Made by a program: the position numbers and the translations under genes. 64,000 nucleotides of DNA. Origin: Pseudomonas sp. stari2 (GTDB lineage Bacteria; Pseudomonadota; Gammaproteobacteria; Pseudomonadales; Pseudomonadaceae). The DNA lies in assembly GCF_040760005.1 (NCBI RefSeq), contig NZ_CP099760.1:2103501-2167500 (forward strand), written 5' to 3'. The notes beneath the pieces were generated by a model. The model was given only the letters and a program-made list of their open reading frames with translations, was not told the origin of the DNA and did not search any database. Shown here one piece after another: positions 1 through 64,000 of the stretch. How positions within the stretch are numbered: position 1 is the first letter of the stretch; every line of letters starts with the position of its first letter.

Positions 1-622
1 GGTCGTGGCGCGCGTCGTAATCCTCGCCGAGAACTGTGCGGGCAAACCGTTCGAATTTCCAAGGGTTGTAGTAAGTGGAGGTGAGACTGGCGACCAATGC
101 CTGTCCGAAACTGCCGCCGCGCAATGTAGGAACGCTGGAAGGCAACACATGCTGAGCCGAGCCACCGTCGATGCGTACTGCCTGGCCATTGAAGTGCAGT
201 TCACCGGTGTGGCAGGCCGCGCAAGTGATGTCGAGATATTGCTCGGCGCTGCCGGGATTCTGGTGCCGGGCGAAACCCACCGGCAGATTGCCCGGGTTGT
301 CCGGCGTGGCTTTCTGCTGCGGATCGATCAGAAAGCCGAAGCGCGCGAGGTATTCCGGGGAGGCAAAGCGTTGCTGCGAGAATGGCAGTTCCAGCGCCTG
401 AAACCATTCGTAACGCAGGCCTTTGACCTGCGTCCCCTGCGGGGTGAAGTAGTAGGTCTGGCGCTCTTGCTCAGTCCATTGGTTCAGGTAATGCACCTGT
501 TTTGCGGGCGCGGGGAAGGGCAATCTGGGATTGGCGACATAGTAAAGAACCACTGCCAGAACCAGCCCCAGCAGCACCACGATCAGCGTCAACACACGGT
601 ATAAGAGGCGCAAGATAAACAT
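1..622 (-). CDS. Di-heme cytochrome c (peroxidase/RoxA-like), 5' part only
   Basis: The first 207 codons of a gene that runs off the left edge. The ATG at 622 begins MFILRLLYRVLTLIVVLLG, an N-terminal signal anchor or uncleaved membrane helix, so the protein is probably tethered in the periplasm. A c-type heme-binding motif, CAACH, is encoded near 205-230 inside the context ITCAACHTG. The segment YYFTPQGTQVKGLRYEW matches, as I recall it, the Pseudomonas family annotated as di-heme cytochrome c peroxidase, related to RoxA-type proteins. The second heme site expected in the family would lie outside the window. The substrate cannot be told from this part. It is transcribed away from the FKBP gene, leaving a 261-nt divergent promoter gap at 623-883 in which I see no other gene. 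Confidence 0.7.
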   Translation of the reverse strand, partial: MFILRLLYRVLTLIVVLLGLVLAVVLYYVANPRLPFPAPAKQVHYLNQWTEQERQTYYFTPQGTQVKGLRYEWFQALELPFSQQRFASPEYLARFGFLIDPQQKATPDNPGNLPVGFARHQNPGSAEQYLDITCAACHTGELHFNGQAVRIDGGSAQHVLPSSVPTLRGGSFGQALVASLTSTYYNPWKFERFARTVLGEDYDARHD

Positions 623-883
623 CCTTGTCGAGTTGTTGCGCTGTTATGCCTGAGCCAAGCCGTGTGCGGCAAGTGGCCATTACGCCAAGTGTTGTGGGAA
701 GCGGCATCAATCGCTGTCGGCGAAAGATGACAGAAGCTTCATCGTGCCTTTCGCCAAATGCTTTTTAATCCCTGAACTTATCGGAAGATTCCTGCTCTCA
801 TGCCGGTAGCCATTGGTCGTGGCGGCCTGATAAGCTCGCGGCTTTACTCGATTGCCCTTTCGGCGCATGAACAAGGAAATAGC

Positions 884-1603
884 ATGAAACAGCATCGGTT
901 GGCGGCGGCGGTTGCCCTGGTTAGCCTGGTCCTCGCGGGTTGTGATTCGCAGACCAGCGTAGAGCTGAAAACCCCGGCGCAAAAAGCTTCCTACGGTATC
1001 GGCCTGAACATGGGCAAGAGCCTTGCTCAGGAAGGCATGGATGATCTGGACTCCAAAGCGGTAGCCCAGGGCATCGAAGATGCCGTCGGCAAGAAAGAAC
1101 AGAAGCTGAAAGATGAAGAACTGGTCGAAGCTTTCGCCGCGCTTCAGAAGCGTGCCGAAGAGCGTATGGCCAAAATGAGCGAAGAGTCGGCAACTGCCGG
1201 CAAGAAATTCCTCGAAGAAAACGGCAAGAAACCAGGCGTGACCACCACCGCGTCCGGTCTGCAGTACGAAGTGGTCAAGAAAGCCGACGGCCCACAGCCT
1301 AAACCTACCGACGTAGTGACCGTTCACTATACTGGCAAGCTGACCAACGGCACCGTATTCGACAGCTCCGTCGAGCGCGGCAGCCCGATCGATCTGCCGG
1401 TCAGCGGTGTGATCCCGGGTTGGGTCGAAGGCCTGCAACTGATGCACGTTGGCGAGAAGTACAAGCTGTACATCCCTAGCGATCTGGCTTACGGCGCCCA
1501 ATCGCCAAGCCCGGCGATCCCGGCCAACTCGGTTCTGGTCTTCGACCTGGAACTGCTGGGCATCAAGGATCCAGCCAAAGAAGACGCTGCTGCTACCAAG
1601 TAA
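884..1603 (+). CDS. FKBP-type peptidyl-prolyl cis-trans isomerase, lipoprotein
   Basis: A 239-residue FkpA/Mip-like folding catalyst. The N-terminus MKQHRLAAAVALVSLVLAGC is a lipoprotein signal ending in the lipobox LAGC, so the mature protein should be anchored in the envelope and act on periplasmic proteins. Residues about 35-120 form the helical FKBP_N dimerisation segment (KASYGIGLNMGKSLAQEG). The C-terminal half is the FKBP domain, with VTVHYTGKLTNGTVFDSS, IPGWVEGLQLM and IPANSVLVFDLELL. The ATG at 884 was preferred over upstream in-frame codons because it gives the signal peptide and is preceded by AAGGAAA. A GC-rich hairpin follows the stop codon. Family assignment is firm; the exact paralogue name (fkpA, fklB or mip) is not. 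Confidence 0.92.
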   Translation: MKQHRLAAAVALVSLVLAGCDSQTSVELKTPAQKASYGIGLNMGKSLAQEGMDDLDSKAVAQGIEDAVGKKEQKLKDEELVEAFAALQKRAEERMAKMSEESATAGKKFLEENGKKPGVTTTASGLQYEVVKKADGPQPKPTDVVTVHYTGKLTNGTVFDSSVERGSPIDLPVSGVIPGWVEGLQLMHVGEKYKLYIPSDLAYGAQSPSPAIPANSVLVFDLELLGIKDPAKEDAAATK

Positions 1604-1624
1604 CAGGCATCGGCACCGGCTTCA

Positions 1625-1655
1625 ACAACAACGCCTCGCCTATGCGGGGCGTTGT
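1625..1655 (+). terminator. Hairpin after the FKBP gene
   Basis: AACAACGCCTC and GGGGCGTTGTT form an 11-bp stem with one wobble around a short loop, about 20 nt after the FKBP stop codon. There is no clear T-run behind it, so it may be a weak terminator or an mRNA-stabilising hairpin. Confidence 0.6.
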
Positions 1656-1859
1656 TGCATCCGGGCCACGGCCAGCGTAAACAGACCGAACCGATACGCG
1701 TCATGACAGTCCTAGACCTTGAGGCCGCCCGCGCTAGACGTCCTGAGCCGCCAAGTCAATGAAATATTGGGGTTTTTTATGTGAGTAAAAAACGCCCGAT
1801 CTGAGCGCAGCCCTTATGAACCGGGGCTCTCAGCGTGGAAATGCAGCTCTGTTCACAAG

Positions 1860-1884
1860 GTTATCCACAATTTGTGTGGATAAC
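1860..1884. promoter_or_regulatory. Inverted pair of DnaA-box sequences in the leader of the YkvA gene
   Basis: GTTATCCACA and TGTGGATAAC form a perfect 10-bp inverted repeat separated by ATTTG. Each arm contains TTATCCACA, an exact match to the strong DnaA-box consensus, at 1861-1869 on the plus strand and 1875-1883 on the minus strand. The element ends 19 nt before the ATG of the DUF1232 gene and just upstream of its Shine-Dalgarno. The rest of the 1604-1903 gap holds the FKBP hairpin and another imperfect hairpin at 1801-1833. It could instead act as an RNA hairpin. Confidence 0.5.
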
Positions 1885-1903
1885 ATTTCAACGGGAGAAA
1901 TAG

Positions 1904-2359
1904 ATGAAAGCTCCATGGAATTTCGCCCGGTTCCTGCCTTTGGCCGGACGACTCCTGGCCCGTGGCCGCTTGCCGACGCTGTTGTTTGCCGTGGCCAGCA
2001 AAGGCGCCGCCCAAGGCAATCGTCTCGGCAAGCTGAAGGATGATCTGCGATTGCTCCAGGCGCTGTGCCTGGCGTACTGGCGTGGCGAGTATCGCGCGAT
2101 CAGTCCAAAGGCAATGATTTCGGTCGTTGCGGGCCTGATGTACTTCCTCAGTCCGGTGGATGCGATCCCGGATTTCATTCCCGTTTTTGGCATGCTCGAT
2201 GACATCGCCGTCCTTGCCTGGGTGATGAAAACCCTCGACGACGAACTCAACGCATTCCGCTTGTGGCGTCAGCGACAATCGCCAGAAAAGCTCAGGGTTG
2301 TCGAGCGCCTGCCCGATACCCCCGAACAACTTCAGCTTCAGGGCCCGAAAAAGTCCTGA
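1904..2359 (+). CDS. YkvA family protein (DUF1232)
   Basis: A 151-residue protein with the DUF1232 signature around residues 70-110: MISVVAGLMYFLSPVDAIPDFIP followed by GMLDDIAVLAWVM. The family is small, probably membrane-associated, and of unknown function. The N-terminus (FARFLPLAGRLLARGRLPTLLF) is basic and amphipathic. Translation starts at ATG 1904 behind a good GGGAGA Shine-Dalgarno. The gene is apparently monocistronic. Its leader carries two inverted DnaA-box sequences, the only hint about regulation. Confidence 0.85.
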   Translation: MKAPWNFARFLPLAGRLLARGRLPTLLFAVASKGAAQGNRLGKLKDDLRLLQALCLAYWRGEYRAISPKAMISVVAGLMYFLSPVDAIPDFIPVFGMLDDIAVLAWVMKTLDDELNAFRLWRQRQSPEKLRVVERLPDTPEQLQLQGPKKS

Positions 2360-2473
2360 ATTGCGACAGCCTCTTATTCAGATAGATACCCCCCACGACC
2401 TTGGCCGCTGTTAGGATTACACTTCTAGGGAAAAGTGCCGACTCGCTAAGTGTTGTTGTCCTACGGGGTAGTC

Positions 2474-2815
2474 ATGGATATTCAGATAATTGCACGCGAT
2501 GGCGAGCCCGAGTATGCGGTTCTGCCATGGGCTCAGTATCAGGCTCTACTGAAAGCAGCAGGCATCAATGAAGCACCGTCGCAACCGGCTCCAGCGCCGC
2601 TTGCGGCCACACCGGACCCGATTCTTCCAGGTCTGGATCAGTTACGCAGTTTGCGCGAAGGGAAGGGCATCGCCATCGAGGCGCTCGCCCGCACGGTAGG
2701 CATCAGCCCGTCTTACCTGGCCATGATCGAAAGCGGTGAGCGTCTGCCCGACGCTGCGATTCGCCGCAGCCTGGCCTGGGAGTTGACGGTGCCAGGGTGG
2801 AGGGAACAATCGTGA
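2474..2815 (+). CDS. Helix-turn-helix (XRE-like) domain protein
   Basis: 113 residues. The N-terminal part, MDIQIIARDGEPEYAVLPWAQYQALLKAAG, resembles the PHD-antitoxin-like segment found in some small regulators. After a Pro/Ala linker, residues about 60-105 form an XRE helix-turn-helix (LRSLREGKGIAIEALARTVG, then ISPSYLAMIESGERLP). It is probably a DNA-binding regulator, but its target is not evident. ATG 2474 was chosen over 2450 because the protein then begins at the conserved segment. The stop codon overlaps the GTG of the next gene, so the two are translationally coupled. It does not look like a classic toxin-antitoxin pair, because the downstream genes are not recognisable toxins. Confidence 0.7.
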   Translation: MDIQIIARDGEPEYAVLPWAQYQALLKAAGINEAPSQPAPAPLAATPDPILPGLDQLRSLREGKGIAIEALARTVGISPSYLAMIESGERLPDAAIRRSLAWELTVPGWREQS

Positions 2816-3183
2816 GCGTACGCATCAGTCGTCAACATTGGGACGGATTGCTGGGGGAGCTGGACCAGGCGCGCAGGCAGCGCCATCTTCTGACCTATCG
2901 AGCCTTGCTCGAGCGTCTGCAACTGCCCACGCCGGCAATGCAGACATTGACCGCTGCACTGGAGCATCTCGCTGCGCTGGACGCAAAAGCCGAACAACCG
3001 TTGCGCAGTTCGCTGGTGATCAGCCAGGGCGCCAGTCGCCTGCCACGCACCGGTTTCTTTGAATGTGTCGAGCGACTGGGGCGCTTTTCCGGGCCGTCCG
3101 ATGGTGTTGCCGCAGCCTCTTGGCATGCCTCTGAAGTGGTCCGGGTCTTTGAGTACGAGTACCCGGAATCGGCGGAGGCCTGA
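2812..3183 (+). CDS. Conserved hypothetical protein, middle gene of the HTH-Sel1 trio
   Basis: 123 residues with no domain I recognise. A helical first half (LLGELDQARRQRHLLTYRAL) is followed by a more polar half ending FEYEYPESAEA. The GTG at 2812 overlaps the preceding stop codon and has a strong GGAGGG Shine-Dalgarno about 8 nt upstream; an ATG at 2797 would contain that Shine-Dalgarno and is less likely. The next gene begins directly after its stop codon. The coupling indicates co-expression with the HTH regulator and Sel1 protein, and suggests a shared but unknown role. Confidence 0.65.
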   Translation: MSVRISRQHWDGLLGELDQARRQRHLLTYRALLERLQLPTPAMQTLTAALEHLAALDAKAEQPLRSSLVISQGASRLPRTGFFECVERLGRFSGPSDGVAAASWHASEVVRVFEYEYPESAEA

Positions 3184-3591
3184 GTGTTTTTACGACTCAA
3201 GGCGCGGGCAAGTTACTGGCTAGCCCGTAGGCTGTTTCACTGGTCGTGGTTTGTCCGTCAGCCCCGAGGCTGGCGCTGGCTCGAAGGGCAGTTTGCGCGT
3301 ATGGCCAACCTGGGCGATGTCGGCGCGCAAAGCTTTTACGGGCACATCCTGACGTTTCGCGGGGTTGGCCTGGGCGCGCGTGAAGAAGGTGTGCGACTGC
3401 TGAGACTGGCGGCTTTGGCCGGTGATGGCAAAGCGGCTTATCAGGTCGGTGTCATCAGTCTGGCTGGTACGCCCAGTAAAGCGCCCGATCCTTCCGAAGC
3501 GGCTCGCTGGTGGACCATGGCGGCCAAGGCTGGACATCCGTTGGCCGAGCTCAAGTTGAAAGAGCTGGCCGGCCGGGATTCTTCTCGGTAA
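3184..3591 (+). CDS. Sel1-like repeat protein
   Basis: 135 residues starting at GTG 3184 immediately after the previous stop codon, with a CGGAGG Shine-Dalgarno. The N-terminus is basic and aromatic (SYWLARRLFHWSWFVRQP). Residues about 40-130 contain Sel1/TPR-like helical repeats: GDVGAQSFYGHIL, EEGVRLLRLAALAGDGKAAY and SEAARWWTMAAKAGHPLAEL. Such repeats usually mediate protein-protein contacts. It is the last gene of the three-gene unit and is followed by a terminator. Confidence 0.75.
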   Translation: MFLRLKARASYWLARRLFHWSWFVRQPRGWRWLEGQFARMANLGDVGAQSFYGHILTFRGVGLGAREEGVRLLRLAALAGDGKAAYQVGVISLAGTPSKAPDPSEAARWWTMAAKAGHPLAELKLKELAGRDSSR

Positions 3592-3610
3592 ACAAATCAT
3601 CTGTTCCGTG

Positions 3611-3643
3611 AACGGGGCGTGAGGGAAACCTCCCGCCCCGTTT
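3611..3643 (+). terminator. Terminator after the Sel1 gene
   Basis: AACGGGGCG and CGCCCCGTT form a perfect 9-bp outer stem, with GAGG/CCTC-type pairing inside, followed by TTT. It separates the HTH-Sel1 unit from the rhs gene. Confidence 0.75.
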
Positions 3644-3768
3644 CTGCGTCTGCAATTCTATAAAAACAGTTACAGACTTCTCCTACAGCCTCTGCCTACT
3701 CGCCTGACTTCTTTTCTGATTGATCCCCCGCAAAGTCCCTCGCCTGATTTTTGCGCGAGGGAACGCAC

Positions 3769-3816
3769 ATGTTTGACCCGGTTTTTCGTTTCGCCATGCG
3801 CATGGGAATGCGCTGA
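3769..3816 (+). CDS. Possible 15-codon leader peptide upstream of rhs
   Basis: ATG 3769 opens a 15-codon frame (MFDPVFRFAMRMGMR) behind GAGGGAA. Its TGA overlaps the rhs ATG as TGATG, the classic arrangement for translational coupling. It may simply be a ribosome-loading leader or a remnant of a longer N-terminal sequence. There is no evidence that the peptide itself has a function. Confidence 0.35.
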   Translation: MFDPVFRFAMRMGMR

Positions 3817-6800
3817 TGAATGCCGTCGTCCGCATCGAGCAAGAACTCGACAGCTTTCCCCGTACCCTTGATCTCTATCGCAAACAGCTGAAGCACTGGC
3901 TCAGTCGCTCGGCAGACAGTGTCAGCCATGCGGCTGATTTGCCGTCACTGATGGGGATGGAGCGGATCATCCGTTTCGGCGAACACAGCATGGCGGTCGC
4001 CATTGACGACAAGCGTTTCTCTTCGGCCGTCGTGCAATGCACGAAAACCGGGCCGATGGAGATCGAGAGCAAGTTCGAGTCGGTGTACGACATTCCATTG
4101 GGCGGCATCGCTGTCGATGTGGTGGCGGTGGATAGCGGCGAGGTCAAGTCCGTCACACTCGATGCTCAGGGCAAGGGCGTGTTCACCGGTCAGGCGGGCA
4201 AGTTCTACCGGGTGGTGGTGCACAGTGAGGCCAGCGAGCAGCAGGTCGATGCGCTTTTCGAATCCTACGATGGCCTGACTCAGCAACTGGATAGTTGGCT
4301 GCGCAGCGAGTGGCAGGGCTTCAAGCCGCAATGGTCGCAGTCGGTGGCCACAGCAGCCGGCAACGGCATGCTGGCGGGGAGCTGGGCGGCGATCGAGGGA
4401 GTGTGGGATAGCATCGGACTGTTGTCGGAAATTCTCCAGGATCCCGGAAAGTTCGCCGAGCGGTTGGGCAGTGGCGCCACGCAGCTGATCGCGCTGGCGG
4501 AAACAGCGCCGGAAATGATGGAGAAGCTTCAGTTACTGGTCAGTGACGAAGCGGCGCTGTGTTTGTTGCTGCGGACTGCCAGCCTCTGGCTGGAGATGCT
4601 GCCACCCAGTGAAGTTGCCGGGAAAACCGCCGAGGCGGTATCGATGGTGGTGGTGCAGCTGCTGATCGATGTGTTGATCGGCGTTGTGTTGACCTTCGTT
4701 GGCGCCGGTGCGGGGATCGCGTATCTGACCTTGCGTCTGGCGGAACGTGGCGCTCAGTTGCTGTCGGCGGTGACGCGCCTGGTGAAGGCGATGTTCGGCA
4801 TCGTCAGCACCTTCATCGGCTATGTGAACCAGTACAAATCCGTCGCCGCACGGGGCATCGCCGCCGGGGTGAAAAAGGGCCGCATGCAATTGCGCTGGGA
4901 TGCCCGGCGTAATGCTTCCCTGAAAAAGGATGAGCGACACGACGACACGCCGGATCAGGCGAAAAATCCCAACGGCGACAGTGTCGATTGTGCGCCGCTG
5001 ACCTGCACCAACGGTTGCCCCGTGTCGATGGTCACCGGCGAAGAGTTGCTGACGCTGACCGATGGCGTGCTCGATGGGCTGCTGCCGTTCGAGTTCAGCC
5101 GCTTGTATCGCACCAGTGCCGCCGAGATCGATGTCGGGTTGGGGTTTGGCTGGAGCCATTCGCTGGCGCATCGGCTGGAGGTTGATGGCGCTTCGGTGGT
5201 CTGGGTTGACCATGAGAACCGGCGCACGCGGTTTCCGCTGCCGAGTGTCGAGCGGCCGGCGATTCACAACAGTCTGTCGCGGGCGGCGATCTTTCTCGGG
5301 GATGAGCCGGAGGAGTTGATTGTTGCGCTGGCGGGTGAGGCGGCGCGGTTTTATCACTTTCGGGTTGGGCGTCTGACGGCTGTCAGCGATGCCTATGGCA
5401 ACCGGTTGCGCATTTCGCGTGATCGTCTGGATCGGGTTGAGCGCCTCGACAACGGCGCTGGTCGTTCCCTGTTGCTGCGTTATGAGCGGGCGCATCTGAT
5501 CGCGGTCGATTATCAGGTTTTTCGGGAGTCTGCCTGGCGTACCGAGCAGACGCTGGCCAGTTACCGCTTTGATGCCCGCCATCGATTGATCGAGGCGTCG
5601 AACGCGGTCGGCGAGACTGAGCGTTACGACTACGACGACCGGCACGTCATCCTGCAACGGCAACTGAGCGGCGGCGCGAGCTTCTTCTGGGAATGGGAGC
5701 GTGCCGGCAAGGCGGCGCGTTGCGTGCGGCACTGGGCGTCGTTTTCGCAAATGGATACGCGGTACGTCTGGGATGACGCCGGCAGCGTCACCGTGCATTA
5801 CGTCGATGGGACTGAGGAAACTTACGTCCACGACGACACGGCGCGGCTGGTGCGTCAGGTCGCCGCCGACGGGGGCGAACAGCTCAAGGCCTACGATTCG
5901 GCGGGCCGGCTGGTTGCCGAGCAGGATGCGCTGGGGGCGGTTACCGAGTACCGCTACGACGATGCCGGACGGCTGATCGCGCTGATTCCGCCGGACGATG
6001 CGCCGACGTCCTACGAGTACCGCAATGGTTTCCTGCACAGCCGCTCACGTGGCGATGCGGTGTGGACGTACCGGCGCAATGCGCAGGGTGACGTTACCGA
6101 GGCGGTCGATCCCGACGGCCATGTCACCCATTACCACTACGATCCGCAGGGACGGTTGCTGTCGATCCGTTATCCGGACAGTGGTCGGCATGTGTTCGTG
6201 TGGAACGACCTTGGGCAACTGGTCGAGGAAAGTCTGCCAGACGGTGGGATTCGGAAGTTTTCCTACGATGCCTTGGGGCGGCGGATTACTGTGCAGGACG
6301 AACATGGCGCGATCACCCGTCATGTGTGGGACGCCGTCGGCCGGCTGATCCAGACCACTTCGCCAAATGGCGCCACCCGCGCCTGGTCCTACAGCGCCTA
6401 CGGCCAGATCACCGCCGAACGCGATGAACAGGGGCGGATCACCCGCTACGAGTATGACGACGATCTGCATCTGGTCAGCCGGCGGATCAATCCCGACGGC
6501 ACGCGGCTGCAATACCGCTACGACCATGCGCAGCTGCTGCTGACGGAGATCGAGAACGAGTCCGGCGAAAAGTACCGGCTGGACTACACGCCCACCGGAT
6601 TGATCCGACAGGAAACCGGTTTTGACGGGCGACGCACCGCGTACGCCTACGACCGCAACGGCCACCTGCTGGAAAAGACCGAGTTCGGTGACGACGGCTC
6701 GACGCTGGTCACCGGCTATCAACGCGATGCTGCTGGGCGTCTGCTGCTCAAGACCCTGCCCGATGCCAGCACGGTTGAATACCGCTACGACCGTCTAGGC

Positions 6801-8585
6801 CGCTTGGTCGGCGTGGATGACGGCCAGAATCACCCGCTGGCCTTCGAGTACGACCTGCAGGACCGACTGGTACGCGAGCATCAGGGCTGGGGCACCTTGC
6901 GTTACACCTACGATGCTTGCGGCCAGCTCCGCCGGATGCGTCTGCCGGACAACAGCAAGCTCGATTACCACTACGCCAAGGGCGGCGCGCTGACCGCGAT
7001 CGACCTCAATGGCGCCTTGCTCACCCGCCACGTCTACCAGAACGGTCGCGAACAGCAGCGCCAGCAAGGCCTGTTGCTCAGCGAATATGCCTACGACGAA
7101 CAGGGCCGCTTGTTGTCCCACGCCGTAGGCCATCAACGCAGTGCGCTGTACCGCCGCGACTTTGCCTACAGCGCCAACGGCAACCTCGAACACATCGCCG
7201 ACACCCGCCACGGCCAGCGCAGCTACCAGTACGACGCCCTCGACCGGCTGATCCGCGTGCGTCACACCCGTGACGATGTGCCGGAAAACTTCGCCCACGA
7301 CCCGGCCGGCAACCTGTTGCTGCAGGATCGGCCCGGCCCGACCAGCATCAAAGGCAACCGCCTGCTGATGCAGGGCGACCGCCATTATGACTACGACGCC
7401 TTCGGCAACCTGATCCGCGAACGCCGCGGCCGCGGCCAACAACTGGTCACCGAATACCGCTACGACAGCCAGCACCGCCTGATCGGCCTCACCCGTCCCG
7501 ACGGCAAAACCACGAGCTACCAATACGACGCCTTCGGCCGCCGCATCCGCAAAACCGTCGATGGCCAGACCACCGAGTTCTTCTGGCAAGGCGACCATCT
7601 GATCGCCGAAAGCAGTCCGACCCAACACCGCAGCTTCATCTACGAACCCGGCACCTTCCGCCCGCTGGCGATGCTGGACGGCCAAGGCCCGAAACGCGCC
7701 TGCCCGTTCTACTACCAACTCGACCACCTCGGCACCCCGCAAGAACTGACCGACTACAGCGGCGACATCGTCTGGTCAGCCAAATACAGCGCCTACGGCA
7801 AGGTCACCTCGCTGCAGCTCGCGACCGAGGACTACCTCGACCAGCCGCTGCGCTTTCAGGGGCAGTACTTCGATGACGAAAGCGGGCTGCATTACAACCG
7901 GCACCGGTATTACGACCCGGACGTGGGGCGGTATCTGACGCCAGATCCGGTGAAGCTGGCGGGGGGGCTGAACCAGTACCGGTACGTGCCGAATCCGACG
8001 GGGTGGGTGGATCCGTTAGGACTGACCTCCAACTGCCCGCCGCCGAATAAGCCGGGATGTCCGGTGCCGGATGGGGTAGGTGGTTCGGTTGTTGATGAGG
8101 GTGAGCCAGCGCTGCCGAAGATGACGGCGCAAGAGCGGAGGGCGAGAATTGATGAGTTGGCGGAGGGCAATGCCTACAGGCGTTTGGAGGAAATGGAGAG
8201 GTCCACGCCAGGCGCACACTTTTTAGAGAAACACGGCAAGCAGACCACGCTGGCCTCGCAACAAGAACGTTCACTTACAGGAAGAAATCCTACAACGGGC
8301 ATTATTGAGATTTACACCAACGGGAATAAAGCTGGGCAACCAAAAATACCAAGTGCGGCCACACATTTTTTCAGTTATCGAGACCAGTTGAACGCCATAC
8401 ATCGTGCTCAGCTGATTTTTAGGCGAAATGGGATAGTTGCTACAAGAGAACCGATGAATATGGGCAAAATTGTCGGTGAGGGTTACAAAAGAGGAGGATT
8501 GACTTATGGGCAGCAAACACATGCGATAGTGATTTTAAATGGTTCTGGTAAGCCTATAACCTCTTATACGGAATTTATGGAATGA
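3816..8585 (+). CDS. Rhs-repeat polymorphic toxin with C-terminal nuclease-like tip
   Basis: 1589 residues. Residues 1-270 are a helical N-terminal region of unknown type, and about 275-335 contain hydrophobic helices (VVVQLLIDVLIGVVLTFVGA), typical of secreted Rhs proteins that need a delivery apparatus. The DUF6531/Rhs entry follows at about 390 (CPVSMVTGEELL). From there to about 1400 there are many YD repeats (YDxxGR/LxxxxxxxG) that build the Rhs cocoon, closing with RYLTPDPVKLAGGLNQYRYV and DPLGL at 1399-1403. The last 186 residues are the variable effector. They contain H1468 and H1473 (HFLEKHG), S1513-AATHFF and a final TSYTEF strand, an order reminiscent of BECR-fold (RNase A-like CdiA-CT) toxins; this is inference. 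No PAAR domain or VgrG gene is nearby. The final ~350 nt are clearly AT-richer than the core, as expected for an exchanged tip. The stop codon overlaps the next gene. Confidence 0.9.
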   Translation: MNAVVRIEQELDSFPRTLDLYRKQLKHWLSRSADSVSHAADLPSLMGMERIIRFGEHSMAVAIDDKRFSSAVVQCTKTGPMEIESKFESVYDIPLGGIAVDVVAVDSGEVKSVTLDAQGKGVFTGQAGKFYRVVVHSEASEQQVDALFESYDGLTQQLDSWLRSEWQGFKPQWSQSVATAAGNGMLAGSWAAIEGVWDSIGLLSEILQDPGKFAERLGSGATQLIALAETAPEMMEKLQLLVSDEAALCLLLRTASLWLEMLPPSEVAGKTAEAVSMVVVQLLIDVLIGVVLTFVGAGAGIAYLTLRLAERGAQLLSAVTRLVKAMFGIVSTFIGYVNQYKSVAARGIAAGVKKGRMQLRWDARRNASLKKDERHDDTPDQAKNPNGDSVDCAPLTCTNGCPVSMVTGEELLTLTDGVLDGLLPFEFSRLYRTSAAEIDVGLGFGWSHSLAHRLEVDGASVVWVDHENRRTRFPLPSVERPAIHNSLSRAAIFLGDEPEELIVALAGEAARFYHFRVGRLTAVSDAYGNRLRISRDRLDRVERLDNGAGRSLLLRYERAHLIAVDYQVFRESAWRTEQTLASYRFDARHRLIEASNAVGETERYDYDDRHVILQRQLSGGASFFWEWERAGKAARCVRHWASFSQMDTRYVWDDAGSVTVHYVDGTEETYVHDDTARLVRQVAADGGEQLKAYDSAGRLVAEQDALGAVTEYRYDDAGRLIALIPPDDAPTSYEYRNGFLHSRSRGDAVWTYRRNAQGDVTEAVDPDGHVTHYHYDPQGRLLSIRYPDSGRHVFVWNDLGQLVEESLPDGGIRKFSYDALGRRITVQDEHGAITRHVWDAVGRLIQTTSPNGATRAWSYSAYGQITAERDEQGRITRYEYDDDLHLVSRRINPDGTRLQYRYDHAQLLLTEIENESGEKYRLDYTPTGLIRQETGFDGRRTAYAYDRNGHLLEKTEFGDDGSTLVTGYQRDAAGRLLLKTLPDASTVEYRYDRLGRLVGVDDGQNHPLAFEYDLQDRLVREHQGWGTLRYTYDACGQLRRMRLPDNSKLDYHYAKGGALTAIDLNGALLTRHVYQNGREQQRQQGLLLSEYAYDEQGRLLSHAVGHQRSALYRRDFAYSANGNLEHIADTRHGQRSYQYDALDRLIRVRHTRDDVPENFAHDPAGNLLLQDRPGPTSIKGNRLLMQGDRHYDYDAFGNLIRERRGRGQQLVTEYRYDSQHRLIGLTRPDGKTTSYQYDAFGRRIRKTVDGQTTEFFWQGDHLIAESSPTQHRSFIYEPGTFRPLAMLDGQGPKRACPFYYQLDHLGTPQELTDYSGDIVWSAKYSAYGKVTSLQLATEDYLDQPLRFQGQYFDDESGLHYNRHRYYDPDVGRYLTPDPVKLAGGLNQYRYVPNPTGWVDPLGLTSNCPPPNKPGCPVPDGVGGSVVDEGEPALPKMTAQERRARIDELAEGNAYRRLEEMERSTPGAHFLEKHGKQTTLASQQERSLTGRNPTTGIIEIYTNGNKAGQPKIPSAATHFFSYRDQLNAIHRAQLIFRRNGIVATREPMNMGKIVGEGYKRGGLTYGQQTHAIVILNGSGKPITSYTEFME

Positions 8586-8941
8586 AACGTAAGCCTGAAT
8601 ATTTTGTATTGCGCGGACTGCTTTTTCTATTTGATATAGATAATACCCGTGACGATGCTCGTGAGAAAATCATTGTTTCGAAGAGTGTTAATGACAAGGA
8701 AGAGCTTGCTGAACTGTTCGATATTCTTATGAAACCTGAGTTTCTTTCCTACAGTTTTCATGAACGCGAGTGGTGTATCGATACGCTGAAGCACTACTTG
8801 GAGGCTGGTGACAGCTTTGATGCTGTATTCACAAAAATCACAACCTATTTTGATGACGATGTAGCGGATCAACGTCAGTTCATGCAGGTTTTGTTAAGTT
8901 GCTTGTTGAGGTATCACATCGATGACTCAACAGAGAGATGA
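8582..8941 (+). CDS. Putative Rhs immunity protein
   Basis: 119 residues, rich in Asp and Glu, beginning MKRKPEYFVLRGLL. The ATG overlaps the rhs stop codon by four bases (ATGA), so it is made together with the toxin. It has the same low GC content as the toxin tip and unlike the flanking genes, which indicates the two were acquired together. I do not recognise its family. Position, size and acidity are the grounds for calling it the cognate immunity protein that would bind and block the toxin domain in the cytoplasm. No other rhs-tip or orphan immunity fragment is visible downstream; the next gene is convergent. Confidence 0.75.
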   Translation: MKRKPEYFVLRGLLFLFDIDNTRDDAREKIIVSKSVNDKEELAELFDILMKPEFLSYSFHEREWCIDTLKHYLEAGDSFDAVFTKITTYFDDDVADQRQFMQVLLSCLLRYHIDDSTER

Positions 8942-8973
8942 GGCTGACACAGGGAGTGGCCGTATTTTGAAAA

Positions 8974-10764
8974 TCAGCGATGGCCAATAACCTGCGGTGA
9001 ATGAAGGTCAGGAGCCGTAAGACTATCAATCAAATGCACGCTATACCCCGGAACATTCTTCGCATGATGCTTCGCCTGCGAAGCCATCTCTGCCAACTGA
9101 CTCGCATCCAGTTGCGCACAAGCTTCAGGGTGCAGATGGACGACCCCAATGGACAATGAAAGCAACGGAAACTCCTGACGAATACCCTGGCGATTCGGCG
9201 CAACAAAACACCCAGCCTCAAGGTGTTCAGGGCGGTAGAAGCGTCGGCATTGGCTCTGGAAATCATCAAGCAATTGGTTGAGCCGTTTGCGCCAGTCCTC
9301 CGGGCCGAGCACCAACAGAAAATCATCCCCACCAATATGCCCGACGAAATCACGGGACGGGTCTACACGTTCGTTCAGGCACTGCGCCAGACACAACAAC
9401 ACTTCATCCCCCCGACCATACCCATAGATATCGTTAAAGGGCTTGAAGCTATCGATATCGACATAGCAAATAACCGATTCCCGCCCTTGTTGCAGCAACC
9501 TTGTCAGGCATTGCTGGATCGGTACGTTGCCGGGTAGCAGAGTCAGTGGGTTGGCATACCGGGCCTGCTGAATTTTCAGCTCGGTGATCAATTTGAGCAC
9601 ATCGATCACCCGCCCCAGTCCTAGGTAGCTGCCGTTGAGTGTAATGATGAAGTCTTCTTCGATGCGCTGCCGGGCGCGGCTGGTGATCAGGCGGCTGACC
9701 TGTTGCAGCGACTGGCTCATTTCCACGGCGAGGAAGTCGTCGTTCATCAGACGGCTGATCGGTTTGCGGGCGAAGAGGTCTGTGGCGAACGGCTTGAGCA
9801 GCGCGTCGGACAACGAGTGGCGGTGGACAATGCCGCAGGGCTGGCCTTGTTCGTCGAGCACCGCCAGCGAGTTGAGGTTGGCCTGGCGGCGGAAGGCTTC
9901 GAGTACGGTGGCGGTCGGTGTGTCGCGATTCACGGCTGGTTGGTCGTTGAGCAAGGCGCTGAGATCGCTGCCTTCGTCATTCAGCGCCACGGCGCTGCTG
10001 TCGTGTTTGGGCATCAGGGCTCGGGCGTCGCGTGGCGGGTGTTCCTGCGGGCGCCCGAGCAAGTAGCCCTGCACCAGATCGACGCCCATCTCAGTCAGCA
10101 CCGCCAGTTCTTCCGGCAACTCGATGCCCTCGGCAATCACCTGCGCCCGGGAGGCCTTGGCGATTTGCAGGATCGATCCGACGAACTCGCGTTTCAACGC
10201 ATCCTGGTGAATGCCGTCGATAAAGTGCCGGTCGATCTTCACGTAATCCGGCCGCAGCTCCGACCACAGACGCAGGCTTGAATAACCCGCGCCCAGATCA
10301 TCGAGGGCAATCGAAAACCCCATCGCCCGATAGTGATGCAGTGCTGTTTGCAGCAACTGGAAGTCATCGATTGGCGTCTGCTCAGTGAGTTCGATCACCA
10401 CCTGGCTTGGCGGAATACCGAAATCCTGCAGCAGTTGCAGCGTACGCCCCGGCTGGTGCGCAGCTTCGAGCAGGGATTCGGGAGAGACGTTGAGAAACAG
10501 CTTGCCCGGCAATTGCTGTTCGTTGAAACGGCGGCAGGCGCTTTGGCGGCAGACGATTTCCAGTTCGCTCAATCGGCCGGCCTGACGAGCCACGGCGAAC
10601 AGGGCGATGGGGGAGTGCAGCGGGCTGTTGGACGGGCCGCGAGTCAGGGCTTCATAACCGAGGATGCGTCGTTCAGAGAGGCAAATGATCGGCTGGAACA
10701 GGCTGTGCAAACCGCTTTGAGTCAGGATCGAGCTCAAGGCACTCAGCTGTTCGGTCGTGGTCAT
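8974..10764 (-). CDS. EAL-CBS-GGDEF cyclic-di-GMP protein
   Basis: 596 residues. An N-terminal EAL phosphodiesterase domain (about 15-245) keeps the catalytic signatures EAL 38-40, NVSPES 92-97, ELTEQ 125-129, DDLGAG 155-160, K176 and E212, so it is probably active. Two CBS repeats (about 270-390) could bind a nucleotide. A C-terminal GGDEF domain (about 405-585) has the active-site loop as GGDDF (478-482), a conservative change that may or may not retain diguanylate cyclase activity. No transmembrane segment is visible, so it should be cytoplasmic. It lies downstream of prc on the same strand but is separated from it by a strong terminator, so it probably has its own promoter. Confidence 0.92.
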   Translation of the reverse strand: MTTTEQLSALSSILTQSGLHSLFQPIICLSERRILGYEALTRGPSNSPLHSPIALFAVARQAGRLSELEIVCRQSACRRFNEQQLPGKLFLNVSPESLLEAAHQPGRTLQLLQDFGIPPSQVVIELTEQTPIDDFQLLQTALHHYRAMGFSIALDDLGAGYSSLRLWSELRPDYVKIDRHFIDGIHQDALKREFVGSILQIAKASRAQVIAEGIELPEELAVLTEMGVDLVQGYLLGRPQEHPPRDARALMPKHDSSAVALNDEGSDLSALLNDQPAVNRDTPTATVLEAFRRQANLNSLAVLDEQGQPCGIVHRHSLSDALLKPFATDLFARKPISRLMNDDFLAVEMSQSLQQVSRLITSRARQRIEEDFIITLNGSYLGLGRVIDVLKLITELKIQQARYANPLTLLPGNVPIQQCLTRLLQQGRESVICYVDIDSFKPFNDIYGYGRGDEVLLCLAQCLNERVDPSRDFVGHIGGDDFLLVLGPEDWRKRLNQLLDDFQSQCRRFYRPEHLEAGCFVAPNRQGIRQEFPLLSLSIGVVHLHPEACAQLDASQLAEMASQAKHHAKNVPGYSVHLIDSLTAPDLHSPQVIGHR

Positions 10765-10783
10765 GGCAATCTCTGGCGATAAA

Positions 10784-10830
10784 AAAGGACTGGGAGCGTT
10801 CTCGATGAAGAGAACCGCTCCCAGTCCTTT
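10784..10830 (-). terminator. Terminator after prc
   Basis: AAAGGACTGGGAGCG and CGCTCCCAGTCCTTT form a long stem, with GTTCTC/GAGAAC pairing continuing inside (one bulge). On the minus strand the stem is followed by T-rich sequence. It lies between the prc stop codon and the start of the EAL-GGDEF gene. Confidence 0.85.
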
Positions 10831-10897
10831 ATTGCACGACAGAATGATGACTGTTTGATGACGATCCGGGGATCGTCACCATTAAATTGCCATCACC

Positions 10898-13015
10898 TTA
10901 CTTCTTGGCCACCTGATTGCTCAGCTTCAGGTAATCCAGCAGCACGCGCCCGGTCTCGCTCAGGTAGGCGTCGTCTTCCGGTTTGACCTTGTCCGGCTCG
11001 GCTGCCGCGAGGGCATCGTCGTCTTCTTTCTTCAGCTCTTTGAGCGGTTCTTCGCCTTTGGCCTTGCGACGGATGTTTTCCATCGCCAGTTGCTTGGCGT
11101 CGATGTCGGCGTGCTGGGCACGACGGTCGGCTTCATTGAGGCTGACGGTTTTTTCTTCCAGCAGCTTCTGCGCCAGGGCCAGCTTGTCGCGGATGAACAC
11201 GAACTCCGCGTCCTTCGCCGAGCGGGCATCATGCTCGGACTTGAGCTGGGCCAGGTACGGCTTGAACGGGTCGACCGCCGGTTTGATCGCCGCGCGGATG
11301 GTGTCCCACGGCATGGCTTCCGGCAGGGCGCTCTCGCCGATTTCCTTGGTGTCGATGATCGACGGGTAGTCGATGTCCGGCAGTACGCCCTGATGCTGGG
11401 TGCTCTGCCCGGAAACCCGGTAGAACTTGGCCAGGGTCAGTTTCAGTTCGCCATGGTTCAGCGGCTGGATGGTCTGCACGGTGCCTTTGCCGAAGGTCTG
11501 GCCGCCGATGATCAGCGCGCGGTGGTAGTCCTGCATGGCACCGGCGAAGATCTCCGAAGCCGAGGCGGACAGGCGGTTGACCAGCAGTGCCATCGGGCCT
11601 TTGTAGAACGCGCCCGGGTTTTCATCTTCAAGCACATCGACCCGGCCATCGGCGTTACGCACGAGCACGGTAGGGCCCTTGTCGATGAACAGGCTGGTCA
11701 GCTCGGTGGCTTCCTGCAGGGAACCGCCGCCGTTGTTGCGCAGGTCGATGACCACGCCGTCGACTTTCTCTTTCTGCAGTTCGGTCAGCAGTTTCTTGAC
11801 GTCGCGAGTGGTGCTCTTGTAATCCGGATCACCGGCACGGAACGCCTTGAAGTCCAGGTAGAAGGCCGGAATCTCGATCACGCCGAGCTTGTAGTCCTTG
11901 CCGTCCTGTTTGAGGCTCAGGATGGATTTCTTCACGGCCTGGTCTTCGAGCTTCACCGCTTCACGGGTGATCGGCACGATCTTGCTGGTCTGGTCATTCG
12001 GCGCATTGCTGGCCGGGATGACCTCCAGACGCACCACGGTGCCTTTCGGACCTCGGATCAGCTTGACCACTTCGTCCAGGCGCCAGCCGACCACGTCGAC
12101 CATCTCTTTGTTGCCCTGGGCAACGCCGATGATCTTGTCGGCCGGGGCGACCTGTTTGGTCTTGTCCGCAGGACCTGCCGGCACCAGACGCACGACCTTC
12201 ACTTGATCGTTGTCGCTCTGCAACACGGCGCCGATGCCCTCGAGGGACAGGCTCATGTTGATGTCGAAGTTTTCCGCGTTATCCGGCGACAGATAGTTGG
12301 TGTGCGGGTCGTAAGACATGGCGAAGGTGTTGATGTACGCCTGGAAGATGTCTTCGGCACGGGTCTGGTCCAGGCGCGCCAACTGGTTCTTGTAGCGCTT
12401 GGTCAGGGTTTCCTGGATCTGCTTCGGCTCTTTGCCGGCGATCTTCTGCCGCAGCACTTCGTCCTTGACGCGTTTGCGCCACAGGTCATCGAGTTCTGCG
12501 GTGGATTTGAGCCACGGGGCGTCCTTGCGATCGATCAGCAAGGTTTCCTTCGTGGTGAAGTCCATCTTGTCGACGCCTTTGTTCAACTCGGCAATGGCGA
12601 AGTCCAGGCGCGCTTTCACGCGATCCAGATAGCGCTTGTAGATGGTGAAGCCGGCGTTGAGGTCGCCGCTCTTGAGGAAGTCGTCGAACTGGAACTTCCA
12701 CTTGTCGAATTCGGTAATGTCGCTGGCCATGAAGTAGCTGCGCGACGGATCCAGCAGCTTGATATAGCTGTCGTAGATGATCGCCGAGCGCGCATCGTCG
12801 AGCGGCGGCTTGCTGTAGTGATGACGTTTGAGCAACTCGACGACGTTCAGACTGGCGATCACTTCATCGCGATCAGGCTGCAACTTGTCCCAGCTGTTGG
12901 CTGCGAATGTGGTGCCCGACACCGGCAAGAGGCCGATACCGATGAAAAGAGCGAGGGCGGTGCTGGGGAGCAAATGCTTCATGCTGATTCGACGCGGGGA
13001 CAATTGATAACGCAT
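10898..13015 (-). CDS. prc: Tail-specific carboxy-terminal protease Prc
   Basis: 705 residues. This periplasmic S41 protease degrades proteins with apolar C-termini and, in Pseudomonas, influences envelope stress and alginate control (algO). A signal peptide, MKHLLPSTALALFIGIGLL, starts at residue 12; the ATG at 13015 (MRYQLSPRRIS) and the one at 12982 are both possible and neither has a strong Shine-Dalgarno. A PDZ domain covers about 250-340 and the peptidase core about 370-530. The catalytic Ser-Lys dyad is S485 in SASASEIFAGA and K510 in GKGTVQ. A DUF3340-like helical C-terminal region (KGEEPLKELKKEDDD) follows. It is the first gene of its transcript and ends at a terminator. Confidence 0.95.
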   Translation of the reverse strand: MRYQLSPRRISMKHLLPSTALALFIGIGLLPVSGTTFAANSWDKLQPDRDEVIASLNVVELLKRHHYSKPPLDDARSAIIYDSYIKLLDPSRSYFMASDITEFDKWKFQFDDFLKSGDLNAGFTIYKRYLDRVKARLDFAIAELNKGVDKMDFTTKETLLIDRKDAPWLKSTAELDDLWRKRVKDEVLRQKIAGKEPKQIQETLTKRYKNQLARLDQTRAEDIFQAYINTFAMSYDPHTNYLSPDNAENFDINMSLSLEGIGAVLQSDNDQVKVVRLVPAGPADKTKQVAPADKIIGVAQGNKEMVDVVGWRLDEVVKLIRGPKGTVVRLEVIPASNAPNDQTSKIVPITREAVKLEDQAVKKSILSLKQDGKDYKLGVIEIPAFYLDFKAFRAGDPDYKSTTRDVKKLLTELQKEKVDGVVIDLRNNGGGSLQEATELTSLFIDKGPTVLVRNADGRVDVLEDENPGAFYKGPMALLVNRLSASASEIFAGAMQDYHRALIIGGQTFGKGTVQTIQPLNHGELKLTLAKFYRVSGQSTQHQGVLPDIDYPSIIDTKEIGESALPEAMPWDTIRAAIKPAVDPFKPYLAQLKSEHDARSAKDAEFVFIRDKLALAQKLLEEKTVSLNEADRRAQHADIDAKQLAMENIRRKAKGEEPLKELKKEDDDALAAAEPDKVKPEDDAYLSETGRVLLDYLKLSNQVAKK

Positions 13016-13113
13016 ATTAGGCCGTCTTTGAAGTCGCCGGTACCTCTACGCTCTGTACGATAACTGCTGTTCAGCGTTCGTTCAGACCCCAGGGCCGGTC
13101 GCATAATGCAAAA

Positions 13114-13137
13114 AGCCCGGCGCTTCAGCTTCGGGCT
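13114..13137 (-). terminator. Small hairpin with minus-strand T-run in the prc/reductase gap
   Basis: AGCCCG and CGGGCT flank a 12-nt loop, and on the minus strand the stem is followed by TTTTT. It lies in the divergent gap between prc and the quinone reductase, where no minus-strand gene ends. It may stop antisense transcription or sit in a long prc leader. Confidence 0.4.
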
Positions 13138-13163
13138 CAGTCCAGACTCACTATGGAGGCACT

Positions 13164-14126
13164 GTGAAGGCATTGCAAGGCGTTGAAGGTCAAGTGGCAT
13201 GGGTTGATGAGCCGAGTCCTACGTGTGATGTAGGACAAGTTCGCATCCGGGTGGCGGCAGCCGGCCTCAATCGCGCGGACTTATTACAGAAGGCGGGCCT
13301 TTATCCACCGCCGCCGGGTGCTAGTCAGGTGCTCGGTCTTGAGTGTTCCGGGGTGATCAGCGAAGTCGGCGCCGGATCGTCCTGGCAGGTTGGTGATCGG
13401 GTCTGCGCCTTGCTGGCCGGGGGCGGGATGGCCGAAGAAGTGGTCGTCGACGGACGGCATGTGCTGCCGGTTCCGGAAGGCGTGACGCTGATCGAAGCGG
13501 CAGCGTTGCCTGAGGTGTACGCGACCGTCTGGCTGAATATTTTCCAACTCGCTGCGCTCAAACCGGGTGAGAAAGTTCTGCTGCATGCCGGGGCCAGTGG
13601 CATCGGTTCAGCTGCCATTCAACTGTGCAAGGCGTTTGGCAATCCTTGCTGGGTCAGCGTCGGGTCGGGCGAGCGTTTGGCCTACTGTGAAGCGCTGGGC
13701 GCCCAGGGCGGTGTGGTGCGCACTGACGATCTGGAAAGCCTGCGGGATTTCGGGCCGTTCAATGTGATTCTGGATCCGGTCGGCGGTAATTACTCGGCGC
13801 TTAATCTGAAGTTGATGGCTCAGGATGGACGCTGGGTGCTGATCGGCCTGATGGGCGGCCGCGAGGCAAAACTGGATCTGGCCCAAGTATTGGCCAAGCG
13901 CGTGCAACTGCTGGGCTCGACCCTGCGCAGCCGCGACGATCAGTTCAAGGCCGATCTGTTCAGCGATCTGAGCCAGCATGTGTGGCCGCTGTTTTCCGAA
14001 GGGCGCCTGAAGCCGCAACTGGCCAGGACCTTTGCGATCAAGGATGCCGAAGCGGCGTTCGCCGAGCTGGCGAGCAACACGGTCGCCGGGAAGTTGGTAC
14101 TGGTGATCGACGACAGCCTGAGCTGA
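13164..14126 (+). CDS. NAD(P)H-quinone oxidoreductase (zinc-independent MDR family, PIG3-like)
   Basis: 320 residues of the medium-chain dehydrogenase/reductase superfamily. The N-terminal GroES-like domain contains VRIRVAAAGLNRADLLQ and YPPPPGASQVLGLECSG. The Rossmann domain begins near 135 with VLLHAGASGIGSAAIQL (GxSGIG dinucleotide motif). The structural-zinc cysteines of alcohol dehydrogenases are missing, and the sequence pattern is that of quinone oxidoreductases. It would reduce quinones or similar carbonyls with NADPH in the cytoplasm. The start is GTG 13164, with GGAGG six nucleotides upstream; no ATG fits as well. It is divergent from prc and followed by a REP-type hairpin. Confidence 0.9.
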   Translation: MKALQGVEGQVAWVDEPSPTCDVGQVRIRVAAAGLNRADLLQKAGLYPPPPGASQVLGLECSGVISEVGAGSSWQVGDRVCALLAGGGMAEEVVVDGRHVLPVPEGVTLIEAAALPEVYATVWLNIFQLAALKPGEKVLLHAGASGIGSAAIQLCKAFGNPCWVSVGSGERLAYCEALGAQGGVVRTDDLESLRDFGPFNVILDPVGGNYSALNLKLMAQDGRWVLIGLMGGREAKLDLAQVLAKRVQLLGSTLRSRDDQFKADLFSDLSQHVWPLFSEGRLKPQLARTFAIKDAEAAFAELASNTVAGKLVLVIDDSLS

Positions 14127-14134
14127 TCACCAAA

Positions 14135-14164
14135 GCTTGTGGGAGCAAGTGTGCTCCCACAAGC
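14135..14164. repeat. REP-type palindrome
   Basis: GCTTGTGGGAGCA and TGCTCCCACAAGC form a perfect 13-bp stem with loop AGTG. The core GTGGGAGC is the Pseudomonas REP signature that recurs in other gaps of this window. It lies between convergent genes and may also stop transcription on both strands. Confidence 0.8.
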
Positions 14165-14171
14165 CAATCGC

Positions 14172-14825
14172 TTACTTCCAGAGATGGATCGGCCAGCCAG
14201 CTTTCTCGGCCTGCTCGCGCAACATCGGATCCGGATTGACCACATGCGGGTAATCCACTTTCAGCAGCAGCGGCAGGTCATTGCGTGAGTCGGAATAGAA
14301 ACTCGCGCCCTCAAGGTTTTCCTCTTCGGCGTCCAGCCATTCCAGCAGACGAGTGATCTTGCCTTCGCGGTAGGTCAGGGTGCCCACGGTTAGGCCGCTG
14401 TACACGCCACTGGCCACTTCCAGTTCGATGCCCAGAACTTCGTCGATACCCAGTCGCTCGGCAATCGGTTTGACCAGGTGCGTACCCGAGGCCGAGATCA
14501 CCAGAATCCGGTCACCGGCCTTGCGGTGAGCGGCGATGGTTTTGGTCGCATCACTGAAGATGATCGGCTCGATGAAGTCTTCAACCCAGGGGCCGACCAG
14601 ATACTGCACCTCTTCCGGGGTGCGACCGATCAGCGGTTCGAGGCTGAAGTCCATGTAGTCTTCCATGCGCAACTTGCCGTGGCTGTAGGCGTCCATGAGC
14701 TCGTTGTTCTTGCGCATGAACGACTCGGGATCGACCCAGCCCAAGCGCCCCATCTGCTCGCTCCAGAGGGTGGCGCAGTCGCCGTGGATCAGGGTTTCGT
14801 CCAGATCAAAAATTGCCAGGGCCAT
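14172..14825 (-). CDS. HAD family IB phosphatase
   Basis: 217 residues, phosphoserine-phosphatase-like. Motif I is FDLDETL with D7 (nucleophile) and D9; motif II is VISASGT around S111/S113; motif III includes K156; motif IV is YSDSRNDLPLL with D179 and D183. A helical cap lies between motifs I and II. It should dephosphorylate a small phosphorylated metabolite in the cytoplasm; the substrate is not known. It is the last gene of the ABC-transporter run, 34 nt after the ATPase gene, so it probably acts on the imported compound or a product of it. In Salmonella-type phosphonate loci the comparable position is held by another HAD enzyme, PhnX, but this protein is of a different HAD subfamily. 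Confidence 0.85.
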   Translation of the reverse strand: MALAIFDLDETLIHGDCATLWSEQMGRLGWVDPESFMRKNNELMDAYSHGKLRMEDYMDFSLEPLIGRTPEEVQYLVGPWVEDFIEPIIFSDATKTIAAHRKAGDRILVISASGTHLVKPIAERLGIDEVLGIELEVASGVYSGLTVGTLTYREGKITRLLEWLDAEEENLEGASFYSDSRNDLPLLLKVDYPHVVNPDPMLREQAEKAGWPIHLWK

Positions 14826-14859
14826 CAGTGCAGTTCTCTCTTCAACGTCAGCAAAGTCA

Positions 14860-15849
14860 TCAGGCTACCTCACACAGGGCCGTCGGATCGATGGAAAGCG
14901 CCAGGCGCTGACCGTCGGGATGCAGATCCGCCGCCGAACGGTTGAGCACATCCACCACCAGTTCCACGCCCCGGGCCTCGATGCGGTAGCGGATCACGTT
15001 GCCCAGCAGGCTGTGGCTACGAATCTGTGCATCGAGTTCGCCGTTCAGGCTCAGTTCGATGGCCTCCGGGCGAATGGCGATGCGGTGGCTGATCGGTCGC
15101 TGCAACAGCTTCGAAGCACTCTCGGCATCCAGCAGGTTGTAGTTGCCGATGAAACCCGCGGCGAACACATCGACCGGTGCGGTGTAGAGGGTTTCGGCGT
15201 CGCCGCTTTGTACGATCTTTCCCTGATTCATCAGGAAAATCCGGTCAGACATGGTCAGGGCTTCTTCCTGATCGTGGGTGACGAAAATCGTGGTCAGGCC
15301 GAGCTCGCGCTGGATCTGACGGATCTGTTCGCGCAGGTGTTTGCGAATCCGTGCATCGAGGGCCGACAGCGGTTCATCCAGCAACAACAGACGCGGACGG
15401 GTGACCAAAGAGCGGGCGAGGGCGACACGCTGGCACTGACCGCCGGAGAGCTGATGCGGATAACGACTGGCGAAGTCGTTGAGCTCAACCAGTTTTAACG
15501 CCTCGGTGACACGCTTGTGGCTGTCGTCCGGATTGACCTTCTGCATGCGCAGACCAAAGGCGACGTTCTGCTCCACGGTCATGTTGGGAAACAACGCATA
15601 GCTCTGGAACACCATGCCGATCCCGCGTTTCTGCGGGGTGAGCGGCACGATGTCGACGCCATCGAGCAGGATTTTGCCGCCATCCACTGGCGTCAGGCCG
15701 GCGATGCAGCGCAGCAGGGTGGATTTGCCGCAACCGGACGGGCCGAGCAGGGTGACAAATTCACCCTTCTGGATCTCGCAGTTGATGTCGCTGAACACCG
15801 TGGTGCCCGCATAGTTTTTCTGAAGATGTTGGACGCTGACATAGCTCAT
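14860..15849 (-). CDS. ABC transporter ATP-binding protein
   Basis: 329 residues. It has a complete nucleotide-binding domain: Walker A GPSGCGKST (36-44), Q-loop FQSYALFPN (81-89), signature LSGGQ (134-138), Walker B LLLLDEP (154-160) and H-loop THDQEEA (191-197). The C-terminal ~90 residues form a TOBE-like regulatory domain (ISHRIAIRPEAIELSL). The family is the iron/spermidine/phosphonate (Fbp/Pot) type that works with two separate permeases. It energises import through the two downstream-numbered permeases. The start overlaps the preceding permease stop codon by four bases. Confidence 0.93.
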   Translation of the reverse strand: MSYVSVQHLQKNYAGTTVFSDINCEIQKGEFVTLLGPSGCGKSTLLRCIAGLTPVDGGKILLDGVDIVPLTPQKRGIGMVFQSYALFPNMTVEQNVAFGLRMQKVNPDDSHKRVTEALKLVELNDFASRYPHQLSGGQCQRVALARSLVTRPRLLLLDEPLSALDARIRKHLREQIRQIQRELGLTTIFVTHDQEEALTMSDRIFLMNQGKIVQSGDAETLYTAPVDVFAAGFIGNYNLLDAESASKLLQRPISHRIAIRPEAIELSLNGELDAQIRSHSLLGNVIRYRIEARGVELVVDVLNRSAADLHPDGQRLALSIDPTALCEVA

Positions 15850-16646
15850 TCGCTTTTGTCCTTGTTCAAGATGTTGGCGACCCAGGTCAGGACCAGCACG
15901 AAAAAGAAGTAGGAGATCACCAGCGCACTGGTGAAGTGGCCGCTGCTGTTGCGCATGTTGTTGAGGTAAACCTGCAGGGTTTCGTAGCGGGTGCCGACCA
16001 GGATGTTGGCGAACACGAACTCACCGAACAGGAACGAGAACGACAGCAGCAACGCGACCATCAGGCCTTTGCGCAGATTCGGCAGGACTACCAGAAAAGC
16101 TGCCTGAAAAGTGCTGGCGCCGAGCAGTTGGGCGGCGTCCATCAGGTCGCGCAGGTTGATCGCTTGCAGGTTGTTGGTGATCGCCCTGTACATGAACGGC
16201 AGCGCTACGGTGAAGTAGCAACCGATCAGGATCCACGGCGTGCCGACCATCGCGAACGGCCCGGAACCATAGAGCTGCAACAGACCCACCGACGACACCA
16301 CCGGCGGCACCGCAAAGGGCAGCAGGATCAGGATGTTCATCAGCGCATCGAGTTTGGGGAAGTGGTAATGCACCACGAACAGCAGCGGCAGGATCAGCAC
16401 CACCGAGAGGATCAGCGCGCCGACGCACACCAGCAACGATTGGCCGAAGGCGTGCAGGAAGCGCGGGTCGCTCCACAACTGGATGTACCACTTGAAGGTG
16501 AAGCCGCTGGGCAGCACGGTGGCCGACCAGCTGCTGGCGATCGAATAGATCAGAGTGCCAAGCAGCGGCAGCAGCAGAATGGCGAACAGCAGGTAGACCA
16601 CGACGCGGTGGTAGACGCCGGCCGGGCCGGATTCAGCGCGAGACAT
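15846..16646 (-). CDS. ABC transporter permease (second subunit)
   Basis: 266 residues with about six membrane helices (VVVYLLFAILLLPLLGTLIYS at the N-terminus). The EAA-type coupling loop lies around ALPFMYRAITNNLQAINLRD and MDAAQLLGASTFQAAFLVVLP. It forms the inner-membrane channel with the other permease. It overlaps both neighbours: the start lies inside the end of the first permease gene and the stop overlaps the ATPase start. These overlaps indicate one mRNA and coupled translation. Confidence 0.92.
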   Translation of the reverse strand: MSRAESGPAGVYHRVVVYLLFAILLLPLLGTLIYSIASSWSATVLPSGFTFKWYIQLWSDPRFLHAFGQSLLVCVGALILSVVLILPLLFVVHYHFPKLDALMNILILLPFAVPPVVSSVGLLQLYGSGPFAMVGTPWILIGCYFTVALPFMYRAITNNLQAINLRDLMDAAQLLGASTFQAAFLVVLPNLRKGLMVALLLSFSFLFGEFVFANILVGTRYETLQVYLNNMRNSSGHFTSALVISYFFFVLVLTWVANILNKDKSE

Positions 16647-17469
16647 GGTAGCTCCTCTTCAACAGCAGTTGATGCACGACGGTCACCAGGGTCATCAGCG
16701 CCACCAGTACCACGGCCAGGGCGCTGGCCAGGTTCGGATCGAGGGAAATGTCACCGGACACCATCGCCGCAATGCGGATCGGCAGCACGTTGAAGTTGCC
16801 GGTAGTCAACGCGTAGACCGTGGCATAGGCGCCAAGGGCGTTGGCCAGCAGGATCACGAAGGTGCCGAGCAGGGCCGGGGTCAACACTGGCAGGCCGATA
16901 TGGCGCCAGAACTGCCAGCCGTCAGCACCCAGCAGCGCCGCAGATTCGCGCCAGTCTTCGCGCAAAGCATCGAACGCCGGGTACAACAGCAGGACTCCAA
17001 GGGGAATCTGGAAGTACGTGTAGAGGATGATCAGCCCGGTTTTCGAATAAAGGTTGAAGTCCTCGATGATTCCGGCCTGCTTCAACATGATCGTGATGCT
17101 GCCGTTGAAGCCGAGCAGGATGATGAACGCAAACGCCAGCGGCACGCCGGCGAAGTTGCTGGTCATGTTGGCGAAGGCGTTGACGAAGTTGCGCAGTTTC
17201 GAATCGACCCGACGCAGGGAGTACGCACCCAGCACCGCGATGATGATCCCGAACACACTCGACCAGAAACTGATTTCGAGGCTGTACTGGATCGCCTGCA
17301 GATAGAACTTCGAGCTGAAGATCCTGCTGAAGTTGGCGAAGCCCCAACCGAATTCTTCCGATTGCAGGCTGTTGATCATCACCCAGATCAGCGGGGCGAT
17401 TTCGAACACGATAAAGAACAGCGCGAAAGGCACCAGGCACAGGGCGGCCAGCCATTTGCCGCGAGTCAT
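16633..17469 (-). CDS. ABC transporter permease (first subunit)
   Basis: 278 residues from ATG 17469, starting MTRGKWLAALCLVPFALFFI. There are six predicted membrane helices and a coupling loop around FDALREDWRESAALLGADGWQFW. It is a binding-protein-dependent transport permease of the same family as its partner. A GTG at 17496 would add nine residues and overlap the preceding phosphodiesterase gene; ATG 17469 lies 5 nt after that gene's stop codon and has no clear Shine-Dalgarno, so it probably relies on coupling. The product pairs with the 15846-16646 permease in the membrane. Confidence 0.9.
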   Translation of the reverse strand: MTRGKWLAALCLVPFALFFIVFEIAPLIWVMINSLQSEEFGWGFANFSRIFSSKFYLQAIQYSLEISFWSSVFGIIIAVLGAYSLRRVDSKLRNFVNAFANMTSNFAGVPLAFAFIILLGFNGSITIMLKQAGIIEDFNLYSKTGLIILYTYFQIPLGVLLLYPAFDALREDWRESAALLGADGWQFWRHIGLPVLTPALLGTFVILLANALGAYATVYALTTGNFNVLPIRIAAMVSGDISLDPNLASALAVVLVALMTLVTVVHQLLLKRSYHVSR

Positions 17470-17474
17470 TGAGT

Positions 17475-18281
17475 TCACTTGAGCAACTCCCGGCACACAG
17501 GTTTGTCGTGGGGTACGCCGAGCAGTTCGCAGACGGTGCCGCAGATGTCGGTCTGCTTCGGCATGGCGCCGGCGTTCAGGCTGAAGGCGTCACCGAGTAC
17601 GAACAACGGCACCTGGCGTTCTTCCGGCAGCAGGCCGTTGTGCGAGCGGTCGTTGTTCATGCCGTGGTCGGCAGTCACCAGCACTTGATAACCGGCGTCG
17701 AGCCAGCCTTGCAGGTAGTCGGCGAGGATGATGTCGGCGCTGCGCGCGCTGTTGCGGTATTGCGGGGTGTCGAGGCCGTGCTTGTGGCCGGCGTCATCGA
17801 TGTTCATCGGATGGATCAGCAGAAAGTCCGGGGCGTGGCGCAGGCGCAGGTTTTCCGCGTCGGCGAACAGGTGCGAGTCCGGATAGTGATCGTTCCAGTA
17901 GAAGTGGCCGTGCTGGATCGGCAGTGTCGGGTCATCGGTATGCCGATCTCGTGCAGCCACGAAGGGCGAGCGGTTATAGAGCTCGCTGACCCAGTGGTAC
18001 GCCGCAGCGGCGGTTTTCAGACCGGCATCACGTGCGTAGTGATAGATGCTGCGCTGGTTGGACAGGCGCGAGACGTTGTTGTGGACGATGCCGCTGTCGA
18101 TCGGTGGCACGCCCGTGAGGATGCATTCGTAAAGCGGTCGGGACAGGGCCGGCAGCTCGCACTCCAACTGGTAGAGTGCGGCGCGTCCTGCGCCAACGTA
18201 AGCCTGCAGATGCCCCATGGCGTGACGCGCGACCTCGTAATTGAGGCCGTCGAGCACGACAAGGATGACGGTGTGCTTCAT
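17475..18281 (-). CDS. Alkaline phosphatase-superfamily hydrolase (nucleotide pyrophosphatase/phosphodiesterase-like)
   Basis: 268 residues. Metal-binding signatures of the superfamily are visible: VVLDG with D11 near the N-terminus, a likely nucleophile in LPALSRP (S47), IHPMNIDDAGHKHG, and VTADHGMNN. No signal peptide is seen, so the enzyme should be cytoplasmic. This superfamily includes phosphonoacetate hydrolases and phosphodiesterases. Its place inside an ABC uptake operon between the binding protein and the first permease suggests it cleaves a phosphoester or phosphonate that the transporter brings in. A REP element separates it from the binding-protein gene, so expression of the downstream genes may be lower than that of the binding protein. 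Confidence 0.82.
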   Translation of the reverse strand: MKHTVILVVLDGLNYEVARHAMGHLQAYVGAGRAALYQLECELPALSRPLYECILTGVPPIDSGIVHNNVSRLSNQRSIYHYARDAGLKTAAAAYHWVSELYNRSPFVAARDRHTDDPTLPIQHGHFYWNDHYPDSHLFADAENLRLRHAPDFLLIHPMNIDDAGHKHGLDTPQYRNSARSADIILADYLQGWLDAGYQVLVTADHGMNNDRSHNGLLPEERQVPLFVLGDAFSLNAGAMPKQTDICGTVCELLGVPHDKPVCRELLK

Positions 18282-18330
18282 AGGGGCAAAAACTCCGCGA
18301 ACAGATCAGATTTTGACTTCAACACAGATT

Positions 18331-18362
18331 CCCCTATGGGAGCGAACTCGCTCCCATAGGGG
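18331..18362. repeat. REP-type palindrome
   Basis: CCCCTATGGGAGCGA and TCGCTCCCATAGGGG form a perfect 15-bp stem with a 2-nt loop. It lies between the binding-protein and hydrolase genes of the ABC operon and may attenuate transcription or protect the upstream mRNA. Confidence 0.8.
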
Positions 18363-18396
18363 ATCTTCAGTAACCCCGAAAACGGGATCTATAGCA

Positions 18397-19461
18397 TCAC
18401 TTCATTTCTACGATGACTTCTTCGTTCCACTTTTGCGGCAGGGCCTTGGAGGTTTTTTCCCACGCATCGGCGTCCTTGATCGGCGTGACCTTCTTGTACT
18501 GCTCGTTCGGCAGCAGTTTGGCTTTCACGTCTTCCGGCAGTTGCAGATGCTCGGCGCGGATCGGACGGGCATTGCCGCGGGCGAGGTTGGTCTGGCCAGC
18601 GTCGCTGAAGATGTATTCGCGGGTCAGCTTGGCGGCGTTCGGGTTCTTCGCGTATTTGTTGATGATGGTGGTGTAGCCGGAAATCACCGAGCCGTCGGAC
18701 GGGATCAGCACCACGTAGTCATCCGGGTTGGCCATCTTGGCCTTGTAGCTCAGGCCGTTGAAGTCCCAGACCACGCCGACTTCGATCTCGCCTTTTTCCA
18801 TGGTGGCGATGGTCGGGTTGGCCATCGACAGGCGACCCTGCTTGGCGATGTCTGCGAACAGCAGCAGGGCAGGCTGGAGGTTTTTCTCGTCGCCGCCGTT
18901 GGCCAGCGCAGCGGCGAGCACACCGTTGGCAGCTTGTGCAGCGGTGCTCACGTCACCGATGGAGACCTTGTATTTGCCGCCCTTGAGGTCAGCCCATTTG
19001 GTCGGAACTTCGGAGCCGTGCAGCAGCTTCTTGTTGACGATGAAAGCGATGGTGCCGGTGTAGGCCAGTGCCCAGTTACCGTCCTTGTCCTTGGCCCAGG
19101 CCGGAACCTGATCCCAGGTGGTTGGCTTGTACGGTTGCACCACGCCTTGCTTGACCGCGATCGGGCCGAAAGCCGCGCCAACGTCGCCGATGTCGGCGGT
19201 GGCGTTGTCTTTCTCGGCGGCGAACTTGGCGATTTCCTGGGCCGAGCTCATGTCGGTGTCAATGTGTTTCAGGCCGTAGGTCTTGGCCAGGTCTTCCCAG
19301 GTGCCTTTCCAGTTGGCCCAGTCATCGGGCATGCCGACGCTGTTGACGGCGCCTTCCGCTTTCGCAGCGGCTTCGAGGGTTTTCAGATCATCAGCCGCCA
19401 TGGCGGCTGTGCACATGGCAATGGTCGAGCCTAACAGTGTTGCCAGGAAAAGCTGTTTCAT
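18397..19461 (-). CDS. ABC transporter periplasmic substrate-binding protein
   Basis: 354 residues. A cleavable signal peptide, MKQLFLATLLGSTIAMCTAAMA, is followed by a type II (iron/polyamine/2-aminoethylphosphonate-like) binding-protein fold: GLKHIDTDMSSAQEIAKF, NATADIGDVGAAFGP and ALAYTGTIAFIVNKK. It delivers its ligand to the 16633-17469/15846-16646 permease pair. The ligand cannot be read from sequence. It is the first gene after the divergent promoter region, with a TGGTCTAGGTCA site 47 nt upstream of its ATG, and presumably the most strongly expressed of the set. Confidence 0.9.
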   Translation of the reverse strand: MKQLFLATLLGSTIAMCTAAMAADDLKTLEAAAKAEGAVNSVGMPDDWANWKGTWEDLAKTYGLKHIDTDMSSAQEIAKFAAEKDNATADIGDVGAAFGPIAVKQGVVQPYKPTTWDQVPAWAKDKDGNWALAYTGTIAFIVNKKLLHGSEVPTKWADLKGGKYKVSIGDVSTAAQAANGVLAAALANGGDEKNLQPALLLFADIAKQGRLSMANPTIATMEKGEIEVGVVWDFNGLSYKAKMANPDDYVVLIPSDGSVISGYTTIINKYAKNPNAAKLTREYIFSDAGQTNLARGNARPIRAEHLQLPEDVKAKLLPNEQYKKVTPIKDADAWEKTSKALPQKWNEEVIVEMK

Positions 19462-19507
19462 TCCGAAGCTCCTTGGTCGTGTTCAACGCTGCGATTGCGG
19501 TTTGTGT

Positions 19508-19519
19508 TGGTCTAGGTCA
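19508..19519. promoter_or_regulatory. Candidate UTRA-GntR operator upstream of the binding-protein gene
   Basis: TGGTCTAGGTCA matches the operator type recognised by HutC/UTRA GntR regulators (DasR/NagR: TGGTCTAGACCA; PhnF: TGGTATAGACCA). It lies 47 nt upstream of the binding-protein start. A sister site is found at the regulator's own start. Confidence 0.55.
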
Positions 19520-19786
19520 GCAATACCTGAGCCAATGTAGGGGGGCTGGATGACACTTTGATGTCGGCGGATACCCGGCCCGCCATTTATTTCTCCGGTA
19601 TCGACGGCTGCCCGGTAAGCGTAGACCACCCTCAAAGTCCCGGTTGGCAAGGGACTTGGCCGATGTATTGCAAGTTGTCAGGGCGACCGTTCGGTAGTTT
19701 TGTCATCTCTCGGTCATCTGCACTGCCTAGGCTTGCAGCACGACCGAACGGCGCAATAGTCGTGCGGTTTTGCCCCGAAACAGTGC

Positions 19787-19798
19787 TGGTCTAGTCCA
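19787..19798. promoter_or_regulatory. Candidate UTRA-GntR operator at the regulator's own start
   Basis: TGGTCTAGTCCA sits inside the near-palindrome CTGGTCTAGTCCAG, 14 nt before the ATG of the GntR gene. A protein bound here would block its own translation start region or promoter, the usual autoregulation design. The 19462-19812 gap also contains an AAGTCCC/GGGACTT hairpin (19635-19657) and a spaced GCACGAC/GTCGTGC repeat (19738-19765). Confidence 0.55.
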
Positions 19799-19812
19799 GA
19801 TAGGTAACGTTG

Positions 19813-20526
19813 ATGCGCGATGAGGCAACAAAAGCGGTGACAGCCATTGGGCAGATCCTTCAGGAGCAGCTCGACCATGGCTTGCTCGCGGCGGGCAGCA
19901 AGCTGCCGGCCGAGCGCAAGCTCAGCGAGTTGTTCGGCACGACCCGGATCACTGTGCGTGAAGCCTTGTTGCAACTGGAGGCGCAAGGGCAGATCTATCG
20001 TGAGGAGCGGCGGGGCTGGTTCGTATCGCCACCGCGTCTGGCCTACAACCTGATGCAACGTAGTCACTTTCACGCGATGGTCAGTGCGCAAGGGCGGGTG
20101 CCGTCGACCGAGGTGATTTCGGCGCGGTTGCAACCGGCGTCAGCGGCGGTGTGTGCGTGGTTGCAGTTGCCGGCGTTGTCGAGCGTGATTCAGATCTGCC
20201 GGTCGCGGCGGATCGACGGGCGGCTGGTGTTGTATGTGGAGCATTATCTGAATCCGCAGTTTTTTCCGGGGATTCTGGAGTTTGATCTGAATCAGTCGAT
20301 TACCGAGTTGTATGCGCGGCATTACGATTTGCACTATGGGCGGGTGCGGTTCGAGATTGTGCCTACGTCGTTGTCGGTGGATGCGGCAGCGGCTTTACGG
20401 GTTTCGGTGGGGAGTCCGGGGTTGAGGATTGCTAGGGTTAATTATGATCAGGCCGGGCGGTTGATTGATTGTGATCTGGAGTTTTGGCGGCATGATGCGA
20501 TTCACGTGGGGGTTGATGTGGTTTGA
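19813..20526 (+). CDS. GntR family transcriptional regulator with UTRA domain
   Basis: 237 residues. The N-terminal winged helix (about 5-70) carries LLAAGSKLPAERKLSELFG and TTRITVREALLQLEAQG, the GntR signature. The UTRA ligand-binding domain fills about 85-235 (LSSVIQICRSRRIDGRLVLYV and a final FWRHDAIHVGVDVV). It should sense a small metabolite, often a phosphorylated or phosphonate compound in this class, and control the divergent ABC operon. The ATG at 19813 was preferred over the adjacent TTG at 19810. Candidate operators lie at both divergent promoters. The third quarter of the gene uses G/T-ending codons more than its neighbours. Confidence 0.9.
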   Translation: MRDEATKAVTAIGQILQEQLDHGLLAAGSKLPAERKLSELFGTTRITVREALLQLEAQGQIYREERRGWFVSPPRLAYNLMQRSHFHAMVSAQGRVPSTEVISARLQPASAAVCAWLQLPALSSVIQICRSRRIDGRLVLYVEHYLNPQFFPGILEFDLNQSITELYARHYDLHYGRVRFEIVPTSLSVDAAAALRVSVGSPGLRIARVNYDQAGRLIDCDLEFWRHDAIHVGVDVV

Positions 20527-20850
20527 CCTTGGCGGCCTCTGGGCCGACCAGGTTTTGGGTTGTTTTGGGTGAATATCCGTTGCTTCGGGTGCTGCCGCTG
20601 ACGGTTTCGCCCTTACGGCGAGTCACTTTGGCAAACGCCCCAAAGTAACCAAAACGCTGGGCCCCTGCGTTCGGCACCTCGCTGAGGCTCGGTGTTCCTT
20701 CGTTCCGGGATTCATCCGGGGGCATCGCCTACGGTTTGCTTCGCTGCACCTCCTCTCGATGCATGCGGCTGCGCCGCACGGTCGCTGCGCTCCCACCCCC
20801 GGATAAATCCCTCCACTCAGCCTTCCGATGGGGCCAAAAGATCAAAAGCT
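20527..20850. repeat. Dispersed Pseudomonas intergenic repeat (long, non-coding)
   Basis: This gene-free stretch between convergent genes is, from memory, a sequence scattered in many copies through P. fluorescens-group genomes. Recognisable parts are CGCCCTTACGGCGAGTCACT, CGCCCCAAAGTAACCAAAAC and the segment around CACCTCGCTGAGGCTCGGTG. It can be read as a minus-strand ORF (20438-20725) that is often annotated spuriously. A single REP-like unit (AGCTTGCCAGCGATGGCGGC, about 20890-20911) follows before the MscS gene. Confidence 0.6.
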
Positions 20851-20935
20851 TTACTCGAGCTAACGCTCATCGTGGTGAGTGGTGGGAGTTAGCTTGCCAG
20901 CGATGGCGGCCGGAAGTCGATCAGATTCGCCGGAT

Positions 20936-23095
20936 CTATTCTTGAGTTTGGCCACCACCGCCTGCGGTGATCACTTGGACGTTCATCCTCGGCGTCGCCA
21001 GATCCAGGCCGGCTTCATCCAGATGCCGTTTCAGCGACAGGTTGAACGCCCGTGAAACCTCCCACTGTTTGATCGGTGCGGTCTTGAACCTTGCGCGCAA
21101 TATCGCGTTGCCGGACTCGAAACTTTCCACGCCCTGAAACTCCAACGGTGACCAGATGTTGCGCCGCTGCAGCGGATCTGTGCGCATTTTCTGGCCGACG
21201 TCGCGCATCAGTTTGATGGCTTCGTCGATGCTCATGTTGAACGGCACGGCCACGCGGAAGATCGCGTAGCCGAATTCGCGGGAGTAGTTTTTGATGCTTT
21301 TGATTTCGCTGAACGGGATGGTGTGGACGATGCCGTCAATGTCCCGCAGGCGAACGGTGCGGATGGTCAGGCCTTCGACGGTGCCCAGGTGTCCGCCGAC
21401 GTCGACGTAGTCGTCGATGGCCAGGGAATCTTCGATGATGATGAACAGGCCGGTGATCAGGTCGGCCACCAGCGATTGTGCGCCAAAGCCGATCGCCAGG
21501 CCGATCACGCCGGCACCGGCCAGCAGCGGCGTGACGTTCATACCCATGTTCGCCAGAGCGACGATCAGCGCAATGATGAAAATCGCCACGAATAGCACGT
21601 TGCGGATCAGCGGCATCATGGTTTGTGCGCGGGCGTTGGCCACGCCCTTGCGGGAACGGGTGAGGGCGTGGTGGACGGCGGTGTCGCTGAGGATCCAGAT
21701 CAGCCACGCGAAGATCAGCGTGCCGATCAGGCTGAACAGTTTGACGCTGACGTCGTGGCCTTCGCCTTCGGTGAAGCCGATCAGCGACATGCCCCAGACC
21801 CGCAGGCCGAGTTCGATGAAGGCCAGCCACACCAGCAAATGCACAAGGGTGTAGAAGAAGCTTTTCAGGCGTTCGGAATACAACGCGTGGCGTTTCGGTC
21901 CGCGTTGCGGTTTGAGGGCGTGGCGGCGCACGAGGCCGTTGATCACCATGCACAACACCAGCAGCACGGTGCAGATCAGCGACTGGCGCAAGGCCGTGCT
22001 GGTGTCGCCGGCGGAGACGAAGGTGGCGAACAGGGAAATCCCGACCAGCACAAGCGCGGGGACGAACCAGAAGGTGCCGAGGATTTCGATGGTGTCGCTG
22101 AGGGCGCGGCGGGTCAGGCGGCGGGAGAGTGGCTGGTTGCGGATCAGGTGCGCGATGGGGCGGCGGAAGCGCAGGATGAACAGGCCGGTCGACAGGGCCG
22201 CGAGGACGTTGGCGACGGTGGCGGCGGTGTGTGCCAGGTGTACACCGAGGCCGGATACCAGTCGTGGGTCGTTCAGGGCTTCGCCGAACGCGGCGAAGCT
22301 GCCGATCAGCCACAGAGGGCGAAAGGCCTGATGGCGCAGGATGTACAACGCGCGATGGCGGTGCGGGCCGTCGAGTACGGAGAAGGCAATCACGCAGATC
22401 GCCGAGAAACAGGTGCCGACTACCAACGCGTAAGCCAGGACCATTGCCAGGCTTTTGCCCAGCGACGACGGCAGCGCGTAGCTCATGTAAACCGTGATGG
22501 CCAGGGCAATCATCCATGGTCCGAGCTTGCGCAGGGCGAAGCGCAGCATGTCGAGAGCCCGGGGGTTTTGCGGGAGCTCTTCGGTCAGGCCGAAGCGCAT
22601 GCGAACCCGATGGCCGAGCCAGATCAGCGCGGCGGCCAGCAGGCTCCAGACCGCGAGGATCACGGCGAAAGCGAAGATGATCGGCAGCCATTCACTGGCC
22701 GGCAGCATCAGGTCGGACAGCTCGTCCTTGGCCAGATCGAATTCGGCGGACCAGCGATTGAGCGGGCTGTCGCTGCCGGTGAACTGCTTTTCGAAATTGG
22801 CCAGGGTGCCGCCGATCAGGCCCAGCACGCCTTCTTCCGGGGTGGCCTGGGCTTTTTTCGTGGCGTCGCGCAGTTTTTTCAGGTCGCTCAGCAACTGGGC
22901 GCGTTGCTTGTCGTTTTCCAGCGACTTGATGACTTCGTCGAGGGACTGGCCGAGCGGTTCCTGAGCCTCCGGTTGCGCCTTGTTCGAGCCATTGAGCAGA
23001 CCGGGCAGACTCACCGCGTGGGCAGACGCCGATGGCAGCAGCGTCATCAGGCAGACAAGGAAGAGACAGGGCAGGGCAAAGAAACGAGCGAACAC
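20936..23095 (-). CDS. Large MscS-family mechanosensitive ion channel
   Basis: 719 residues, similar in size and layout to YbiO-type channels. A signal peptide (MFARFFALPCLFLVCLMTLL) is followed by a helical periplasmic region to about 130 and then roughly ten membrane helices. The conserved MscS pore and beta domains lie at about 500-620: LLAGAGVIGLAIGFGAQSLV (pore helix with Gly/Ala pattern), DYVDVGGHLGTVEGL and IKNYSREFGYAIFRV. It would open on hypo-osmotic shock to release solutes from the cytoplasm. The C-terminal tail is glycine-rich (TAGGGGQTQE). It lies upstream of a small membrane protein gene on the same strand. Confidence 0.92.
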   Translation of the reverse strand: MFARFFALPCLFLVCLMTLLPSASAHAVSLPGLLNGSNKAQPEAQEPLGQSLDEVIKSLENDKQRAQLLSDLKKLRDATKKAQATPEEGVLGLIGGTLANFEKQFTGSDSPLNRWSAEFDLAKDELSDLMLPASEWLPIIFAFAVILAVWSLLAAALIWLGHRVRMRFGLTEELPQNPRALDMLRFALRKLGPWMIALAITVYMSYALPSSLGKSLAMVLAYALVVGTCFSAICVIAFSVLDGPHRHRALYILRHQAFRPLWLIGSFAAFGEALNDPRLVSGLGVHLAHTAATVANVLAALSTGLFILRFRRPIAHLIRNQPLSRRLTRRALSDTIEILGTFWFVPALVLVGISLFATFVSAGDTSTALRQSLICTVLLVLCMVINGLVRRHALKPQRGPKRHALYSERLKSFFYTLVHLLVWLAFIELGLRVWGMSLIGFTEGEGHDVSVKLFSLIGTLIFAWLIWILSDTAVHHALTRSRKGVANARAQTMMPLIRNVLFVAIFIIALIVALANMGMNVTPLLAGAGVIGLAIGFGAQSLVADLITGLFIIIEDSLAIDDYVDVGGHLGTVEGLTIRTVRLRDIDGIVHTIPFSEIKSIKNYSREFGYAIFRVAVPFNMSIDEAIKLMRDVGQKMRTDPLQRRNIWSPLEFQGVESFESGNAILRARFKTAPIKQWEVSRAFNLSLKRHLDEAGLDLATPRMNVQVITAGGGGQTQE

Positions 23096-23171
23096 TAGGC
23101 GGTCAACCTCGCAAGGGGTGGATCGGGCGAGTGTACGAGCCCGCCTGAATCAATGCGAGCCGGGCGCGGAT

Positions 23172-23348
23172 TTATTCGTTGAGTTTGGCGAGGATCTTGT
23201 AGACCACGGTGGCCAGGATCAACAGCATGCCGATCCACATGGCGAACACTCCGGCGTTCTTGTCGCGGAAGTTGAAGCCGAACGCCAGCAGAATCATTCC
23301 GGACAGTATCGGAATGAGCATGGAGTGGAACGCAGACATCGAGATCAT
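23172..23348 (-). CDS. Small membrane protein, 58 residues
   Basis: Reading the minus strand from ATG 23348 gives 58 residues: MISMSAFHSMLIPILSGMIL, a short loop (FNFRDKNAGVF), then AMWIGMLLILATVVYKILAK and a final LNE. Two hydrophobic helices with a charged hairpin between them predict a small inner-membrane protein. AAGG lies 8 nt upstream of this ATG; an internal ATG at 23339 is an alternative. Family unknown to me. The gene is 76 nt upstream of the MscS gene on the same strand. Confidence 0.7.
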   Translation of the reverse strand: MISMSAFHSMLIPILSGMILLAFGFNFRDKNAGVFAMWIGMLLILATVVYKILAKLNE

Positions 23349-23438
23349 GGCGACAGCCTTGTCGAAGGGGATGATTTAAGTCTAGGTGGAATTTTGCCGA
23401 CCGGTGGTGATGTGTATCACAGTCACTGCGCAGTCGCC

Positions 23439-23466
23439 GTGGCGAGGGAGCAAGCGCCCTCGCCAC
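23439..23466. repeat. REP-type palindrome
   Basis: GTGGCGAGGG and CCCTCGCCAC form a perfect 10-bp stem around AGCAAGCG, just downstream of the apeB stop codon. It may double as the apeB terminator. Confidence 0.7.
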
Positions 23467-23474
23467 AGGACCGG

Positions 23475-24764
23475 TTACGGCAATTCGCGGCTGGCGTAGA
23501 ACGCGCTCAGCACTTTGACCAGGTGGGCCAGGTCATGGCTGCCGCACAGTTCGCGGATCGAGTGCATGGCGAACGTCGGCAGGCCGATGTCGACGGTGCG
23601 CACGCCCAGGTGGCTGGCTGTGATCGGGCCGATGGTCGAACCGCAGCCCATGTCACTGCGCACCACGAAGCTTTGCACCGGGACTTCTTCGGCCATGCAC
23701 AGATGACGGAAGAAGCCGGCGGTTTCGCTGTTGGTGGCGTAGCGCTGGTTGCTGTTGACCTTGATCACCGGGCCGGCGTTGAGTTTCGGGCCGTGGTTGG
23801 CGTCGTGCTTTTCGGCGTAGTTCGGGTGCACGCCGTGGGCGTTGTCGGCCGAGACCAGCAGGGATTTCTGGATGGTGCGGACGAATTCGTCGCCTTCCGG
23901 CAGCAGGCGACGCAGGGTCTGTTCCAGCATCGGGCCGTCGGCGCCGCAGGCCGAGCAAGAGCCGACTTCTTCGTGGTCGTTGCAAACCAGCACGCAGGTT
24001 TCTTCGGTATCGGCGGTCAGCAGGGCTTGCAGGCCGGCGTAGCACGACAGCAGATTGTCCAGGCGGGCGCCGGCGATGAAGTCACCGTTCAGGCCGATGA
24101 CGGCGGCGCTCTGGGTGTCATAGAAACTCAGCTCGTAATCGAGCACCACGTCGGCATTGAGGCCGTGCTCGCGGGCCAGTTGATCGGTCAGCACCGCGCG
24201 GAAGTCCACGCGTTCGTCACCGGCGAACTGCGCGAGAATCGGCGGCAGTTCGGTCTGGGCATTGATCGCCCAGCCCTGATTGGCTTCGCGATTGAGGTGG
24301 ATTGCCAGGTTGGGAATGATCGCGATCGGGGCCTTGAAGTCGATCAACTGGCTCTCGACCTTGCCGTCGCGACGGAAGGTGACGCGACCGGCCAGCGACA
24401 GATCGCGGTCGAACCACGGCGCCAGCAGCGCGCCGCCGTAGACTTCGACGCCCAGCTGCCAGAAACCCTGGCGCTGCAATTCAGGTTGCGGCTTGACTCG
24501 CAGGCACGGGCTGTCGGTATGGGCGCCGACCAGGCGGATGCCGTCGTGCAGCGGAGAGTTGCGGCCCATCTTGATCGCGACGATCGAAGAGTCGTTACGG
24601 GTGACGTAGTAACGGCCATTGGCTTCGGTGTGCCAGGTCTCGCGCTCGTCGAGGCGCACATAACCGGCGGCCTCCAGGCGTTGAACAAGGCTGGCGGTGG
24701 CGTGGAACGGGGTAGGGGAGGCCTTGAGGAAGTCGATCAGGCCTTGGTTCAACTCTTCGCGCAT
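23475..24764 (-). CDS. apeB: M18 family aminopeptidase
   Basis: 429 residues, the usual length of bacterial M18 aminopeptidases. Metal-ligand regions are visible: [15 protein letters not shown] (H82), [20 protein letters not shown] (Asp/Glu pair) and the C-terminal [17 protein letters not shown] with TFAMHSIRE. It removes N-terminal residues from peptides in the cytoplasm using two zinc-type metal ions. The ATG at 24764 gives [20 protein letters not shown], the expected family start. It appears monocistronic, with a REP hairpin behind it. Confidence 0.93.
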
Positions 24765-24840
24765 AAGAAGCTCCAGACAGCAATGGGCGGGAGTTTAACG
24801 CATCGGCCTGATGCTTGGGACATGACATGCGCCGCTCGCG

Positions 24841-25941
24841 TCAACGAGCGGCGGCCACGCGTTTTTTCAGGTAGCTCATGATGACTTTTTCGTCTTCGGG
24901 GTTTTCCGGGCGCGGCAGCTGTTGCGGCCAGCGGCTCTGGTTCAGAAGCTTTTTCTGACGGCTCTCGTCCCAGCGCAGAATCTCCCGCGAGGCGCATTCC
25001 CACCATTCATGGCGACAGGCGCTGTAGTACGGATGATCCGGCGCGGCGCTGCCGTACAGCAGATCACGACCGACCTTGCGCAGGGTGCCTTTCTGGTTGC
25101 GCAGCTTCCATTTGATTTTCAGGCGCTGCCAGGCGGACGGGAACGGTTTGACTCTTGGTACGTCCTTGCACAGATCCACCAGGCGCTGGCTGAACTGCTC
25201 GCCGTGCTTGGCGAAGAAAAATGCCTGCATCGCATGGAAGAAACGCTTTTCCGCGAAGTAGTGATAGATGTACTTGCGCGCCTCGACCACCGGCCGCTTG
25301 CGCAGGGCGAACGACAGAGCGATCTGTTCGATGGTATGGATCTCGAAACCGTCGGCCGTCCATTCGTCGATCAGACGGATCGACTCTTCGAACAATTCCC
25401 CGTCGCTGTCGGTTACGCCGCACAGCCCACTGTTGTAGAGCTTGAAGCCGTTGTCCGGGGTTACACCGTGGGCGCTGAGGTCGCGACCGAGCTTCAGATA
25501 GTCGTCGCGCTCGAAGACATCTTTCCAGTCGTATTCGAAACGGTCCATCACCGATTGTTCGGTAGTGATCTCCCGGAACAGGCGGTTCGGGTCACTGGTG
25601 AACAGGGTGTCGGTGTCGACGAACAAGGTCTTTTCGGCCAATGGCAAACCGGCGGCAATCGCACAGGCCTTGCGCCGGTGGTGATAGCCGTTATCGCCCT
25701 GCCAGCGAGTCAGTGTCGGTTCGTCGAGCAGCACGGTATCGACAGGCCAGCCTTCGTAGTTCTGTGGTCGGTCAGTCAGAATCCTGATCGCCGGGCGTTT
25801 GCCGGTCTTGGCTTGGGACAGGGCCGTCAGGATGCTGAACTTGGCTTCGCGCCGGTAAACATCCTGGTTGCCGTAAATCAGGTAGAGCAGTTGGTGACGC
25901 GTCTTCTTGACAGGTGTTGCCAGGGAATCAGTACAACTCAT
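24841..25941 (-). CDS. Putative glycosyltransferase-like protein (GT-A type)
   Basis: 366 residues. The first third has the look of a nucleotide-sugar transferase: LLYLIYGNQDVYRREAKFSI, AIRILTDRPQNY and a DxD-type metal motif D109-T-D111 within KTLFVDTDTLF, followed by LYNSGLCGV. The rest is charged and helical, with no signal peptide or membrane helix, so the protein is probably cytoplasmic or peripheral. Substrate and product are unknown; LPS core or surface-sugar modification would be a guess. ATG 25941 was preferred over TTG 25950 because AAAGGA lies upstream. No other polysaccharide genes flank it. Confidence 0.6.
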   Translation of the reverse strand: MSCTDSLATPVKKTRHQLLYLIYGNQDVYRREAKFSILTALSQAKTGKRPAIRILTDRPQNYEGWPVDTVLLDEPTLTRWQGDNGYHHRRKACAIAAGLPLAEKTLFVDTDTLFTSDPNRLFREITTEQSVMDRFEYDWKDVFERDDYLKLGRDLSAHGVTPDNGFKLYNSGLCGVTDSDGELFEESIRLIDEWTADGFEIHTIEQIALSFALRKRPVVEARKYIYHYFAEKRFFHAMQAFFFAKHGEQFSQRLVDLCKDVPRVKPFPSAWQRLKIKWKLRNQKGTLRKVGRDLLYGSAAPDHPYYSACRHEWWECASREILRWDESRQKKLLNQSRWPQQLPRPENPEDEKVIMSYLKKRVAAAR

Positions 25942-25987
25942 CCGGAACAAAATCCTTTAAAACAGGCGACTGCCGGTCAGGCAGTGC

Positions 25988-26623
25988 TTAAAACGGAGCC
26001 GGGCATTCGAAGCGCAAGCGTTCGCCGGACTGAGGGTGGGTGAAGCTGAGCATGCTCGCGTGCAGGCACAGGCGCGGCCAGGCGGCCAGGGCTTGTTCAT
26101 GGGCATAGAGTCCGTCACCAAGCAGCGGGTGACCGATGGACAGCATGTGCACGCGCAACTGGTGCGAACGGCCAGTGATCGGCGTCAGTTCGACGCGGCA
26201 CCAGTCGCCACAGCGTTCCAGCACGCGCCAGAAAGTCAGGGCGTGTTTGCCGAATTCGTGGTCGACCACGTGGCGCGGCTTGGTCGGCGGGTCATAGCGC
26301 AGGGGCAGGTCGATGCTGCCGCTGTCCAGTTCCGGCTGACCCCAGCACAGGGCGGTGTAGGCCTTTTCGGTTTCGCGGTCGTGAAACTGCCGCGACAGTT
26401 CGCGGTGAGTGTCCGCGTCGCGAGCCAGCAGAATGATCCCCGAAGTTTCCCAGTCCAGACGATGGACGATACGCGCTTCGGGGTAGCCGTTTTCCTGCAG
26501 GCGAGTAATCAGGCAGTCCTTGTTGTCGTCGGCCCGGCCGGGCACCGAGAGCAACAGGGTCGGTTTGTTCACCACCAGTACGGCGGCGTCCTGATGGATG
26601 ATGTGGATGTTGGACAGCGGCAT
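25988..26623 (-). CDS. rluA: RluA-family pseudouridine synthase
   Basis: 211 residues, close to RluA in length and without the S4 domain of RluC/RluD. The catalytic signature ARIVHRLDWETSG contains the nucleophile D57. Other family motifs are VLVVNKPTLLLSVPGR and ITGRSHQLRVHM. RluA isomerises U746 in 23S rRNA and U32 in some tRNAs; whether this enzyme has the same dual specificity is assumed from the family. It follows minE but is separated from it by a perfect 20-bp hairpin. Confidence 0.88.
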   Translation of the reverse strand: MPLSNIHIIHQDAAVLVVNKPTLLLSVPGRADDNKDCLITRLQENGYPEARIVHRLDWETSGIILLARDADTHRELSRQFHDRETEKAYTALCWGQPELDSGSIDLPLRYDPPTKPRHVVDHEFGKHALTFWRVLERCGDWCRVELTPITGRSHQLRVHMLSIGHPLLGDGLYAHEQALAAWPRLCLHASMLSFTHPQSGERLRFECPAPF

Positions 26624-26650
26624 TAAAACAGCCTCGTAACAAATGCCAAC

Positions 26651-26694
26651 GGCGGCTCAGGGCCCTTCCGGTGTCGGAAGGGCCCTGAGCCGCC
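26651..26694 (-). terminator. Perfect 20-bp hairpin after minE
   Basis: Bases 26651-26670 (GGCGGCTCAGGGCCCTTCCG) are the exact reverse complement of 26675-26694, with tetraloop GTGT. It lies 20 nt beyond the minE stop codon on the minus strand. There is no T-run directly behind it. It is strong enough to stop transcription or shield the min mRNA. Confidence 0.8.
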
Positions 26695-26714
26695 GTCGTT
26701 CCTGCCGGATCGAC

Positions 26715-26969
26715 TCAGCGATCTGGCAGGGTGATGTTGAGTTCCAGAATCGAGCAGCTGCCCTGGCTTTCCAGTGCCACGTGGACGTCGTCGTTGCCGA
26801 TGTTGACGTACTTGCGGATCACTTCCACCAGTTCCTTTTGCAGGGATGGCAGATAGTCAGGGGTACTGCGCTGGCCGCGTTCATGCGCCACGATGATCTG
26901 TAGACGCTCTTTCGCGACCGAGGCGGTACTTGGCTTTTTGTTGGCACGAAAGAAGTCAAAAAGGTTCAT
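26715..26969 (-). CDS. minE: Cell division topological specificity factor MinE
   Basis: 84 residues, standard length. The N-terminal segment [32 protein letters not shown] is the membrane-binding and MinD-contacting part, and the C-terminal half ([20 protein letters not shown]) is the dimerisation domain. It stimulates MinD ATPase and drives the pole-to-pole oscillation that keeps MinC away from midcell. The start overlaps the minD stop codon by one base (TAATG). Confidence 0.97.
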
Positions 26970-27781
26970 TACCTACCTCCAAACAGACGCTCGAAGAATC
27001 CCTTCTTCTCGACATTCAGGAACCGGTGTTCTTTTTCCTTGCCCAGCAAGCGATCAACGGTATCGCTGTAGGCCTGGCCGGCGTCGCTCTGGTCGTCGAG
27101 GATAACCGGGACGCCCTGGTTGGAAGCCTTGAGCACGGCCTGGGATTCCGGAATGACACCCAGCAGGCGCACGGCGAGGATTTCCTTGACGTCTTCGACG
27201 CCCAGCATTTCCCCTTTTTCGACGCGCTCCGGGTGGTAGCGAGTGATCAGCAGGTGTTCCTGGATCGGTTCTTCGCCTTTTTCGGCGCGACGGGACTTGC
27301 TGGCCAGCAGGCCGAGCATGCGGTCCGAGTCACGTACCGAGGAGACTTCAGGGTTGGTCACGACGATCGCTTCGTCAGCGAAGTACATGGCCAGGTGGGC
27401 GCCTTTCTCGATGCCCGCCGGGGAGTCGCAGACGACGAACTCGAATTGTTCCTTGAGCTCCATCAGGACTTTTTCCACGCCTTCCTGGGTCAGCGCGTCT
27501 TTGTCGCGGGTCTGGCTGGCGGCCAGTACGTAAAGGTTTTCCAGGCGCTTGTCTTTGATCAGGGCCTGTTGCAGGTTGGCTTCGCCGTTGACCACGTTGA
27601 CGAAGTCATACACCACGCGGCGCTCGCAACCCATGATCAGGTCGAGGTTACGCAAGCCCACGTCGAAGTCGACAATCACTGTTTTGTGGCCGCGCAGAGC
27701 GAGGCCGGTACCGATAGCGGCGCTGGTGGTGGTCTTACCCACACCACCCTTGCCGGATGTAACCACGAGAATCTTGGCCAA
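26969..27781 (-). CDS. minD: Septum site-determining ATPase MinD
   Basis: 270 residues. The deviant Walker A motif is KGGVGKTT (11-18) following [10 protein letters not shown]. The switch regions [11 protein letters not shown] and [14 protein letters not shown] are intact. The C-terminal amphipathic membrane-targeting helix [12 protein letters not shown] is present. It binds the inner membrane as an ATP dimer and recruits MinC and MinE. It lies 169 nt after minC on the same strand, a fairly wide gap that may hold a second promoter, and is coupled to minE. Confidence 0.97.
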
Positions 27782-27950
27782 GGTGTTTCACCCCTAAGGA
27801 AGAAGGACTGTTCAGCCCCTGAAAAACATCTCTTGAAAACTACTGCAGTCGGACAGCCTTGGCTGGAATTCGGCTTTTGGCCTTTTTCCTACTTCGTTTG
27901 AGCCGTTTTCGCTACGTTTTAGAGATGCTTGGAAAATGCGGCAGTATCCG

Positions 27951-28688
27951 TTAAAGCCGAATGATGTTCAACACGTCGCCCGACAGGCTGACCTGTACGC
28001 CCGAACCCCACATCGGATCGCGACGCAGGTCTTCGGAAACCTTGTAATGGCCTGCGATGGAGATCAGTTCAGCGCTCAATTGCTGACAGAAAATCCGCGC
28101 CTTGGTGTCGCCCTTGACTCCGGCCAGCGCACGACCGCGCATCGGGCCGTATACATGGATGTTGCCATCGGCGAGAAGTTCCGCCCCCGGGCTGACCGAG
28201 GACACCACCACCAGATCGCCACCTTGCGCATATATCTGTTGGCCACCACGTACTGGCGTGGTGATGACGCGGGTCGGTTTGACGGTCGGCTCCGGCGGTT
28301 TTTCCGGCTTCTTCGGAGCAACAGGCTCGGCAGTTTCCAGTGGCCGCTCGCGGGCGCCGGACGGCGGTAGCACCGGAATGTCGATGGCGATGGCGGCGGC
28401 GATGTCTTCGATGCGGCTGGCGCGGATCGCCAGGGTGCGCAGGCCATGCTGGCGGCACACGCGCATCAGGCCTGGCAGATCGACGGCGCCTTCGCTCGGC
28501 GGCAACTTGTCCAGCGCCAGAACCAACGGCGCGTTGCTGAAGAAATTCGGTGCCTGGGCGACTTTGGCGGCCAATTGCCGATCGAGGCTGTCCAGGTCGT
28601 TGCGGGACAGTTCCAGCACCGTAATGGCGAGCATGCTGCCCTTCAGCTGGAACACGGGATCTTGGTCTGGCGATTCGGTTTGGCTCAT
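27951..28688 (-). CDS. minC: Septum site-determining inhibitor MinC
   Basis: 245 residues from ATG 28688 ([20 protein letters not shown]). The N-terminal FtsZ-inhibiting domain (about 10-105) is joined by a Pro-rich linker ([17 protein letters not shown]) to the C-terminal beta-helix domain that binds MinD, with the conserved [20 protein letters not shown] and [17 protein letters not shown]. It blocks Z-ring assembly near the poles. The upstream extension to 28754 lacks the family's N-terminus. It is the first gene of minCDE and divergent from the lipid A acyltransferase. Confidence 0.96.
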
Positions 28689-28805
28689 GTCGGCATACAA
28701 CGGCTTGTCACTAAAAGTGCCGAGACTTATAACGAGAACGCCCGCCAGCCGCAAGCCGGGTCGAACGATGTAGAATGCGCGGCCACTGTATTGACGGAAG
28801 CTTTA

Positions 28806-29738
28806 ATGGATCGCCCGCGTTTTCGAAAAGCATTTCTTGCTCCACGCTTCTGGCCGCTCTGGTGCGGCTTGGGGCTGTTGTGGCTGATCGTGCAGTTGCC
28901 GTATCCGGCATTGCTGGCCATCGGTCGCTTTCTCGGTGCCTTGATGTATCGCTTCGCCGGCGACCGGCGGCGCATCGCCAAGCGCAATCTGGAACTGTGT
29001 TTCCCGGAAAAATCCGCCGCGGAACGCAAACGGCTGCTCAAGGAGAACTTCGCCTCCACCGGCATCGCGTTCTTTGAAATGGCGATGAGCTGGTGGTGGT
29101 CGCGTCAGCGTCTGGCGAAACTGGCCCACGTCGAAGGCCTGGAGCATCTGCAAAAGGCCCAGCGCGAAGGCAAGGGCGTGATTCTGATGGCGGTGCATTT
29201 CACCACCCTGGAAATCGGCGCGGCGCTGCTCGGCCAACAGCACACCATCGACGGCATGTACCGCGAGCACAAGAACCCGCTGTTCGACTTTATCCAGCGG
29301 CAGGGCCGCGAGCGGCACAATCTCGATTCGCTGGCGGTGGAGCGCGACGACGTGCGCGGCATGCTCAAGCTGCTGCGTTCCGGGCGCGCGATCTGGTACG
29401 CGCCGGATCAGGACTACGGCGCCAAGCAAAGCATCTTCGTGCCGCTGTTCGGCATTCAGGCCGCAACGGTCACTGCCACCAGCAAGTTCGCCCGGCTGGG
29501 CAAGGCACTGGTGGTGCCGTTCACTCAGGAGCGTCTGGCTGACGGCAGCGGCTATCGTCTGGTGATCCATCCGCCGCTGGAAGGTTTTCCGGGCGAGACT
29601 GAAGAGGCCGATTGCATCCGCATCAATCAGTGGGTCGAAGGCGTGTTGCGTGATTGCCCCGAGCAATATTTGTGGGCGCATCGGCGCTTCAAGAGTCGCC
29701 CACCGGGCGAGCCGAAGCTGTACGCCAAGCGCGGTTGA
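28806..29738 (+). CDS. htrB: Lipid A biosynthesis lauroyl acyltransferase
   Basis: 310 residues of the LpxL/HtrB family. One N-terminal membrane helix (WPLWCGLGLLWLIVQLPYPALL) anchors it to the inner membrane. The HxxxxE catalytic motif is H131 to E136 in LMAVHFTTLEIG; GRAIWYAPDQDYG and TVTATSKFARL are further family signatures. It adds a secondary acyl chain to lipid A. ATG 28806 is used; TAGAAT at about 28772 in the divergent gap is a plausible -10. It is 35 nt upstream of the patatin gene and probably co-transcribed with it. Confidence 0.93.
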   Translation: MDRPRFRKAFLAPRFWPLWCGLGLLWLIVQLPYPALLAIGRFLGALMYRFAGDRRRIAKRNLELCFPEKSAAERKRLLKENFASTGIAFFEMAMSWWWSRQRLAKLAHVEGLEHLQKAQREGKGVILMAVHFTTLEIGAALLGQQHTIDGMYREHKNPLFDFIQRQGRERHNLDSLAVERDDVRGMLKLLRSGRAIWYAPDQDYGAKQSIFVPLFGIQAATVTATSKFARLGKALVVPFTQERLADGSGYRLVIHPPLEGFPGETEEADCIRINQWVEGVLRDCPEQYLWAHRRFKSRPPGEPKLYAKRG

Positions 29739-29773
29739 ACCTTCCATTCCTATAAGCACCACGGAGCGTTGCG

Positions 29774-30946
29774 ATGAGCCCAGTTGAACCGGTCACAGGT
29801 TTGATTCTTTCCGGCGGCGGGGCTCGGGCGGCGTATCAGGTGGGGGTGCTGGCGGCGATTGCCGAATTGCTGCCGCTGGGCGCGGACAATCCGTTCCCGG
29901 TGATCGTCGGCACATCGGCCGGGGCGATCAACGCGGTCAGCCTCGCCAGCGGCGCCACGGACTTTCGCGCCGCCATCGAACGTCTGACTCTGTTCTGGCA
30001 AGGCTTTCGCAGCCACCGCGTACTGCGCAGCGACTGGCCGGGGGTGATTCGTCAAGCCAGCCGTTTCGTCAGCCACAGCCTGTTGGGGATGGGCCGGCAA
30101 CTGCCGGTGGCGTTGCTCGACAGCTCGCCACTGCGCCATCTGCTCAATGAAAAACTGCACATGCCCGGCATTGCCGAATCCATCGCCCGCAAGCAACTGC
30201 ACGCAGTGGCGGTGACGGCGTTCGGCTACGAATCCGGGCAAGCGGTGACCTTCTATCAGGGCGGCGGCACCATCGACTCATGGCTGCGTCATCGGCGCAT
30301 TGGCGTGCCGACGCAATTGACCGTGGAGCACTTGCTCGCCAGTTCAGCGATTCCGCTGTTGTTCGCGCCGGTGAAAATCGGCGAGGAATATTTCGGCGAT
30401 GGCGCGGTGCGGCAGTCCGCGCCGATCAGTCCGGCCTTGCACCTGGGGGCGAGCCGGGTGCTGGTGGTCGGCGTCAGCGGCAACCCGCGCGGGTTCGACC
30501 CGGCGCAACCACTGGAGCGCACCTACACCGGTCAACAGCCGACACTGGCGCAGATCGGCGGGCACATGCTCAACAGTACGTTCATTGACAGCCTGGAAAG
30601 CGACATCGAGCTGCTTCAGCGTCTGAACCAGTTCAGCCACCTGATGCCCGACGGAACACCGACGCGTGCTTTGGGCGTGGCGCCGGTTGAAGTGCTGGTG
30701 ATCTCGCCAAGCCAGCCGATCGATGAAATCGCGGCGCGGCATCGTCAGGAACTGCCGGCGGCGTTGCGACTGTTCTTGCGCGGGCCGGGGGCGACCAAAA
30801 CGAGCGGGGCAGGAGTGTTGAGTTACTTGCTGTTCGAGGCGGGGTATTGCAGCGAGTTGATCGACCTGGGGCGGCGCGATGCACTGGCCAAGCGCGATGA
30901 GCTGTGCCGGTTTCTCGGCATCGGCGAGGCGGTGGTTTCGGCCTGA
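29774..30946 (+). CDS. Patatin-like phospholipase
   Basis: 390 residues. The patatin signatures are all visible: glycine-rich oxyanion loop LSGGGARAAYQVGVL (12-26), nucleophile elbow GTSAG (S48 at 46-50) and the catalytic aspartate in DGA (209-211). There is no signal peptide. It is expected to hydrolyse acyl chains from phospholipids on the cytoplasmic side or after secretion; no partner gene is visible to decide. It lies directly behind htrB, which suggests a link to envelope lipid handling. A bidirectional hairpin follows. Confidence 0.92.
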   Translation: MSPVEPVTGLILSGGGARAAYQVGVLAAIAELLPLGADNPFPVIVGTSAGAINAVSLASGATDFRAAIERLTLFWQGFRSHRVLRSDWPGVIRQASRFVSHSLLGMGRQLPVALLDSSPLRHLLNEKLHMPGIAESIARKQLHAVAVTAFGYESGQAVTFYQGGGTIDSWLRHRRIGVPTQLTVEHLLASSAIPLLFAPVKIGEEYFGDGAVRQSAPISPALHLGASRVLVVGVSGNPRGFDPAQPLERTYTGQQPTLAQIGGHMLNSTFIDSLESDIELLQRLNQFSHLMPDGTPTRALGVAPVEVLVISPSQPIDEIAARHRQELPAALRLFLRGPGATKTSGAGVLSYLLFEAGYCSELIDLGRRDALAKRDELCRFLGIGEAVVSA

Positions 30947-30950
30947 AACA

Positions 30951-30974
30951 GATGGCGCCCGGGCGGGCGCCATC
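30951..30974. terminator. Bidirectional hairpin between patatin and Tsx-like genes
   Basis: GATGGCGCCC and GGGCGCCATC form a perfect 10-bp stem with loop GGGC between two converging genes. No long T-run on either side. Confidence 0.7.
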
Positions 30975-30984
30975 CGCAGCACTA

Positions 30985-31770
30985 TCAGAAGTGGAACTTC
31001 ACCAGGAAGCTGGTCACGTTCTGATTGGTGGTGAAGGCACGGGTGTCATCGATCCCGTACTTGTCTTTCCAGTAGTCGTATTCAACACCGACGTACAGCT
31101 GCTTCTCGCCGAAATTCAGCGCCTTGCCCAGGTCGTATTTGACCTGTGGGTTGAAGTGCAGGTTGGCGTGGTATTCGCCCTTGCTGTTAACGTCGTTGTC
31201 GACCACCCAGTCCATGAAACCATCGATCAGGATGTTCGAGTCGCCGACCGGAATGGTGTAAGACCAGACCGGTGTGATCTGCCAGACATTGTCGCCCGGA
31301 CGCGAGCCTTCGGTGTGACGCTGATAGAAGTTCAACTGGAAGTAGTCGAAGCCGGGAATCGCCAGGTCGAAGCCTGGACCGATCAGGTAGGACTCGACGT
31401 CGCCTTCGCCGAACTCGTAGGTCATCGCCAGCAGCACGTCTTTGATCGGGCCGAATTCGATCTTCTGATCGAGGATCTTGCCTAACGACAGGCGTGGACT
31501 GAATTCGCCGTAGTAAGTGTTGTTGCCGACACCACCGTCAGGCTTTCCGTTGTAGAAAATCTTGTCGACGAACAGGAAGTTGTCCCCGTACTTCCAGGCA
31601 TCGGCGTGCTCGAAGGTGACGGTCTGCTGGATGGCCGGGTTGACCTTGAAGTCCTTGCCATAAAGGTAGGTCAGGCTGTTGTTCTGCCATTGCAGCAGGC
31701 CGTCGGCCATGGCCTGGCCCCCCGCCAGCATGGTTCCCGCAAGCATCAGGCTGGTGCTCATACGTTTCAT
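30985..31770 (-). CDS. Tsx/OmpK-family outer-membrane nucleoside channel, copy 1
   Basis: 261 residues. A signal peptide (MKRMSTSLMLAGTMLAGGQAMA) is followed by a beta-barrel-like sequence ending in the aromatic strand TSFLVKFHF, the usual outer-membrane C-terminus. The start WQNNSLTYLYGKDFKVNP and the segment VTFEHADAWKYGDNFLFVDK are typical of Tsx/OmpK channels, which pass nucleosides. It is a close paralogue of the 32143-32928 gene. Both lie at the end of the urate catabolic run, so a role in purine or nucleoside uptake is likely but not shown. Confidence 0.88.
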   Translation of the reverse strand: MKRMSTSLMLAGTMLAGGQAMADGLLQWQNNSLTYLYGKDFKVNPAIQQTVTFEHADAWKYGDNFLFVDKIFYNGKPDGGVGNNTYYGEFSPRLSLGKILDQKIEFGPIKDVLLAMTYEFGEGDVESYLIGPGFDLAIPGFDYFQLNFYQRHTEGSRPGDNVWQITPVWSYTIPVGDSNILIDGFMDWVVDNDVNSKGEYHANLHFNPQVKYDLGKALNFGEKQLYVGVEYDYWKDKYGIDDTRAFTTNQNVTSFLVKFHF

Positions 31771-31915
31771 TCGGTTGCTCCCAAAGTAGGTATTCCACGT
31801 TTGTTTTTTTGAGTCGGCGCTCTGGTGTGGCGCCTTTTTTCATTGCTGCAAAAGTCATCCGATCGGTCAGCTTGTGTGCTGTTAGCAAGAGCTGAGCCAA
31901 GGCTTTTCGAAAAGC

Positions 31916-31960
31916 AAAAAAACGCCCGTCGGCTGCTGAAAAAACAGTCGACTGAGCGTG
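31916..31960 (-). terminator. Intrinsic terminator after Tsx-like copy 2
   Basis: On the minus strand ACGC pairs with GCGT, and GTCGACTG with the CAG..CGAC side, around a T6 loop; the stem is followed by TTTTTTT. A perfect palindrome, GCTTTTCGAAAAGC (31902-31915), sits next to it. The 31771-32142 gap also contains a TGACCGGGCC/GGCCC..GGTCA hairpin (31981-32013) and a GGCGC-containing hairpin near 31815-31835. No gene is seen there. Confidence 0.7.
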
Positions 31961-32142
31961 TTTTCGGGTTGCCTCGGTACTGACCGGGCCGGGATAAGTT
32001 GGCCCGTTGGTCAGGAATTAAATCCGGGCTTTTTTTTAGACCGAATTCAGGAGGCCGCGGAGAATACTGACTCAACGGCCAGGTCTCAAGTGCCCCGCAA
32101 CAGAGCACCGACGATAGGTAGGGGGCACGGTTGCGGGTCATC

Positions 32143-32928
32143 TTAGAAGTGCACCTTCACCAGCAGGCTGGCGGTGTTCTGATTGGTGTCGAGGGTGTGG
32201 CTGCTTTCGACCCCGTATTTGTTCTTCCAGTAGCTGTATTCGGTGCCGACATACAGCTGCTTCTGACGCCAGCCGAGAGCTTTGCCCAGGTCGTATTTGA
32301 TCTGCGGGTTGATGTGCAGGTTGGCGTGATAGGTGCCACGCGAGTTCTCGTCGTTGTCGACGACCCAGTCGAGATAGCCGTCGATCAGCACGTCGGAATT
32401 GCCCAGCGGAAAGCTGTAGGACCAGCCCGGGGTGATCTGCCAGACACCATCGCCCGGGCGCGGGCCTTCGGTCTGGCGACGGAAGATGTTCAGGGTGACG
32501 TAGTTGAAGCCCGGTACCTTCAGGTCAAAACCGGGACCGATCAGATAGGCCTCGCTCTCACCTTCGCCGTACTCGTAGGTCATCGCCAGCAACACGTCCT
32601 TGATCGGCCCGAACTCGAGCTTGCGATCGAAGATCTTGCCGAACGAGAAGCGCGGGGTGAATTCGCCGTAGAAGGTGTGCGGGCCTTTGTTACGGTCTTC
32701 CTGGCCGTTGTAGAAGATCTTGTCGACGAACAGGAAGTTGTCGCCGTACTTCCACTTGTCGGCGTGCTCGAACGTCACCGTCTGCTGGATCGACGGGTTG
32801 ATCGCGAAGTTCTTGCCGTACAGGTAGCTCAGGCTGTTGGTCTGCCACAGTAATAAATCGCCAGCCATGGCTTGCGATGCGGCCAGCAGGCCGCCGCTCA
32901 ACAACACGTTGGTTTGAGTCCGGATCAT
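32143..32928 (-). CDS. Tsx/OmpK-family outer-membrane nucleoside channel, copy 2
   Basis: 261 residues, the same length as copy 1 and alignable along its whole length (shared VTFEHADxWKYGDNFLFVDK, FGPIKDVLLAMTYE and YLIGPGFDL). The signal peptide is MIRTQTNVLLSGGLLAASQAMA and the last strand is ASLLVKVHF. It lies 85 nt downstream of the NCS2 permease gene in the same direction, which ties it to purine uptake. Loops such as NGQEDRNKGPHTF differ from copy 1, so ligand preference may differ. Confidence 0.88.
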   Translation of the reverse strand: MIRTQTNVLLSGGLLAASQAMAGDLLLWQTNSLSYLYGKNFAINPSIQQTVTFEHADKWKYGDNFLFVDKIFYNGQEDRNKGPHTFYGEFTPRFSFGKIFDRKLEFGPIKDVLLAMTYEYGEGESEAYLIGPGFDLKVPGFNYVTLNIFRRQTEGPRPGDGVWQITPGWSYSFPLGNSDVLIDGYLDWVVDNDENSRGTYHANLHINPQIKYDLGKALGWRQKQLYVGTEYSYWKNKYGVESSHTLDTNQNTASLLVKVHF

Positions 32929-32973
32929 CTGTTGCTCCCTCTTGTTTTTATTGTTTGAGGCAAAGCTGTCGCT

Positions 32974-33002
32974 AGGGGCTGGCGTTGGCGAGCCCCTTTT
33001 TT
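32974..33002 (+). terminator. Hairpin with plus-strand T-run between permease and Tsx-like gene
   Basis: AGGGGCT and AGCCCC flank GGCGTTGGCG, followed on the plus strand by TTTTTT. It is oriented against the minus-strand genes on both sides, so it would stop an antisense transcript, or act only as a hairpin in the sense mRNA. Confidence 0.45.
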
Positions 33003-33012
33003 ACTCTTCGGA

Positions 33013-34371
33013 TCAGTGCGGGTGTGCGTGGCAGTCGTTGATCGCGGCGCGTTCGGCGCCACCGAGAATGTTGAACAACAGGTTCAGCGTCAGCGCGCTG
33101 AGGGTGGCCATGGCGATACCGCTGTGGGTGATCGGGCTCATCCACAACGGCAGGTGGGCGAAGAATTCCGGACGTACCACCGGGATCAGGCCCATGCCGA
33201 TACTCACCGCCACCAGCAATTGATTGCGACGGTCGCCAATGTCGGCTTCCTGCAAAATCTTGATGCCGGTCGCCGCCACCATGCCGAACATCGCGATCGC
33301 TGCGCCACCCAGCACCGCCGGTGGAATCGATGCCACCAGAAACGCCGCTTTCGGCAGCAGACTCAGGACGATCAGCAAGCCGCCGGCAACGATGGTCACT
33401 GAGCGGCAGCGCACGCCGGTCATCTGCACCAGGCCGATGTTCTGTGCGAAGGAGGAGTGGGTGAAGGTGTTCAAGAAACCGGCGACAAACGATGCGCCGG
33501 CATCACACAGCAAACCGCGACGCAGCATGCGCGGACAGACTTCCTGGCCGGTGATCTTGCCCAGCGCCAGGAACATCCCGGTGGACTCGACAAAGATGAT
33601 CACCACCACCAGGCACATCGACAGGATCGGTGCCAGTTCGAACTTCGGCATGCCGAAATGCAGCGGGGTGACGAACTGAACCCATGGCGCGTTGGCCATG
33701 CCGCTCAGGTCGACCATGCCGATGGCGCCGCAGAGCACGTAGCCCAGACACATACCGATCAGCACGGAAATGTTGACCCAGAAACCACGCATGAAGCGAT
33801 GGATCAACAAAATGGTGGCCAGCACCAGTGCGGCAATGGCCAGGTAAATCGGTGAACCGAATTGAGCGGCGCCAGCGCCGCCACCGGCCCAGTTCACGGC
33901 CACGGGGAACAGCGACAGACCGATCGAGGTGATGACCGTGCCGGTCACCAGCGGCGGGAAGAATCGCACCACCTTGGACATGAACGGGGCGATGATCATG
34001 CCGAAGAACCCGGCGGCGATGGTTGCGCCGAAGATTCCCTGCAAACCGATGCCGGGCATGCCGGCCATGGCGACCATGCTGCCGACGGCGGCGAAACTGG
34101 CGCCCATCATCACCGGCATGCGAATGCCCATCGGGCCGATGCCTAAGGATTGCACGATGGTGGCGATGCCGGCGACCAGCAGGTCGGCGTTGATCAGGAA
34201 GGCGATTTCTTCACGACTCAGGCCAGCGGCCTGTCCGATGATCAGCGGTACCGCGATGGCGCCGCCGTACATCAGCAGTACATGTTGCAAACCGACCAGG
34301 ATCAGTTGCAAAAGGGGCAAACGCTGAATGGCGGGTGCGTCGGGGATGCGCGCTTTGGACAGCTCGGACAT
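33013..34371 (-). CDS. NCS2 family purine (urate/xanthine) permease
   Basis: 452 residues with 12-14 membrane helices. NCS2 signatures are present: LVGLQHVLLMYGGAIAVPLI (helix 1 with the conserved QH), FVESTGMFLALGKITG, and NTFTHSSFAQNIGLVQMTGV. The pattern fits the xanthine/urate branch rather than the AzgA-like branch of the 42450 gene. It would drive proton-coupled import of urate or xanthine for the adjacent puuD pathway. ATG 34371 has GAGGT five nucleotides upstream; a longer frame to 34572 runs through a REP doublet and is not coding. Its C-terminus is His-rich (NDCHAHPH). Confidence 0.92.
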   Translation of the reverse strand: MSELSKARIPDAPAIQRLPLLQLILVGLQHVLLMYGGAIAVPLIIGQAAGLSREEIAFLINADLLVAGIATIVQSLGIGPMGIRMPVMMGASFAAVGSMVAMAGMPGIGLQGIFGATIAAGFFGMIIAPFMSKVVRFFPPLVTGTVITSIGLSLFPVAVNWAGGGAGAAQFGSPIYLAIAALVLATILLIHRFMRGFWVNISVLIGMCLGYVLCGAIGMVDLSGMANAPWVQFVTPLHFGMPKFELAPILSMCLVVVIIFVESTGMFLALGKITGQEVCPRMLRRGLLCDAGASFVAGFLNTFTHSSFAQNIGLVQMTGVRCRSVTIVAGGLLIVLSLLPKAAFLVASIPPAVLGGAAIAMFGMVAATGIKILQEADIGDRRNQLLVAVSIGMGLIPVVRPEFFAHLPLWMSPITHSGIAMATLSALTLNLLFNILGGAERAAINDCHAHPH

Positions 34372-34460
34372 GCAACACCTCGGATCTTTTTTATTCTTGT
34401 GATGAACAGCGGCCGGGTTGCTTGCCGCTGTCCTCTTTGCATCAGGTAAACCGCGTTGCG

Positions 34461-34530
34461 GCGATTCGCGAGCAGGCTCGCTCCCACAGGTACTGCATGA
34501 CCTGTGTGGGAGCGAGCTTGCTCGCGAAGC
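34461..34530. repeat. REP doublet (REPIN-type)
   Basis: Two REP units in inverted orientation: GATTCGCGAGCAGGCTCGCT with CCCACAGG, then CCTGTGTGGGAGCGAGCTTG with CTCGCGAAGC, separated by TACTGCATGA. It lies between puuD and the permease gene. Confidence 0.85.
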
Positions 34531-34541
34531 TTTTTTGCTAC

Positions 34542-35855
34542 TTAGTTGGTCTGGGCTCCCTGGGCGATCCATGCACCGATCAGGTCACGTTCCTGCTGGG
34601 TCATCTGCGTGATGTTGCCCAGTGGCATGATCTGCGTGGTGATGGCTTGCGCCTGGATCCGTGCCGCGTTCTGGCGGATTTGCTCGGGGGTGTCGAACAT
34701 CACACCGGCCGGTGCAGCGCTGAACAGCGGGCTGGTTGGTTTGGCCGAGTGGCAGACCGCGCAGCGTTCCTGGATCACGTTGTGCACCTTGTCGAACGCA
34801 GGGCCGGCGTTGGAGGCCTGAGCGGGAGCTGCGGCCGGTGCAGCAGGGGCTGCTGGTTGCGCCGCTTCAGCCGGTTTCGCGCCACCACCCAAAGCCGTTT
34901 CCGGCAGCGGCTGGTACTCGATTTTTGCAGGCGCCTTGGCCACGTCAGGAGCGGTCGACATCGGCGCAGGACCGGTGACGTACGCCAGACTGATCATGCC
35001 CACCGCTGCCACTGGCAGGGTCCAGGCAAACTTGTGGCTGTCGTGACGGGTGTTGAAGTAGTGACGCACCAACACAGCCAACACTGCGATCCCGGCCAGG
35101 ATCAGCCAGTTGTACTGGCTGCCGTAAGTGCTCGGGAAGTGGTTGCTGATCATGATGAACAGCACCGGCAGGGTGAAGTAGTTGTTGTGACGCGAACGCA
35201 GCAGGCCTTTGGCCGGCAGCGCCGGATCCGGCGTGCGGTTCTCGGCAATCGCGGCAACCAGTGCGCGCTGCGCCGGCATGATGATGCGGAACACGTTGCC
35301 GACCATGATGGTGCCGATGATCGCGCCGACGTGCAGGTACGCACCACGACCACTGAACACCTTGCTGAAGCCATACGCCGCGCCGATGATCAGCACGAAC
35401 AGGATGAAGCCGAGCAGGGCGGGTTTCTTGCCGAGGGGTGAATCGCAGAGGAAATCGTAGATGAACCAGCCGGCGATCAGCGAACCGATGCCGATGGCCA
35501 CGCCTTCAGGGCCGGTCAGGCCGCTGCCGGGTGCCACGAGGTAGAGCACGGGGTTGGAGTAGAACACCACGCAAAGCAGCGCGATCCCCGACATCCAGGT
35601 GAAATAGGCTTCCCATTTGAACCAGTGCAGGTTCTCCGGCATCGAGGGAGGGGCCAGTTTGTATTTTTCCAGGTGATAGATACCGCCGCCGTGGATCGCC
35701 CACAGATCACCGGCAAGACCGGTTTTCGGGTTGACGCGGTTGAGGTTGTTCTCCAGCCAGACAAAGTAGAACGACGCGCCGATCCAGGCCACGCCAGTGA
35801 TCATGTGAACCCAGCGCACGCTCAGGTTCAGCCATTCCAACAGATGTGCTTCCAC
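34542..35855 (-). CDS. puuD: Membrane urate oxidase PuuD (urate hydroxylase with cytochrome c domain)
   Basis: 437 residues. Residues 1-300 contain about eight membrane helices (LSVRWVHMITGVAWIGASFY at the start; IHGGGIYHLEKYKL). A Pro/Ala-rich linker leads to a periplasmic cytochrome c domain with CAVCH at 365-369 and an axial-ligand candidate in QIMPLGNITQMT. PuuD oxidises urate to 5-hydroxyisourate and passes electrons to the respiratory chain instead of making peroxide. This replaces the soluble uricase, which is absent here. It lies downstream of allA and shares the direction of the catabolic genes. Confidence 0.94.
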   Translation of the reverse strand: MEAHLLEWLNLSVRWVHMITGVAWIGASFYFVWLENNLNRVNPKTGLAGDLWAIHGGGIYHLEKYKLAPPSMPENLHWFKWEAYFTWMSGIALLCVVFYSNPVLYLVAPGSGLTGPEGVAIGIGSLIAGWFIYDFLCDSPLGKKPALLGFILFVLIIGAAYGFSKVFSGRGAYLHVGAIIGTIMVGNVFRIIMPAQRALVAAIAENRTPDPALPAKGLLRSRHNNYFTLPVLFIMISNHFPSTYGSQYNWLILAGIAVLAVLVRHYFNTRHDSHKFAWTLPVAAVGMISLAYVTGPAPMSTAPDVAKAPAKIEYQPLPETALGGGAKPAEAAQPAAPAAPAAAPAQASNAGPAFDKVHNVIQERCAVCHSAKPTSPLFSAAPAGVMFDTPEQIRQNAARIQAQAITTQIMPLGNITQMTQQERDLIGAWIAQGAQTN

Positions 35856-35906
35856 AGTCTTTACCTCTCGCCCGTCACTCTTGTTGTCGAGTGATCGGAC
35901 CTTCTC

Positions 35907-36410
35907 TTATTGGTGGGGGGCGAGGATCAAACGCTCATCCTCTTTGAAAAAATGCTCATCGCAGTTATTGCCTGTGCCACTGCGATCAACCACCAGGAAG
36001 TCATCCCGCTTTTCGATCGTCAGCACCGGGTGGTGCCAGACGCCGCGATGGTAATTGATGCCCTGCCTGCCGTTGGTGACGAAGGCGCGGACCAAGCCTG
36101 ATACAGGTACATCGCCAAGTGGCGCGACCACGATCAGAAAGGGGTTGCCGAGCAGCGGAATGAAAGCCTGGCTGCCCAGCGGATGGCGTTCCAGCATGCT
36201 GACGGTCAGCGGCATGTCCTGCGCGTCGGCGCGGAAGATGCTGATGATCGCGTTGTCCTCAGGCGTCGCGGTTTCGACCGTCGCCAGTTTGTGGAAGCGC
36301 ATGGTCGAACCGTTGTTGATCATGAAGTGATCGCTGCCGTCGGTTTCGATCACGTCACCGAAAGGGGCGAAGGCTTCTTTGGTCAGCGGTTCAATCGTCA
36401 GTGTGCGCAT
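35907..36410 (-). CDS. allA: Ureidoglycolate lyase
   Basis: 167 residues from ATG 36410 (MRTLTIEPLTKEAFAPFGDV). AllA-type cupin signatures are visible: MLERHPLGSQAFIPL, FVTNGRQGINYHRGVWHHPV and FLVVDRSG. It splits ureidoglycolate to glyoxylate and urea, the last step of the pathway encoded here. The upstream in-frame extension to 36476 runs through a REPIN and was rejected. It lies 51 nt upstream of puuD. Confidence 0.95.
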   Translation of the reverse strand: MRTLTIEPLTKEAFAPFGDVIETDGSDHFMINNGSTMRFHKLATVETATPEDNAIISIFRADAQDMPLTVSMLERHPLGSQAFIPLLGNPFLIVVAPLGDVPVSGLVRAFVTNGRQGINYHRGVWHHPVLTIEKRDDFLVVDRSGTGNNCDEHFFKEDERLILAPHQ

Positions 36411-36453
36411 GCTGTTCTTCTTATCCGAATTCTGTGTTGTTGGTTCTGTTGCT

Positions 36454-36518
36454 ATCGCTGGCAGGCCAGCTCCCACATCTGGAATACATTCCCTTGTGGG
36501 AGCCAGCCTGCTGGCGAT
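36454..36518. repeat. REP doublet (REPIN-type)
   Basis: ATCGCTGGCAGGCCAGCTCC plus CACA and, inverted, TGTGGGAGCCAGCCTGCTGG plus CGAT, separated by about 17 nt. It lies between alc and allA in the urate operon, so it may modulate downstream expression. Confidence 0.85.
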
Positions 36519-36530
36519 CAGGTTCAGCGC

Positions 36531-37526
36531 TTACTTAGCGACCTTGCCCAAAACGCGCAGGCGGCTCACACCACCATCCGGGAACACGTTCAGACGGATG
36601 TGGGTGATCGGGCCCAGTGCCTTGATCTGCTCGACGAAGGTGTGTTCGGCGTGCATTTCCAGCTTCTGGCTTGGCAGCAGTTCGCGCCAGAACAGCGATT
36701 GGGTTTCGATCTGGCTGTCGGTGCCGCCCTTGACGAATGCGCCCTGGATCGAGCAGGTATCCGGGTAGTTGCCCTTGAAGTGCAGGGTGTCGACGATGAT
36801 TTTCTCGATCTCGCCCGGGTGACCCAGTGCGACGATCACCCAGTCATTGCCGGGGGTACGACGACGTGCAGTTTCCCAGCCGTCGCCCATGTTGATGCCA
36901 CGGCCCGGGTTGAGGATGTTGCTCATGCGGCCGAAGTGTTCGTCGGAGCAGGCGAGGGCGCGGCCACCGTTGAGGGCTGCAGCCAGGTCGACTTGCTCGT
37001 TGTCGCCAACAGCCGACCAGTCGCGGAACGGAATGCCGTACACGCGCAGACGGGCAACACCGCCGTCCGGGTAGATGTTGAAGCGCAGGTGGCTGAATGC
37101 CTTGTCGTTGCTGATTTCGTGGTAGTGGTGACTGTTACCCTGGAGCTCGACGGCCGACAGTACTTCAGTCCACTGAGTGTTTTCGTCCGGTTCGCCCGAC
37201 GCCAGGAAGCACGCTTCCAGCGAGGCCGATGGCGGGAAGTTGCCGGTGAAGAATGAAGTGTCGATGTCCACGCCTTTGATCGAACCCGGTACACCCAGGC
37301 GGATTACCGCGCTGTCGTAGCCTTCGAAGCGCTTGCGGCGCGATTCCCAGCCGTCCATCCACTTGCCGTTGTCATCGAACACGCCCTCCTTCCACACGGC
37401 CGGTGTCGGCTGAAACAGACGATTGGCGTCTGCGAACCAGTCATCGGTGACCGAGATGATTTTGGTGCCCAGACGGGCATCGGCCAGGTTGACGAACTTC
37501 TCGAAAGGTACGGCGTAAGCTTTCAT
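36531..37526 (-). CDS. alc: Allantoicase
   Basis: 331 residues with the two tandem beta-sandwich repeats of the family: [22 protein letters not shown] with [16 protein letters not shown] in the first, and [21 protein letters not shown] with [16 protein letters not shown] in the second. It hydrolyses allantoate to ureidoglycolate and urea in the cytoplasm. It starts at [16 protein letters not shown]. It is 90 nt downstream of uraD and in the same direction. Confidence 0.96.
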
Positions 37527-37616
37527 TCTTCTTGTCTGCCTTTAAATAAGTGGCTTGGGATGCTTGCAGGGCCCTGGGAAACACAAGCGTTCTAGAGGTT
37601 TCTCGGGCCAGGCTTG

Positions 37617-38132
37617 CTAGAGAGTCAGTAAACGGAACAGGGCAATCTTGTTGATCTCCGCCAGCGCACATTTGAACTCGGTGTCGACCGGGTTGTGAAT
37701 GCGCGTTTCGAACGCCGCGAGGATCTGATGCCGGTTGCTGCCTTTTACCGCCATGATGAAGGGAAACTTGAACTTGGCCTTGTAGGCGTCGTTCAGCTCG
37801 GTGAAGCGCTGGAACTCTTCGGCCGTGCATTGGTGAATACCGGCGCCAGCCTGTTCATTGGTGCTGGCTTCGGTCAACTGGCCCTGAACGGCAGCTTTGC
37901 CGGCCAGGTCCGGGTGAGCGTTGATCAGTGCCAGTTGACTGGCGTGATCGGCGCTCAACAGGATGTCGCTCATGCGCTGGTGCAGGGTTTCGATCTGGTC
38001 GATCGACGCGTCCTGTCCCAGGTCGAAGGCCTTCTCGGCCACCCATGGCGAATGTTCGTAGATGTCGGCGAAGGCTTTGACGAAGGCGTCGCGGCTCAGG
38101 GTCGACGGTTTCAGGGTTTGAAAGGTGCTCAT
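37617..38132 (-). CDS. uraD: OHCU decarboxylase UraD
   Basis: 171 residues from ATG 38132 (MSTFQTLKPSTLSRDAFVKA). Signatures are ALINAHPDLAGKAA with the catalytic His region, LTEASTNEQAGAG, FQRFTELNDAYKAKFKFPFI and EFETRIHN-like ILAAFETRIHNPVDTEF. It converts 2-oxo-4-hydroxy-4-carboxy-5-ureidoimidazoline to S-allantoin. The start overlaps the puuE stop codon by four bases, so the two are coupled. Confidence 0.95.
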   Translation of the reverse strand: MSTFQTLKPSTLSRDAFVKAFADIYEHSPWVAEKAFDLGQDASIDQIETLHQRMSDILLSADHASQLALINAHPDLAGKAAVQGQLTEASTNEQAGAGIHQCTAEEFQRFTELNDAYKAKFKFPFIMAVKGSNRHQILAAFETRIHNPVDTEFKCALAEINKIALFRLLTL

Positions 38133-39055
38133 TTGGCAGCCCCTTGGTACGGGTGGGTTTCGTGCCAGTGACGTGCGATGTCGACGCGGCGGCTGAACCA
38201 CACCTGTTCATGACTTTTAGCGTATTCGATAAAGCGCTTGAGCGAAGCCAGACGCGCCGGACGGCCCACCAGACGGCAGTGCAGACCGATCGACAGCATC
38301 TTCGGTGCTTCGGCGCCTTCGGCATAAAGTACGTCGAACGCGTCTTTGAGGTATTCGAAGAAGTCGTCGCCCTTGTTGAAACCCTGGACCTGGGTGAAGC
38401 GCATATCGTTGGTGTCCAGGGTGTACGGGATCACCAGGTGCGGCTTGCCGGTCGGGTTGTTCGGTTCCCAGTAGGGCAGGTCGTCGTCGTAGGTGTCGCA
38501 GTCGTAAAGGAAACCACCTTCTTCCATCACCAGACGACGGGTGTTCGGGCCGGTGCGGCCGGTGTACCAGCCCAGCGGGCGTTCGCCGGTGAGTTCGGTG
38601 AGGATGCGGATCGCTTCGAGCATGTGCTCGCGTTCCTGCGCTTCGTCCATGTACTGGTAATCGATCCAGCGGTAGCCGTGGCTGCAGATCTCGTGACCGG
38701 CCTCGACCATCGCGCGGATCACGTCCGGGTGACGCTGGGCGGCCATGGCCACGGCGAAGATGGTCAGCGGAATGTCGAATTCCTTGAACAGTTTCAGGAT
38801 CCGCCAGACGCCGGCACGGCTGCCATACTCGTAAAGCGATTCCATGCTCATGTTGCGCGCGCCTTGCAGAGGCTGGGCCGCGACCATTTCCGAGAGGAAG
38901 GCTTCCGATTCTTTGTCGCCGTGCAGAATGTTGCGCTCGCCGCCTTCCTCGTAATTGAGTACGAACGACAGTGCGATCCGGGCATTGCCCGGCCAGTGTG
39001 GGTGAGGAGGGTTACTGCCGTAACCGATCAGGTCGCGTGGGTAGTCAGCGCTCAC
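38129..39055 (-). CDS. puuE: Allantoinase PuuE (polysaccharide-deacetylase fold)
   Basis: 308 residues. The cofactor-free PuuE type is recognised by SADYPRDLIGYGSNPPHPHW, LNYEEGGERNILHGD and AGHEICSHGYRWIDYQYM of the deacetylase-like fold. It hydrolyses allantoin to allantoate. The start is GTG 39055, with GGAAG upstream; the ORF upstream of it (to 39190) does not resemble the family. It is the first gene of the minus-strand urate run, 73 nt from a TTGTATACAA palindrome. Confidence 0.94.
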   Translation of the reverse strand: MSADYPRDLIGYGSNPPHPHWPGNARIALSFVLNYEEGGERNILHGDKESEAFLSEMVAAQPLQGARNMSMESLYEYGSRAGVWRILKLFKEFDIPLTIFAVAMAAQRHPDVIRAMVEAGHEICSHGYRWIDYQYMDEAQEREHMLEAIRILTELTGERPLGWYTGRTGPNTRRLVMEEGGFLYDCDTYDDDLPYWEPNNPTGKPHLVIPYTLDTNDMRFTQVQGFNKGDDFFEYLKDAFDVLYAEGAEAPKMLSIGLHCRLVGRPARLASLKRFIEYAKSHEQVWFSRRVDIARHWHETHPYQGAAK

Positions 39056-39128
39056 TGCAGTCTTCCTTCTTATTCGTTGACAGGTTGTGTAACGGCCTGC
39101 ACAGGCTGGCGTCACAGCGATGGGCTGA

Positions 39129-39138
39129 TTGTATACAA
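39129..39138. promoter_or_regulatory. Palindromic operator candidate upstream of puuE
   Basis: TTGTATACAA is a perfect 10-bp palindrome, 73 nt before the puuE start. Near-identical copies precede hiuH and the NCS2 permease at 42450-43799. The form resembles sites of FadR-type GntR regulators. The 39056-39475 gap holds no gene that I can support. Confidence 0.55.
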
Positions 39139-39334
39139 CTTTATTCTCAATTTGTAAGCCTGAATTTTCGCATTTTTCACCGGCTGTCATCTTTTACTGC
39201 TAATGGCGTGAACCTGCAAGAAACCTGCCTGACCAGTCAGCTAATGGACTTGGGGTTCAATGAATGCATGGCGCAAGGGCAGATCACCGGGAAATCGAAG
39301 GACGGCGGGGATGAGAGGAAAAATGTCGTTTTTA

Positions 39335-39344
39335 TTGTGTACAA
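39335..39344. promoter_or_regulatory. Palindromic operator candidate upstream of hiuH
   Basis: TTGTGTACAA, within ATTGTGTACAAT, lies 131 nt before the hiuH ATG. It differs from the puuE box at one position only. Confidence 0.5.
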
Positions 39345-39475
39345 TTTTTTTGAAAAATGTCTTAATCAATCGCTCGCCGCAGCTTTTCGTGCTCCGAAAC
39401 GGTGCGGTCTCCTTTTCAACTGACTTCGGGAGGCGCGAAGTCTGACTGCTCCACGCAGGCAGGCGCGCAGAATCA

Positions 39476-39829
39476 ATGGGACGTTTGACAACACACGTTT
39501 TGGACGCTGCACACGGTTGCCCGGGCAGCTCGATCAAGGTCGAGCTGTACCGCGTTGAAGGTTCGCAACTGGAATTGGTCGCCAGTGCGCTTACCAACAG
39601 CGATGGCCGGGTCGATGCGCCGCTGCTGCAAGGCGATGACTACCGTACCGGTGTCTATCAGGTTCAGTTCCACGCCGGCGATTACTACCGCGCCCGCGGC
39701 GTCCAGTTGCCGGAGCCGGCATTCCTGGACGTGGTGGTGCTGCGGTTCGGCATCTCTGCCGAACAGGATCACTACCACGTACCGTTGCTGATCTCGCCTT
39801 ACAGCTATTCCACGTACCGGGGCAGCTGA
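39476..39829 (+). CDS. hiuH: 5-hydroxyisourate hydrolase (transthyretin-like)
   Basis: 117 residues ending in the family's diagnostic C-terminal YRGS. Other signatures are LTTHVLDAAHGCPGSSI at the N-terminus (catalytic His) and HYHVPLLISPYSYSTYRGS. It hydrolyses 5-hydroxyisourate, the PuuD product, to OHCU. No signal peptide, so cytoplasmic. It is transcribed divergently from puuE, sharing the 420-nt regulatory gap, and is followed by a clear terminator. The Shine-Dalgarno is weak. Confidence 0.96.
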   Translation: MGRLTTHVLDAAHGCPGSSIKVELYRVEGSQLELVASALTNSDGRVDAPLLQGDDYRTGVYQVQFHAGDYYRARGVQLPEPAFLDVVVLRFGISAEQDHYHVPLLISPYSYSTYRGS

Positions 39830-39887
39830 CCCCCAAGCAGCTGCCCCTGCCGGGAAGCGACTGCGCATATAGCTTCTTTGGTCTTTC

Positions 39888-39913
39888 GCCCGCTCACACT
39901 GCGGGCTTTTTTT
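39888..39913 (+). terminator. Intrinsic terminator after hiuH
   Basis: GCCCGC and GCGGGC form a 6-bp stem with loop TCACACT, followed by seven T residues: a textbook terminator on the plus strand. Confidence 0.9.
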
Positions 39914-39933
39914 ATCCTCGCGTCTGCAAAGCG

Positions 39934-41574
39934 TCAAAGTCTGGGGTAATCATCCCTGATGATGAAAAACGTATCCGGATAGGTGGCGAGTGCCTGTACG
40001 CCTCCTCTGAGCCAGATCACCTTGTTCACTGCATGGGCCGCTTCTACGGTTTGCGCGGCGTCCAGGCCGACCTGGTCGATCAACCTGATATTGGAGACCT
40101 TCGGATCCTGCTTCAGCGGCTGATGTATCTGTCGGCCTTTGATGCGATGCAGGCTGAGGAAAAAAACGAAATCGTGCCCTGTGCGCTTGAAGACCACCGC
40201 CGCGAAGCTTTGCGCAGAGCTGGGCTCGAAAACGCTGTAGCCATTGCGTGTCAGAAGCCCCGCCGCGAAGCGCTTTATATCGACCGCCGATTGACTCGGC
40301 ATGAAATAGCTCCATTCCTGTCGAAACCGGGCCGGGTCGAAGTCCAGTCGACGCAGGCCGTTTTTCACGCCGGCAACGGGCAGCTCGACCTTGCGGTTGA
40401 TACTGGATCCGGCGCGTGGCAGTGATTCGAGCATCAGCAGCGGGTCGATCAGTTCTGGACGCGGATTGACGGTGCCGGTTTTCCAGTCATTGAATGCTTG
40501 GCGCAACAGGGTCAGGCCAGTGCCGGTCGCCAGCTCGGAGCCATTGGCAAGCATGAATTGTCGTTTGGCGACGTTGTGCAGGGTGACGTCCGCCAGCTCG
40601 GGGAAGTAGGTCGCGACGGTATCCCTCATCGGTCTCTGGAATGGAAGGGTCGGATCGATTTCCCACTGGAGTTCGGGAGGAACACGAATGGCGCCGCGAG
40701 GTTGCTGCAGAAAATCGACCCGCAATGTCCGATCCAGCGACGCATAGTCGTAGATCATGTGGTTCGGATGCTTGACGTAGACAATGGGATGATTGGGCTC
40801 GGTGCCGCGGGGCAGGGCCTTGTAATTGACCCCTTTGATGTTGATGTCGTCAGGTGAAACATGATGGACGGTAATGCCCCAGGTCTTCCAGGGATCGATC
40901 AAGGTATCAAACGCTGTGATCTGCTGTGCACCGATGTCGGTAATCGTGCGGTCCGGGCCGATCGATTCGCCGCTCGGTTGTCCATCATTGGTCATACGAG
41001 GGCGTTTGGAGGGTGTGACGTGCGTGCGGTCATCGGATAGGGCGATGCGGGTGACAGACAATCGGGAGGCGTCAGTGTCCAGGGACCTCTCCGGTGCCAC
41101 GGCGCGCCATTGCAGGGTACCTGGCACCTGCTCGAGTCGAGGGCCGGACGCCCAGAGTTCGGTCGCCAACCGGGCTCTGAGCCGACTTTGCAGATCCGTG
41201 CCGAGCAGAACGGTTCTGCCATCGGTCAGGTCGACGTAGGTGTGCGGCCCGGCCTTGCGAAACCCCGTCAGTAGATCGGGCTGGGGCAATCTGTCGACGA
41301 TTCGCGGAGCAAGAAAGTAGTCGGCGACCGGACGCTCGTTTTCGATACGAGCAATATGGGTTTCGGCGGGTAGATCGGCGATCTGGAGTGGTGGCGGTGT
41401 GAAGGGGGACGGATCGCTCTGTCCGTTATGCGAAGTGGCTGCCTGATCGAGTTGCTGATATTCGACATGCAGCGGCTGCCTGACGGATATTTCAGGCGTC
41501 GTGTCGCGGAGAGTCGGGGTGCTTTGATCTGAAGCAGGTGAGGTTTTCGGGCGGATCGGCTTTTTCGGGCTCAT
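39934..41574 (-). CDS. Large hypothetical protein of unknown function (possible effector-like)
   Basis: 546 residues, no family that I can name with confidence. The first ~90 residues are polar, Pro/Ser/Thr-rich and probably disordered (KKPIRPKTSPASDQSTPTL), a style seen in secreted effectors. A second segment (about 90-180) has VDLTDGRTVLLGTDLQSRLR. From about 225 on it looks globular: WKTWGITVHHVSPDDINIKG, HPNHMIYDYASLDRTLRVDF and a C-terminal FFIIRDDYPRL. There is no signal peptide or membrane helix. Some wording recalls large Pseudomonas dermonecrotic-toxin-like proteins, but this is only an impression. No Shine-Dalgarno is obvious before ATG 41574. It sits alone between hiuH and a LysE gene, interrupting the purine block. 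Confidence 0.6.
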   Translation of the reverse strand: MSPKKPIRPKTSPASDQSTPTLRDTTPEISVRQPLHVEYQQLDQAATSHNGQSDPSPFTPPPLQIADLPAETHIARIENERPVADYFLAPRIVDRLPQPDLLTGFRKAGPHTYVDLTDGRTVLLGTDLQSRLRARLATELWASGPRLEQVPGTLQWRAVAPERSLDTDASRLSVTRIALSDDRTHVTPSKRPRMTNDGQPSGESIGPDRTITDIGAQQITAFDTLIDPWKTWGITVHHVSPDDINIKGVNYKALPRGTEPNHPIVYVKHPNHMIYDYASLDRTLRVDFLQQPRGAIRVPPELQWEIDPTLPFQRPMRDTVATYFPELADVTLHNVAKRQFMLANGSELATGTGLTLLRQAFNDWKTGTVNPRPELIDPLLMLESLPRAGSSINRKVELPVAGVKNGLRRLDFDPARFRQEWSYFMPSQSAVDIKRFAAGLLTRNGYSVFEPSSAQSFAAVVFKRTGHDFVFFLSLHRIKGRQIHQPLKQDPKVSNIRLIDQVGLDAAQTVEAAHAVNKVIWLRGGVQALATYPDTFFIIRDDYPRL

Positions 41575-41732
41575 TGATCGTTTTGCTCAGTGCATCCAGT
41601 TGATGGTGCGCTCGATCATCTTCAAGCCGGGGCTGTCCCGTGTAGTACATATGTCTATTGGCTGGCGCAGTTGATACCCGGTGTTTCCGGTGCCGCCACT
41701 TCGACGGGAAATGGCGGCATGCCCATCGGAAA

Positions 41733-42362
41733 TCAGTGGCTGCTCAGCAAGGAAGCTGCACCTGCACCACCAAACAATCCGGCGCTGATTCGGTTGAACC
41801 AGCTCTGACCCTTGCCGCTACGCAGGTAACGCGCTGCGCCGTGGGCTCCAAGTCCATAGGTCAGCTTGCACAGCAGGTCGAGGACGGTCCATGTGGCGAT
41901 CATCACCAACAGCTGTGGCAGGAAAGGTTGTTCGGCGCTGAGGAACTGCGGCAGGAATGCGGCGAAAAACAGAATGTCTTTCGGATTGCTGGCACCCAAT
42001 ACGAAGGCCCGTCCGAACAGTGCGCGGAATCGCGGAACCGGCGCTGCTTGCGGTACCTCGGCACCCACCGATGGCTGGCGCGATTGCTGCCAGCTCTGCC
42101 AGGCAAGGAAGAACAGGTACAGCGCGCCGACGATTTTCAGCGCACTGAACAGTTTCTCCGACGCCAGCAGCAGGGCGCCCAGCCCCAGTGCCGAAGCGCT
42201 AAGCAGGCAGATCGATGCGATCACTCCGCCGAGAAAGGCCGGATACGACCGGCGCAGACCGTAATTCAGACTGTTGCTGATCATCAGCAACGACAGTGGC
42301 CCCGGAATCAGGATCACCACCAGCGCGGCGCCGCTGAACAGCAGCCAGGTTTCCAGACTCAT
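41733..42362 (-). CDS. LysE/RhtB family exporter
   Basis: 209 residues from ATG 42362 (MSLETWLLFSGAALVVILIPGPLSLLMISNSLNYG), the usual LysE-family length, with about six membrane helices. The N-terminal PGP motif (IPGPLSLL) and a second conserved segment ASNPKDILFFAAFLPQF are present. It would export amino acids or related metabolites; its substrate is unknown. It lies downstream of the NCS2 permease but behind a terminator. The 41575-41732 stretch after it holds nothing recognisable. Confidence 0.88.
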   Translation of the reverse strand: MSLETWLLFSGAALVVILIPGPLSLLMISNSLNYGLRRSYPAFLGGVIASICLLSASALGLGALLLASEKLFSALKIVGALYLFFLAWQSWQQSRQPSVGAEVPQAAPVPRFRALFGRAFVLGASNPKDILFFAAFLPQFLSAEQPFLPQLLVMIATWTVLDLLCKLTYGLGAHGAARYLRSGKGQSWFNRISAGLFGGAGAASLLSSH

Positions 42363-42399
42363 CACTTGCTCCTTTTTATCGTTATCAAGAATGTGCAAA

Positions 42400-42423
42400 A
42401 GCCCCACCCGCAAGGGTGAGGCT
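42400..42423 (-). terminator. Terminator after the NCS2 permease at 42450
   Basis: AGCC-C-CACCC and GGGTG-AGGCT form a stem with a GCAA loop; on the minus strand it is followed by TTTTGC. Confidence 0.75.
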
Positions 42424-42449
42424 GTTTTGACGCTCAAACCGCGTGACGC

Positions 42450-43799
42450 TTACAAGAAGATGAACTTGGCGATGAAAATCGCGCAGAGCACCCACAGGCT
42501 GACGGAGATCTCTTTGTATTTACCGGTGCCGGCCTTCAGCGCGACATAGGTAATGAAGCCCAGCGCGATACCGTCGGCGACCGAGAAGGTCAACGGCATC
42601 ATGATCGCGGTAACGATGGCCGGAATGCTGTCGGTCGCTTCGTCCCATTCGATGTGCGCCATGCCGCCCATCATCAGCATCGCTACATAAATCAGCGCGC
42701 CGGCGGTGGCGTAGGCGGGAATCATGCCGGCCAGCGGGGCAAAGAACATCGCGGCTATAAATAGCACACCCACGGTCACTGCGGTAAGACCAGTCCGACC
42801 ACCAGCCGCTACACCGGCGGCACTTTCCACGTAGCTTGTGACCGGCGGAACACCGACCACTGCACCGAAAACGCTGGAAGCGGAGTCGGCTTTCATCGCG
42901 CGGGAGAGGTTCTCGATGCGGCCGTCAGCGCCCACCAGATTGGCGCGCTGGGCGACGCCCATCAGGGTGCCGGCGGTGTCGAACATGTGCACGAAGAGGA
43001 AGGCCAGTACCACGCTGATCATGCTGACGTTGAACACGCCGGCGATGTTCATGGCCATGAAGGTCGGCGCCAGGCTTGGCGGGGCGGACATGATGCCCTC
43101 GTAGTGCACCAGACCGATGCCCCAACCGGCGAGTGTAACGGTGATGATGCTGATGAGGATCGCGCCGAACACTTTGTGGTAGCTGAGGATCGCGATCATC
43201 AGGAAGCAGATGGCGGCAAGCAGCGGGCCGGGTTCACGCAGCGAGCCGAGCTTGATCAGCGTGGCCGGGCTGTCGACAACGATACCGGCGGTTTTCAGGC
43301 CGATCAGCCCGAGGAACAGACCCACGCCGGCGCCCATCGCAAAGCGCAGGCTGACCGGGATGCTGTTGAGCAGCCATTCGCGAATCCGCGAAAAGGTCAG
43401 GATCATGAACAGCACGCCCGAGACAAACACCGCACCGAGGGCGGTTTCCCAGTTGTAGCCCATGGTGCCGACCACGGTGTAGGTGAAAAACGCGTTGAGG
43501 CCCATGCCTGGCGCCAGGCCCACCGGCCAGTTGGCGTACAGGCCCATCAGCAGGCAGCCCAGCGCGGCGGCGATGCAGGTGGCGACGAAGGCCGCACCGT
43601 GATCGATCCCGGCATCGGCCATGATGTTCGGGTTGACGAAGATGATGTAGGCCATGGTGATGAAGGTTGTCAGACCAGCGATCAGCTCGGTCTTCACCGT
43701 GGTGCCATGCAAGCTGAGTTTAAAGAGGCGCTCAAGCAGGCCATTGCGTAACGGCGGCGAGAGTTCCAGCGTCGATGCTTCGGATTTGCGGCTTTCCAC
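42450..43799 (-). CDS. NCS2 family permease, AzgA/GhxP-like (hypoxanthine/guanine)
   Basis: 449 residues with about 12 membrane helices. AzgA-branch signatures: TELIAGLTTFITMAYIIFVN near the N-terminus, GLAPGMGLNAFFTYTVVG, FVHMFDTAGTLMGVAQRANL and PPVTSYVESAAGVAAGGRTG. Such proteins import hypoxanthine, guanine or adenine with protons. Start is GTG 43799 with GAGGAG about 9 nt upstream. A TTGTGTACAA box, the same as that upstream of hiuH, lies 132 nt before the start, tying it to the purine regulon. It ends at its own terminator. Confidence 0.92.
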   Translation of the reverse strand: MESRKSEASTLELSPPLRNGLLERLFKLSLHGTTVKTELIAGLTTFITMAYIIFVNPNIMADAGIDHGAAFVATCIAAALGCLLMGLYANWPVGLAPGMGLNAFFTYTVVGTMGYNWETALGAVFVSGVLFMILTFSRIREWLLNSIPVSLRFAMGAGVGLFLGLIGLKTAGIVVDSPATLIKLGSLREPGPLLAAICFLMIAILSYHKVFGAILISIITVTLAGWGIGLVHYEGIMSAPPSLAPTFMAMNIAGVFNVSMISVVLAFLFVHMFDTAGTLMGVAQRANLVGADGRIENLSRAMKADSASSVFGAVVGVPPVTSYVESAAGVAAGGRTGLTAVTVGVLFIAAMFFAPLAGMIPAYATAGALIYVAMLMMGGMAHIEWDEATDSIPAIVTAIMMPLTFSVADGIALGFITYVALKAGTGKYKEISVSLWVLCAIFIAKFIFL

Positions 43800-43931
43800 A
43801 GCGAGTACTCCTCAAGAGTTTTATTGTTATTTCCAGGGCCGGACCCTATGAGGGGGTGGCAGCGGCCCTTTGAGGCATACGCGAATTTGTTGACCATGCG
43901 GTCAGGAACTCGCACGCTGTGGATTATGCTT

Positions 43932-43941
43932 TTGTGTACAA
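43932..43941. promoter_or_regulatory. Palindromic operator candidate upstream of the AzgA-like permease
   Basis: TTGTGTACAA, flanked as TTTGTGTACAAA, lies in the AT-rich gap between the permease start and the MarR gene end. It is identical to the hiuH box. Confidence 0.5.
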
Positions 43942-43997
43942 ATAAAGCAAATATTGTTTTTGGTTTTGTAGACGAAAATACTGGTGACCGAGCTATA

Positions 43998-44441
43998 TCA
44001 CTCGTTCGAGCGGTTGGTTCCCAACGCCAGATTCACCGCCAGCCAGCCGTTTACCGCCGTCTCGCCGGCTTCGGCAAAGACGCGTTCGAGCAATTTCACC
44101 TGTTCCCGGCGCAGCGCCTGTTCAAATTTCGCGCCTTCAACGGTCAGTTCCAGCAGGCGTTTACGCTTGTCGGTCTCCGACGCCACGCTGTCCACCAGAT
44201 GCATTTCCTGCAGTTGCCTCAACGGCATGTTCAGCGCCTGCTTGCTGACGCCGAGCAGCGCGAGCAATTCCTTGACGCTCAGGTTCGGGTAGCGGGCGAT
44301 GAAAAACACGATGCGCTGATGCACTCGGGACAGGCCGCGACGCTCAAGCATTTCGTCAGCCTTGGCTGTGAACGCCTGATAACCGAAGAAGAACGCTTCC
44401 ATGGCTTGCTGTTGGCTGGTGCAGTTTTTAAGGTCAAGCAT
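43998..44441 (-). CDS. MarR family transcriptional regulator
   Basis: 147 residues with a winged helix-turn-helix at about 35-105: HQRIVFFIARYPNLSVKELL, ALLGVSKQALNMPLRQLQEM and the wing SETDKRKRLLELT. It probably represses the divergent aminotransferase gene and itself; the 82-nt gap between their starts holds a perfect inverted repeat, AGTCAA-N5-TTGACT. No effector can be inferred. The N-terminal FFFGYQAFTAKADEML helix is the dimer segment. Confidence 0.88.
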   Translation of the reverse strand: MLDLKNCTSQQQAMEAFFFGYQAFTAKADEMLERRGLSRVHQRIVFFIARYPNLSVKELLALLGVSKQALNMPLRQLQEMHLVDSVASETDKRKRLLELTVEGAKFEQALRREQVKLLERVFAEAGETAVNGWLAVNLALGTNRSNE

Positions 44442-44473
44442 ATTGACGTTTCCGCTGAGGCTGTCGTAATTTC

Positions 44474-44490
44474 AGTCAACAAGTTTGACT
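44474..44490. promoter_or_regulatory. Inverted repeat, candidate MarR operator
   Basis: AGTCAA-CAAGT-TTGACT is a perfect 6-bp inverted repeat with a 5-nt spacer, centred between the divergent MarR and aminotransferase starts. Size and location fit a MarR dimer site. Confidence 0.5.
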
Positions 44491-44523
44491 CATTTTTCTC
44501 ATGCCTCGCTAGCGGTGACTTCC

Positions 44524-45690
44524 ATGGCTTTTTCCGAACGTGTCTCGCGTCTCAAAAGTTCTCTGATCCGTGAAATCCTTGCTGCGGCCCAGCGCCCGGA
44601 AGTAATGTCGTTCGCCGGCGGTTTACCGGCTGAAGCGATGCTGCCGAAGGTTCAATGGGCCGACATGCCGCTGTCTCTCGGCCAGTACGGTATGAGCGAA
44701 GGTGAGCCGGCATTGCGCGAAGCGCTGGCGGCAGAGGCGAGGGCGCTGGGTTTGCCGTGTGAGGCGAGTCAGGTGCTGGTGGTCAGTGGTTCTCAGCAGA
44801 CTCTCGATCTGGCGGCCAAGCTGTACATCGACAAGGGCACTGAAATCCTGCTCGAAGCGCCGACTTATCTGGCGGCGTTGCAGATTTTCCAGCTGTTCGG
44901 CGCCGATTGCCTGACCGTGCCGCTGGAGGCTGACGGTCCGAACCTTGCGCAATTGCGTCAGCGTCTGGAGCAGCATCGCCCGGCGTTCATCTACCTGATC
45001 CCGACCTTCCAGAACCCGTCCGCCGTACGCTACAGCGAAGCCAAGCGCGAAGCTGTCGCAGCACTGCTCGACGAATTCGGCGTAACCCTGATCGAAGACG
45101 AACCCTACCGCGAGCTGACGTTCGACGGCGGCAGCGCCCAACCGATTGCCGGTCGTTTGAAGAAGTCCAGCTGGATCTACACAGGCACCGTGTCGAAAAC
45201 CCTGTTGCCGGGTCTGCGCGTCGGTTACCTGATCGCCAGCCCGGATCTGTTTCCGCACCTGCTCAAACTCAAACAATCGGCGGATCTGCACACCAACCGC
45301 ATCGGTCAGTGGCAGGCGTTGCAATGGATCGGCAGTGAGAAATATCAGCAGCACTTGAGTGAATTGCGCGGCTTCTACCGCCAGCGCCGCGATGCGTTTC
45401 AAACGGCGCTGGAAACGCATTTCTCCGACCTGGCGGACTGGAACACGCCGCAGGGCGGACTGTTTTTCTGGCTGACCCTGAAGCAACCGCTGGATACGCG
45501 CACGCTGCTGAACACCGCGCTGGCCAACGATGTGGCGTTCATGCCGGGCGAGCCGTTTTTCCCCGACCCGGACCGCAACCACGGCCATCTGCGCCTGAAC
45601 TTCAGTCACATCGATCCGGCTCGTCTGGACGAAGGCCTCAAACGTCTGGCAGCGGTGGTGCGCCAGGCACAGGCCGCCCAGGCCGCATAA
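44524..45690 (+). CDS. PLP-dependent aminotransferase (class I/II, 2-aminoadipate transaminase-like)
   Basis: 388 residues from ATG 44524 (MAFSERVSRLKSSLIREILA). Fold-type I signatures are visible: FAGGLPAEAMLP, VSGSQQTLDLAAKL, LIPTFQNPSAVRYS, IEDEPYRELTF and the PLP-lysine region YTGTVSKTLLPGLRVGYL. It resembles the aminotransferase domain of MocR/LysN-type proteins without the DNA-binding domain. Substrate unknown; branched-chain, aromatic or 2-aminoadipate are possible. It is divergent from the MarR gene and ends at a strong terminator. Confidence 0.88.
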   Translation: MAFSERVSRLKSSLIREILAAAQRPEVMSFAGGLPAEAMLPKVQWADMPLSLGQYGMSEGEPALREALAAEARALGLPCEASQVLVVSGSQQTLDLAAKLYIDKGTEILLEAPTYLAALQIFQLFGADCLTVPLEADGPNLAQLRQRLEQHRPAFIYLIPTFQNPSAVRYSEAKREAVAALLDEFGVTLIEDEPYRELTFDGGSAQPIAGRLKKSSWIYTGTVSKTLLPGLRVGYLIASPDLFPHLLKLKQSADLHTNRIGQWQALQWIGSEKYQQHLSELRGFYRQRRDAFQTALETHFSDLADWNTPQGGLFFWLTLKQPLDTRTLLNTALANDVAFMPGEPFFPDPDRNHGHLRLNFSHIDPARLDEGLKRLAAVVRQAQAAQAA

Positions 45691-45718
45691 AAAAACCGGC
45701 CATCAGGCCGGTTTTTTT
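45689..45718. terminator. Bidirectional terminator
   Basis: AAAAAAACCGGCC and GGCCGGTTTTTTT pair perfectly around ATCA between two convergent genes, giving a T-run on both strands. Confidence 0.92.
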
Positions 45719-45721
45719 GAG

Positions 45722-46093
45722 TCAGACCGCGGCGAACCGCTTGTTCAGATATTCGATGATGGTGTTGGACTCATACATCCAGGTGGTCTGGCCGTTCTCT
45801 TCGATGCGCAAGCACGGCACCTTGATCTTGCCACCCTGTTCCAGCAGGGTCTGGCGATCCTGCTCGTTGTTCTTCGCATCCTTCAGGGCTACCGGAACGT
45901 TCAGGCGACGCAGGCTGCGGCGGGTCTTCACGCAGAACGGGCAAGCGTGGAACTGATACAGGGTCAGGTCCTTGGCGGCGGCGTCAACCTGGGCCTGGGC
46001 AGCGGCGGGGCGCTGCTTCTTGCCCGGGCGGGTCAGGAAATCAACGAAGATGATCAGTTGGCCGAGGCCGACACGAAGCGCTTTGACGAACAC
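45722..46093 (-). CDS. Glutaredoxin/GST-N-like thioredoxin-fold protein
   Basis: 123 residues. An N-terminal hydrophobic segment (ALRVGLGQLIIFVDFLTRP) may anchor it to the membrane. The thioredoxin fold has a CPFC redox motif in YQFHACPFCVKTRRSL, a cis-Pro region (KIKVPCLRI) and a C-terminal SNTIIEYLNKRF typical of GST-N/glutaredoxins. It probably reduces disulfides or glutathione adducts. No partner is evident from the neighbours. Confidence 0.85.
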   Translation of the reverse strand: MFVKALRVGLGQLIIFVDFLTRPGKKQRPAAAQAQVDAAAKDLTLYQFHACPFCVKTRRSLRRLNVPVALKDAKNNEQDRQTLLEQGGKIKVPCLRIEENGQTTWMYESNTIIEYLNKRFAAV

Positions 46094-46153
46094 GTTACAA
46101 GCCTCACAGGGACATTGAAGAAGGCGCGCAGCTTACCCGATTTTTCACGGACG

Positions 46154-46187
46154 AAAAAAAAACCGACGATCAACGCCGGTTTTTTTT
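46154..46187 (-). terminator. Intrinsic terminator after folE
   Basis: ACCG-A-CG and CG-C-CGGT stem with loop ATCAA, flanked by A8 and T8, so it works on the minus strand for folE. Bidirectional by shape. Confidence 0.85.
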
Positions 46188-46197
46188 GTGTCACGAA

Positions 46198-46743
46198 TTA
46201 CTTGATCAGGCTGAGAAACTCGCTGCGAGTCGCTGCGTTTTCGCGGAACTCACCGAGCATCACCGAAGTGATCATCGACGAATTCTGCTTCTCCACACCG
46301 CGCATCATCATGCACATGTGCTTGGCCTCGATCACCACGGCCACGCCCAGCGCGCCGGTGACCTGCTGGACCGCATCGGCGATCTGGCGGCTGAGGTTTT
46401 CCTGGATCTGCAAGCGGCGGGCGTACATGTCGACGATCCGCGCGACCTTCGACAGGCCCAGCACTTTGCCGCTCGGGATATACGCGACGTGGGCCTTGCC
46501 GATGAACGGCAGCAGGTGGTGTTCGCACAACGAGTACAGCTCGATGTCCTTGACCAGCACCATTTCGCTGTTGTCGGAGCTGAACAGGGCACCGTTGGTG
46601 ACCTCTTCGAGCGTCTGTTCATAACCGCGGCAGAGGTACTGCATGGCTTTGGCGGCACGCTTTGGCGTGTCGAGCAGGCCCTCGCGGGAGACGTCCTCGC
46701 CCAGTTGGCCGAGAATCGCGGTGTAATTCTGTTCCAGGGACAT
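46198..46743 (-). CDS. folE: GTP cyclohydrolase I
   Basis: 181 residues from ATG 46743 ([20 protein letters not shown]). Signatures: [20 protein letters not shown] (zinc and catalytic residues), [20 protein letters not shown] and [15 protein letters not shown]. It makes dihydroneopterin triphosphate, the first step of folate and pterin synthesis. The long upstream extension of the frame to 47169 runs through the Smr gene region and is not coding. AGGTAG precedes the start. Confidence 0.95.
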
Positions 46744-46820
46744 GAAACTACCTGTGGGGATTTTCGCAAAGGGCAAGGGTACGGTGGCGGACACAACCCT
46801 GCAAGTTCGGTGTAACGGGA

Positions 46821-47378
46821 TTATTCGTCGCGGCCTTCCATCATGGTGCGTTTGAGCATCACGTAAACCGCGCCGGCGCCGCCGTGTTTCGCCTGGCACG
46901 AGCAGAAACCGAGCACTTGCGCATGCTGGCGCAGCCAGGTGTTGACGTGGCTTTTGATCATCGGCCGCTTGCCGTCCAGACGCACAGCCTTGCCGTGGGT
47001 GACGCGTACGCAGCGGATTTCGAATTTGGTCGCTTCGGCGAGAAAGGCCCACAGGGTTTCGCGGGCTTTTTCGACGCTCATGCCGTGCAGGTCGAGGCTG
47101 CCTTCGAACGGGATCTGCCCGACTTTGAGCTTGCGCATCTGGCTTTCCTGCACGCCGTCGCGGGCCCACATCAGCTCGTCTTCGGGACCGACGTCGATCA
47201 CGAACTGATCGGACAGACCATCAACGGTGGTGGTTTCGGTACGGATGGTGGCGGACTGGCGCAGCTTGGCGATCTGTGCACGGTCAGCCTTGGGTTTGCC
47301 GGTGTCGGCGCGGTCGTGCTTGATCGGCTTGACGCCTTGGATCGCACTTTTGAACAGGGAAAAATCGTCGTCTTGCAT
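46821..47378 (-). CDS. Smr-domain protein (MutS2 C-terminal-like)
   Basis: 185 residues from ATG 47378 ([20 protein letters not shown]). The C-terminal Smr domain (about 90-180) contains [35 protein letters not shown] and [13 protein letters not shown], resembling YdaL/SmrA-type proteins that nick DNA or cleave RNA in stalled-ribosome rescue. The N-terminal 80 residues are charged and family-typical. Role inferred from the domain only. It is 77 nt upstream of folE. Confidence 0.88.
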
Positions 47379-47423
47379 ATCAGCCTCCGCGAAGGGCGGC
47401 CAGTTTACCCAAACAGACACAAA

Positions 47424-47448
47424 ACGGCCCGGCAAAAAGCCAGGCCGT
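47424..47448 (-). terminator. Terminator after the 47453 membrane-protein gene
   Basis: ACGGCC-C-GGC and GCC-A-GGCCGT form a 9-bp stem with an A5 loop; the minus strand continues TTTTGTGTC. Confidence 0.75.
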
Positions 47449-47452
47449 CGAT

Positions 47453-47773
47453 TCAGTCGTGTTTTTTCATCAGGTGCGGGGACATGTTCAGCTCCCGCGA
47501 TTGCCGTGCGCGACGCCGGCAACGGCGCCACAGGGCCACGCCGAAATACAGGAACAACAGGCCGACAGCGAGAATGATCGCCGAACCCATCGGGGTTGCG
47601 TTCAAGTCGCCGAGTGCCGGTGGGTGCCCCAGCAGGCTGGCAGCCCCGGCCAGTGCCAGCAGCACGCCGAACGTCGCCAGGATGGCGGCGATCGCTGCGC
47701 CGAAACGAAAACGCCAGTTGCTTTGGCCTTTGGGCCGCAAGCGGCGTGCGTCAAATCCATCGGATAACTTCAT
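47453..47773 (-). CDS. Small membrane protein of unknown function
   Basis: 106 residues from ATG 47773 (MKLSDGFDARRLRPKGQSNW). Two membrane helices (AAIAAILATFGVLLALAGAA and AIILAVGLLFLYFGVALW) are separated by a short loop (GHPPALGDLNATPMG) and followed by an Arg-rich tail (RRCRRRARQSRELN). No known domain recognised. GAAGG sits upstream of the ATG; a TTG at 47788 is an alternative. Confidence 0.7.
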   Translation of the reverse strand: MKLSDGFDARRLRPKGQSNWRFRFGAAIAAILATFGVLLALAGAASLLGHPPALGDLNATPMGSAIILAVGLLFLYFGVALWRRCRRRARQSRELNMSPHLMKKHD

Positions 47774-47904
47774 TCCGACCTTCCTCAATGGGTATCGGCC
47801 CTTCGACCGGGAGTTGACCGGGTTGTTCCTGAGGCTAGGGTAATTGAAGCAAATGCGAGGCTTTTGCGGATGAGCGGCGGGCCGGGCCGCTCATTGGCGG
47901 TCGA

Positions 47905-48495
47905 TCAGATCAGGTCATTGGTCAGCGCGAGGGTGGCGAAGTTGTCGGCCATGATCGCCATTTCCGCCTCCTGAACCTGTTCGGCACTGAGCACGCGGCC
48001 CTTGAACGGCAGGTCCCGGGTGGCGCAGGCGTCTTCGACCAGGGTGCAACGGAAACCCAGGTTTTTCGCGGCACGCACGGTAGTGCTGACACTGGAGTGG
48101 CTCATGAAACCGCAGACGATCAGGTCGAGCGAACCGAGGGTTTGCAGACGATCGTAGAGTTCGGTGCCGTGGAAAGCGCTCGGCAGCAGTTTGCCGATGA
48201 TGGTTTCATCACCCTGGGGTTCCAGACCGGGGATGAATTCGCCGCGTTCGCCTTGCGGGTCGAACAGACCGCCGACGGTGCCGAGGTGGCGCACATGCAC
48301 GATCGGACGGCCGGCCGCGCGGGCGGCGGCAACCAGTTGTTTGATGTTCGCGACAGCCGCGTCCATGCCGCTCAGGGCCAGCGGGCCGCTGAGGTACTCT
48401 TTCTGGGCATCGATGATGACCACGGTGGCATGGCTCAACGTGGCCGCTGCGTAACCGCGACCGCTGAGTTGAAACATCGTTTTTGGAACGGACAT
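47905..48495 (-). CDS. Cysteine hydrolase, isochorismatase family
   Basis: 196 residues from ATG 48495, with AAGGAG upstream. Catalytic triad regions are visible: VVIIDAQKEYLSGP (Asp), a Lys in ETIIGKLLPSAFHGTEL, and DLIVCGFMSHSSVSTTVRAA (the Cys, in VCGF position). The family includes isochorismatases, nicotinamidases and other amidases; the true substrate is not determinable. It is separated from prmB by a 239-nt divergent promoter gap. Confidence 0.87.
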   Translation of the reverse strand: MSVPKTMFQLSGRGYAAATLSHATVVIIDAQKEYLSGPLALSGMDAAVANIKQLVAAARAAGRPIVHVRHLGTVGGLFDPQGERGEFIPGLEPQGDETIIGKLLPSAFHGTELYDRLQTLGSLDLIVCGFMSHSSVSTTVRAAKNLGFRCTLVEDACATRDLPFKGRVLSAEQVQEAEMAIMADNFATLALTNDLI

Positions 48496-48734
48496 TCTGG
48501 GGCTCCTTGGGGTGGGGCTTTTGCGACATTGTCCTCTGGCTGAGCGGTTCTGTGAATCGCTACGATCGTAGGCACCGTCGTTACTGGCCTGCAGCCTCGT
48601 CAAGTTACACGTTCTGTTCAATAGCTGATAAGGAATTCGGAACACTCCTACCGTCGCCCCGGGATTTTTCCTGCGTCGTCGTGGCGCGTTTTGGCTGGTA
48701 GAATCGCCAGTCGTTTTTTCTGGAGTTCTGCCCC

Positions 48735-49643
48735 GTGATCACTTCCCGACTTCGTACCCTGCGCGACCACATCCGTTGGGCCGTCAGCCGCTTCCATGGG
48801 GAGGATCTGTTTTTCGGCCATGGCACCGACAATGCCTGGGACGAAGCCCGGCAGCTAGTGCTCGGTGCCTTGCACCTGCCATGGGAAATCGCCGACAGTT
48901 ATCTGGACTGCGCGCTGGAAGACGACGAACTGGTCAACCTGCAACGCCTGCTCAAGCGCCGCATCGAAGAACGCATTCCGACTGCCTACCTGCTGGGCGA
49001 AGCGTGGTTCTGCGGCATGTCGTTCATCGTCGATGAGCGCGTGCTGATTCCGCGTTCGCCGATTGGCGAGTTGATCGAAAACCGTTTTGCACCGTGGATC
49101 GGCGACGAACCGGCGCGGATTCTCGACTTGTGCACCGGCTCTGGTTGCATCGGCATTGCTTGCGCCTACGAGTTCCAGAACGCCGAAGTGGTGCTGGCGG
49201 ATCTGTCGTTCGAAGCGTTGGAAGTGGCGAACCAGAACATCGAGCGTCATGGCGTTGATGAGCGTGTGTTCACTGTGCAGGGTGATGGTTTTGACGGTCT
49301 GCCGGGTCAACGTTTCGACCTGATCGTGTCGAACCCGCCCTACGTCGATGCGGAAGATTTCGCCGATATGCCGGACGAATACCAGCACGAGCCTGAACTG
49401 GGCCTGGCCTGCGGCGATGACGGTTTGAACCTGGTGCGCCGGATGCTCGCCGAAGCGGCGGATCATCTGACGGAGAAGGGGTTGCTGATTGTCGAGGTGG
49501 GCAACAGCCAGGTACACGTCGAAGCGCTGTACCCGGAAGTCGATTTCGCCTGGCTGGAATTCCAGCGCGGCGGGCATGGCGTGTTCATGCTGACCGCCGA
49601 ACAATGCCGCGATCATCAGGCGCTGTTCGCTTCCCGCGTCTGA
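48735..49643 (+). CDS. prmB: Ribosomal protein L3 N5-glutamine methyltransferase
   Basis: 302 residues. SAM-binding motif I is [16 protein letters not shown]; the catalytic NPPY motif is in [38 protein letters not shown] and [12 protein letters not shown] are PrmB/PrmC family signatures. The length and N-terminal domain fit PrmB, which methylates a glutamine of L3 during 50S assembly. GTG 48735 follows GGAG; TAGAAT at 48699-48704 is a plausible -10. Confidence 0.93.
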
Positions 49644-49650
49644 CCTGAAT

Positions 49651-49680
49651 TGATCGTTCCCACCTCGGTGGGAACGATCA
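49651..49680. terminator. Perfect 30-bp palindrome between convergent genes
   Basis: TGATCGTTCCCACC and GGTGGGAACGATCA form a perfect 14-bp stem with a two-base gap. It begins 8 nt after the prmB stop codon. It could serve as a terminator for both genes or as a REP-like element; there is no T-run. Confidence 0.65.
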
Positions 49681-49685
49681 TTGGC

Positions 49686-50477
49686 TCAGCGGTGCGTGGC
49701 AATCCAGATCAGCAAACCCGCCTGGAACACCGCAAACGCCACCAGACACGTAATAGTGAAGCGCAGCCCGGCGTCTTCACGCTTGAACTTGCTGACCTTG
49801 TCTTCCTGTTTCTTCAGCTTCACTTCCTGCTCGGCCAGGTTCTGCTCGGCCTGCTGCAACATCTGCGCGGCCTCGAGAATCTCGACGATCTGCAGTTTTT
49901 CGCTGTTCCAGTCGCCCAGCAAGTCACCGACCTGGACTTCCTTGACGCTGCCCTTCAAATGCTGGGCGTCGGCGTAAACCACGTCAAAGCCATGCACCCG
50001 CAGAAAGTGATCGCGGCGCAGGCGTGTGTCTTCGTTCAGCGCGTCCTTGTTGTTCAAGTCCATGCCGTCGACGGTGTAGGTGGGCCAGCGTTTTTTCGCC
50101 CAGTTGATGCCCTGGGCGGCCATGAAGCGGCCGATGCCACGGTTCAGCGGTTCGATCTGCAAGCCGCTGTCCGGGCCGAAATGCACGCGTTTGGTCTTGT
50201 GGTCGACCCAAACATCGAGCTGATTCTGTTCCTTGCGCACGCGCTGCGCGGGCAGTTTGATCGCCATGCGCATCAGGCTGTGTTCTTTGCTGTTGCGCTC
50301 GGCATAACCGAATTCGACAAAGCGCAACGGCCGCCCGCCAGTGTTGCGGTCGGTCTGCAACGGCGCCAGGCGGAGCATCTTGTGGTGCTCGACGTGGACA
50401 TCCGCCCATGGCAGCTCGACCGCTGGCAGTGCGTCTTTTTCAGCGGTGGTGTCGGGTGAAGTCTGGGTATCAGTCAT
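49686..50477 (-). CDS. Conserved hypothetical membrane-anchored protein
   Basis: 263 residues. Residues about 20-175 are globular with no domain I recognise (WADVHVEHHKMLRLAPLQTD, FVEFGYAERNSKEHSLMRM). Residues about 185-235 form a coiled coil (EAAQMLQQAEQNLAEQEVKL, KKQEDKVSKFKRED), and a C-terminal membrane helix (FTITCLVAFAVFQAGLLIWI) anchors the protein with its bulk in the cytoplasm. Function unknown. Gene order around it matches, from memory, the prmB-hydrolase-aroC block of other pseudomonads, so it is core genome. Confidence 0.75.
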   Translation of the reverse strand: MTDTQTSPDTTAEKDALPAVELPWADVHVEHHKMLRLAPLQTDRNTGGRPLRFVEFGYAERNSKEHSLMRMAIKLPAQRVRKEQNQLDVWVDHKTKRVHFGPDSGLQIEPLNRGIGRFMAAQGINWAKKRWPTYTVDGMDLNNKDALNEDTRLRRDHFLRVHGFDVVYADAQHLKGSVKEVQVGDLLGDWNSEKLQIVEILEAAQMLQQAEQNLAEQEVKLKKQEDKVSKFKREDAGLRFTITCLVAFAVFQAGLLIWIATHR

Positions 50478-50574
50478 AACGGCGAGATCCTGTCCAAGCT
50501 GCTTGTCGCCAGCCGGTACGCTGGCGACAAAGGCTTATCGGCCGTTTTTTTCAGGACTGGAGGGTGAAAAGACC

Positions 50575-51528
50575 TTAACGGGTGCGAAGTCCGTCAATAA
50601 ATTCGAGGATCCGGGTGCCCAGTTCCGACGCCAGGGGCAGATTCGGGTCTTTGTAGGAGGCCACTTGCCGCTTCACGTCGTTGGGCACAATGCGCATCAC
50701 GTGGTTCATCCCTTCGATCAATGCCAGGGTCGCATCGGGTTTTGCCGCCTTGAGCAGGTTGGCGTCATCGACCTGAACCTGAATGTCGTTGCTGCCCTGG
50801 ACGATCAGGGCCGGCATTTTCAGTTGGGCGAAGGCGGCGGACGGATCCTGCCGGAACAGCGAAATCAGATACGGCTGCACGCTCGGGCGGAAAATCGCCT
50901 GCAACGGCGCTGGCACATTGTCGTCGGTGTGGCCGGCCTTGAGGCTGTCGAGCAGTTCATTGCTGCGCTGCATCAACGGCGGTGGAAGGCTGCGGGCCAG
51001 TTGCCGGCGCAAAACCTGATCGATCGGCCGGGCGGTGCCGGACAGCGAAATGACCGCAGCGGCGTCGACTTTCGGTGCGGCCAGGCTGGCGATCAGCGCC
51101 CCCTCGCTGTGGCCGAGCAGGATCAACGGACCGAAACGCGGGTCAGCCTTGAGCTTCTGGCCCCAGGCCACGGCGTCCGCGACATAGGCGTCCACCGACA
51201 GATTGCGCTCATCCGGCGTCGCGGCCAGGCTCGCGGCCACCCCGCGCTTGTCGAAACGTACGCTGGCGATATTGTGTTTGGCCAGCACCCAGGCCAGCCG
51301 CTTGAGGCTGTCGTTGCGCCCGCCGTCGGGGTTGTTTCCGTCACGATCCGTAGGACCCGAGCCAGAAAGAATGAGGACAACCGGCACCGGATTGTCAGAC
51401 TTTGGCAGCAACAGCGAGCCGAAAAGTTCGCCGCTGCCGGTGTCCAGAGTCACCGGACGTTGCAGGACAGTTGCCTGGACGAAGCCAGTAAACAGGGTAA
51501 GGCTCAAGATCAAAACTCGCAGCATCAT
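50575..51528 (-). CDS. Alpha/beta hydrolase, secreted
   Basis: 317 residues from ATG 51528. The signal peptide is MMLRVLILSLTLFTGFVQA, so the protein should be periplasmic or exported. The oxyanion region LILSGSGPTDRDGNN, nucleophile elbow ILLGHSEGALIAS (G-H-S-E-G), acid region LIVQGSNDIQV and catalytic His in IEGMNHVMR are complete. It is an esterase- or peptidase-like enzyme with unknown substrate. It is divergent from aroC. Confidence 0.87.
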   Translation of the reverse strand: MMLRVLILSLTLFTGFVQATVLQRPVTLDTGSGELFGSLLLPKSDNPVPVVLILSGSGPTDRDGNNPDGGRNDSLKRLAWVLAKHNIASVRFDKRGVAASLAATPDERNLSVDAYVADAVAWGQKLKADPRFGPLILLGHSEGALIASLAAPKVDAAAVISLSGTARPIDQVLRRQLARSLPPPLMQRSNELLDSLKAGHTDDNVPAPLQAIFRPSVQPYLISLFRQDPSAAFAQLKMPALIVQGSNDIQVQVDDANLLKAAKPDATLALIEGMNHVMRIVPNDVKRQVASYKDPNLPLASELGTRILEFIDGLRTR

Positions 51529-51658
51529 CACGCCATCATTTGCAAAGGTGCCGGTTGGACTCACCAACACCGCCAAGGTTCGAGGATGAACTACTCGGTT
51601 AGCCTGCGTATACTGGCGCGCATCATGAATTTGGGTTTGATTTCACGGAGCGTTCTGC

Positions 51659-52750
51659 ATGTCCGGCAATACCTACGGCAAGTTGTTCACTGTCACCACC
51701 GCGGGCGAAAGCCATGGTCCGGCGTTGGTCGCCATTGTCGACGGCTGCCCGCCGGGCCTGGAGATTTCCCTTGAGGACCTGCAACGCGACCTCGATCGCC
51801 GCAAGCCGGGCACCAGCCGCCACACCACCCAGCGCCAGGAAGCGGACGAAGTCGAAATCCTCTCCGGCGTGTTCGAGGGCCGCACCACCGGCTGCTCCAT
51901 CGGCCTGCTGATCCGCAACACCGACCAGAAGTCCAAGGATTACTCGGCAATCAAGGATTTGTTCCGTCCGGCCCATGCCGACTACACCTACCACCACAAA
52001 TACGGCGAGCGCGATTACCGCGGCGGCGGTCGCAGCTCGGCGCGGGAAACTGCGATGCGCGTGGCGGCCGGTGCGATTGCCAAGAAATACCTGGCGACCC
52101 AGGGCATCGTCATTCGCGGCTACATGAGCCAGCTTGGTCCGATCGAAATTCCGTTCAAGACCTGGGAATCGGTGGAGCAGAACGCCTTCTTCAGCCCGGA
52201 CCCGGACAAGGTTCCGGAACTGGAAGCCTACATGGACCAGCTGCGCCGCGATCAGGACTCGGTCGGGGCCAAGATCACTGTGGTCGCCGAAGGTGTGATG
52301 CCGGGCTTGGGCGAGCCGATCTTCGACCGTCTCGACGCCGAACTGGCCCACGCGCTGATGAGCATCAATGCGGTCAAAGGCGTGGAAATCGGCGCCGGTT
52401 TCGCCTCGGTCGCCCAGCGTGGCACCGAGCACCGCGATGAAATGACTCCGGAAGGTTTCCTCAGCAACAACGCTGGCGGCATTCTCGGCGGTATCTCATC
52501 CGGTCAACCGATCGTCGCCCATCTGGCGTTGAAGCCGACGTCGAGCATCACCACGCCGGGCCGTTCGATCGACATTCATGGCAACCCAGCGGAAGTTATC
52601 ACCAAGGGCCGTCACGATCCGTGCGTCGGCATCCGCGCCACACCGATTGCCGAGGCGATGATGGCCATCGTGCTGATGGATCACCTGCTGCGTCACCGTG
52701 GCCAGAACGCCGATGTGCGCGTGAACACCCCGGTTCTGGGCCAGCTCTGA
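51659..52750 (+). CDS. aroC: Chorismate synthase
   Basis: 363 residues. Signatures: [40 protein letters not shown] and [22 protein letters not shown] [17 protein letters not shown]. It converts 5-enolpyruvylshikimate 3-phosphate to chorismate using reduced FMN, the last common step to aromatic amino acids, folate and ubiquinone. TATACT lies near 51609 as a possible -10. It is followed 31 nt later by the MFS gene. Confidence 0.97.
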
Positions 52751-52781
52751 TGGCTCAACTCACAGCCGCCGCGGTCTGACC

Positions 52782-53927
52782 GTGGCGGCGCTCCCGTACT
52801 GGCGGCTGTCCAGTTTCTATCTGTTCTATTTCGCCTTGCTCGGCTCGACGGCGCCGTTTCTGGCGCTGTACTTCGATCACCTCGGATTCAGCGCCGCACG
52901 TATCGGCGAGCTGGTGGCGATCCCGATGCTGATGCGCTGCGTGGCGCCGAACATCTGGGGCTGGCTCGGCGACTACACCGGCAAACGCCTGGCCATCGTG
53001 CGCTTCGGCGCAGTGTGCACGCTGCTGACCTTCTCACTGATTTTCGTCAGCAAGACCTACGCCTGGCTGGCAATGGTCATGGCGTTGCATGCGTTCTTCT
53101 GGCACGCGGTGTTGCCGCAGTTCGAAGTCATTACCCTCGCGCATCTGCAAGGCCAGACCTCCCGTTACAGCCAGATCCGGCTGTGGGGCTCCATCGGTTT
53201 TATCATCACCGTGGTCGCGCTCGGGCGATTGTTCGAATGGCTCAGCCTCGACATCTACCCGGCGGCGCTGGTGTTGATCATGGCCGGCATTGTGCTCAGC
53301 AGTCTGTGGGTGCCGAACGCCCAGCCGCCTCAGGGCAACCGGCCGACGGGCGAGGGTTTTCTCCAACAGTTGCGCAGTCCCGGGGTACTGGCGTTCTACG
53401 GTTGCGTGGCGCTGATGCAGATGAGCCACGGGCCGTATTACACCTTCCTGACCTTGCACCTCGAGCGACTGGGTTACAGCCGAGGCGTGATTGGCATGCT
53501 CTGGGCGGTCGGCGTGGTGGCGGAAGTGCTGATGTTCATGGCGATGAGCCGGATCCTCGCGCGTTTTTCCCTGCGTCGCGTGCTGATGGCGAGTTTTCTG
53601 CTGGCGGCGCTGCGCTGGTTGCTGCTAGGTTCGTTCGCCGAATTCCTCTGGGCGCTGCTGTTTGCCCAGGTGTTGCACGCTGCGACGTTCGGCAGCTTTC
53701 ATGCCGCTGCCATCCAGTTCGTGCAACGTAGCTTCGGTGCTCGTCAGCAAGGGCAGGGCCAGGCGTTGTACGCGGCGCTGGCCGGCACCGGCGGTGCGCT
53801 CGGTGCGTTGTATTCCGGCTACAGCTGGAATGCCCTCGGCGCGACATTGACCTTTAGTATTGCCAGTCTCGCAGCGCTCGCTGCTGCCGTTATCATTGCC
53901 ACACGTATGCAAGAGGACAGGCCATGA
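52782..53927 (+). CDS. MFS transporter (HcaT/nucleoside-symporter-like)
   Basis: 381 residues with 12 predicted membrane helices: YWRLSSFYLFYFALLGSTAP, GFSAARIGELVAIPMLMRCV, SQIRLWGSIGFIITVVALGR and SRGVIGMLWAVGVVAEVLMF. The pattern fits the PPP/HcaT-like MFS branch. Start is GTG 52782. Its stop codon overlaps the mtnB start by four bases, so it is translated together with the methionine-salvage genes; uptake of a methylthio compound is a reasonable but untested idea. Confidence 0.85.
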   Translation: MAALPYWRLSSFYLFYFALLGSTAPFLALYFDHLGFSAARIGELVAIPMLMRCVAPNIWGWLGDYTGKRLAIVRFGAVCTLLTFSLIFVSKTYAWLAMVMALHAFFWHAVLPQFEVITLAHLQGQTSRYSQIRLWGSIGFIITVVALGRLFEWLSLDIYPAALVLIMAGIVLSSLWVPNAQPPQGNRPTGEGFLQQLRSPGVLAFYGCVALMQMSHGPYYTFLTLHLERLGYSRGVIGMLWAVGVVAEVLMFMAMSRILARFSLRRVLMASFLLAALRWLLLGSFAEFLWALLFAQVLHAATFGSFHAAAIQFVQRSFGARQQGQGQALYAALAGTGGALGALYSGYSWNALGATLTFSIASLAALAAAVIIATRMQEDRP

Positions 53928-54550
53928 GCCTTACCCGTGAACAGCTTGCCCAGCAAATCGTCGATGCCGGGCGTTTTCTTTATGGTCGCGGCTGGTCGCC
54001 GGCCACCAGCAGTAACTATTCGACGCGCCTGTCGCCGAGCGAAGCGCTGCTGACCGTGTCCGGCAAGCACAAGGGCCAGTTGGGCCTGGACGACGTGCTC
54101 GCCACCGACCTGTCCGGCAACAGTCTGGAACCGGGCAAAAAGCCGTCCGCCGAAACCCTGCTGCACACCCAGCTCTATAGCTGGCGTCCGGAGATCGGCG
54201 CGGTGCTGCACACCCACTCGGTGAATGCCACGGTGCTGTCGCGCCTGACGCCCGAAGACTTCATCGAGTTCGAAGACTACGAGTTGCAAAAAGCCTTCAG
54301 CGGCATTTCGACCCACGAATCCCGGGTGCGGGTGCCGATCTTCGACAACGATCAGGACATTGCGCGCCTCGCCGCCAAGGTGCAGCCTTGGCTCGACGCC
54401 CATCCCGATTGCGTCGGTTATCTGATTCGCGGCCACGGTCTCTACACCTGGGGCGCGCAGATGAGCGACGCGTTGCGCCAGATCGAGGCCTTTGAATTCC
54501 TGTTTGAATGCGAGTTGAAGACCCGCAGTGTCATGAACCGCCAAGGCTGA
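53924..54550 (+). CDS. mtnB: Methylthioribulose-1-phosphate dehydratase
   Basis: 208 residues, class II aldolase fold. Zinc-ligand motif VLHTHSVNATVL and second His in YLIRGHGLYTWG; substrate-loop YGRGWSPATSSNYSTRL. It dehydrates methylthioribulose 1-phosphate to the diketone used by MtnC in methionine salvage. It overlaps the MFS gene. Confidence 0.95.
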   Translation: MSLTREQLAQQIVDAGRFLYGRGWSPATSSNYSTRLSPSEALLTVSGKHKGQLGLDDVLATDLSGNSLEPGKKPSAETLLHTQLYSWRPEIGAVLHTHSVNATVLSRLTPEDFIEFEDYELQKAFSGISTHESRVRVPIFDNDQDIARLAAKVQPWLDAHPDCVGYLIRGHGLYTWGAQMSDALRQIEAFEFLFECELKTRSVMNRQG

Positions 54551-54643
54551 CGTCACCAGAACCAGCCCATTTGCCTGATGAATGCAGTGCCCGACCGGTC
54601 TCGAAGAACCGGACGGCAAGGCCGATACCGAGGAATTGCCCCC

Positions 54644-55189
54644 ATGAGCAGCCTGTCCGTCTATCACGTTTCCAGCCCTGAGATTCCGAACAAGGTGCTG
54701 ACCCATTTCGAAGATATCGCCTCGACCCTGGCCGAGCAGGGCGTGCGTTTCGACCGCTGGCAAGCCGCCGCGAAGATCCAGCCCGGTGCCAGCCAGGAAG
54801 AAGTGATCGGCGCCTATAAAGAGCAGATCGACAAGCTGATGACCGAGCGCGGTTACATCACCGTCGATGTGGTCAGCCTCAACAGCGATCACCCGCAAAA
54901 AGCCGAGTTGCGCGCCAAGTTCCTAGAAGAACATCGCCATGGTGAAGACGAAGTACGCTTTTTCGTTGCCGGCCGTGGCCTGTTTACCCTGCACATCGAC
55001 GATTACGTCTACGCCGTGCTGTGCGAGAAGAACGATCTGATTTCGGTGCCGGCGGGCACCAAACACTGGTTCGACATGGGCGAGAACCCGCACTTTGTCG
55101 CGATCCGCCTGTTCAACAACCCTGAAGGCTGGGTTGCCAATTTCACCGGCGAAGACATCGCCGGTCGCTTCCCGCGTCTGGAGGACTGA
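54644..55189 (+). CDS. mtnD: Acireductone dioxygenase
   Basis: 181 residues from ATG 54644 ([20 protein letters not shown]). The cupin metal ligands are in [16 protein letters not shown] (His, His, Glu) and GTKHWFDMG (His). Bound iron gives the ketoacid precursor of methionine; nickel gives an off-pathway product. ATG 54644 is downstream of AGGAATTG. It is 93 nt after mtnB and 4 nt before mtnC. Confidence 0.95.
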
Positions 55190-55193
55190 GTCG

Positions 55194-55877
55194 ATGTCGA
55201 TCAAGGTCATCCTCACCGATATCGAAGGCACCACCAGTGCGGTGAGTTTTGTGTTCGACGTGCTGTTCCCGTATGCGGCGAAGCACCTGCCGGATTTCGT
55301 TCGCCAGAACGCCCAGCGCGCCGACGTCGGCGAACAACTGGACGCCGTGCGCCGCGACAGTAATGAGCTGCAAGCGGATGTCGAACGTGTGGTCGAGATT
55401 CTGTTGAGCTGGATCGCCGAAGACCGCAAAGCCACACCGCTCAAAGCGTTACAAGGGATGGTCTGGGAGCAGGGTTATCAGGCCGGGCAGTTGAAGGGGC
55501 ATGTTTACCCGGACGCTGTCGAAGCGCTCCAGCGCTGGCATCAGGCCGGGTATCAACTGTTTGTTTACTCGTCCGGCTCGATCCAGGCGCAGAAGCTGAT
55601 TTTCGGCTGCTCGGAAGCCGGGGATCTGACGCCGCTGTTCAGTGGCTACTTCGACACCACGTCGGGCCCCAAACGCGAAGCGCAGTCCTACAGCAATATC
55701 CAGCAGGCCATCGGGGTCGAGCCGCAGGAAATCCTGTTCCTGTCCGACATCGTGCAGGAACTCGACGCCGCCCAGGCCGCCGGCCTGCAGACCTGCGGGT
55801 TGGCCCGTGAAGGCGGAGAGCTGGAAGGCCATGTAACGGTCGACAGCTTTACCGGGATCGAACCGGAAGCGTTCTGA
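55194..55877 (+). CDS. mtnC: Enolase-phosphatase E1
   Basis: 227 residues from ATG 55194. HAD motif I is [14 protein letters not shown] (D9, E11), motif [15 protein letters not shown], and motif [17 protein letters not shown]. This bifunctional enzyme enolises and dephosphorylates the MtnB product, giving acireductone for MtnD. Four nucleotides separate it from mtnD. mtnA, mtnP or mtnK are not in the window. Confidence 0.95.
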
Positions 55878-55901
55878 CTCCACACAATCGACGCGCAAAA
55901 A

Positions 55902-55936
55902 AACAGGCCGTGAAGCGAAAGCTCCACGGCCTGTTT
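55902..55936. terminator. Bidirectional terminator after mtnC
   Basis: AAACAGGCCGTG and CACGGCCTGTTT form a perfect 12-bp stem with GAGC/GCTC-like pairing in the loop, with A- and T-rich flanks between convergent genes. Confidence 0.88.
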
Positions 55937-55954
55937 GTTTATGCGGCGTTCGAA

Positions 55955-56233
55955 TTACATCGAGTGATAGGTCGGCAGGGCAAAACGCTGCTGGCTTTGC
56001 AGCATGCCGATCTGCGGCAGCTCACTGGCCTGTTCCGCCAGGTCACGGCGAATCGCGCTGATCGCCCACGACAGTTGGTCGGCGGTATGCAATTGCTGAT
56101 AGGTGAGCGCACGTTTGAACACTTTGCCGTCGGCACTCTTGAGCGTCAGCAGGATCCCGCCATCGGGGCGCGGTTGGGTGGTGACGTCGAAGTTGGAGAA
56201 CAGGGAGGTAAATTTTTCTTGGATCAGGCTCAT
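55955..56233 (-). CDS. DUF3509-like Pseudomonas small protein
   Basis: 92 residues from ATG 56233 (MSLIQEKFTSLFSNFDVTTQ). The core PRPDGGILLTLKSADGKVFK and RALTYQQLHTADQLSWAISA fits the small DUF3509-type family that seems restricted to Pseudomonas; this is from memory. Function unknown. GAAAG precedes the start. The AT-rich stretch at about 56290-56350 upstream is a likely promoter region. Confidence 0.75.
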   Translation of the reverse strand: MSLIQEKFTSLFSNFDVTTQPRPDGGILLTLKSADGKVFKRALTYQQLHTADQLSWAISAIRRDLAEQASELPQIGMLQSQQRFALPTYHSM

Positions 56234-56621
56234 GTCTTTCAGCTCCGTATGCACTTGAATGGCAAGCATGCGGAGAAGGTTGCAGCGATTGTGCCAGTAT
56301 TTTGTTTTTGTAAATCCCTTATAAATCAATAAGTTAAAAATTTTGCAAATTCAGCTTGTCGTGCAATCTGCATGAATGGCCATCGTGCATCCTGCATTTT
56401 GCGGGATCGCAGTCGATCCGATGGAACCATTCCCTGCGGCCGCAATCACGTTTCGCCTTGTATCGCAGGCGGATACAAAACATTGCAAAAACCGCGTGTA
56501 CAGCCCGAGAAGCCCTGACGTATTTTCGGCCTCGACCCTCGCTCGAGAAGCGCCGGTTGCCTCACCCGATTGCCCGACAATAAAAATCCGGCCTGCACGT
56601 CAAGGCCGAACGGGAGCTGCC

Positions 56622-58460
56622 ATGAGTCACGCGCCTAGCGACACGATTACCTGGGGCATGATGCTCCGCAAACTGCCGATGATCGCCAAAGCCATCCCTC
56701 GGGTGGTGAAAGGCATGAAGGTGGCCAACGTCAAGGATCCGACCCAAACCTGTGGCCTGGGCTGGACATTCGAGCAAGCGACCCTGCGCAATCCCGAAGG
56801 CCCCGCGCTGCTGTCCGGCGACGTGGTGCTGAGTTATTCACAGGTCAACCAGTGGGCCAACCGCATCGCCCACTATCTGATCGGGCAGGGCATCGGCAAA
56901 GGCGATGTGGTAGCGGTGTTCATCGAAAACCGCCCGGAACTGCTGGTAACGATTCTGGCGCTGGCCAAGGTCGGTGCCGTCAGCGCGCTGCTCAATACCT
57001 CGCAGACCCGCGACACGCTGATCCACAGCATCAATCTGGTGGCGCCGGTGGCGATTGTCGTCGGCGAGGAGTTGCTGCCAGCCTTCGCGGCTGTGCGCGA
57101 GGAAGTGTCGATTCCGACAGCGCGCGTCTGGTTCGTCGCCGATCAGGATACTTTCAGCCATCCGGGCATCGCTCCAGAGGGTTACATCAACCTGATCAGC
57201 GCCAGTGCCGACGCACCGGGCGACAACCCGGCCAGCAGCCGGCAGATTTTTTTCGATGACCCGTGCTTCTACATCTACACCTCCGGCACCACCGGCTTGC
57301 CCAAGGCCGGGGTGTTCAAGCACGGACGCTGGATGCGCAGCTCGGCGAGCTTCGGCATGATAGCCCTCGACATGCGCCCGGACGACATCGTCTATTGCAC
57401 CTTGCCGCTTTATCACGCCACCGGGCTTTGCGTGTGCTGGGGTTCGGCGGTCAATGGCGCGTCGGGTTTCGCGATTCGCCGCAAGTTCAGCGCCCGCCAG
57501 TTCTGGAACGACGTACGCCGCTACCGCGCCACCACCATCGGCTACGTCGGCGAGTTGTGCCGTTATCTGGTGGATCAACCGGTCAGCAGCGATGACAGCC
57601 GCCATGACGTGCGCAAGATGATCGGCAACGGTTTGCGGCCCGGTGCCTGGGCCGAGTTCAAGACCCGGTTTGCGGTGGATCACATCTGCGAACTGTACGC
57701 GGCCAGCGACGGCAATATCGGTTTCACCAACATTCTCAATTTCGACAACACCATCGGCTTCTCGCTGATGGCCTGGGAACTGGTCGCCTACGATCAGGAC
57801 AGCGGCGAGCCGATTCGCGGTGGCGACGGCTTCATGCGCAAGGTCGGCCGGGGCGAGCGCGGCCTGTTGCTGGCGCGAATCGACGACAAGGCGCCGCTGG
57901 ACGGCTACACCGATCCGCAGAAAACCGCGAAAGTCGTGCTGCAAGACGTGTTCACCAAGGGCGACCGCTTCTTCAATACCGGTGATCTGTTGCGCAACAT
58001 CGGTTTCGGCCATGCGCAGTTTGTCGATCGCCTCGGCGACACCTACCGCTGGAAGGGCGAGAACGTCTCGACCACCGAGGTCGAGAACCTGCTGCTCCAG
58101 CATCCGCACATTTCCGAAGCCGTGGCCTATGGCGTGGAAATCCCCAACACTAATGGTCGCGCCGGCATGGCGGCGATCACCCCGGCCGAATCTCTGGCGA
58201 CGCTGGACTTCACCGAGCTGCTGGCCTTCGCCCGCCAGCGCATGCCGGCCTATGCGGTGCCGCTGTTCCTGCGGGTCAAGGTGAAGATGGAAACCACCGG
58301 CACCTTCAAATATCAGAAGACGCGCCTGAAAAACGAAGGCTTCGATCCCGGCCTGACGGGCGATGATCCGATCTATGCCTGGCTGCCGGGCACCGAAACC
58401 TATGTGCAGGTCACGGATGAAATCCTTGCGGACATACAGGCAGGCAAGTTCCGTTATTGA
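56622..58460 (+). CDS. Long-chain/very-long-chain acyl-CoA synthetase
   Basis: 612 residues from ATG 56622, with GGGAG upstream. AMP-binding motifs are complete: CFYIYTSGTTGLPKAGVF, YCTLPLYHATGLCVCWGSAV, and the C-terminal DRLGDTYRWKGENVSTTEVE hinge. The length and ending (LPGTETYVQVTDEILADIQA) match the FATP-like long-chain acyl-CoA synthetases, which activate fatty acids or related carboxylates with ATP and CoA. The longer upstream frame has no family resemblance. No beta-oxidation genes flank it. Confidence 0.92.
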   Translation: MSHAPSDTITWGMMLRKLPMIAKAIPRVVKGMKVANVKDPTQTCGLGWTFEQATLRNPEGPALLSGDVVLSYSQVNQWANRIAHYLIGQGIGKGDVVAVFIENRPELLVTILALAKVGAVSALLNTSQTRDTLIHSINLVAPVAIVVGEELLPAFAAVREEVSIPTARVWFVADQDTFSHPGIAPEGYINLISASADAPGDNPASSRQIFFDDPCFYIYTSGTTGLPKAGVFKHGRWMRSSASFGMIALDMRPDDIVYCTLPLYHATGLCVCWGSAVNGASGFAIRRKFSARQFWNDVRRYRATTIGYVGELCRYLVDQPVSSDDSRHDVRKMIGNGLRPGAWAEFKTRFAVDHICELYAASDGNIGFTNILNFDNTIGFSLMAWELVAYDQDSGEPIRGGDGFMRKVGRGERGLLLARIDDKAPLDGYTDPQKTAKVVLQDVFTKGDRFFNTGDLLRNIGFGHAQFVDRLGDTYRWKGENVSTTEVENLLLQHPHISEAVAYGVEIPNTNGRAGMAAITPAESLATLDFTELLAFARQRMPAYAVPLFLRVKVKMETTGTFKYQKTRLKNEGFDPGLTGDDPIYAWLPGTETYVQVTDEILADIQAGKFRY

Positions 58461-58557
58461 TATTGGCTATCGCGATGCTTGGAAAAAAGGGGGTGACAGC
58501 TATCGCCGTGCTCGGGAAACTAGTGGCTTTCCGATTGACCGAAAGTGGAGTTGCCCC

Positions 58558-59076
58558 ATGTCCGACCAAAGCCGCCAGATGACCCCCGAAGAAGCTGCCG
58601 AATTCACCGAGCAGGTATTCAACAAGGCGCGCGAAGGCGATGCGGTGATGCTGGATCGCCTGATCACGGCCGGTCTGCCGGTGAACCTGACCAACAGCAA
58701 GGGCGACACTCTGTTGATGCTCGCCAGTTACTACGGACATGTGGACGCGGTGCAAGTGCTGCTCAAGCACAAGGCGGACCCGGAACAACGCAATGGCAAC
58801 GGCCAGAGCCCGATTGCCGGCGCGGCGTTCAAGGGTGATCTGGCGGTGGTCAAGGCGTTGGTGGCCGGTGGCGCGCAGATTGAAGGCGCATCGTTCGATG
58901 GCCGCACGGCGCTGATGATGGCGGCGATGTTCAACCGCGTTGAAATCGTCGACTTCCTGATCGACCAGGGCGCCGACCCGAAGGCCAAGGACGCCAACGG
59001 CATCACCGCGCTGGACGCGGCCCGCACCATGGGCGCTGTGGACACCACTGCGCAGCTGGAAAAACTGCTGGGCTGA
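58558..59076 (+). CDS. Ankyrin-repeat protein
   Basis: 172 residues from ATG 58558. Four ankyrin-type repeats cover about 20-165: GDAVMLDRLITAGLPVNLTN, GDTLLMLASYYGHVDAVQVL, GQSPIAGAAFKGDLAVVKAL and GRTALMMAAMFNRVEIVDFL. There is no signal peptide. It is likely a small cytoplasmic binding protein of unknown partner. Confidence 0.9.
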   Translation: MSDQSRQMTPEEAAEFTEQVFNKAREGDAVMLDRLITAGLPVNLTNSKGDTLLMLASYYGHVDAVQVLLKHKADPEQRNGNGQSPIAGAAFKGDLAVVKALVAGGAQIEGASFDGRTALMMAAMFNRVEIVDFLIDQGADPKAKDANGITALDAARTMGAVDTTAQLEKLLG

Positions 59077-59167
59077 CACCGTCGGTCCGCAGCCGGCTCT
59101 GTGGCGAGGGCGAGAATACGCTATCCTTCGCGCCCTCGAAATTCCTCAAGCCACAGGACCTGCCCCC

Positions 59168-59698
59168 ATGAAAGCCGCACTCGCCGAACTCATCAGCAAA
59201 ATCAGCTCCGGCTGCATGGGCGAAGACGAGATCCAGAAAGTCGCCGATGAAGCCGCACAGGCCTACGCCGATGCCGACGCTTTTCTGACCGCCAATCCGG
59301 ACATCAACTACGACGACACCTTCCCGATTCCGTTGGGCGAGTGGGTCGTGGTCGGCAGTCTGCCGGAGACCGTGCTGTTTCAGGCTGACACCTATGTTGA
59401 CCTGTTCGCGCAGATCGTGGCTTCGTTCGGCCCGGGTGTGGAGTTCAACCTCAAGCCCAAGCAACTGGCCAAGACTGAGGCGCTGACCGCGCTTAACCGC
59501 ATTCAGGTGCAGATGAGCAGCCTGAACAAGGAAAACGGCGGTTACACGCTGATGAACTTCAGCCAGTTGCTCGACGACGAGCTGCAAATGGTGCTGGTCT
59601 ACGGCAACGACGTGCCGCGCGTGCTGGAGCTGTGCGCCGAAGTCGGCATCGCCGCCGCGCCATCGCTGGAAGCCTTGAAGGTCGCCGTTCACGTCTGA
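59168..59698 (+). CDS. Conserved hypothetical protein
   Basis: 176 residues, acidic, with no domain recognised. The sequence is mixed helical/strand (MKAALAELISKISSGCMGED, QADTYVDLFAQIVASFGPGV, LNRIQVQMSSLNKENGGYTL). Codon use is fully Pseudomonas-like, and the gene has its own spacing on both sides (91 and 71 nt). Confidence 0.75.
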   Translation: MKAALAELISKISSGCMGEDEIQKVADEAAQAYADADAFLTANPDINYDDTFPIPLGEWVVVGSLPETVLFQADTYVDLFAQIVASFGPGVEFNLKPKQLAKTEALTALNRIQVQMSSLNKENGGYTLMNFSQLLDDELQMVLVYGNDVPRVLELCAEVGIAAAPSLEALKVAVHV

Positions 59699-59769
59699 AC
59701 GCAATAAAAGGGAACCCTGCGCGCGACCGTCTATCCTAAAAGTGCACGCCACTATTCTGGAGCGACACC

Positions 59770-59961
59770 ATGGGTTCCACGTTCAACGGCCTGATCGGCC
59801 TGATCATCCTTGCCCTCGACATCTGGGCGATCATCAACGTGCTGAAAAGCGGCGCCGAGACCGGGATGAAAATCCTCTGGGTGCTGTTGATCATCCTACT
59901 GCCGGTGCTGGGCCTGATCATCTGGGCGATCGCCGGGCCGCGGGGCGATGTGCGGATCTGA
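59770..59961 (+). CDS. PLDc_N-domain small membrane protein
   Basis: 63 residues. Two hydrophobic helices (FNGLIGLIILALDIWAIINV and KILWVLLIILLPVLGLIIWA) with the PLDc_N hallmark ending IWAIAGPRG. The family occurs alone or fused to phospholipase D-like enzymes; here it stands alone and its function is unknown. Confidence 0.85.
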   Translation: MGSTFNGLIGLIILALDIWAIINVLKSGAETGMKILWVLLIILLPVLGLIIWAIAGPRGDVRI

Positions 59962-60096
59962 CCGTTCGCACCATGGATTGCGCGGGGCCGATGAACTGAG
60001 GTTCGACCTGTCATCTTCGGCAACGTAGAATGCGCGCCTTTCCCGGGCAATCGAACCTGACGATTGGCGCCCGCGCATTCATCGGAGCACTTCACC

Positions 60097-60972
60097 ATGA
60101 CCGTCACCAAGACCAGCGAATACCTGGAAACCCTCTACGAAGGCTACGGCCAGCGTTTTCGCATGGAAAAACTGCTGCACGAAGTGCGCACCGAACACCA
60201 GCACCTGGTGATCTTCCAGAACCCGCGCATGGGTCGGGTGATGGCGCTGGACGGCGTGATCCAGACCACCGAAGCCGATGAATTCATCTACCACGAAATG
60301 CTCACCCACGTGCCGATCCTTGCCCATGGCACCGCCAAGCGCGTGCTGATCATCGGTGGCGGCGACGGCGGCATGCTGCGCGAAGTGACCAAACACGCCA
60401 GCGTCGAGCACATCACCATGGTCGAGATCGACGGCACCGTGGTCGACATGTGCAAGGAATTTCTGCCGAACCACTCCAAGGGCGCTTACGACGATCCACG
60501 CCTGAACCTGGTGATCGATGACGGCATGCGTTTCGTCGCGACCACCACTGAAAAGTTCGACGTGATCATTTCCGACTCCACCGACCCGATCGGCCCGGGC
60601 GAAGTGCTGTTCTCGGAAAACTTCTACCAGGCCTGCCACCGCTGCCTGAACGAGGGCGGCATCCTCGTGACCCAGAACGGCACGCCGTTCATGCAGATCG
60701 AAGAAGTGAAAACCACCGCCGGTCGCCTGCGCAGCCTGTTCCCGGACTGGCACTTCTATCAGGCGGCCGTGCCGACCTACATCGGCGGTTCGATGACCTT
60801 CGCCTGGGGCTCGACCAACCCGGCCTACCGCAAGCTGAGCCGCGAAACCCTGCAGCAGCGCTTTATCGGCAGCGGCATCGTCACCCGTTACTACAACCCG
60901 GAAATCCACATCGGCGCCTTCGCCTTGCCGCAATACGTGCTGCAAGCGGTGAACAAGCCAAGCAACGACTGA
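60097..60972 (+). CDS. speE: Spermidine synthase (polyamine aminopropyltransferase)
   Basis: 291 residues from ATG 60097, with GGAG upstream. Signatures: [38 protein letters not shown] (decarboxylated-SAM site) and [19 protein letters not shown] (putrescine-binding Asp). It transfers an aminopropyl group to putrescine and releases methylthioadenosine, the compound that feeds the mtnBDC salvage pathway encoded about 5 kb upstream. Confidence 0.96.
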
Positions 60973-60989
60973 TCACTCAGCCGTCATCA

Positions 60990-61019
60990 CTGTGGGAGCA
61001 AGCGACTTCGCTCCCACAG
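60990..61019. repeat. REP-type palindrome
   Basis: CTGTGGGAGC and GCTCCCACAG form a perfect 10-bp stem around AAGCGACTTC, 18 nt after the speE stop codon. It shares the GTGGGAGC core with the other REP units and may end the speE transcript. Confidence 0.8.
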
Positions 61020-61126
61020 ATGAAATGTTTTTCATGTTTCACCGGTGTAAACCTTTTGAACGATCATTCCTGACAAAAGTCGAGATAGTTGTAAGCCCAT
61101 TTGCGGGTTTGTTCGAGGAGGCTCCA

Positions 61127-61360
61127 ATGCAAAAGTGGAAAGTCACTTTCGTGGATGATCACGGTGAAATTGTCGATGAAGTCTTCGAACGTGCGGAATG
61201 CCCCAGCGACGATGAGGCCGCACGACTGATCAAGGAACGACTCCTTCCTGTCGCCGCCGCACTGGATCTCAATGATCTGGAAGGGCGTACCTCCGATGCA
61301 GGCGCCAAAAGCCTGAAGACCCAGAACAGCATCGAAATCCGCAGCATCACTCCCGTCTGA
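61127..61360 (+). CDS. Small conserved hypothetical protein
   Basis: 77 residues from ATG 61127 with a strong GAGGAGG Shine-Dalgarno: MQKWKVTFVDDHGEIVDEVF and a C-terminal KTQNSIEIRSITPV. No domain recognised. The upstream in-frame extension to 60992 passes through the REP element and was rejected. Confidence 0.72.
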   Translation: MQKWKVTFVDDHGEIVDEVFERAECPSDDEAARLIKERLLPVAAALDLNDLEGRTSDAGAKSLKTQNSIEIRSITPV

Positions 61361-61569
61361 AAAACTTCTTGTCCGTAACGCACCAGGCCTTGGCAGCGGC
61401 TCTATCTTGGGGCTACTCTGCAAGCGAGATCAGCGAACGGATCGCTAAGGTCTGGTCTTGTCAGCTACATGCTTGTTTCCCGCCGGCAACACGGTTGCCG
61501 TAGCGCTTGAGCCGTTCGGCCAGTGCAGGGAATACGGAAAGTCTATCCATCTATGCGAGGGGGACGTTC

Positions 61570-61917
61570 ATGAGCACAGCCTATCAAGAAGACATCAGCA
61601 GCAACGTGCTGCGCCGCATGAAAGAAGGCGGTTTCGATTTTTCCCGATTCCATCCCATCGAGTTCTACGCCATTTTCCCGGACGAGGAGCGGGCGCGCAG
61701 GGCGGCAGGCAAGTTTCGCGGTGAATCGATCAATGCCCAGGTCAGTGCGCGCGACGACGGCGCGTGGTCCCTGGAATTGAGCAAGGTGATGTACGCAACC
61801 TACGACGACATCGGCGATTTCGAACAGGGCTTTTCGGCGGTGGTCGAGCCTCTGGGCGGCATCATCGAAGGTTGGGGCGTGAAGCAGGAGGTGCGCAACC
61901 GCCATCGTTTGAACTGA
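61570..61917 (+). CDS. rraB: Ribonuclease E inhibitor RraB
   Basis: 115 residues from ATG 61570 (MSTAYQEDISSNVLRRMKEG). The RraB fold is recognised by GFDFSRFHPIEFYAIFPDEE, DDGAWSLELSKVMYATYDD and VVEPLGGIIEGWGVK. It binds RNase E and alters degradosome action on selected mRNAs. Pseudomonas length is slightly shorter than E. coli RraB. A hairpin follows. Confidence 0.88.
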   Translation: MSTAYQEDISSNVLRRMKEGGFDFSRFHPIEFYAIFPDEERARRAAGKFRGESINAQVSARDDGAWSLELSKVMYATYDDIGDFEQGFSAVVEPLGGIIEGWGVKQEVRNRHRLN

Positions 61918-61938
61918 TCACCCTCGCAACACGTCGAG

Positions 61939-61966
61939 CAACGGCTGACCTTCGGGTCGGCCGTTG
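61939..61966 (+). terminator. Hairpin terminator after rraB
   Basis: CAACGGCTGACC and GGTCGGCCGTTG form a 12-bp stem (one wobble) with a TTCG tetraloop, 22 nt after the rraB stop codon, followed by TCGTTTCTG. Confidence 0.8.
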
Positions 61967-62020
61967 TCGTTTCTGCAGCTTGAACATTGCATGGCAAAAC
62001 CCTGAAACAAGAATCCGGCG

Positions 62021-62048
62021 CAAAAAAAAGCCACCTGAAGAGGTGGCT
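62021..62048 (-). terminator. Intrinsic terminator of the candidate small RNA
   Basis: A perfect 8-bp stem AGCCACCT/AGGTGGCT with a four-base loop. On the minus strand it is directly followed by eight T residues. Confidence 0.85.
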
Positions 62049-62161
62049 GAAAGGGAAGACCGGAAGGAGAGGAAACCGGTCAGGGTTACGGCCGGGAGGG
62101 CTGCCGGGGCAGTCCGGATCAGTTGGGCTGCGTGCTTCGTCAGGGACGTTTTGCAGCGGAT
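62021..62161 (-). ncRNA. Candidate small RNA on the minus strand
   Basis: A minus-strand intrinsic terminator (AGCCACCT-CTTC-AGGTGGCT followed by T8; 62021-62048) lies where no minus-strand gene ends. Upstream of it is a second hairpin, GACCGG..CCGGTC (62058-62081), whose 12-nt loop reads TTTCCTCTCCTT, complementary to Shine-Dalgarno sequences. A possible promoter is TTCACT (62196-62191), 17-nt spacing, GATAAT (62173-62168), which would start a transcript near 62161, about 140 nt long. The 61918-62393 gap otherwise holds the rraB hairpin and the sigma-54 promoter. No family recognised; existence is inferred from these signals only. Confidence 0.5.
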
Positions 62162-62342
62162 GCGCGGATTATCCGCAGCCGGCGCCGGGCAGTGAAATCA
62201 ACTCTGACTATGCTGGTGATAGGCGACGGGACTGCGTCGCAATGAGGCGGGGGCGATCAGGTTGGGGCATTTGCCGCACAGGAATGGTGCGGTGCGTGTG
62301 GCGTGAATATCCAACCGATTGAAATCAAAGCGTTTATGCCGA

Positions 62343-62357
62343 TGGCACGGGCCTTGC
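62343..62357 (+). promoter_or_regulatory. Sigma-54 (RpoN) promoter
   Basis: TGGCACGGGCCTTGC matches the -24/-12 consensus TGGCAC-N5-TTGC at every defined position. It lies 37 nt before the ATG of the ATP-grasp gene, leaving a short leader with the AAGGAG Shine-Dalgarno. An enhancer-binding activator such as NtrC would be needed; its site was not identified. Confidence 0.85.
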
Positions 62358-62393
62358 GAAGGCCTGTAGGTCCGGAGTGACAAGGAGTACGGC

Positions 62394-63803
62394 ATGATCC
62401 GCACCTATTTTGATGAAATGTACGATGCCGGCGGCCAGATCCGCCCGCATTACCGGGAGTTTGCCCGCTGGCTGGCGGAAACGCCTGACGAACTGCTAGC
62501 CCAGCGGCGACGCGAGGCCGATCTGCTGTTCCATCGTGCCGGGATCACTTTCACGCTCTACGGGGACGAGCAAGGGACAGAACGTCTGATTCCCTTCGAC
62601 ACCATTCCGCGCAGCATACCCGCCAGCGAGTGGCGGATCGTCGAGCGCGGCTGCATCCAGCGGGTCAAGGCGTTGAACATGTTTCTCGCCGACCTTTATC
62701 ACGAGCAACGCATCATCAAGGCCGGGATCATTCCCGCCGAGCAGGTGCTGGCCAACGAGCAATACCAGTTGGCGATGCAGGGGCTGGATCTGCACCGCGA
62801 TATCTATTCGCACATCTCCGGCGTCGATCTGGTGCGCGACGGCGACGGCACCTATTACGTGCTCGAGGACAACCTGCGCACGCCCAGCGGCGTCAGCTAC
62901 ATGCTCGAAGACCGCAAGATGATGATGCGCCTGTTCCCTGAACTGTTCGCAGCCCAGCGCATCGCTCCGATCGACCATTACCCGAATCTGCTGCTCGACA
63001 CCCTGAAAAGCTCAAGCCCGATCGACGATCCGAGTGTCGTGGTGCTGACACCGGGGCGGTTCAACAGCGCGTTTTTCGAACATGCGTTCCTGGCCCGGGA
63101 AATGGGCGTGGAGCTGGTGGAGGGCGCGGATCTGTTCGTGCGCGACGACAAGGTTTTCATGCGCACCACCGACGGCCCGAAAGCGGTGGACGTGATCTAC
63201 CGCCGACTCGACGACGCGTTTCTTGATCCATTGGCATTCCGCCCGGATTCGATGCTCGGCGTGCCGGGCCTGCTGTCGTCGTATCGCTCCGGCAACGTGG
63301 TGCTGGCCAATGCCATCGGCACCGGGGTGGCGGACGACAAGTCGGTGTATCCGTTCGTCACCGAGATGATCCGTTTCTACCTCGATGAAGAGCCGATCCT
63401 GAAGAACGTGCCGACCTGGCAATGCCGTAATCCGTCTGAACTATCCCATGTACTGGCCAATCTTCCGGATCTGGTGGTCAAGGAAACCCAGGGCTCCGGC
63501 GGTTACGGAATGCTCGTGGGGCCGGCGGCGACAACCGCGGAAATCGATGCATTCCGCGAGCGGATCAAAGCCAAGCCCCACGCGTACATCGCCCAACCGA
63601 CGCTGTCGCTGTCGACCTGTCCGACCTTTGTCGAAAACGGCATTGCGCCGCGCCATATCGACCTGCGCCCGTTCGTATTGTCTGGCCGCGAAACCCGGGT
63701 CGTGCCCGGCGGTTTGACCCGTGTGGCCCTGCGTGAAGGCTCTCTGGTGGTGAATTCATCCCAGGGCGGCGGAACCAAGGACACCTGGGTGGTTGAGGAT
63801 TGA
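62394..63803 (+). CDS. Circularly permuted ATP-grasp protein
   Basis: 469 residues, family CP_ATPgrasp (DUF404/DUF407). Signatures: MIRTYFDEMYDAGGQIRPHY, GITFTLYGDEQGTERLIPFD, DGTYYVLEDNLRTPSGVSYM and LVVKETQGSGGYGMLVGP. It probably forms a peptide-like or amide bond using ATP; in many proteobacteria it is co-encoded with an alpha-E protein and a transglutaminase-like protease, a putative peptide-modification system whose product is unknown. It is the first gene behind the sigma-54 promoter, and the alpha-E gene follows 12 nt later. Confidence 0.9.
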   Translation: MIRTYFDEMYDAGGQIRPHYREFARWLAETPDELLAQRRREADLLFHRAGITFTLYGDEQGTERLIPFDTIPRSIPASEWRIVERGCIQRVKALNMFLADLYHEQRIIKAGIIPAEQVLANEQYQLAMQGLDLHRDIYSHISGVDLVRDGDGTYYVLEDNLRTPSGVSYMLEDRKMMMRLFPELFAAQRIAPIDHYPNLLLDTLKSSSPIDDPSVVVLTPGRFNSAFFEHAFLAREMGVELVEGADLFVRDDKVFMRTTDGPKAVDVIYRRLDDAFLDPLAFRPDSMLGVPGLLSSYRSGNVVLANAIGTGVADDKSVYPFVTEMIRFYLDEEPILKNVPTWQCRNPSELSHVLANLPDLVVKETQGSGGYGMLVGPAATTAEIDAFRERIKAKPHAYIAQPTLSLSTCPTFVENGIAPRHIDLRPFVLSGRETRVVPGGLTRVALREGSLVVNSSQGGGTKDTWVVED

Positions 63804-63815
63804 AGGAAGCCTGCC

Positions 63816-64000
63816 ATGTTAAGTAGAACTGCCTCGGATCTGTACTGGATGTCGCGTTACCTGGAGCGGGCGGAAAACCTCGCACGGATGCTCGATGTCA
63901 GCTATTCGCTGTCGCTGATGCCGCAGGACGGCCGTGGCGACGGTCTGCACGAACTGGCGATGCCGCTGCTGATCACCGGCACGCTGGACGATTACCTGGA
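63816..64000 (+). CDS. Alpha-E domain protein, 5' part only
   Basis: The first 61 codons of a gene cut by the right edge: [20 protein letters not shown], then [18 protein letters not shown]. The start is typical of alpha-E (DUF403) proteins. It is the second gene of the ATP-grasp operon. The transglutaminase-like gene expected next would lie beyond the window. Confidence 0.85.

Follow-up and report, generated by a model that had tools for sequence, protein, structure and literature searches.

The gap between rraB and the neighbouring ATP-grasp gene raises the question of whether its minus strand carries a small RNA gene of its own, and if so what would drive it and what it would do. The window, that is the whole 64,000-nt stretch of DNA analysed, comes from Pseudomonas sp. 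stari2 (NZ_CP099760.1), and the element lies on its minus strand at 62021-62161. The original prediction described a TTCACT-17-GATAAT promoter, a T8 terminator and a GACCGG/CCGGTC hairpin with a C/U loop, and each of these is present on the minus strand where it was placed. The -35-like hexamer TTCACT (62191..62196) and the -10 hexamer GATAAT (62168..62173), both identified as sequence matches, are separated by 17 nt, and counting about 7 nt on from the -10 box would put the start at 62161. The hairpin, GACCGG-TTTCCTCTCCTT-CCGGTC as DNA (62081-62058), is followed by the linker CUUCCCUUU (62050..62058) and by the Rho-independent terminator AGCCACC-UCUUCA-GGUGGCU with its U-tract (62022..62048), whose stem occupies 62048-62029 with T's running to 62022. 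The predicted sRNA would therefore span 62022..62161, about 140 nt, its start placed 7 nt past the -10 box and its end in the T-run. The flanking genes are also as predicted, namely rraB at 61570-61917 (PF06877), with speE on its far side, and a circularly permuted ATP-grasp (CP-ATP-grasp) protein at 62394-63803 (PF14403), which is preceded by a sigma-54 match, TGGCAC-N5-TTGC, at 62343-62357 (+). No minus-strand gene was seen to end at the T8 terminator. Since this terminator points the opposite way and rraB has its own plus-strand inverted repeat at 61939-61966, it is not needed for rraB. The 141-nt stretch contains no closed reading frame, only one GTG near the 3′ end; at the sequence level we thus have a promoter and an intrinsic terminator without coding capacity.

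By consensus scan, terminator-like sites numbered 4 against 4.0 in shuffles and promoter-like sites 2 against 1.2 expected, and the fold was moderately better than that of shuffles (z -2.51, 5 of 200 as good). As the scans were no better than chance, proof had to come from relatives. A DNA search gave matches in 17 of 57 genomes, own included and all of the same genus, and in several of these the match was split, one block covering the promoter and the other the 3′ end. We then used upstream regions anchored on the ATP-grasp gene, which is present in 102 of 119 genus genomes (own included); 90 such regions from 89 genomes were examined, one region being a second copy, and most second copies, most of the lowest-scoring ATP-grasp matches, G090 and G096 were left out. 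A region counted as a carrier if it had the linker, the terminator and no more than 3 mismatches to 20 nt of a promoter block described below, and on this definition 59 of the 90 regions have block, TTCCCTT linker and terminator in the same order and on the same strand. The remaining 31 have at least 3 mismatches and none has linker plus terminator (L065, with 3 mismatches, has no detected terminator). Conservation of the terminator among relatives, which the original prediction had made a refuting test, was thus found, and the unannotated minus-strand sRNA with its own promoter and terminator is supported by conserved position as well as by the conserved structure considered further on.

The block itself, CTATCACCAGCATAGTCAGAGTTGATTTC (62194..62222, minus strand), overlaps the -35 hexamer and is a feature that the original prediction did not contain. 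Its pattern is CTAT-N7-ATAG-N-CAGAGTTGATTTC, 29 bp over the -35 region, and the CTAT, GCATAG and CAGAGTTGATTTC positions are each identical in 57 to 59 of the 59 carriers. Mismatches numbered 0 in 35 carriers, 1 in 21 and 2 in 3, and it may be noted that this near-invariance is partly by choice because the carriers were selected on block mismatches. Its distance from the ATP-grasp start is about 190-200 bp, and its flanks drift. In the own genome its right 20 nt have one full match and two matches at exactly 3 mismatches, with 1 for the reversed control. The exact block was found in at least 119 stretches of named genomes, including P. koreensis, P. lurida, P. simiae, P. antarctica, P. cerasi, P. 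caricapapayae, P. viridiflava and P. graminis; of the 80 titles listed, 79 belong to Pseudomonas. Among the 119 listed stretches 107 run into TTCCCTT and a terminator; of the other 12, the stretch ended too early in 6, 3 carry variants, and in 3 our script found no terminator (one of them outside Pseudomonas).

A covariance model of linker plus terminator (R1) gave one strong match in the own genome (G000, 55.9 bits), the other own-genome matches listed reaching at most 27.3 bits. Where the searched genomes have no RNA at this site, nothing exceeded 31.9 bits; 150 candidates were scored per genome, and the carrier genomes had contributed sequences to the model. The RNA thus appears to be single-copy and not to have moved elsewhere. 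In L053-L056 and in P. brassicacearum (L211) part of the promoter region is kept and the RNA body is gone, with a terminator-like hairpin remaining in L054-L056. A promoter region without RNA body suggests that the RNA was probably lost in some lines, and these loci represent natural deletion strains. Taking conservation together with the covariation given below, we judge from the sequences that the element is beyond chance, and that it is very probably an uncatalogued sRNA gene common to many Pseudomonas of plants and soil.

Pooling the 59 carriers with 71 of the first 80 named stretches gave 121 unique predicted transcripts of 58 to 164 nt, which fall into short forms of 58-89 nt (n=44) and long forms of at least 100 nt (n=77). 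The best -10 match, taken within a 12-position window, is GATAAT in 107 of the 121. The -35 hexamer is weak and variable, TTCACT in the window and other letters in L081, L082 and L085, which fits dependence on an activator. Between promoter and linker the sequence varies in length and letters among relatives. Apart from the terminator, the UUCCCUU linker is the best-conserved part of the RNA (TTCCCTT in 59 of 59 carriers) and is predicted to be unpaired, with a mean probability of 0.91 over the 121 transcripts against 0.53 for the part before it, making it a candidate seed and anti-Shine-Dalgarno motif.

A co-variation check on the two stems had been proposed, and its outcome differs between them. 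For the terminator, 98.5% of cells are paired in 77 sequences and changes on both sides occur at 5 of 7 pairs, a value reached in 0 of 500 shuffles, while the further pair types are not above shuffles (495 of 500 as high). For the hairpin, an alignment (A1) of 36 long forms has 90.2% of cells paired and two-sided changes at 2 of 6 pairs. These forms were picked by a list of 5′ arms drawn up after the pairing table, other arms being dropped, so that the pairing percentage is biased upwards; its further pair types are likewise not above shuffles (465 of 500 as high). Kinship among the sequences alone can raise the other covariation measures. RNAalifold on the A1 alignment alone did not call the upstream hairpin. 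All 6 pairs, ending exactly at the linker, are present in 35 of the 77 long forms (3.9% at control positions) and in none of the 44 short forms, and compensatory variants such as GAUCGG/CCGAUC and GACUGG/UCAGUC occur. Thus there is a conserved structure with compensatory changes next to a conserved single-stranded seed. The original prediction had taken the hairpin, GACCGG-UUUCCUCUCCUU-CCGGUC as RNA (62058..62081), and its C/U-rich loop as the key part. The C/U motifs able to pair with purine-rich ribosome-binding sites are indeed there, but the hairpin, a further candidate anti-Shine-Dalgarno motif, belongs to part of the long forms only and the family-wide element is the UUCCCUU linker. Nor is the loop invariant as had been asked; it varies among relatives, though it is mostly C/U-rich (UUUCCUCUCCUU, UUCCCCUUC, CUCCU) and poorer in C in L044-L046. 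The short/long split together with the loss of the body in some lineages offers a natural test of what the C/U-loop hairpin contributes. One genome, G002, has no ATP-grasp match and yet keeps the promoter block with three letters changed, the hairpin and the terminator; its hairpin loop is UUUUCCCUCCUUU and its linker is changed to CUUACCGUUU, so that in this genome it is the loop motif that was kept and not the linker.

The near-invariant 29-bp block points to a dedicated activator. In the window it reads CTAT-CACCAGC-ATAG-TCAGAGT-TGAT and is centred near -54 by our own count, which we take to be the geometry of a LysR-type site. We consider it likely, from this sequence arrangement at the 59 carrier loci, that some LysR-type activator binds the block, and an OxyR-like operator is the candidate form. 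Against the OxyR consensus ATAG-N7-CTAT-N7-ATAG-N7-CTAT (16 positions) the window block scores 11 of 16, with both middle tetramers present and the first tetramer absent. The 59 carriers score 10 to 13, with 11 or more in 43, bearing in mind that the carriers are related and not independent, and the G002 block scores 12. Across 80 background loci, in which copies of the block itself are counted too, 108 of 625,457 positions reach a score of 11 or more. For comparison, the published P. aeruginosa OxyR sites listed in Table 2 of PMC5720770 match at 13/16 (ahpB) and 12/16 (ahpC). The ahpC promoters of five genus genomes score 11 or 12, and their middle spacer, C(A/G)GCAGC, stands in the same register as that of the sRNA block, which is CACCAGC in the window and exactly CAGCAGC in L028 and L031; this likeness of block and ahpC rests on register and spacer as read by eye. 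The left half of the block (15 nt) shows no clear enrichment in 40 catalase/AhpC-type loci: it has 18 matches there above score 9, a density of 6.0 per 100 kb, and the background, in which the block's own copies are counted too, gives 10.7. When a matrix was built from the whole block, it found one strong match in the catalase/AhpC-type loci (L336, upstream of a catalase gene, score 21), the highest background being 14.6 in 1.87 Mb on both strands after dropping scores of 25 and above, which were meant to be the block's own copies. This site, ATATCGCCGACATAGCGAGAATTGATTAA, lies at L336:1318 upstream of the catalase gene of G026 and is very like the sRNA promoter block; the matching catalase genes of four other genomes (L335, L338, L339, L342) do not share it. 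Binding by OxyR in particular is a tentative reading of these matches, which we would put somewhat below an even chance, and peroxide stress would perhaps switch the sRNA on. Whichever regulator is meant, the near-invariance of the block makes the activator question directly testable.

From these features we infer expression, a regulator, Hfq binding and base-pairing repression of targets along the following lines. A sigma-70-type promoter with a weak -35 would start minus-strand transcription near 62161, probably with the help of a LysR-type activator, for which OxyR is a candidate, at the 29-bp block. The transcript would end at 62022 in the Rho-independent terminator and be about 140 nt long here and about 58-89 nt in the short-form relatives. 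A terminator with U-tract and an adjacent pyrimidine stretch has the look of an Hfq-binding 3′ module, and these parts of the RNA may bind Hfq. The unpaired CUUCCCUUU linker would pair with purine-rich translation start regions and block ribosome binding, and the C/U loop UUUCCUCUCCUU may help the pairing in part of the family. On balance we favour this account as a whole, i.e. a real trans-acting base-pairing sRNA, activator-driven, that blocks ribosome binding, and the RNA is best filed as a new family of this kind.

Pairing of the RNA through its C/U-rich motifs at purine-rich start regions, with no named target, appears somewhat the more probable mode of action on the sequence features. 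In the own genome AAAGGGAA is not enriched within 30 nt before ATG (23 against 21 for the reversed pattern), and AAAGGGAAG, the linker complement, is rarer than its reverse (10 against 28). One of the 10 AAAGGGAAG occurrences is the sRNA gene itself. As UUCCCUUU is not the exact anti-Shine-Dalgarno core, the seed may pair outside ribosome-binding sites. Among individual candidates, fruB, with a 12-nt perfect match in its 5′ UTR, was rejected since the site is kept in only 2 of 30 genomes. Also dsbB was not accepted: AAAGGGAA is exact in 12 of 30 genomes, but it is the Shine-Dalgarno sequence itself, and its distribution over 12 of 26 sRNA carriers and 0 of 4 non-carriers has to be read with those 4 being also among the more distant genomes. 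The sites in gatA and the other candidates in L115-L137 were read in the own genome only. The anti-Shine-Dalgarno action that had been proposed is therefore upheld as regards the motifs, and a convincing conserved target was not found among these candidates, which keeps the action itself at the level of a prediction. This, together with the C/U-rich stretches, is also what could be said for an RNA that exists but mainly binds a protein, as a sponge for Hfq or another RNA-binding protein, instead of pairing with mRNA. RNAs that bind RsmA/CsrA have a repeated GGA pattern, whereas the 140-nt transcript has a single GGA; also a single conserved, unpaired linker containing C has more the appearance of a seed, and there is one strong copy in the own genome. 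We regard such a sponge as improbable, and the titration of proteins by the C/U loop, suggested in the original prediction, found no support.

For the favoured reading of a base-pairing sRNA the nearest layout is that of AbcR1/AbcR2 of Sinorhizobium meliloti and other alphaproteobacteria. According to PMC8844928, S. meliloti AbcR1/2 carry aSD1 in the 5′ hairpin loop and aSD2 between two stem-loops, the inter-stem motif lies in an ultraconserved stretch, and the LysR-type LsrB drives abcR1. The Pseudomonas sRNA likewise has a C/U motif in a 5′ hairpin loop and a second, more conserved one between hairpins, and its promoter would be of LysR type. Two C/U-rich anti-Shine-Dalgarno motifs are found in the window and also in some of the long forms, and the resemblance is one of layout only. 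It differs from AbcR in being gammaproteobacterial, in having one strong copy and in having short-form relatives without the hairpin. No Rfam family matched the window at gathering score, and an AbcR-type family is absent from the five weak Rfam matches. Among the weak matches is MmgR/suhB (RF00519, clan CL00108), matched over its whole covariance model with 19.9 bits (E 0.11) for the window and 23.5 bits (E 0.16) for L060, whose alignment comprises a small upstream hairpin, a C/U-rich linker and a GC-rich terminator; membership was rejected as these scores lie far below the 41-bit gathering score.

If the OxyR reading holds, the RNA would resemble enterobacterial OxyS in being an OxyR-activated small RNA. 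The gene oxyS adjoins oxyR, whereas the neighbours here are rraB, speE and the CP-ATP-grasp gene. Peroxide raises the PrrF sRNAs, an iron-regulated family, in both P. aeruginosa and P. fluorescens according to PMC13104616, and the present locus differs from them in having no Rfam match to any family. An sRNA of P. aeruginosa is also listed as OxyR-regulated in a review (PMC8466533). The OxyR reading, if true, would give the genus a dedicated OxyR-driven sRNA in addition to PrrF and this review-listed RNA. The furthest form of it, an OxyR-activated, peroxide-induced sRNA of the P. fluorescens/P. syringae branch that arose independently as a counterpart of OxyS, with an AbcR-like anti-Shine-Dalgarno pair, and that shuts down translation of many messages in oxidative stress, we hold to be rather unlikely. 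Among the top-ranked results of the literature search no report names this sRNA, and it may have been detected earlier in an RNA-seq list, for instance in a supplementary table. A defined sRNA family with coordinates, structure and promoter block is thereby available for a large environmental and plant-associated group of Pseudomonas, at a locus that no Rfam family covers.

The element could also be a cis device for its neighbours, either through read-through, which would be antisense to rraB, or with the block mainly serving the ATP-grasp operon, as its distance from the divergent NtrC-like and sigma-54 sites is about 50 to 135 bp. Yet the covarying terminator ends the RNA before rraB, with rraB's own terminator repeat in between, and the invariant block sits at the minus-strand -35. 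Also G002 keeps the RNA although that genome has no ATP-grasp match, and therefore the RNA is no leader, switch or cis element of that operon; altogether we find a cis role quite improbable. That the promoter and terminator are chance matches in intergenic DNA, the conservation stemming from, e.g., a DNA-binding site, would agree with consensus scans that are no better than shuffles, but is hardly credible: across many genomes the linker and the terminator are kept, with compensatory changes, whereas the sequence between promoter and linker varies in length and letters.

Some further features of the gap may be mentioned beside the sRNA gene. The NtrC-like palindrome, CGCAC-N7-GTGCG, is at 62275-62291 (+) upstream of the CP-ATP-grasp operon, and its occurrence with the sigma-54 site suggests nitrogen-controlled expression of that operon; similar sequence is found upstream in several relatives. 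A second conserved inverted repeat, of CGCTTCATTGCGAAGCG type and imperfect in the window, lies at about 62234-62249 upstream of the sRNA block. It takes the form ACGCxTC-ATTCG-GAAGCGT in other loci and the same place in many of L022-L089, and is possibly another regulator's site. Just downstream of the sRNA terminator, at 61993-62014, is GGCAAAACCCTGAAACAAGAAT, which recurs with small changes in L023, L025, L026, L034, L035, L044 and L051, and in some relatives a GTAGGAGCTGCCGAAGGCTGCGATC-type (REP-like) repeat takes its place.
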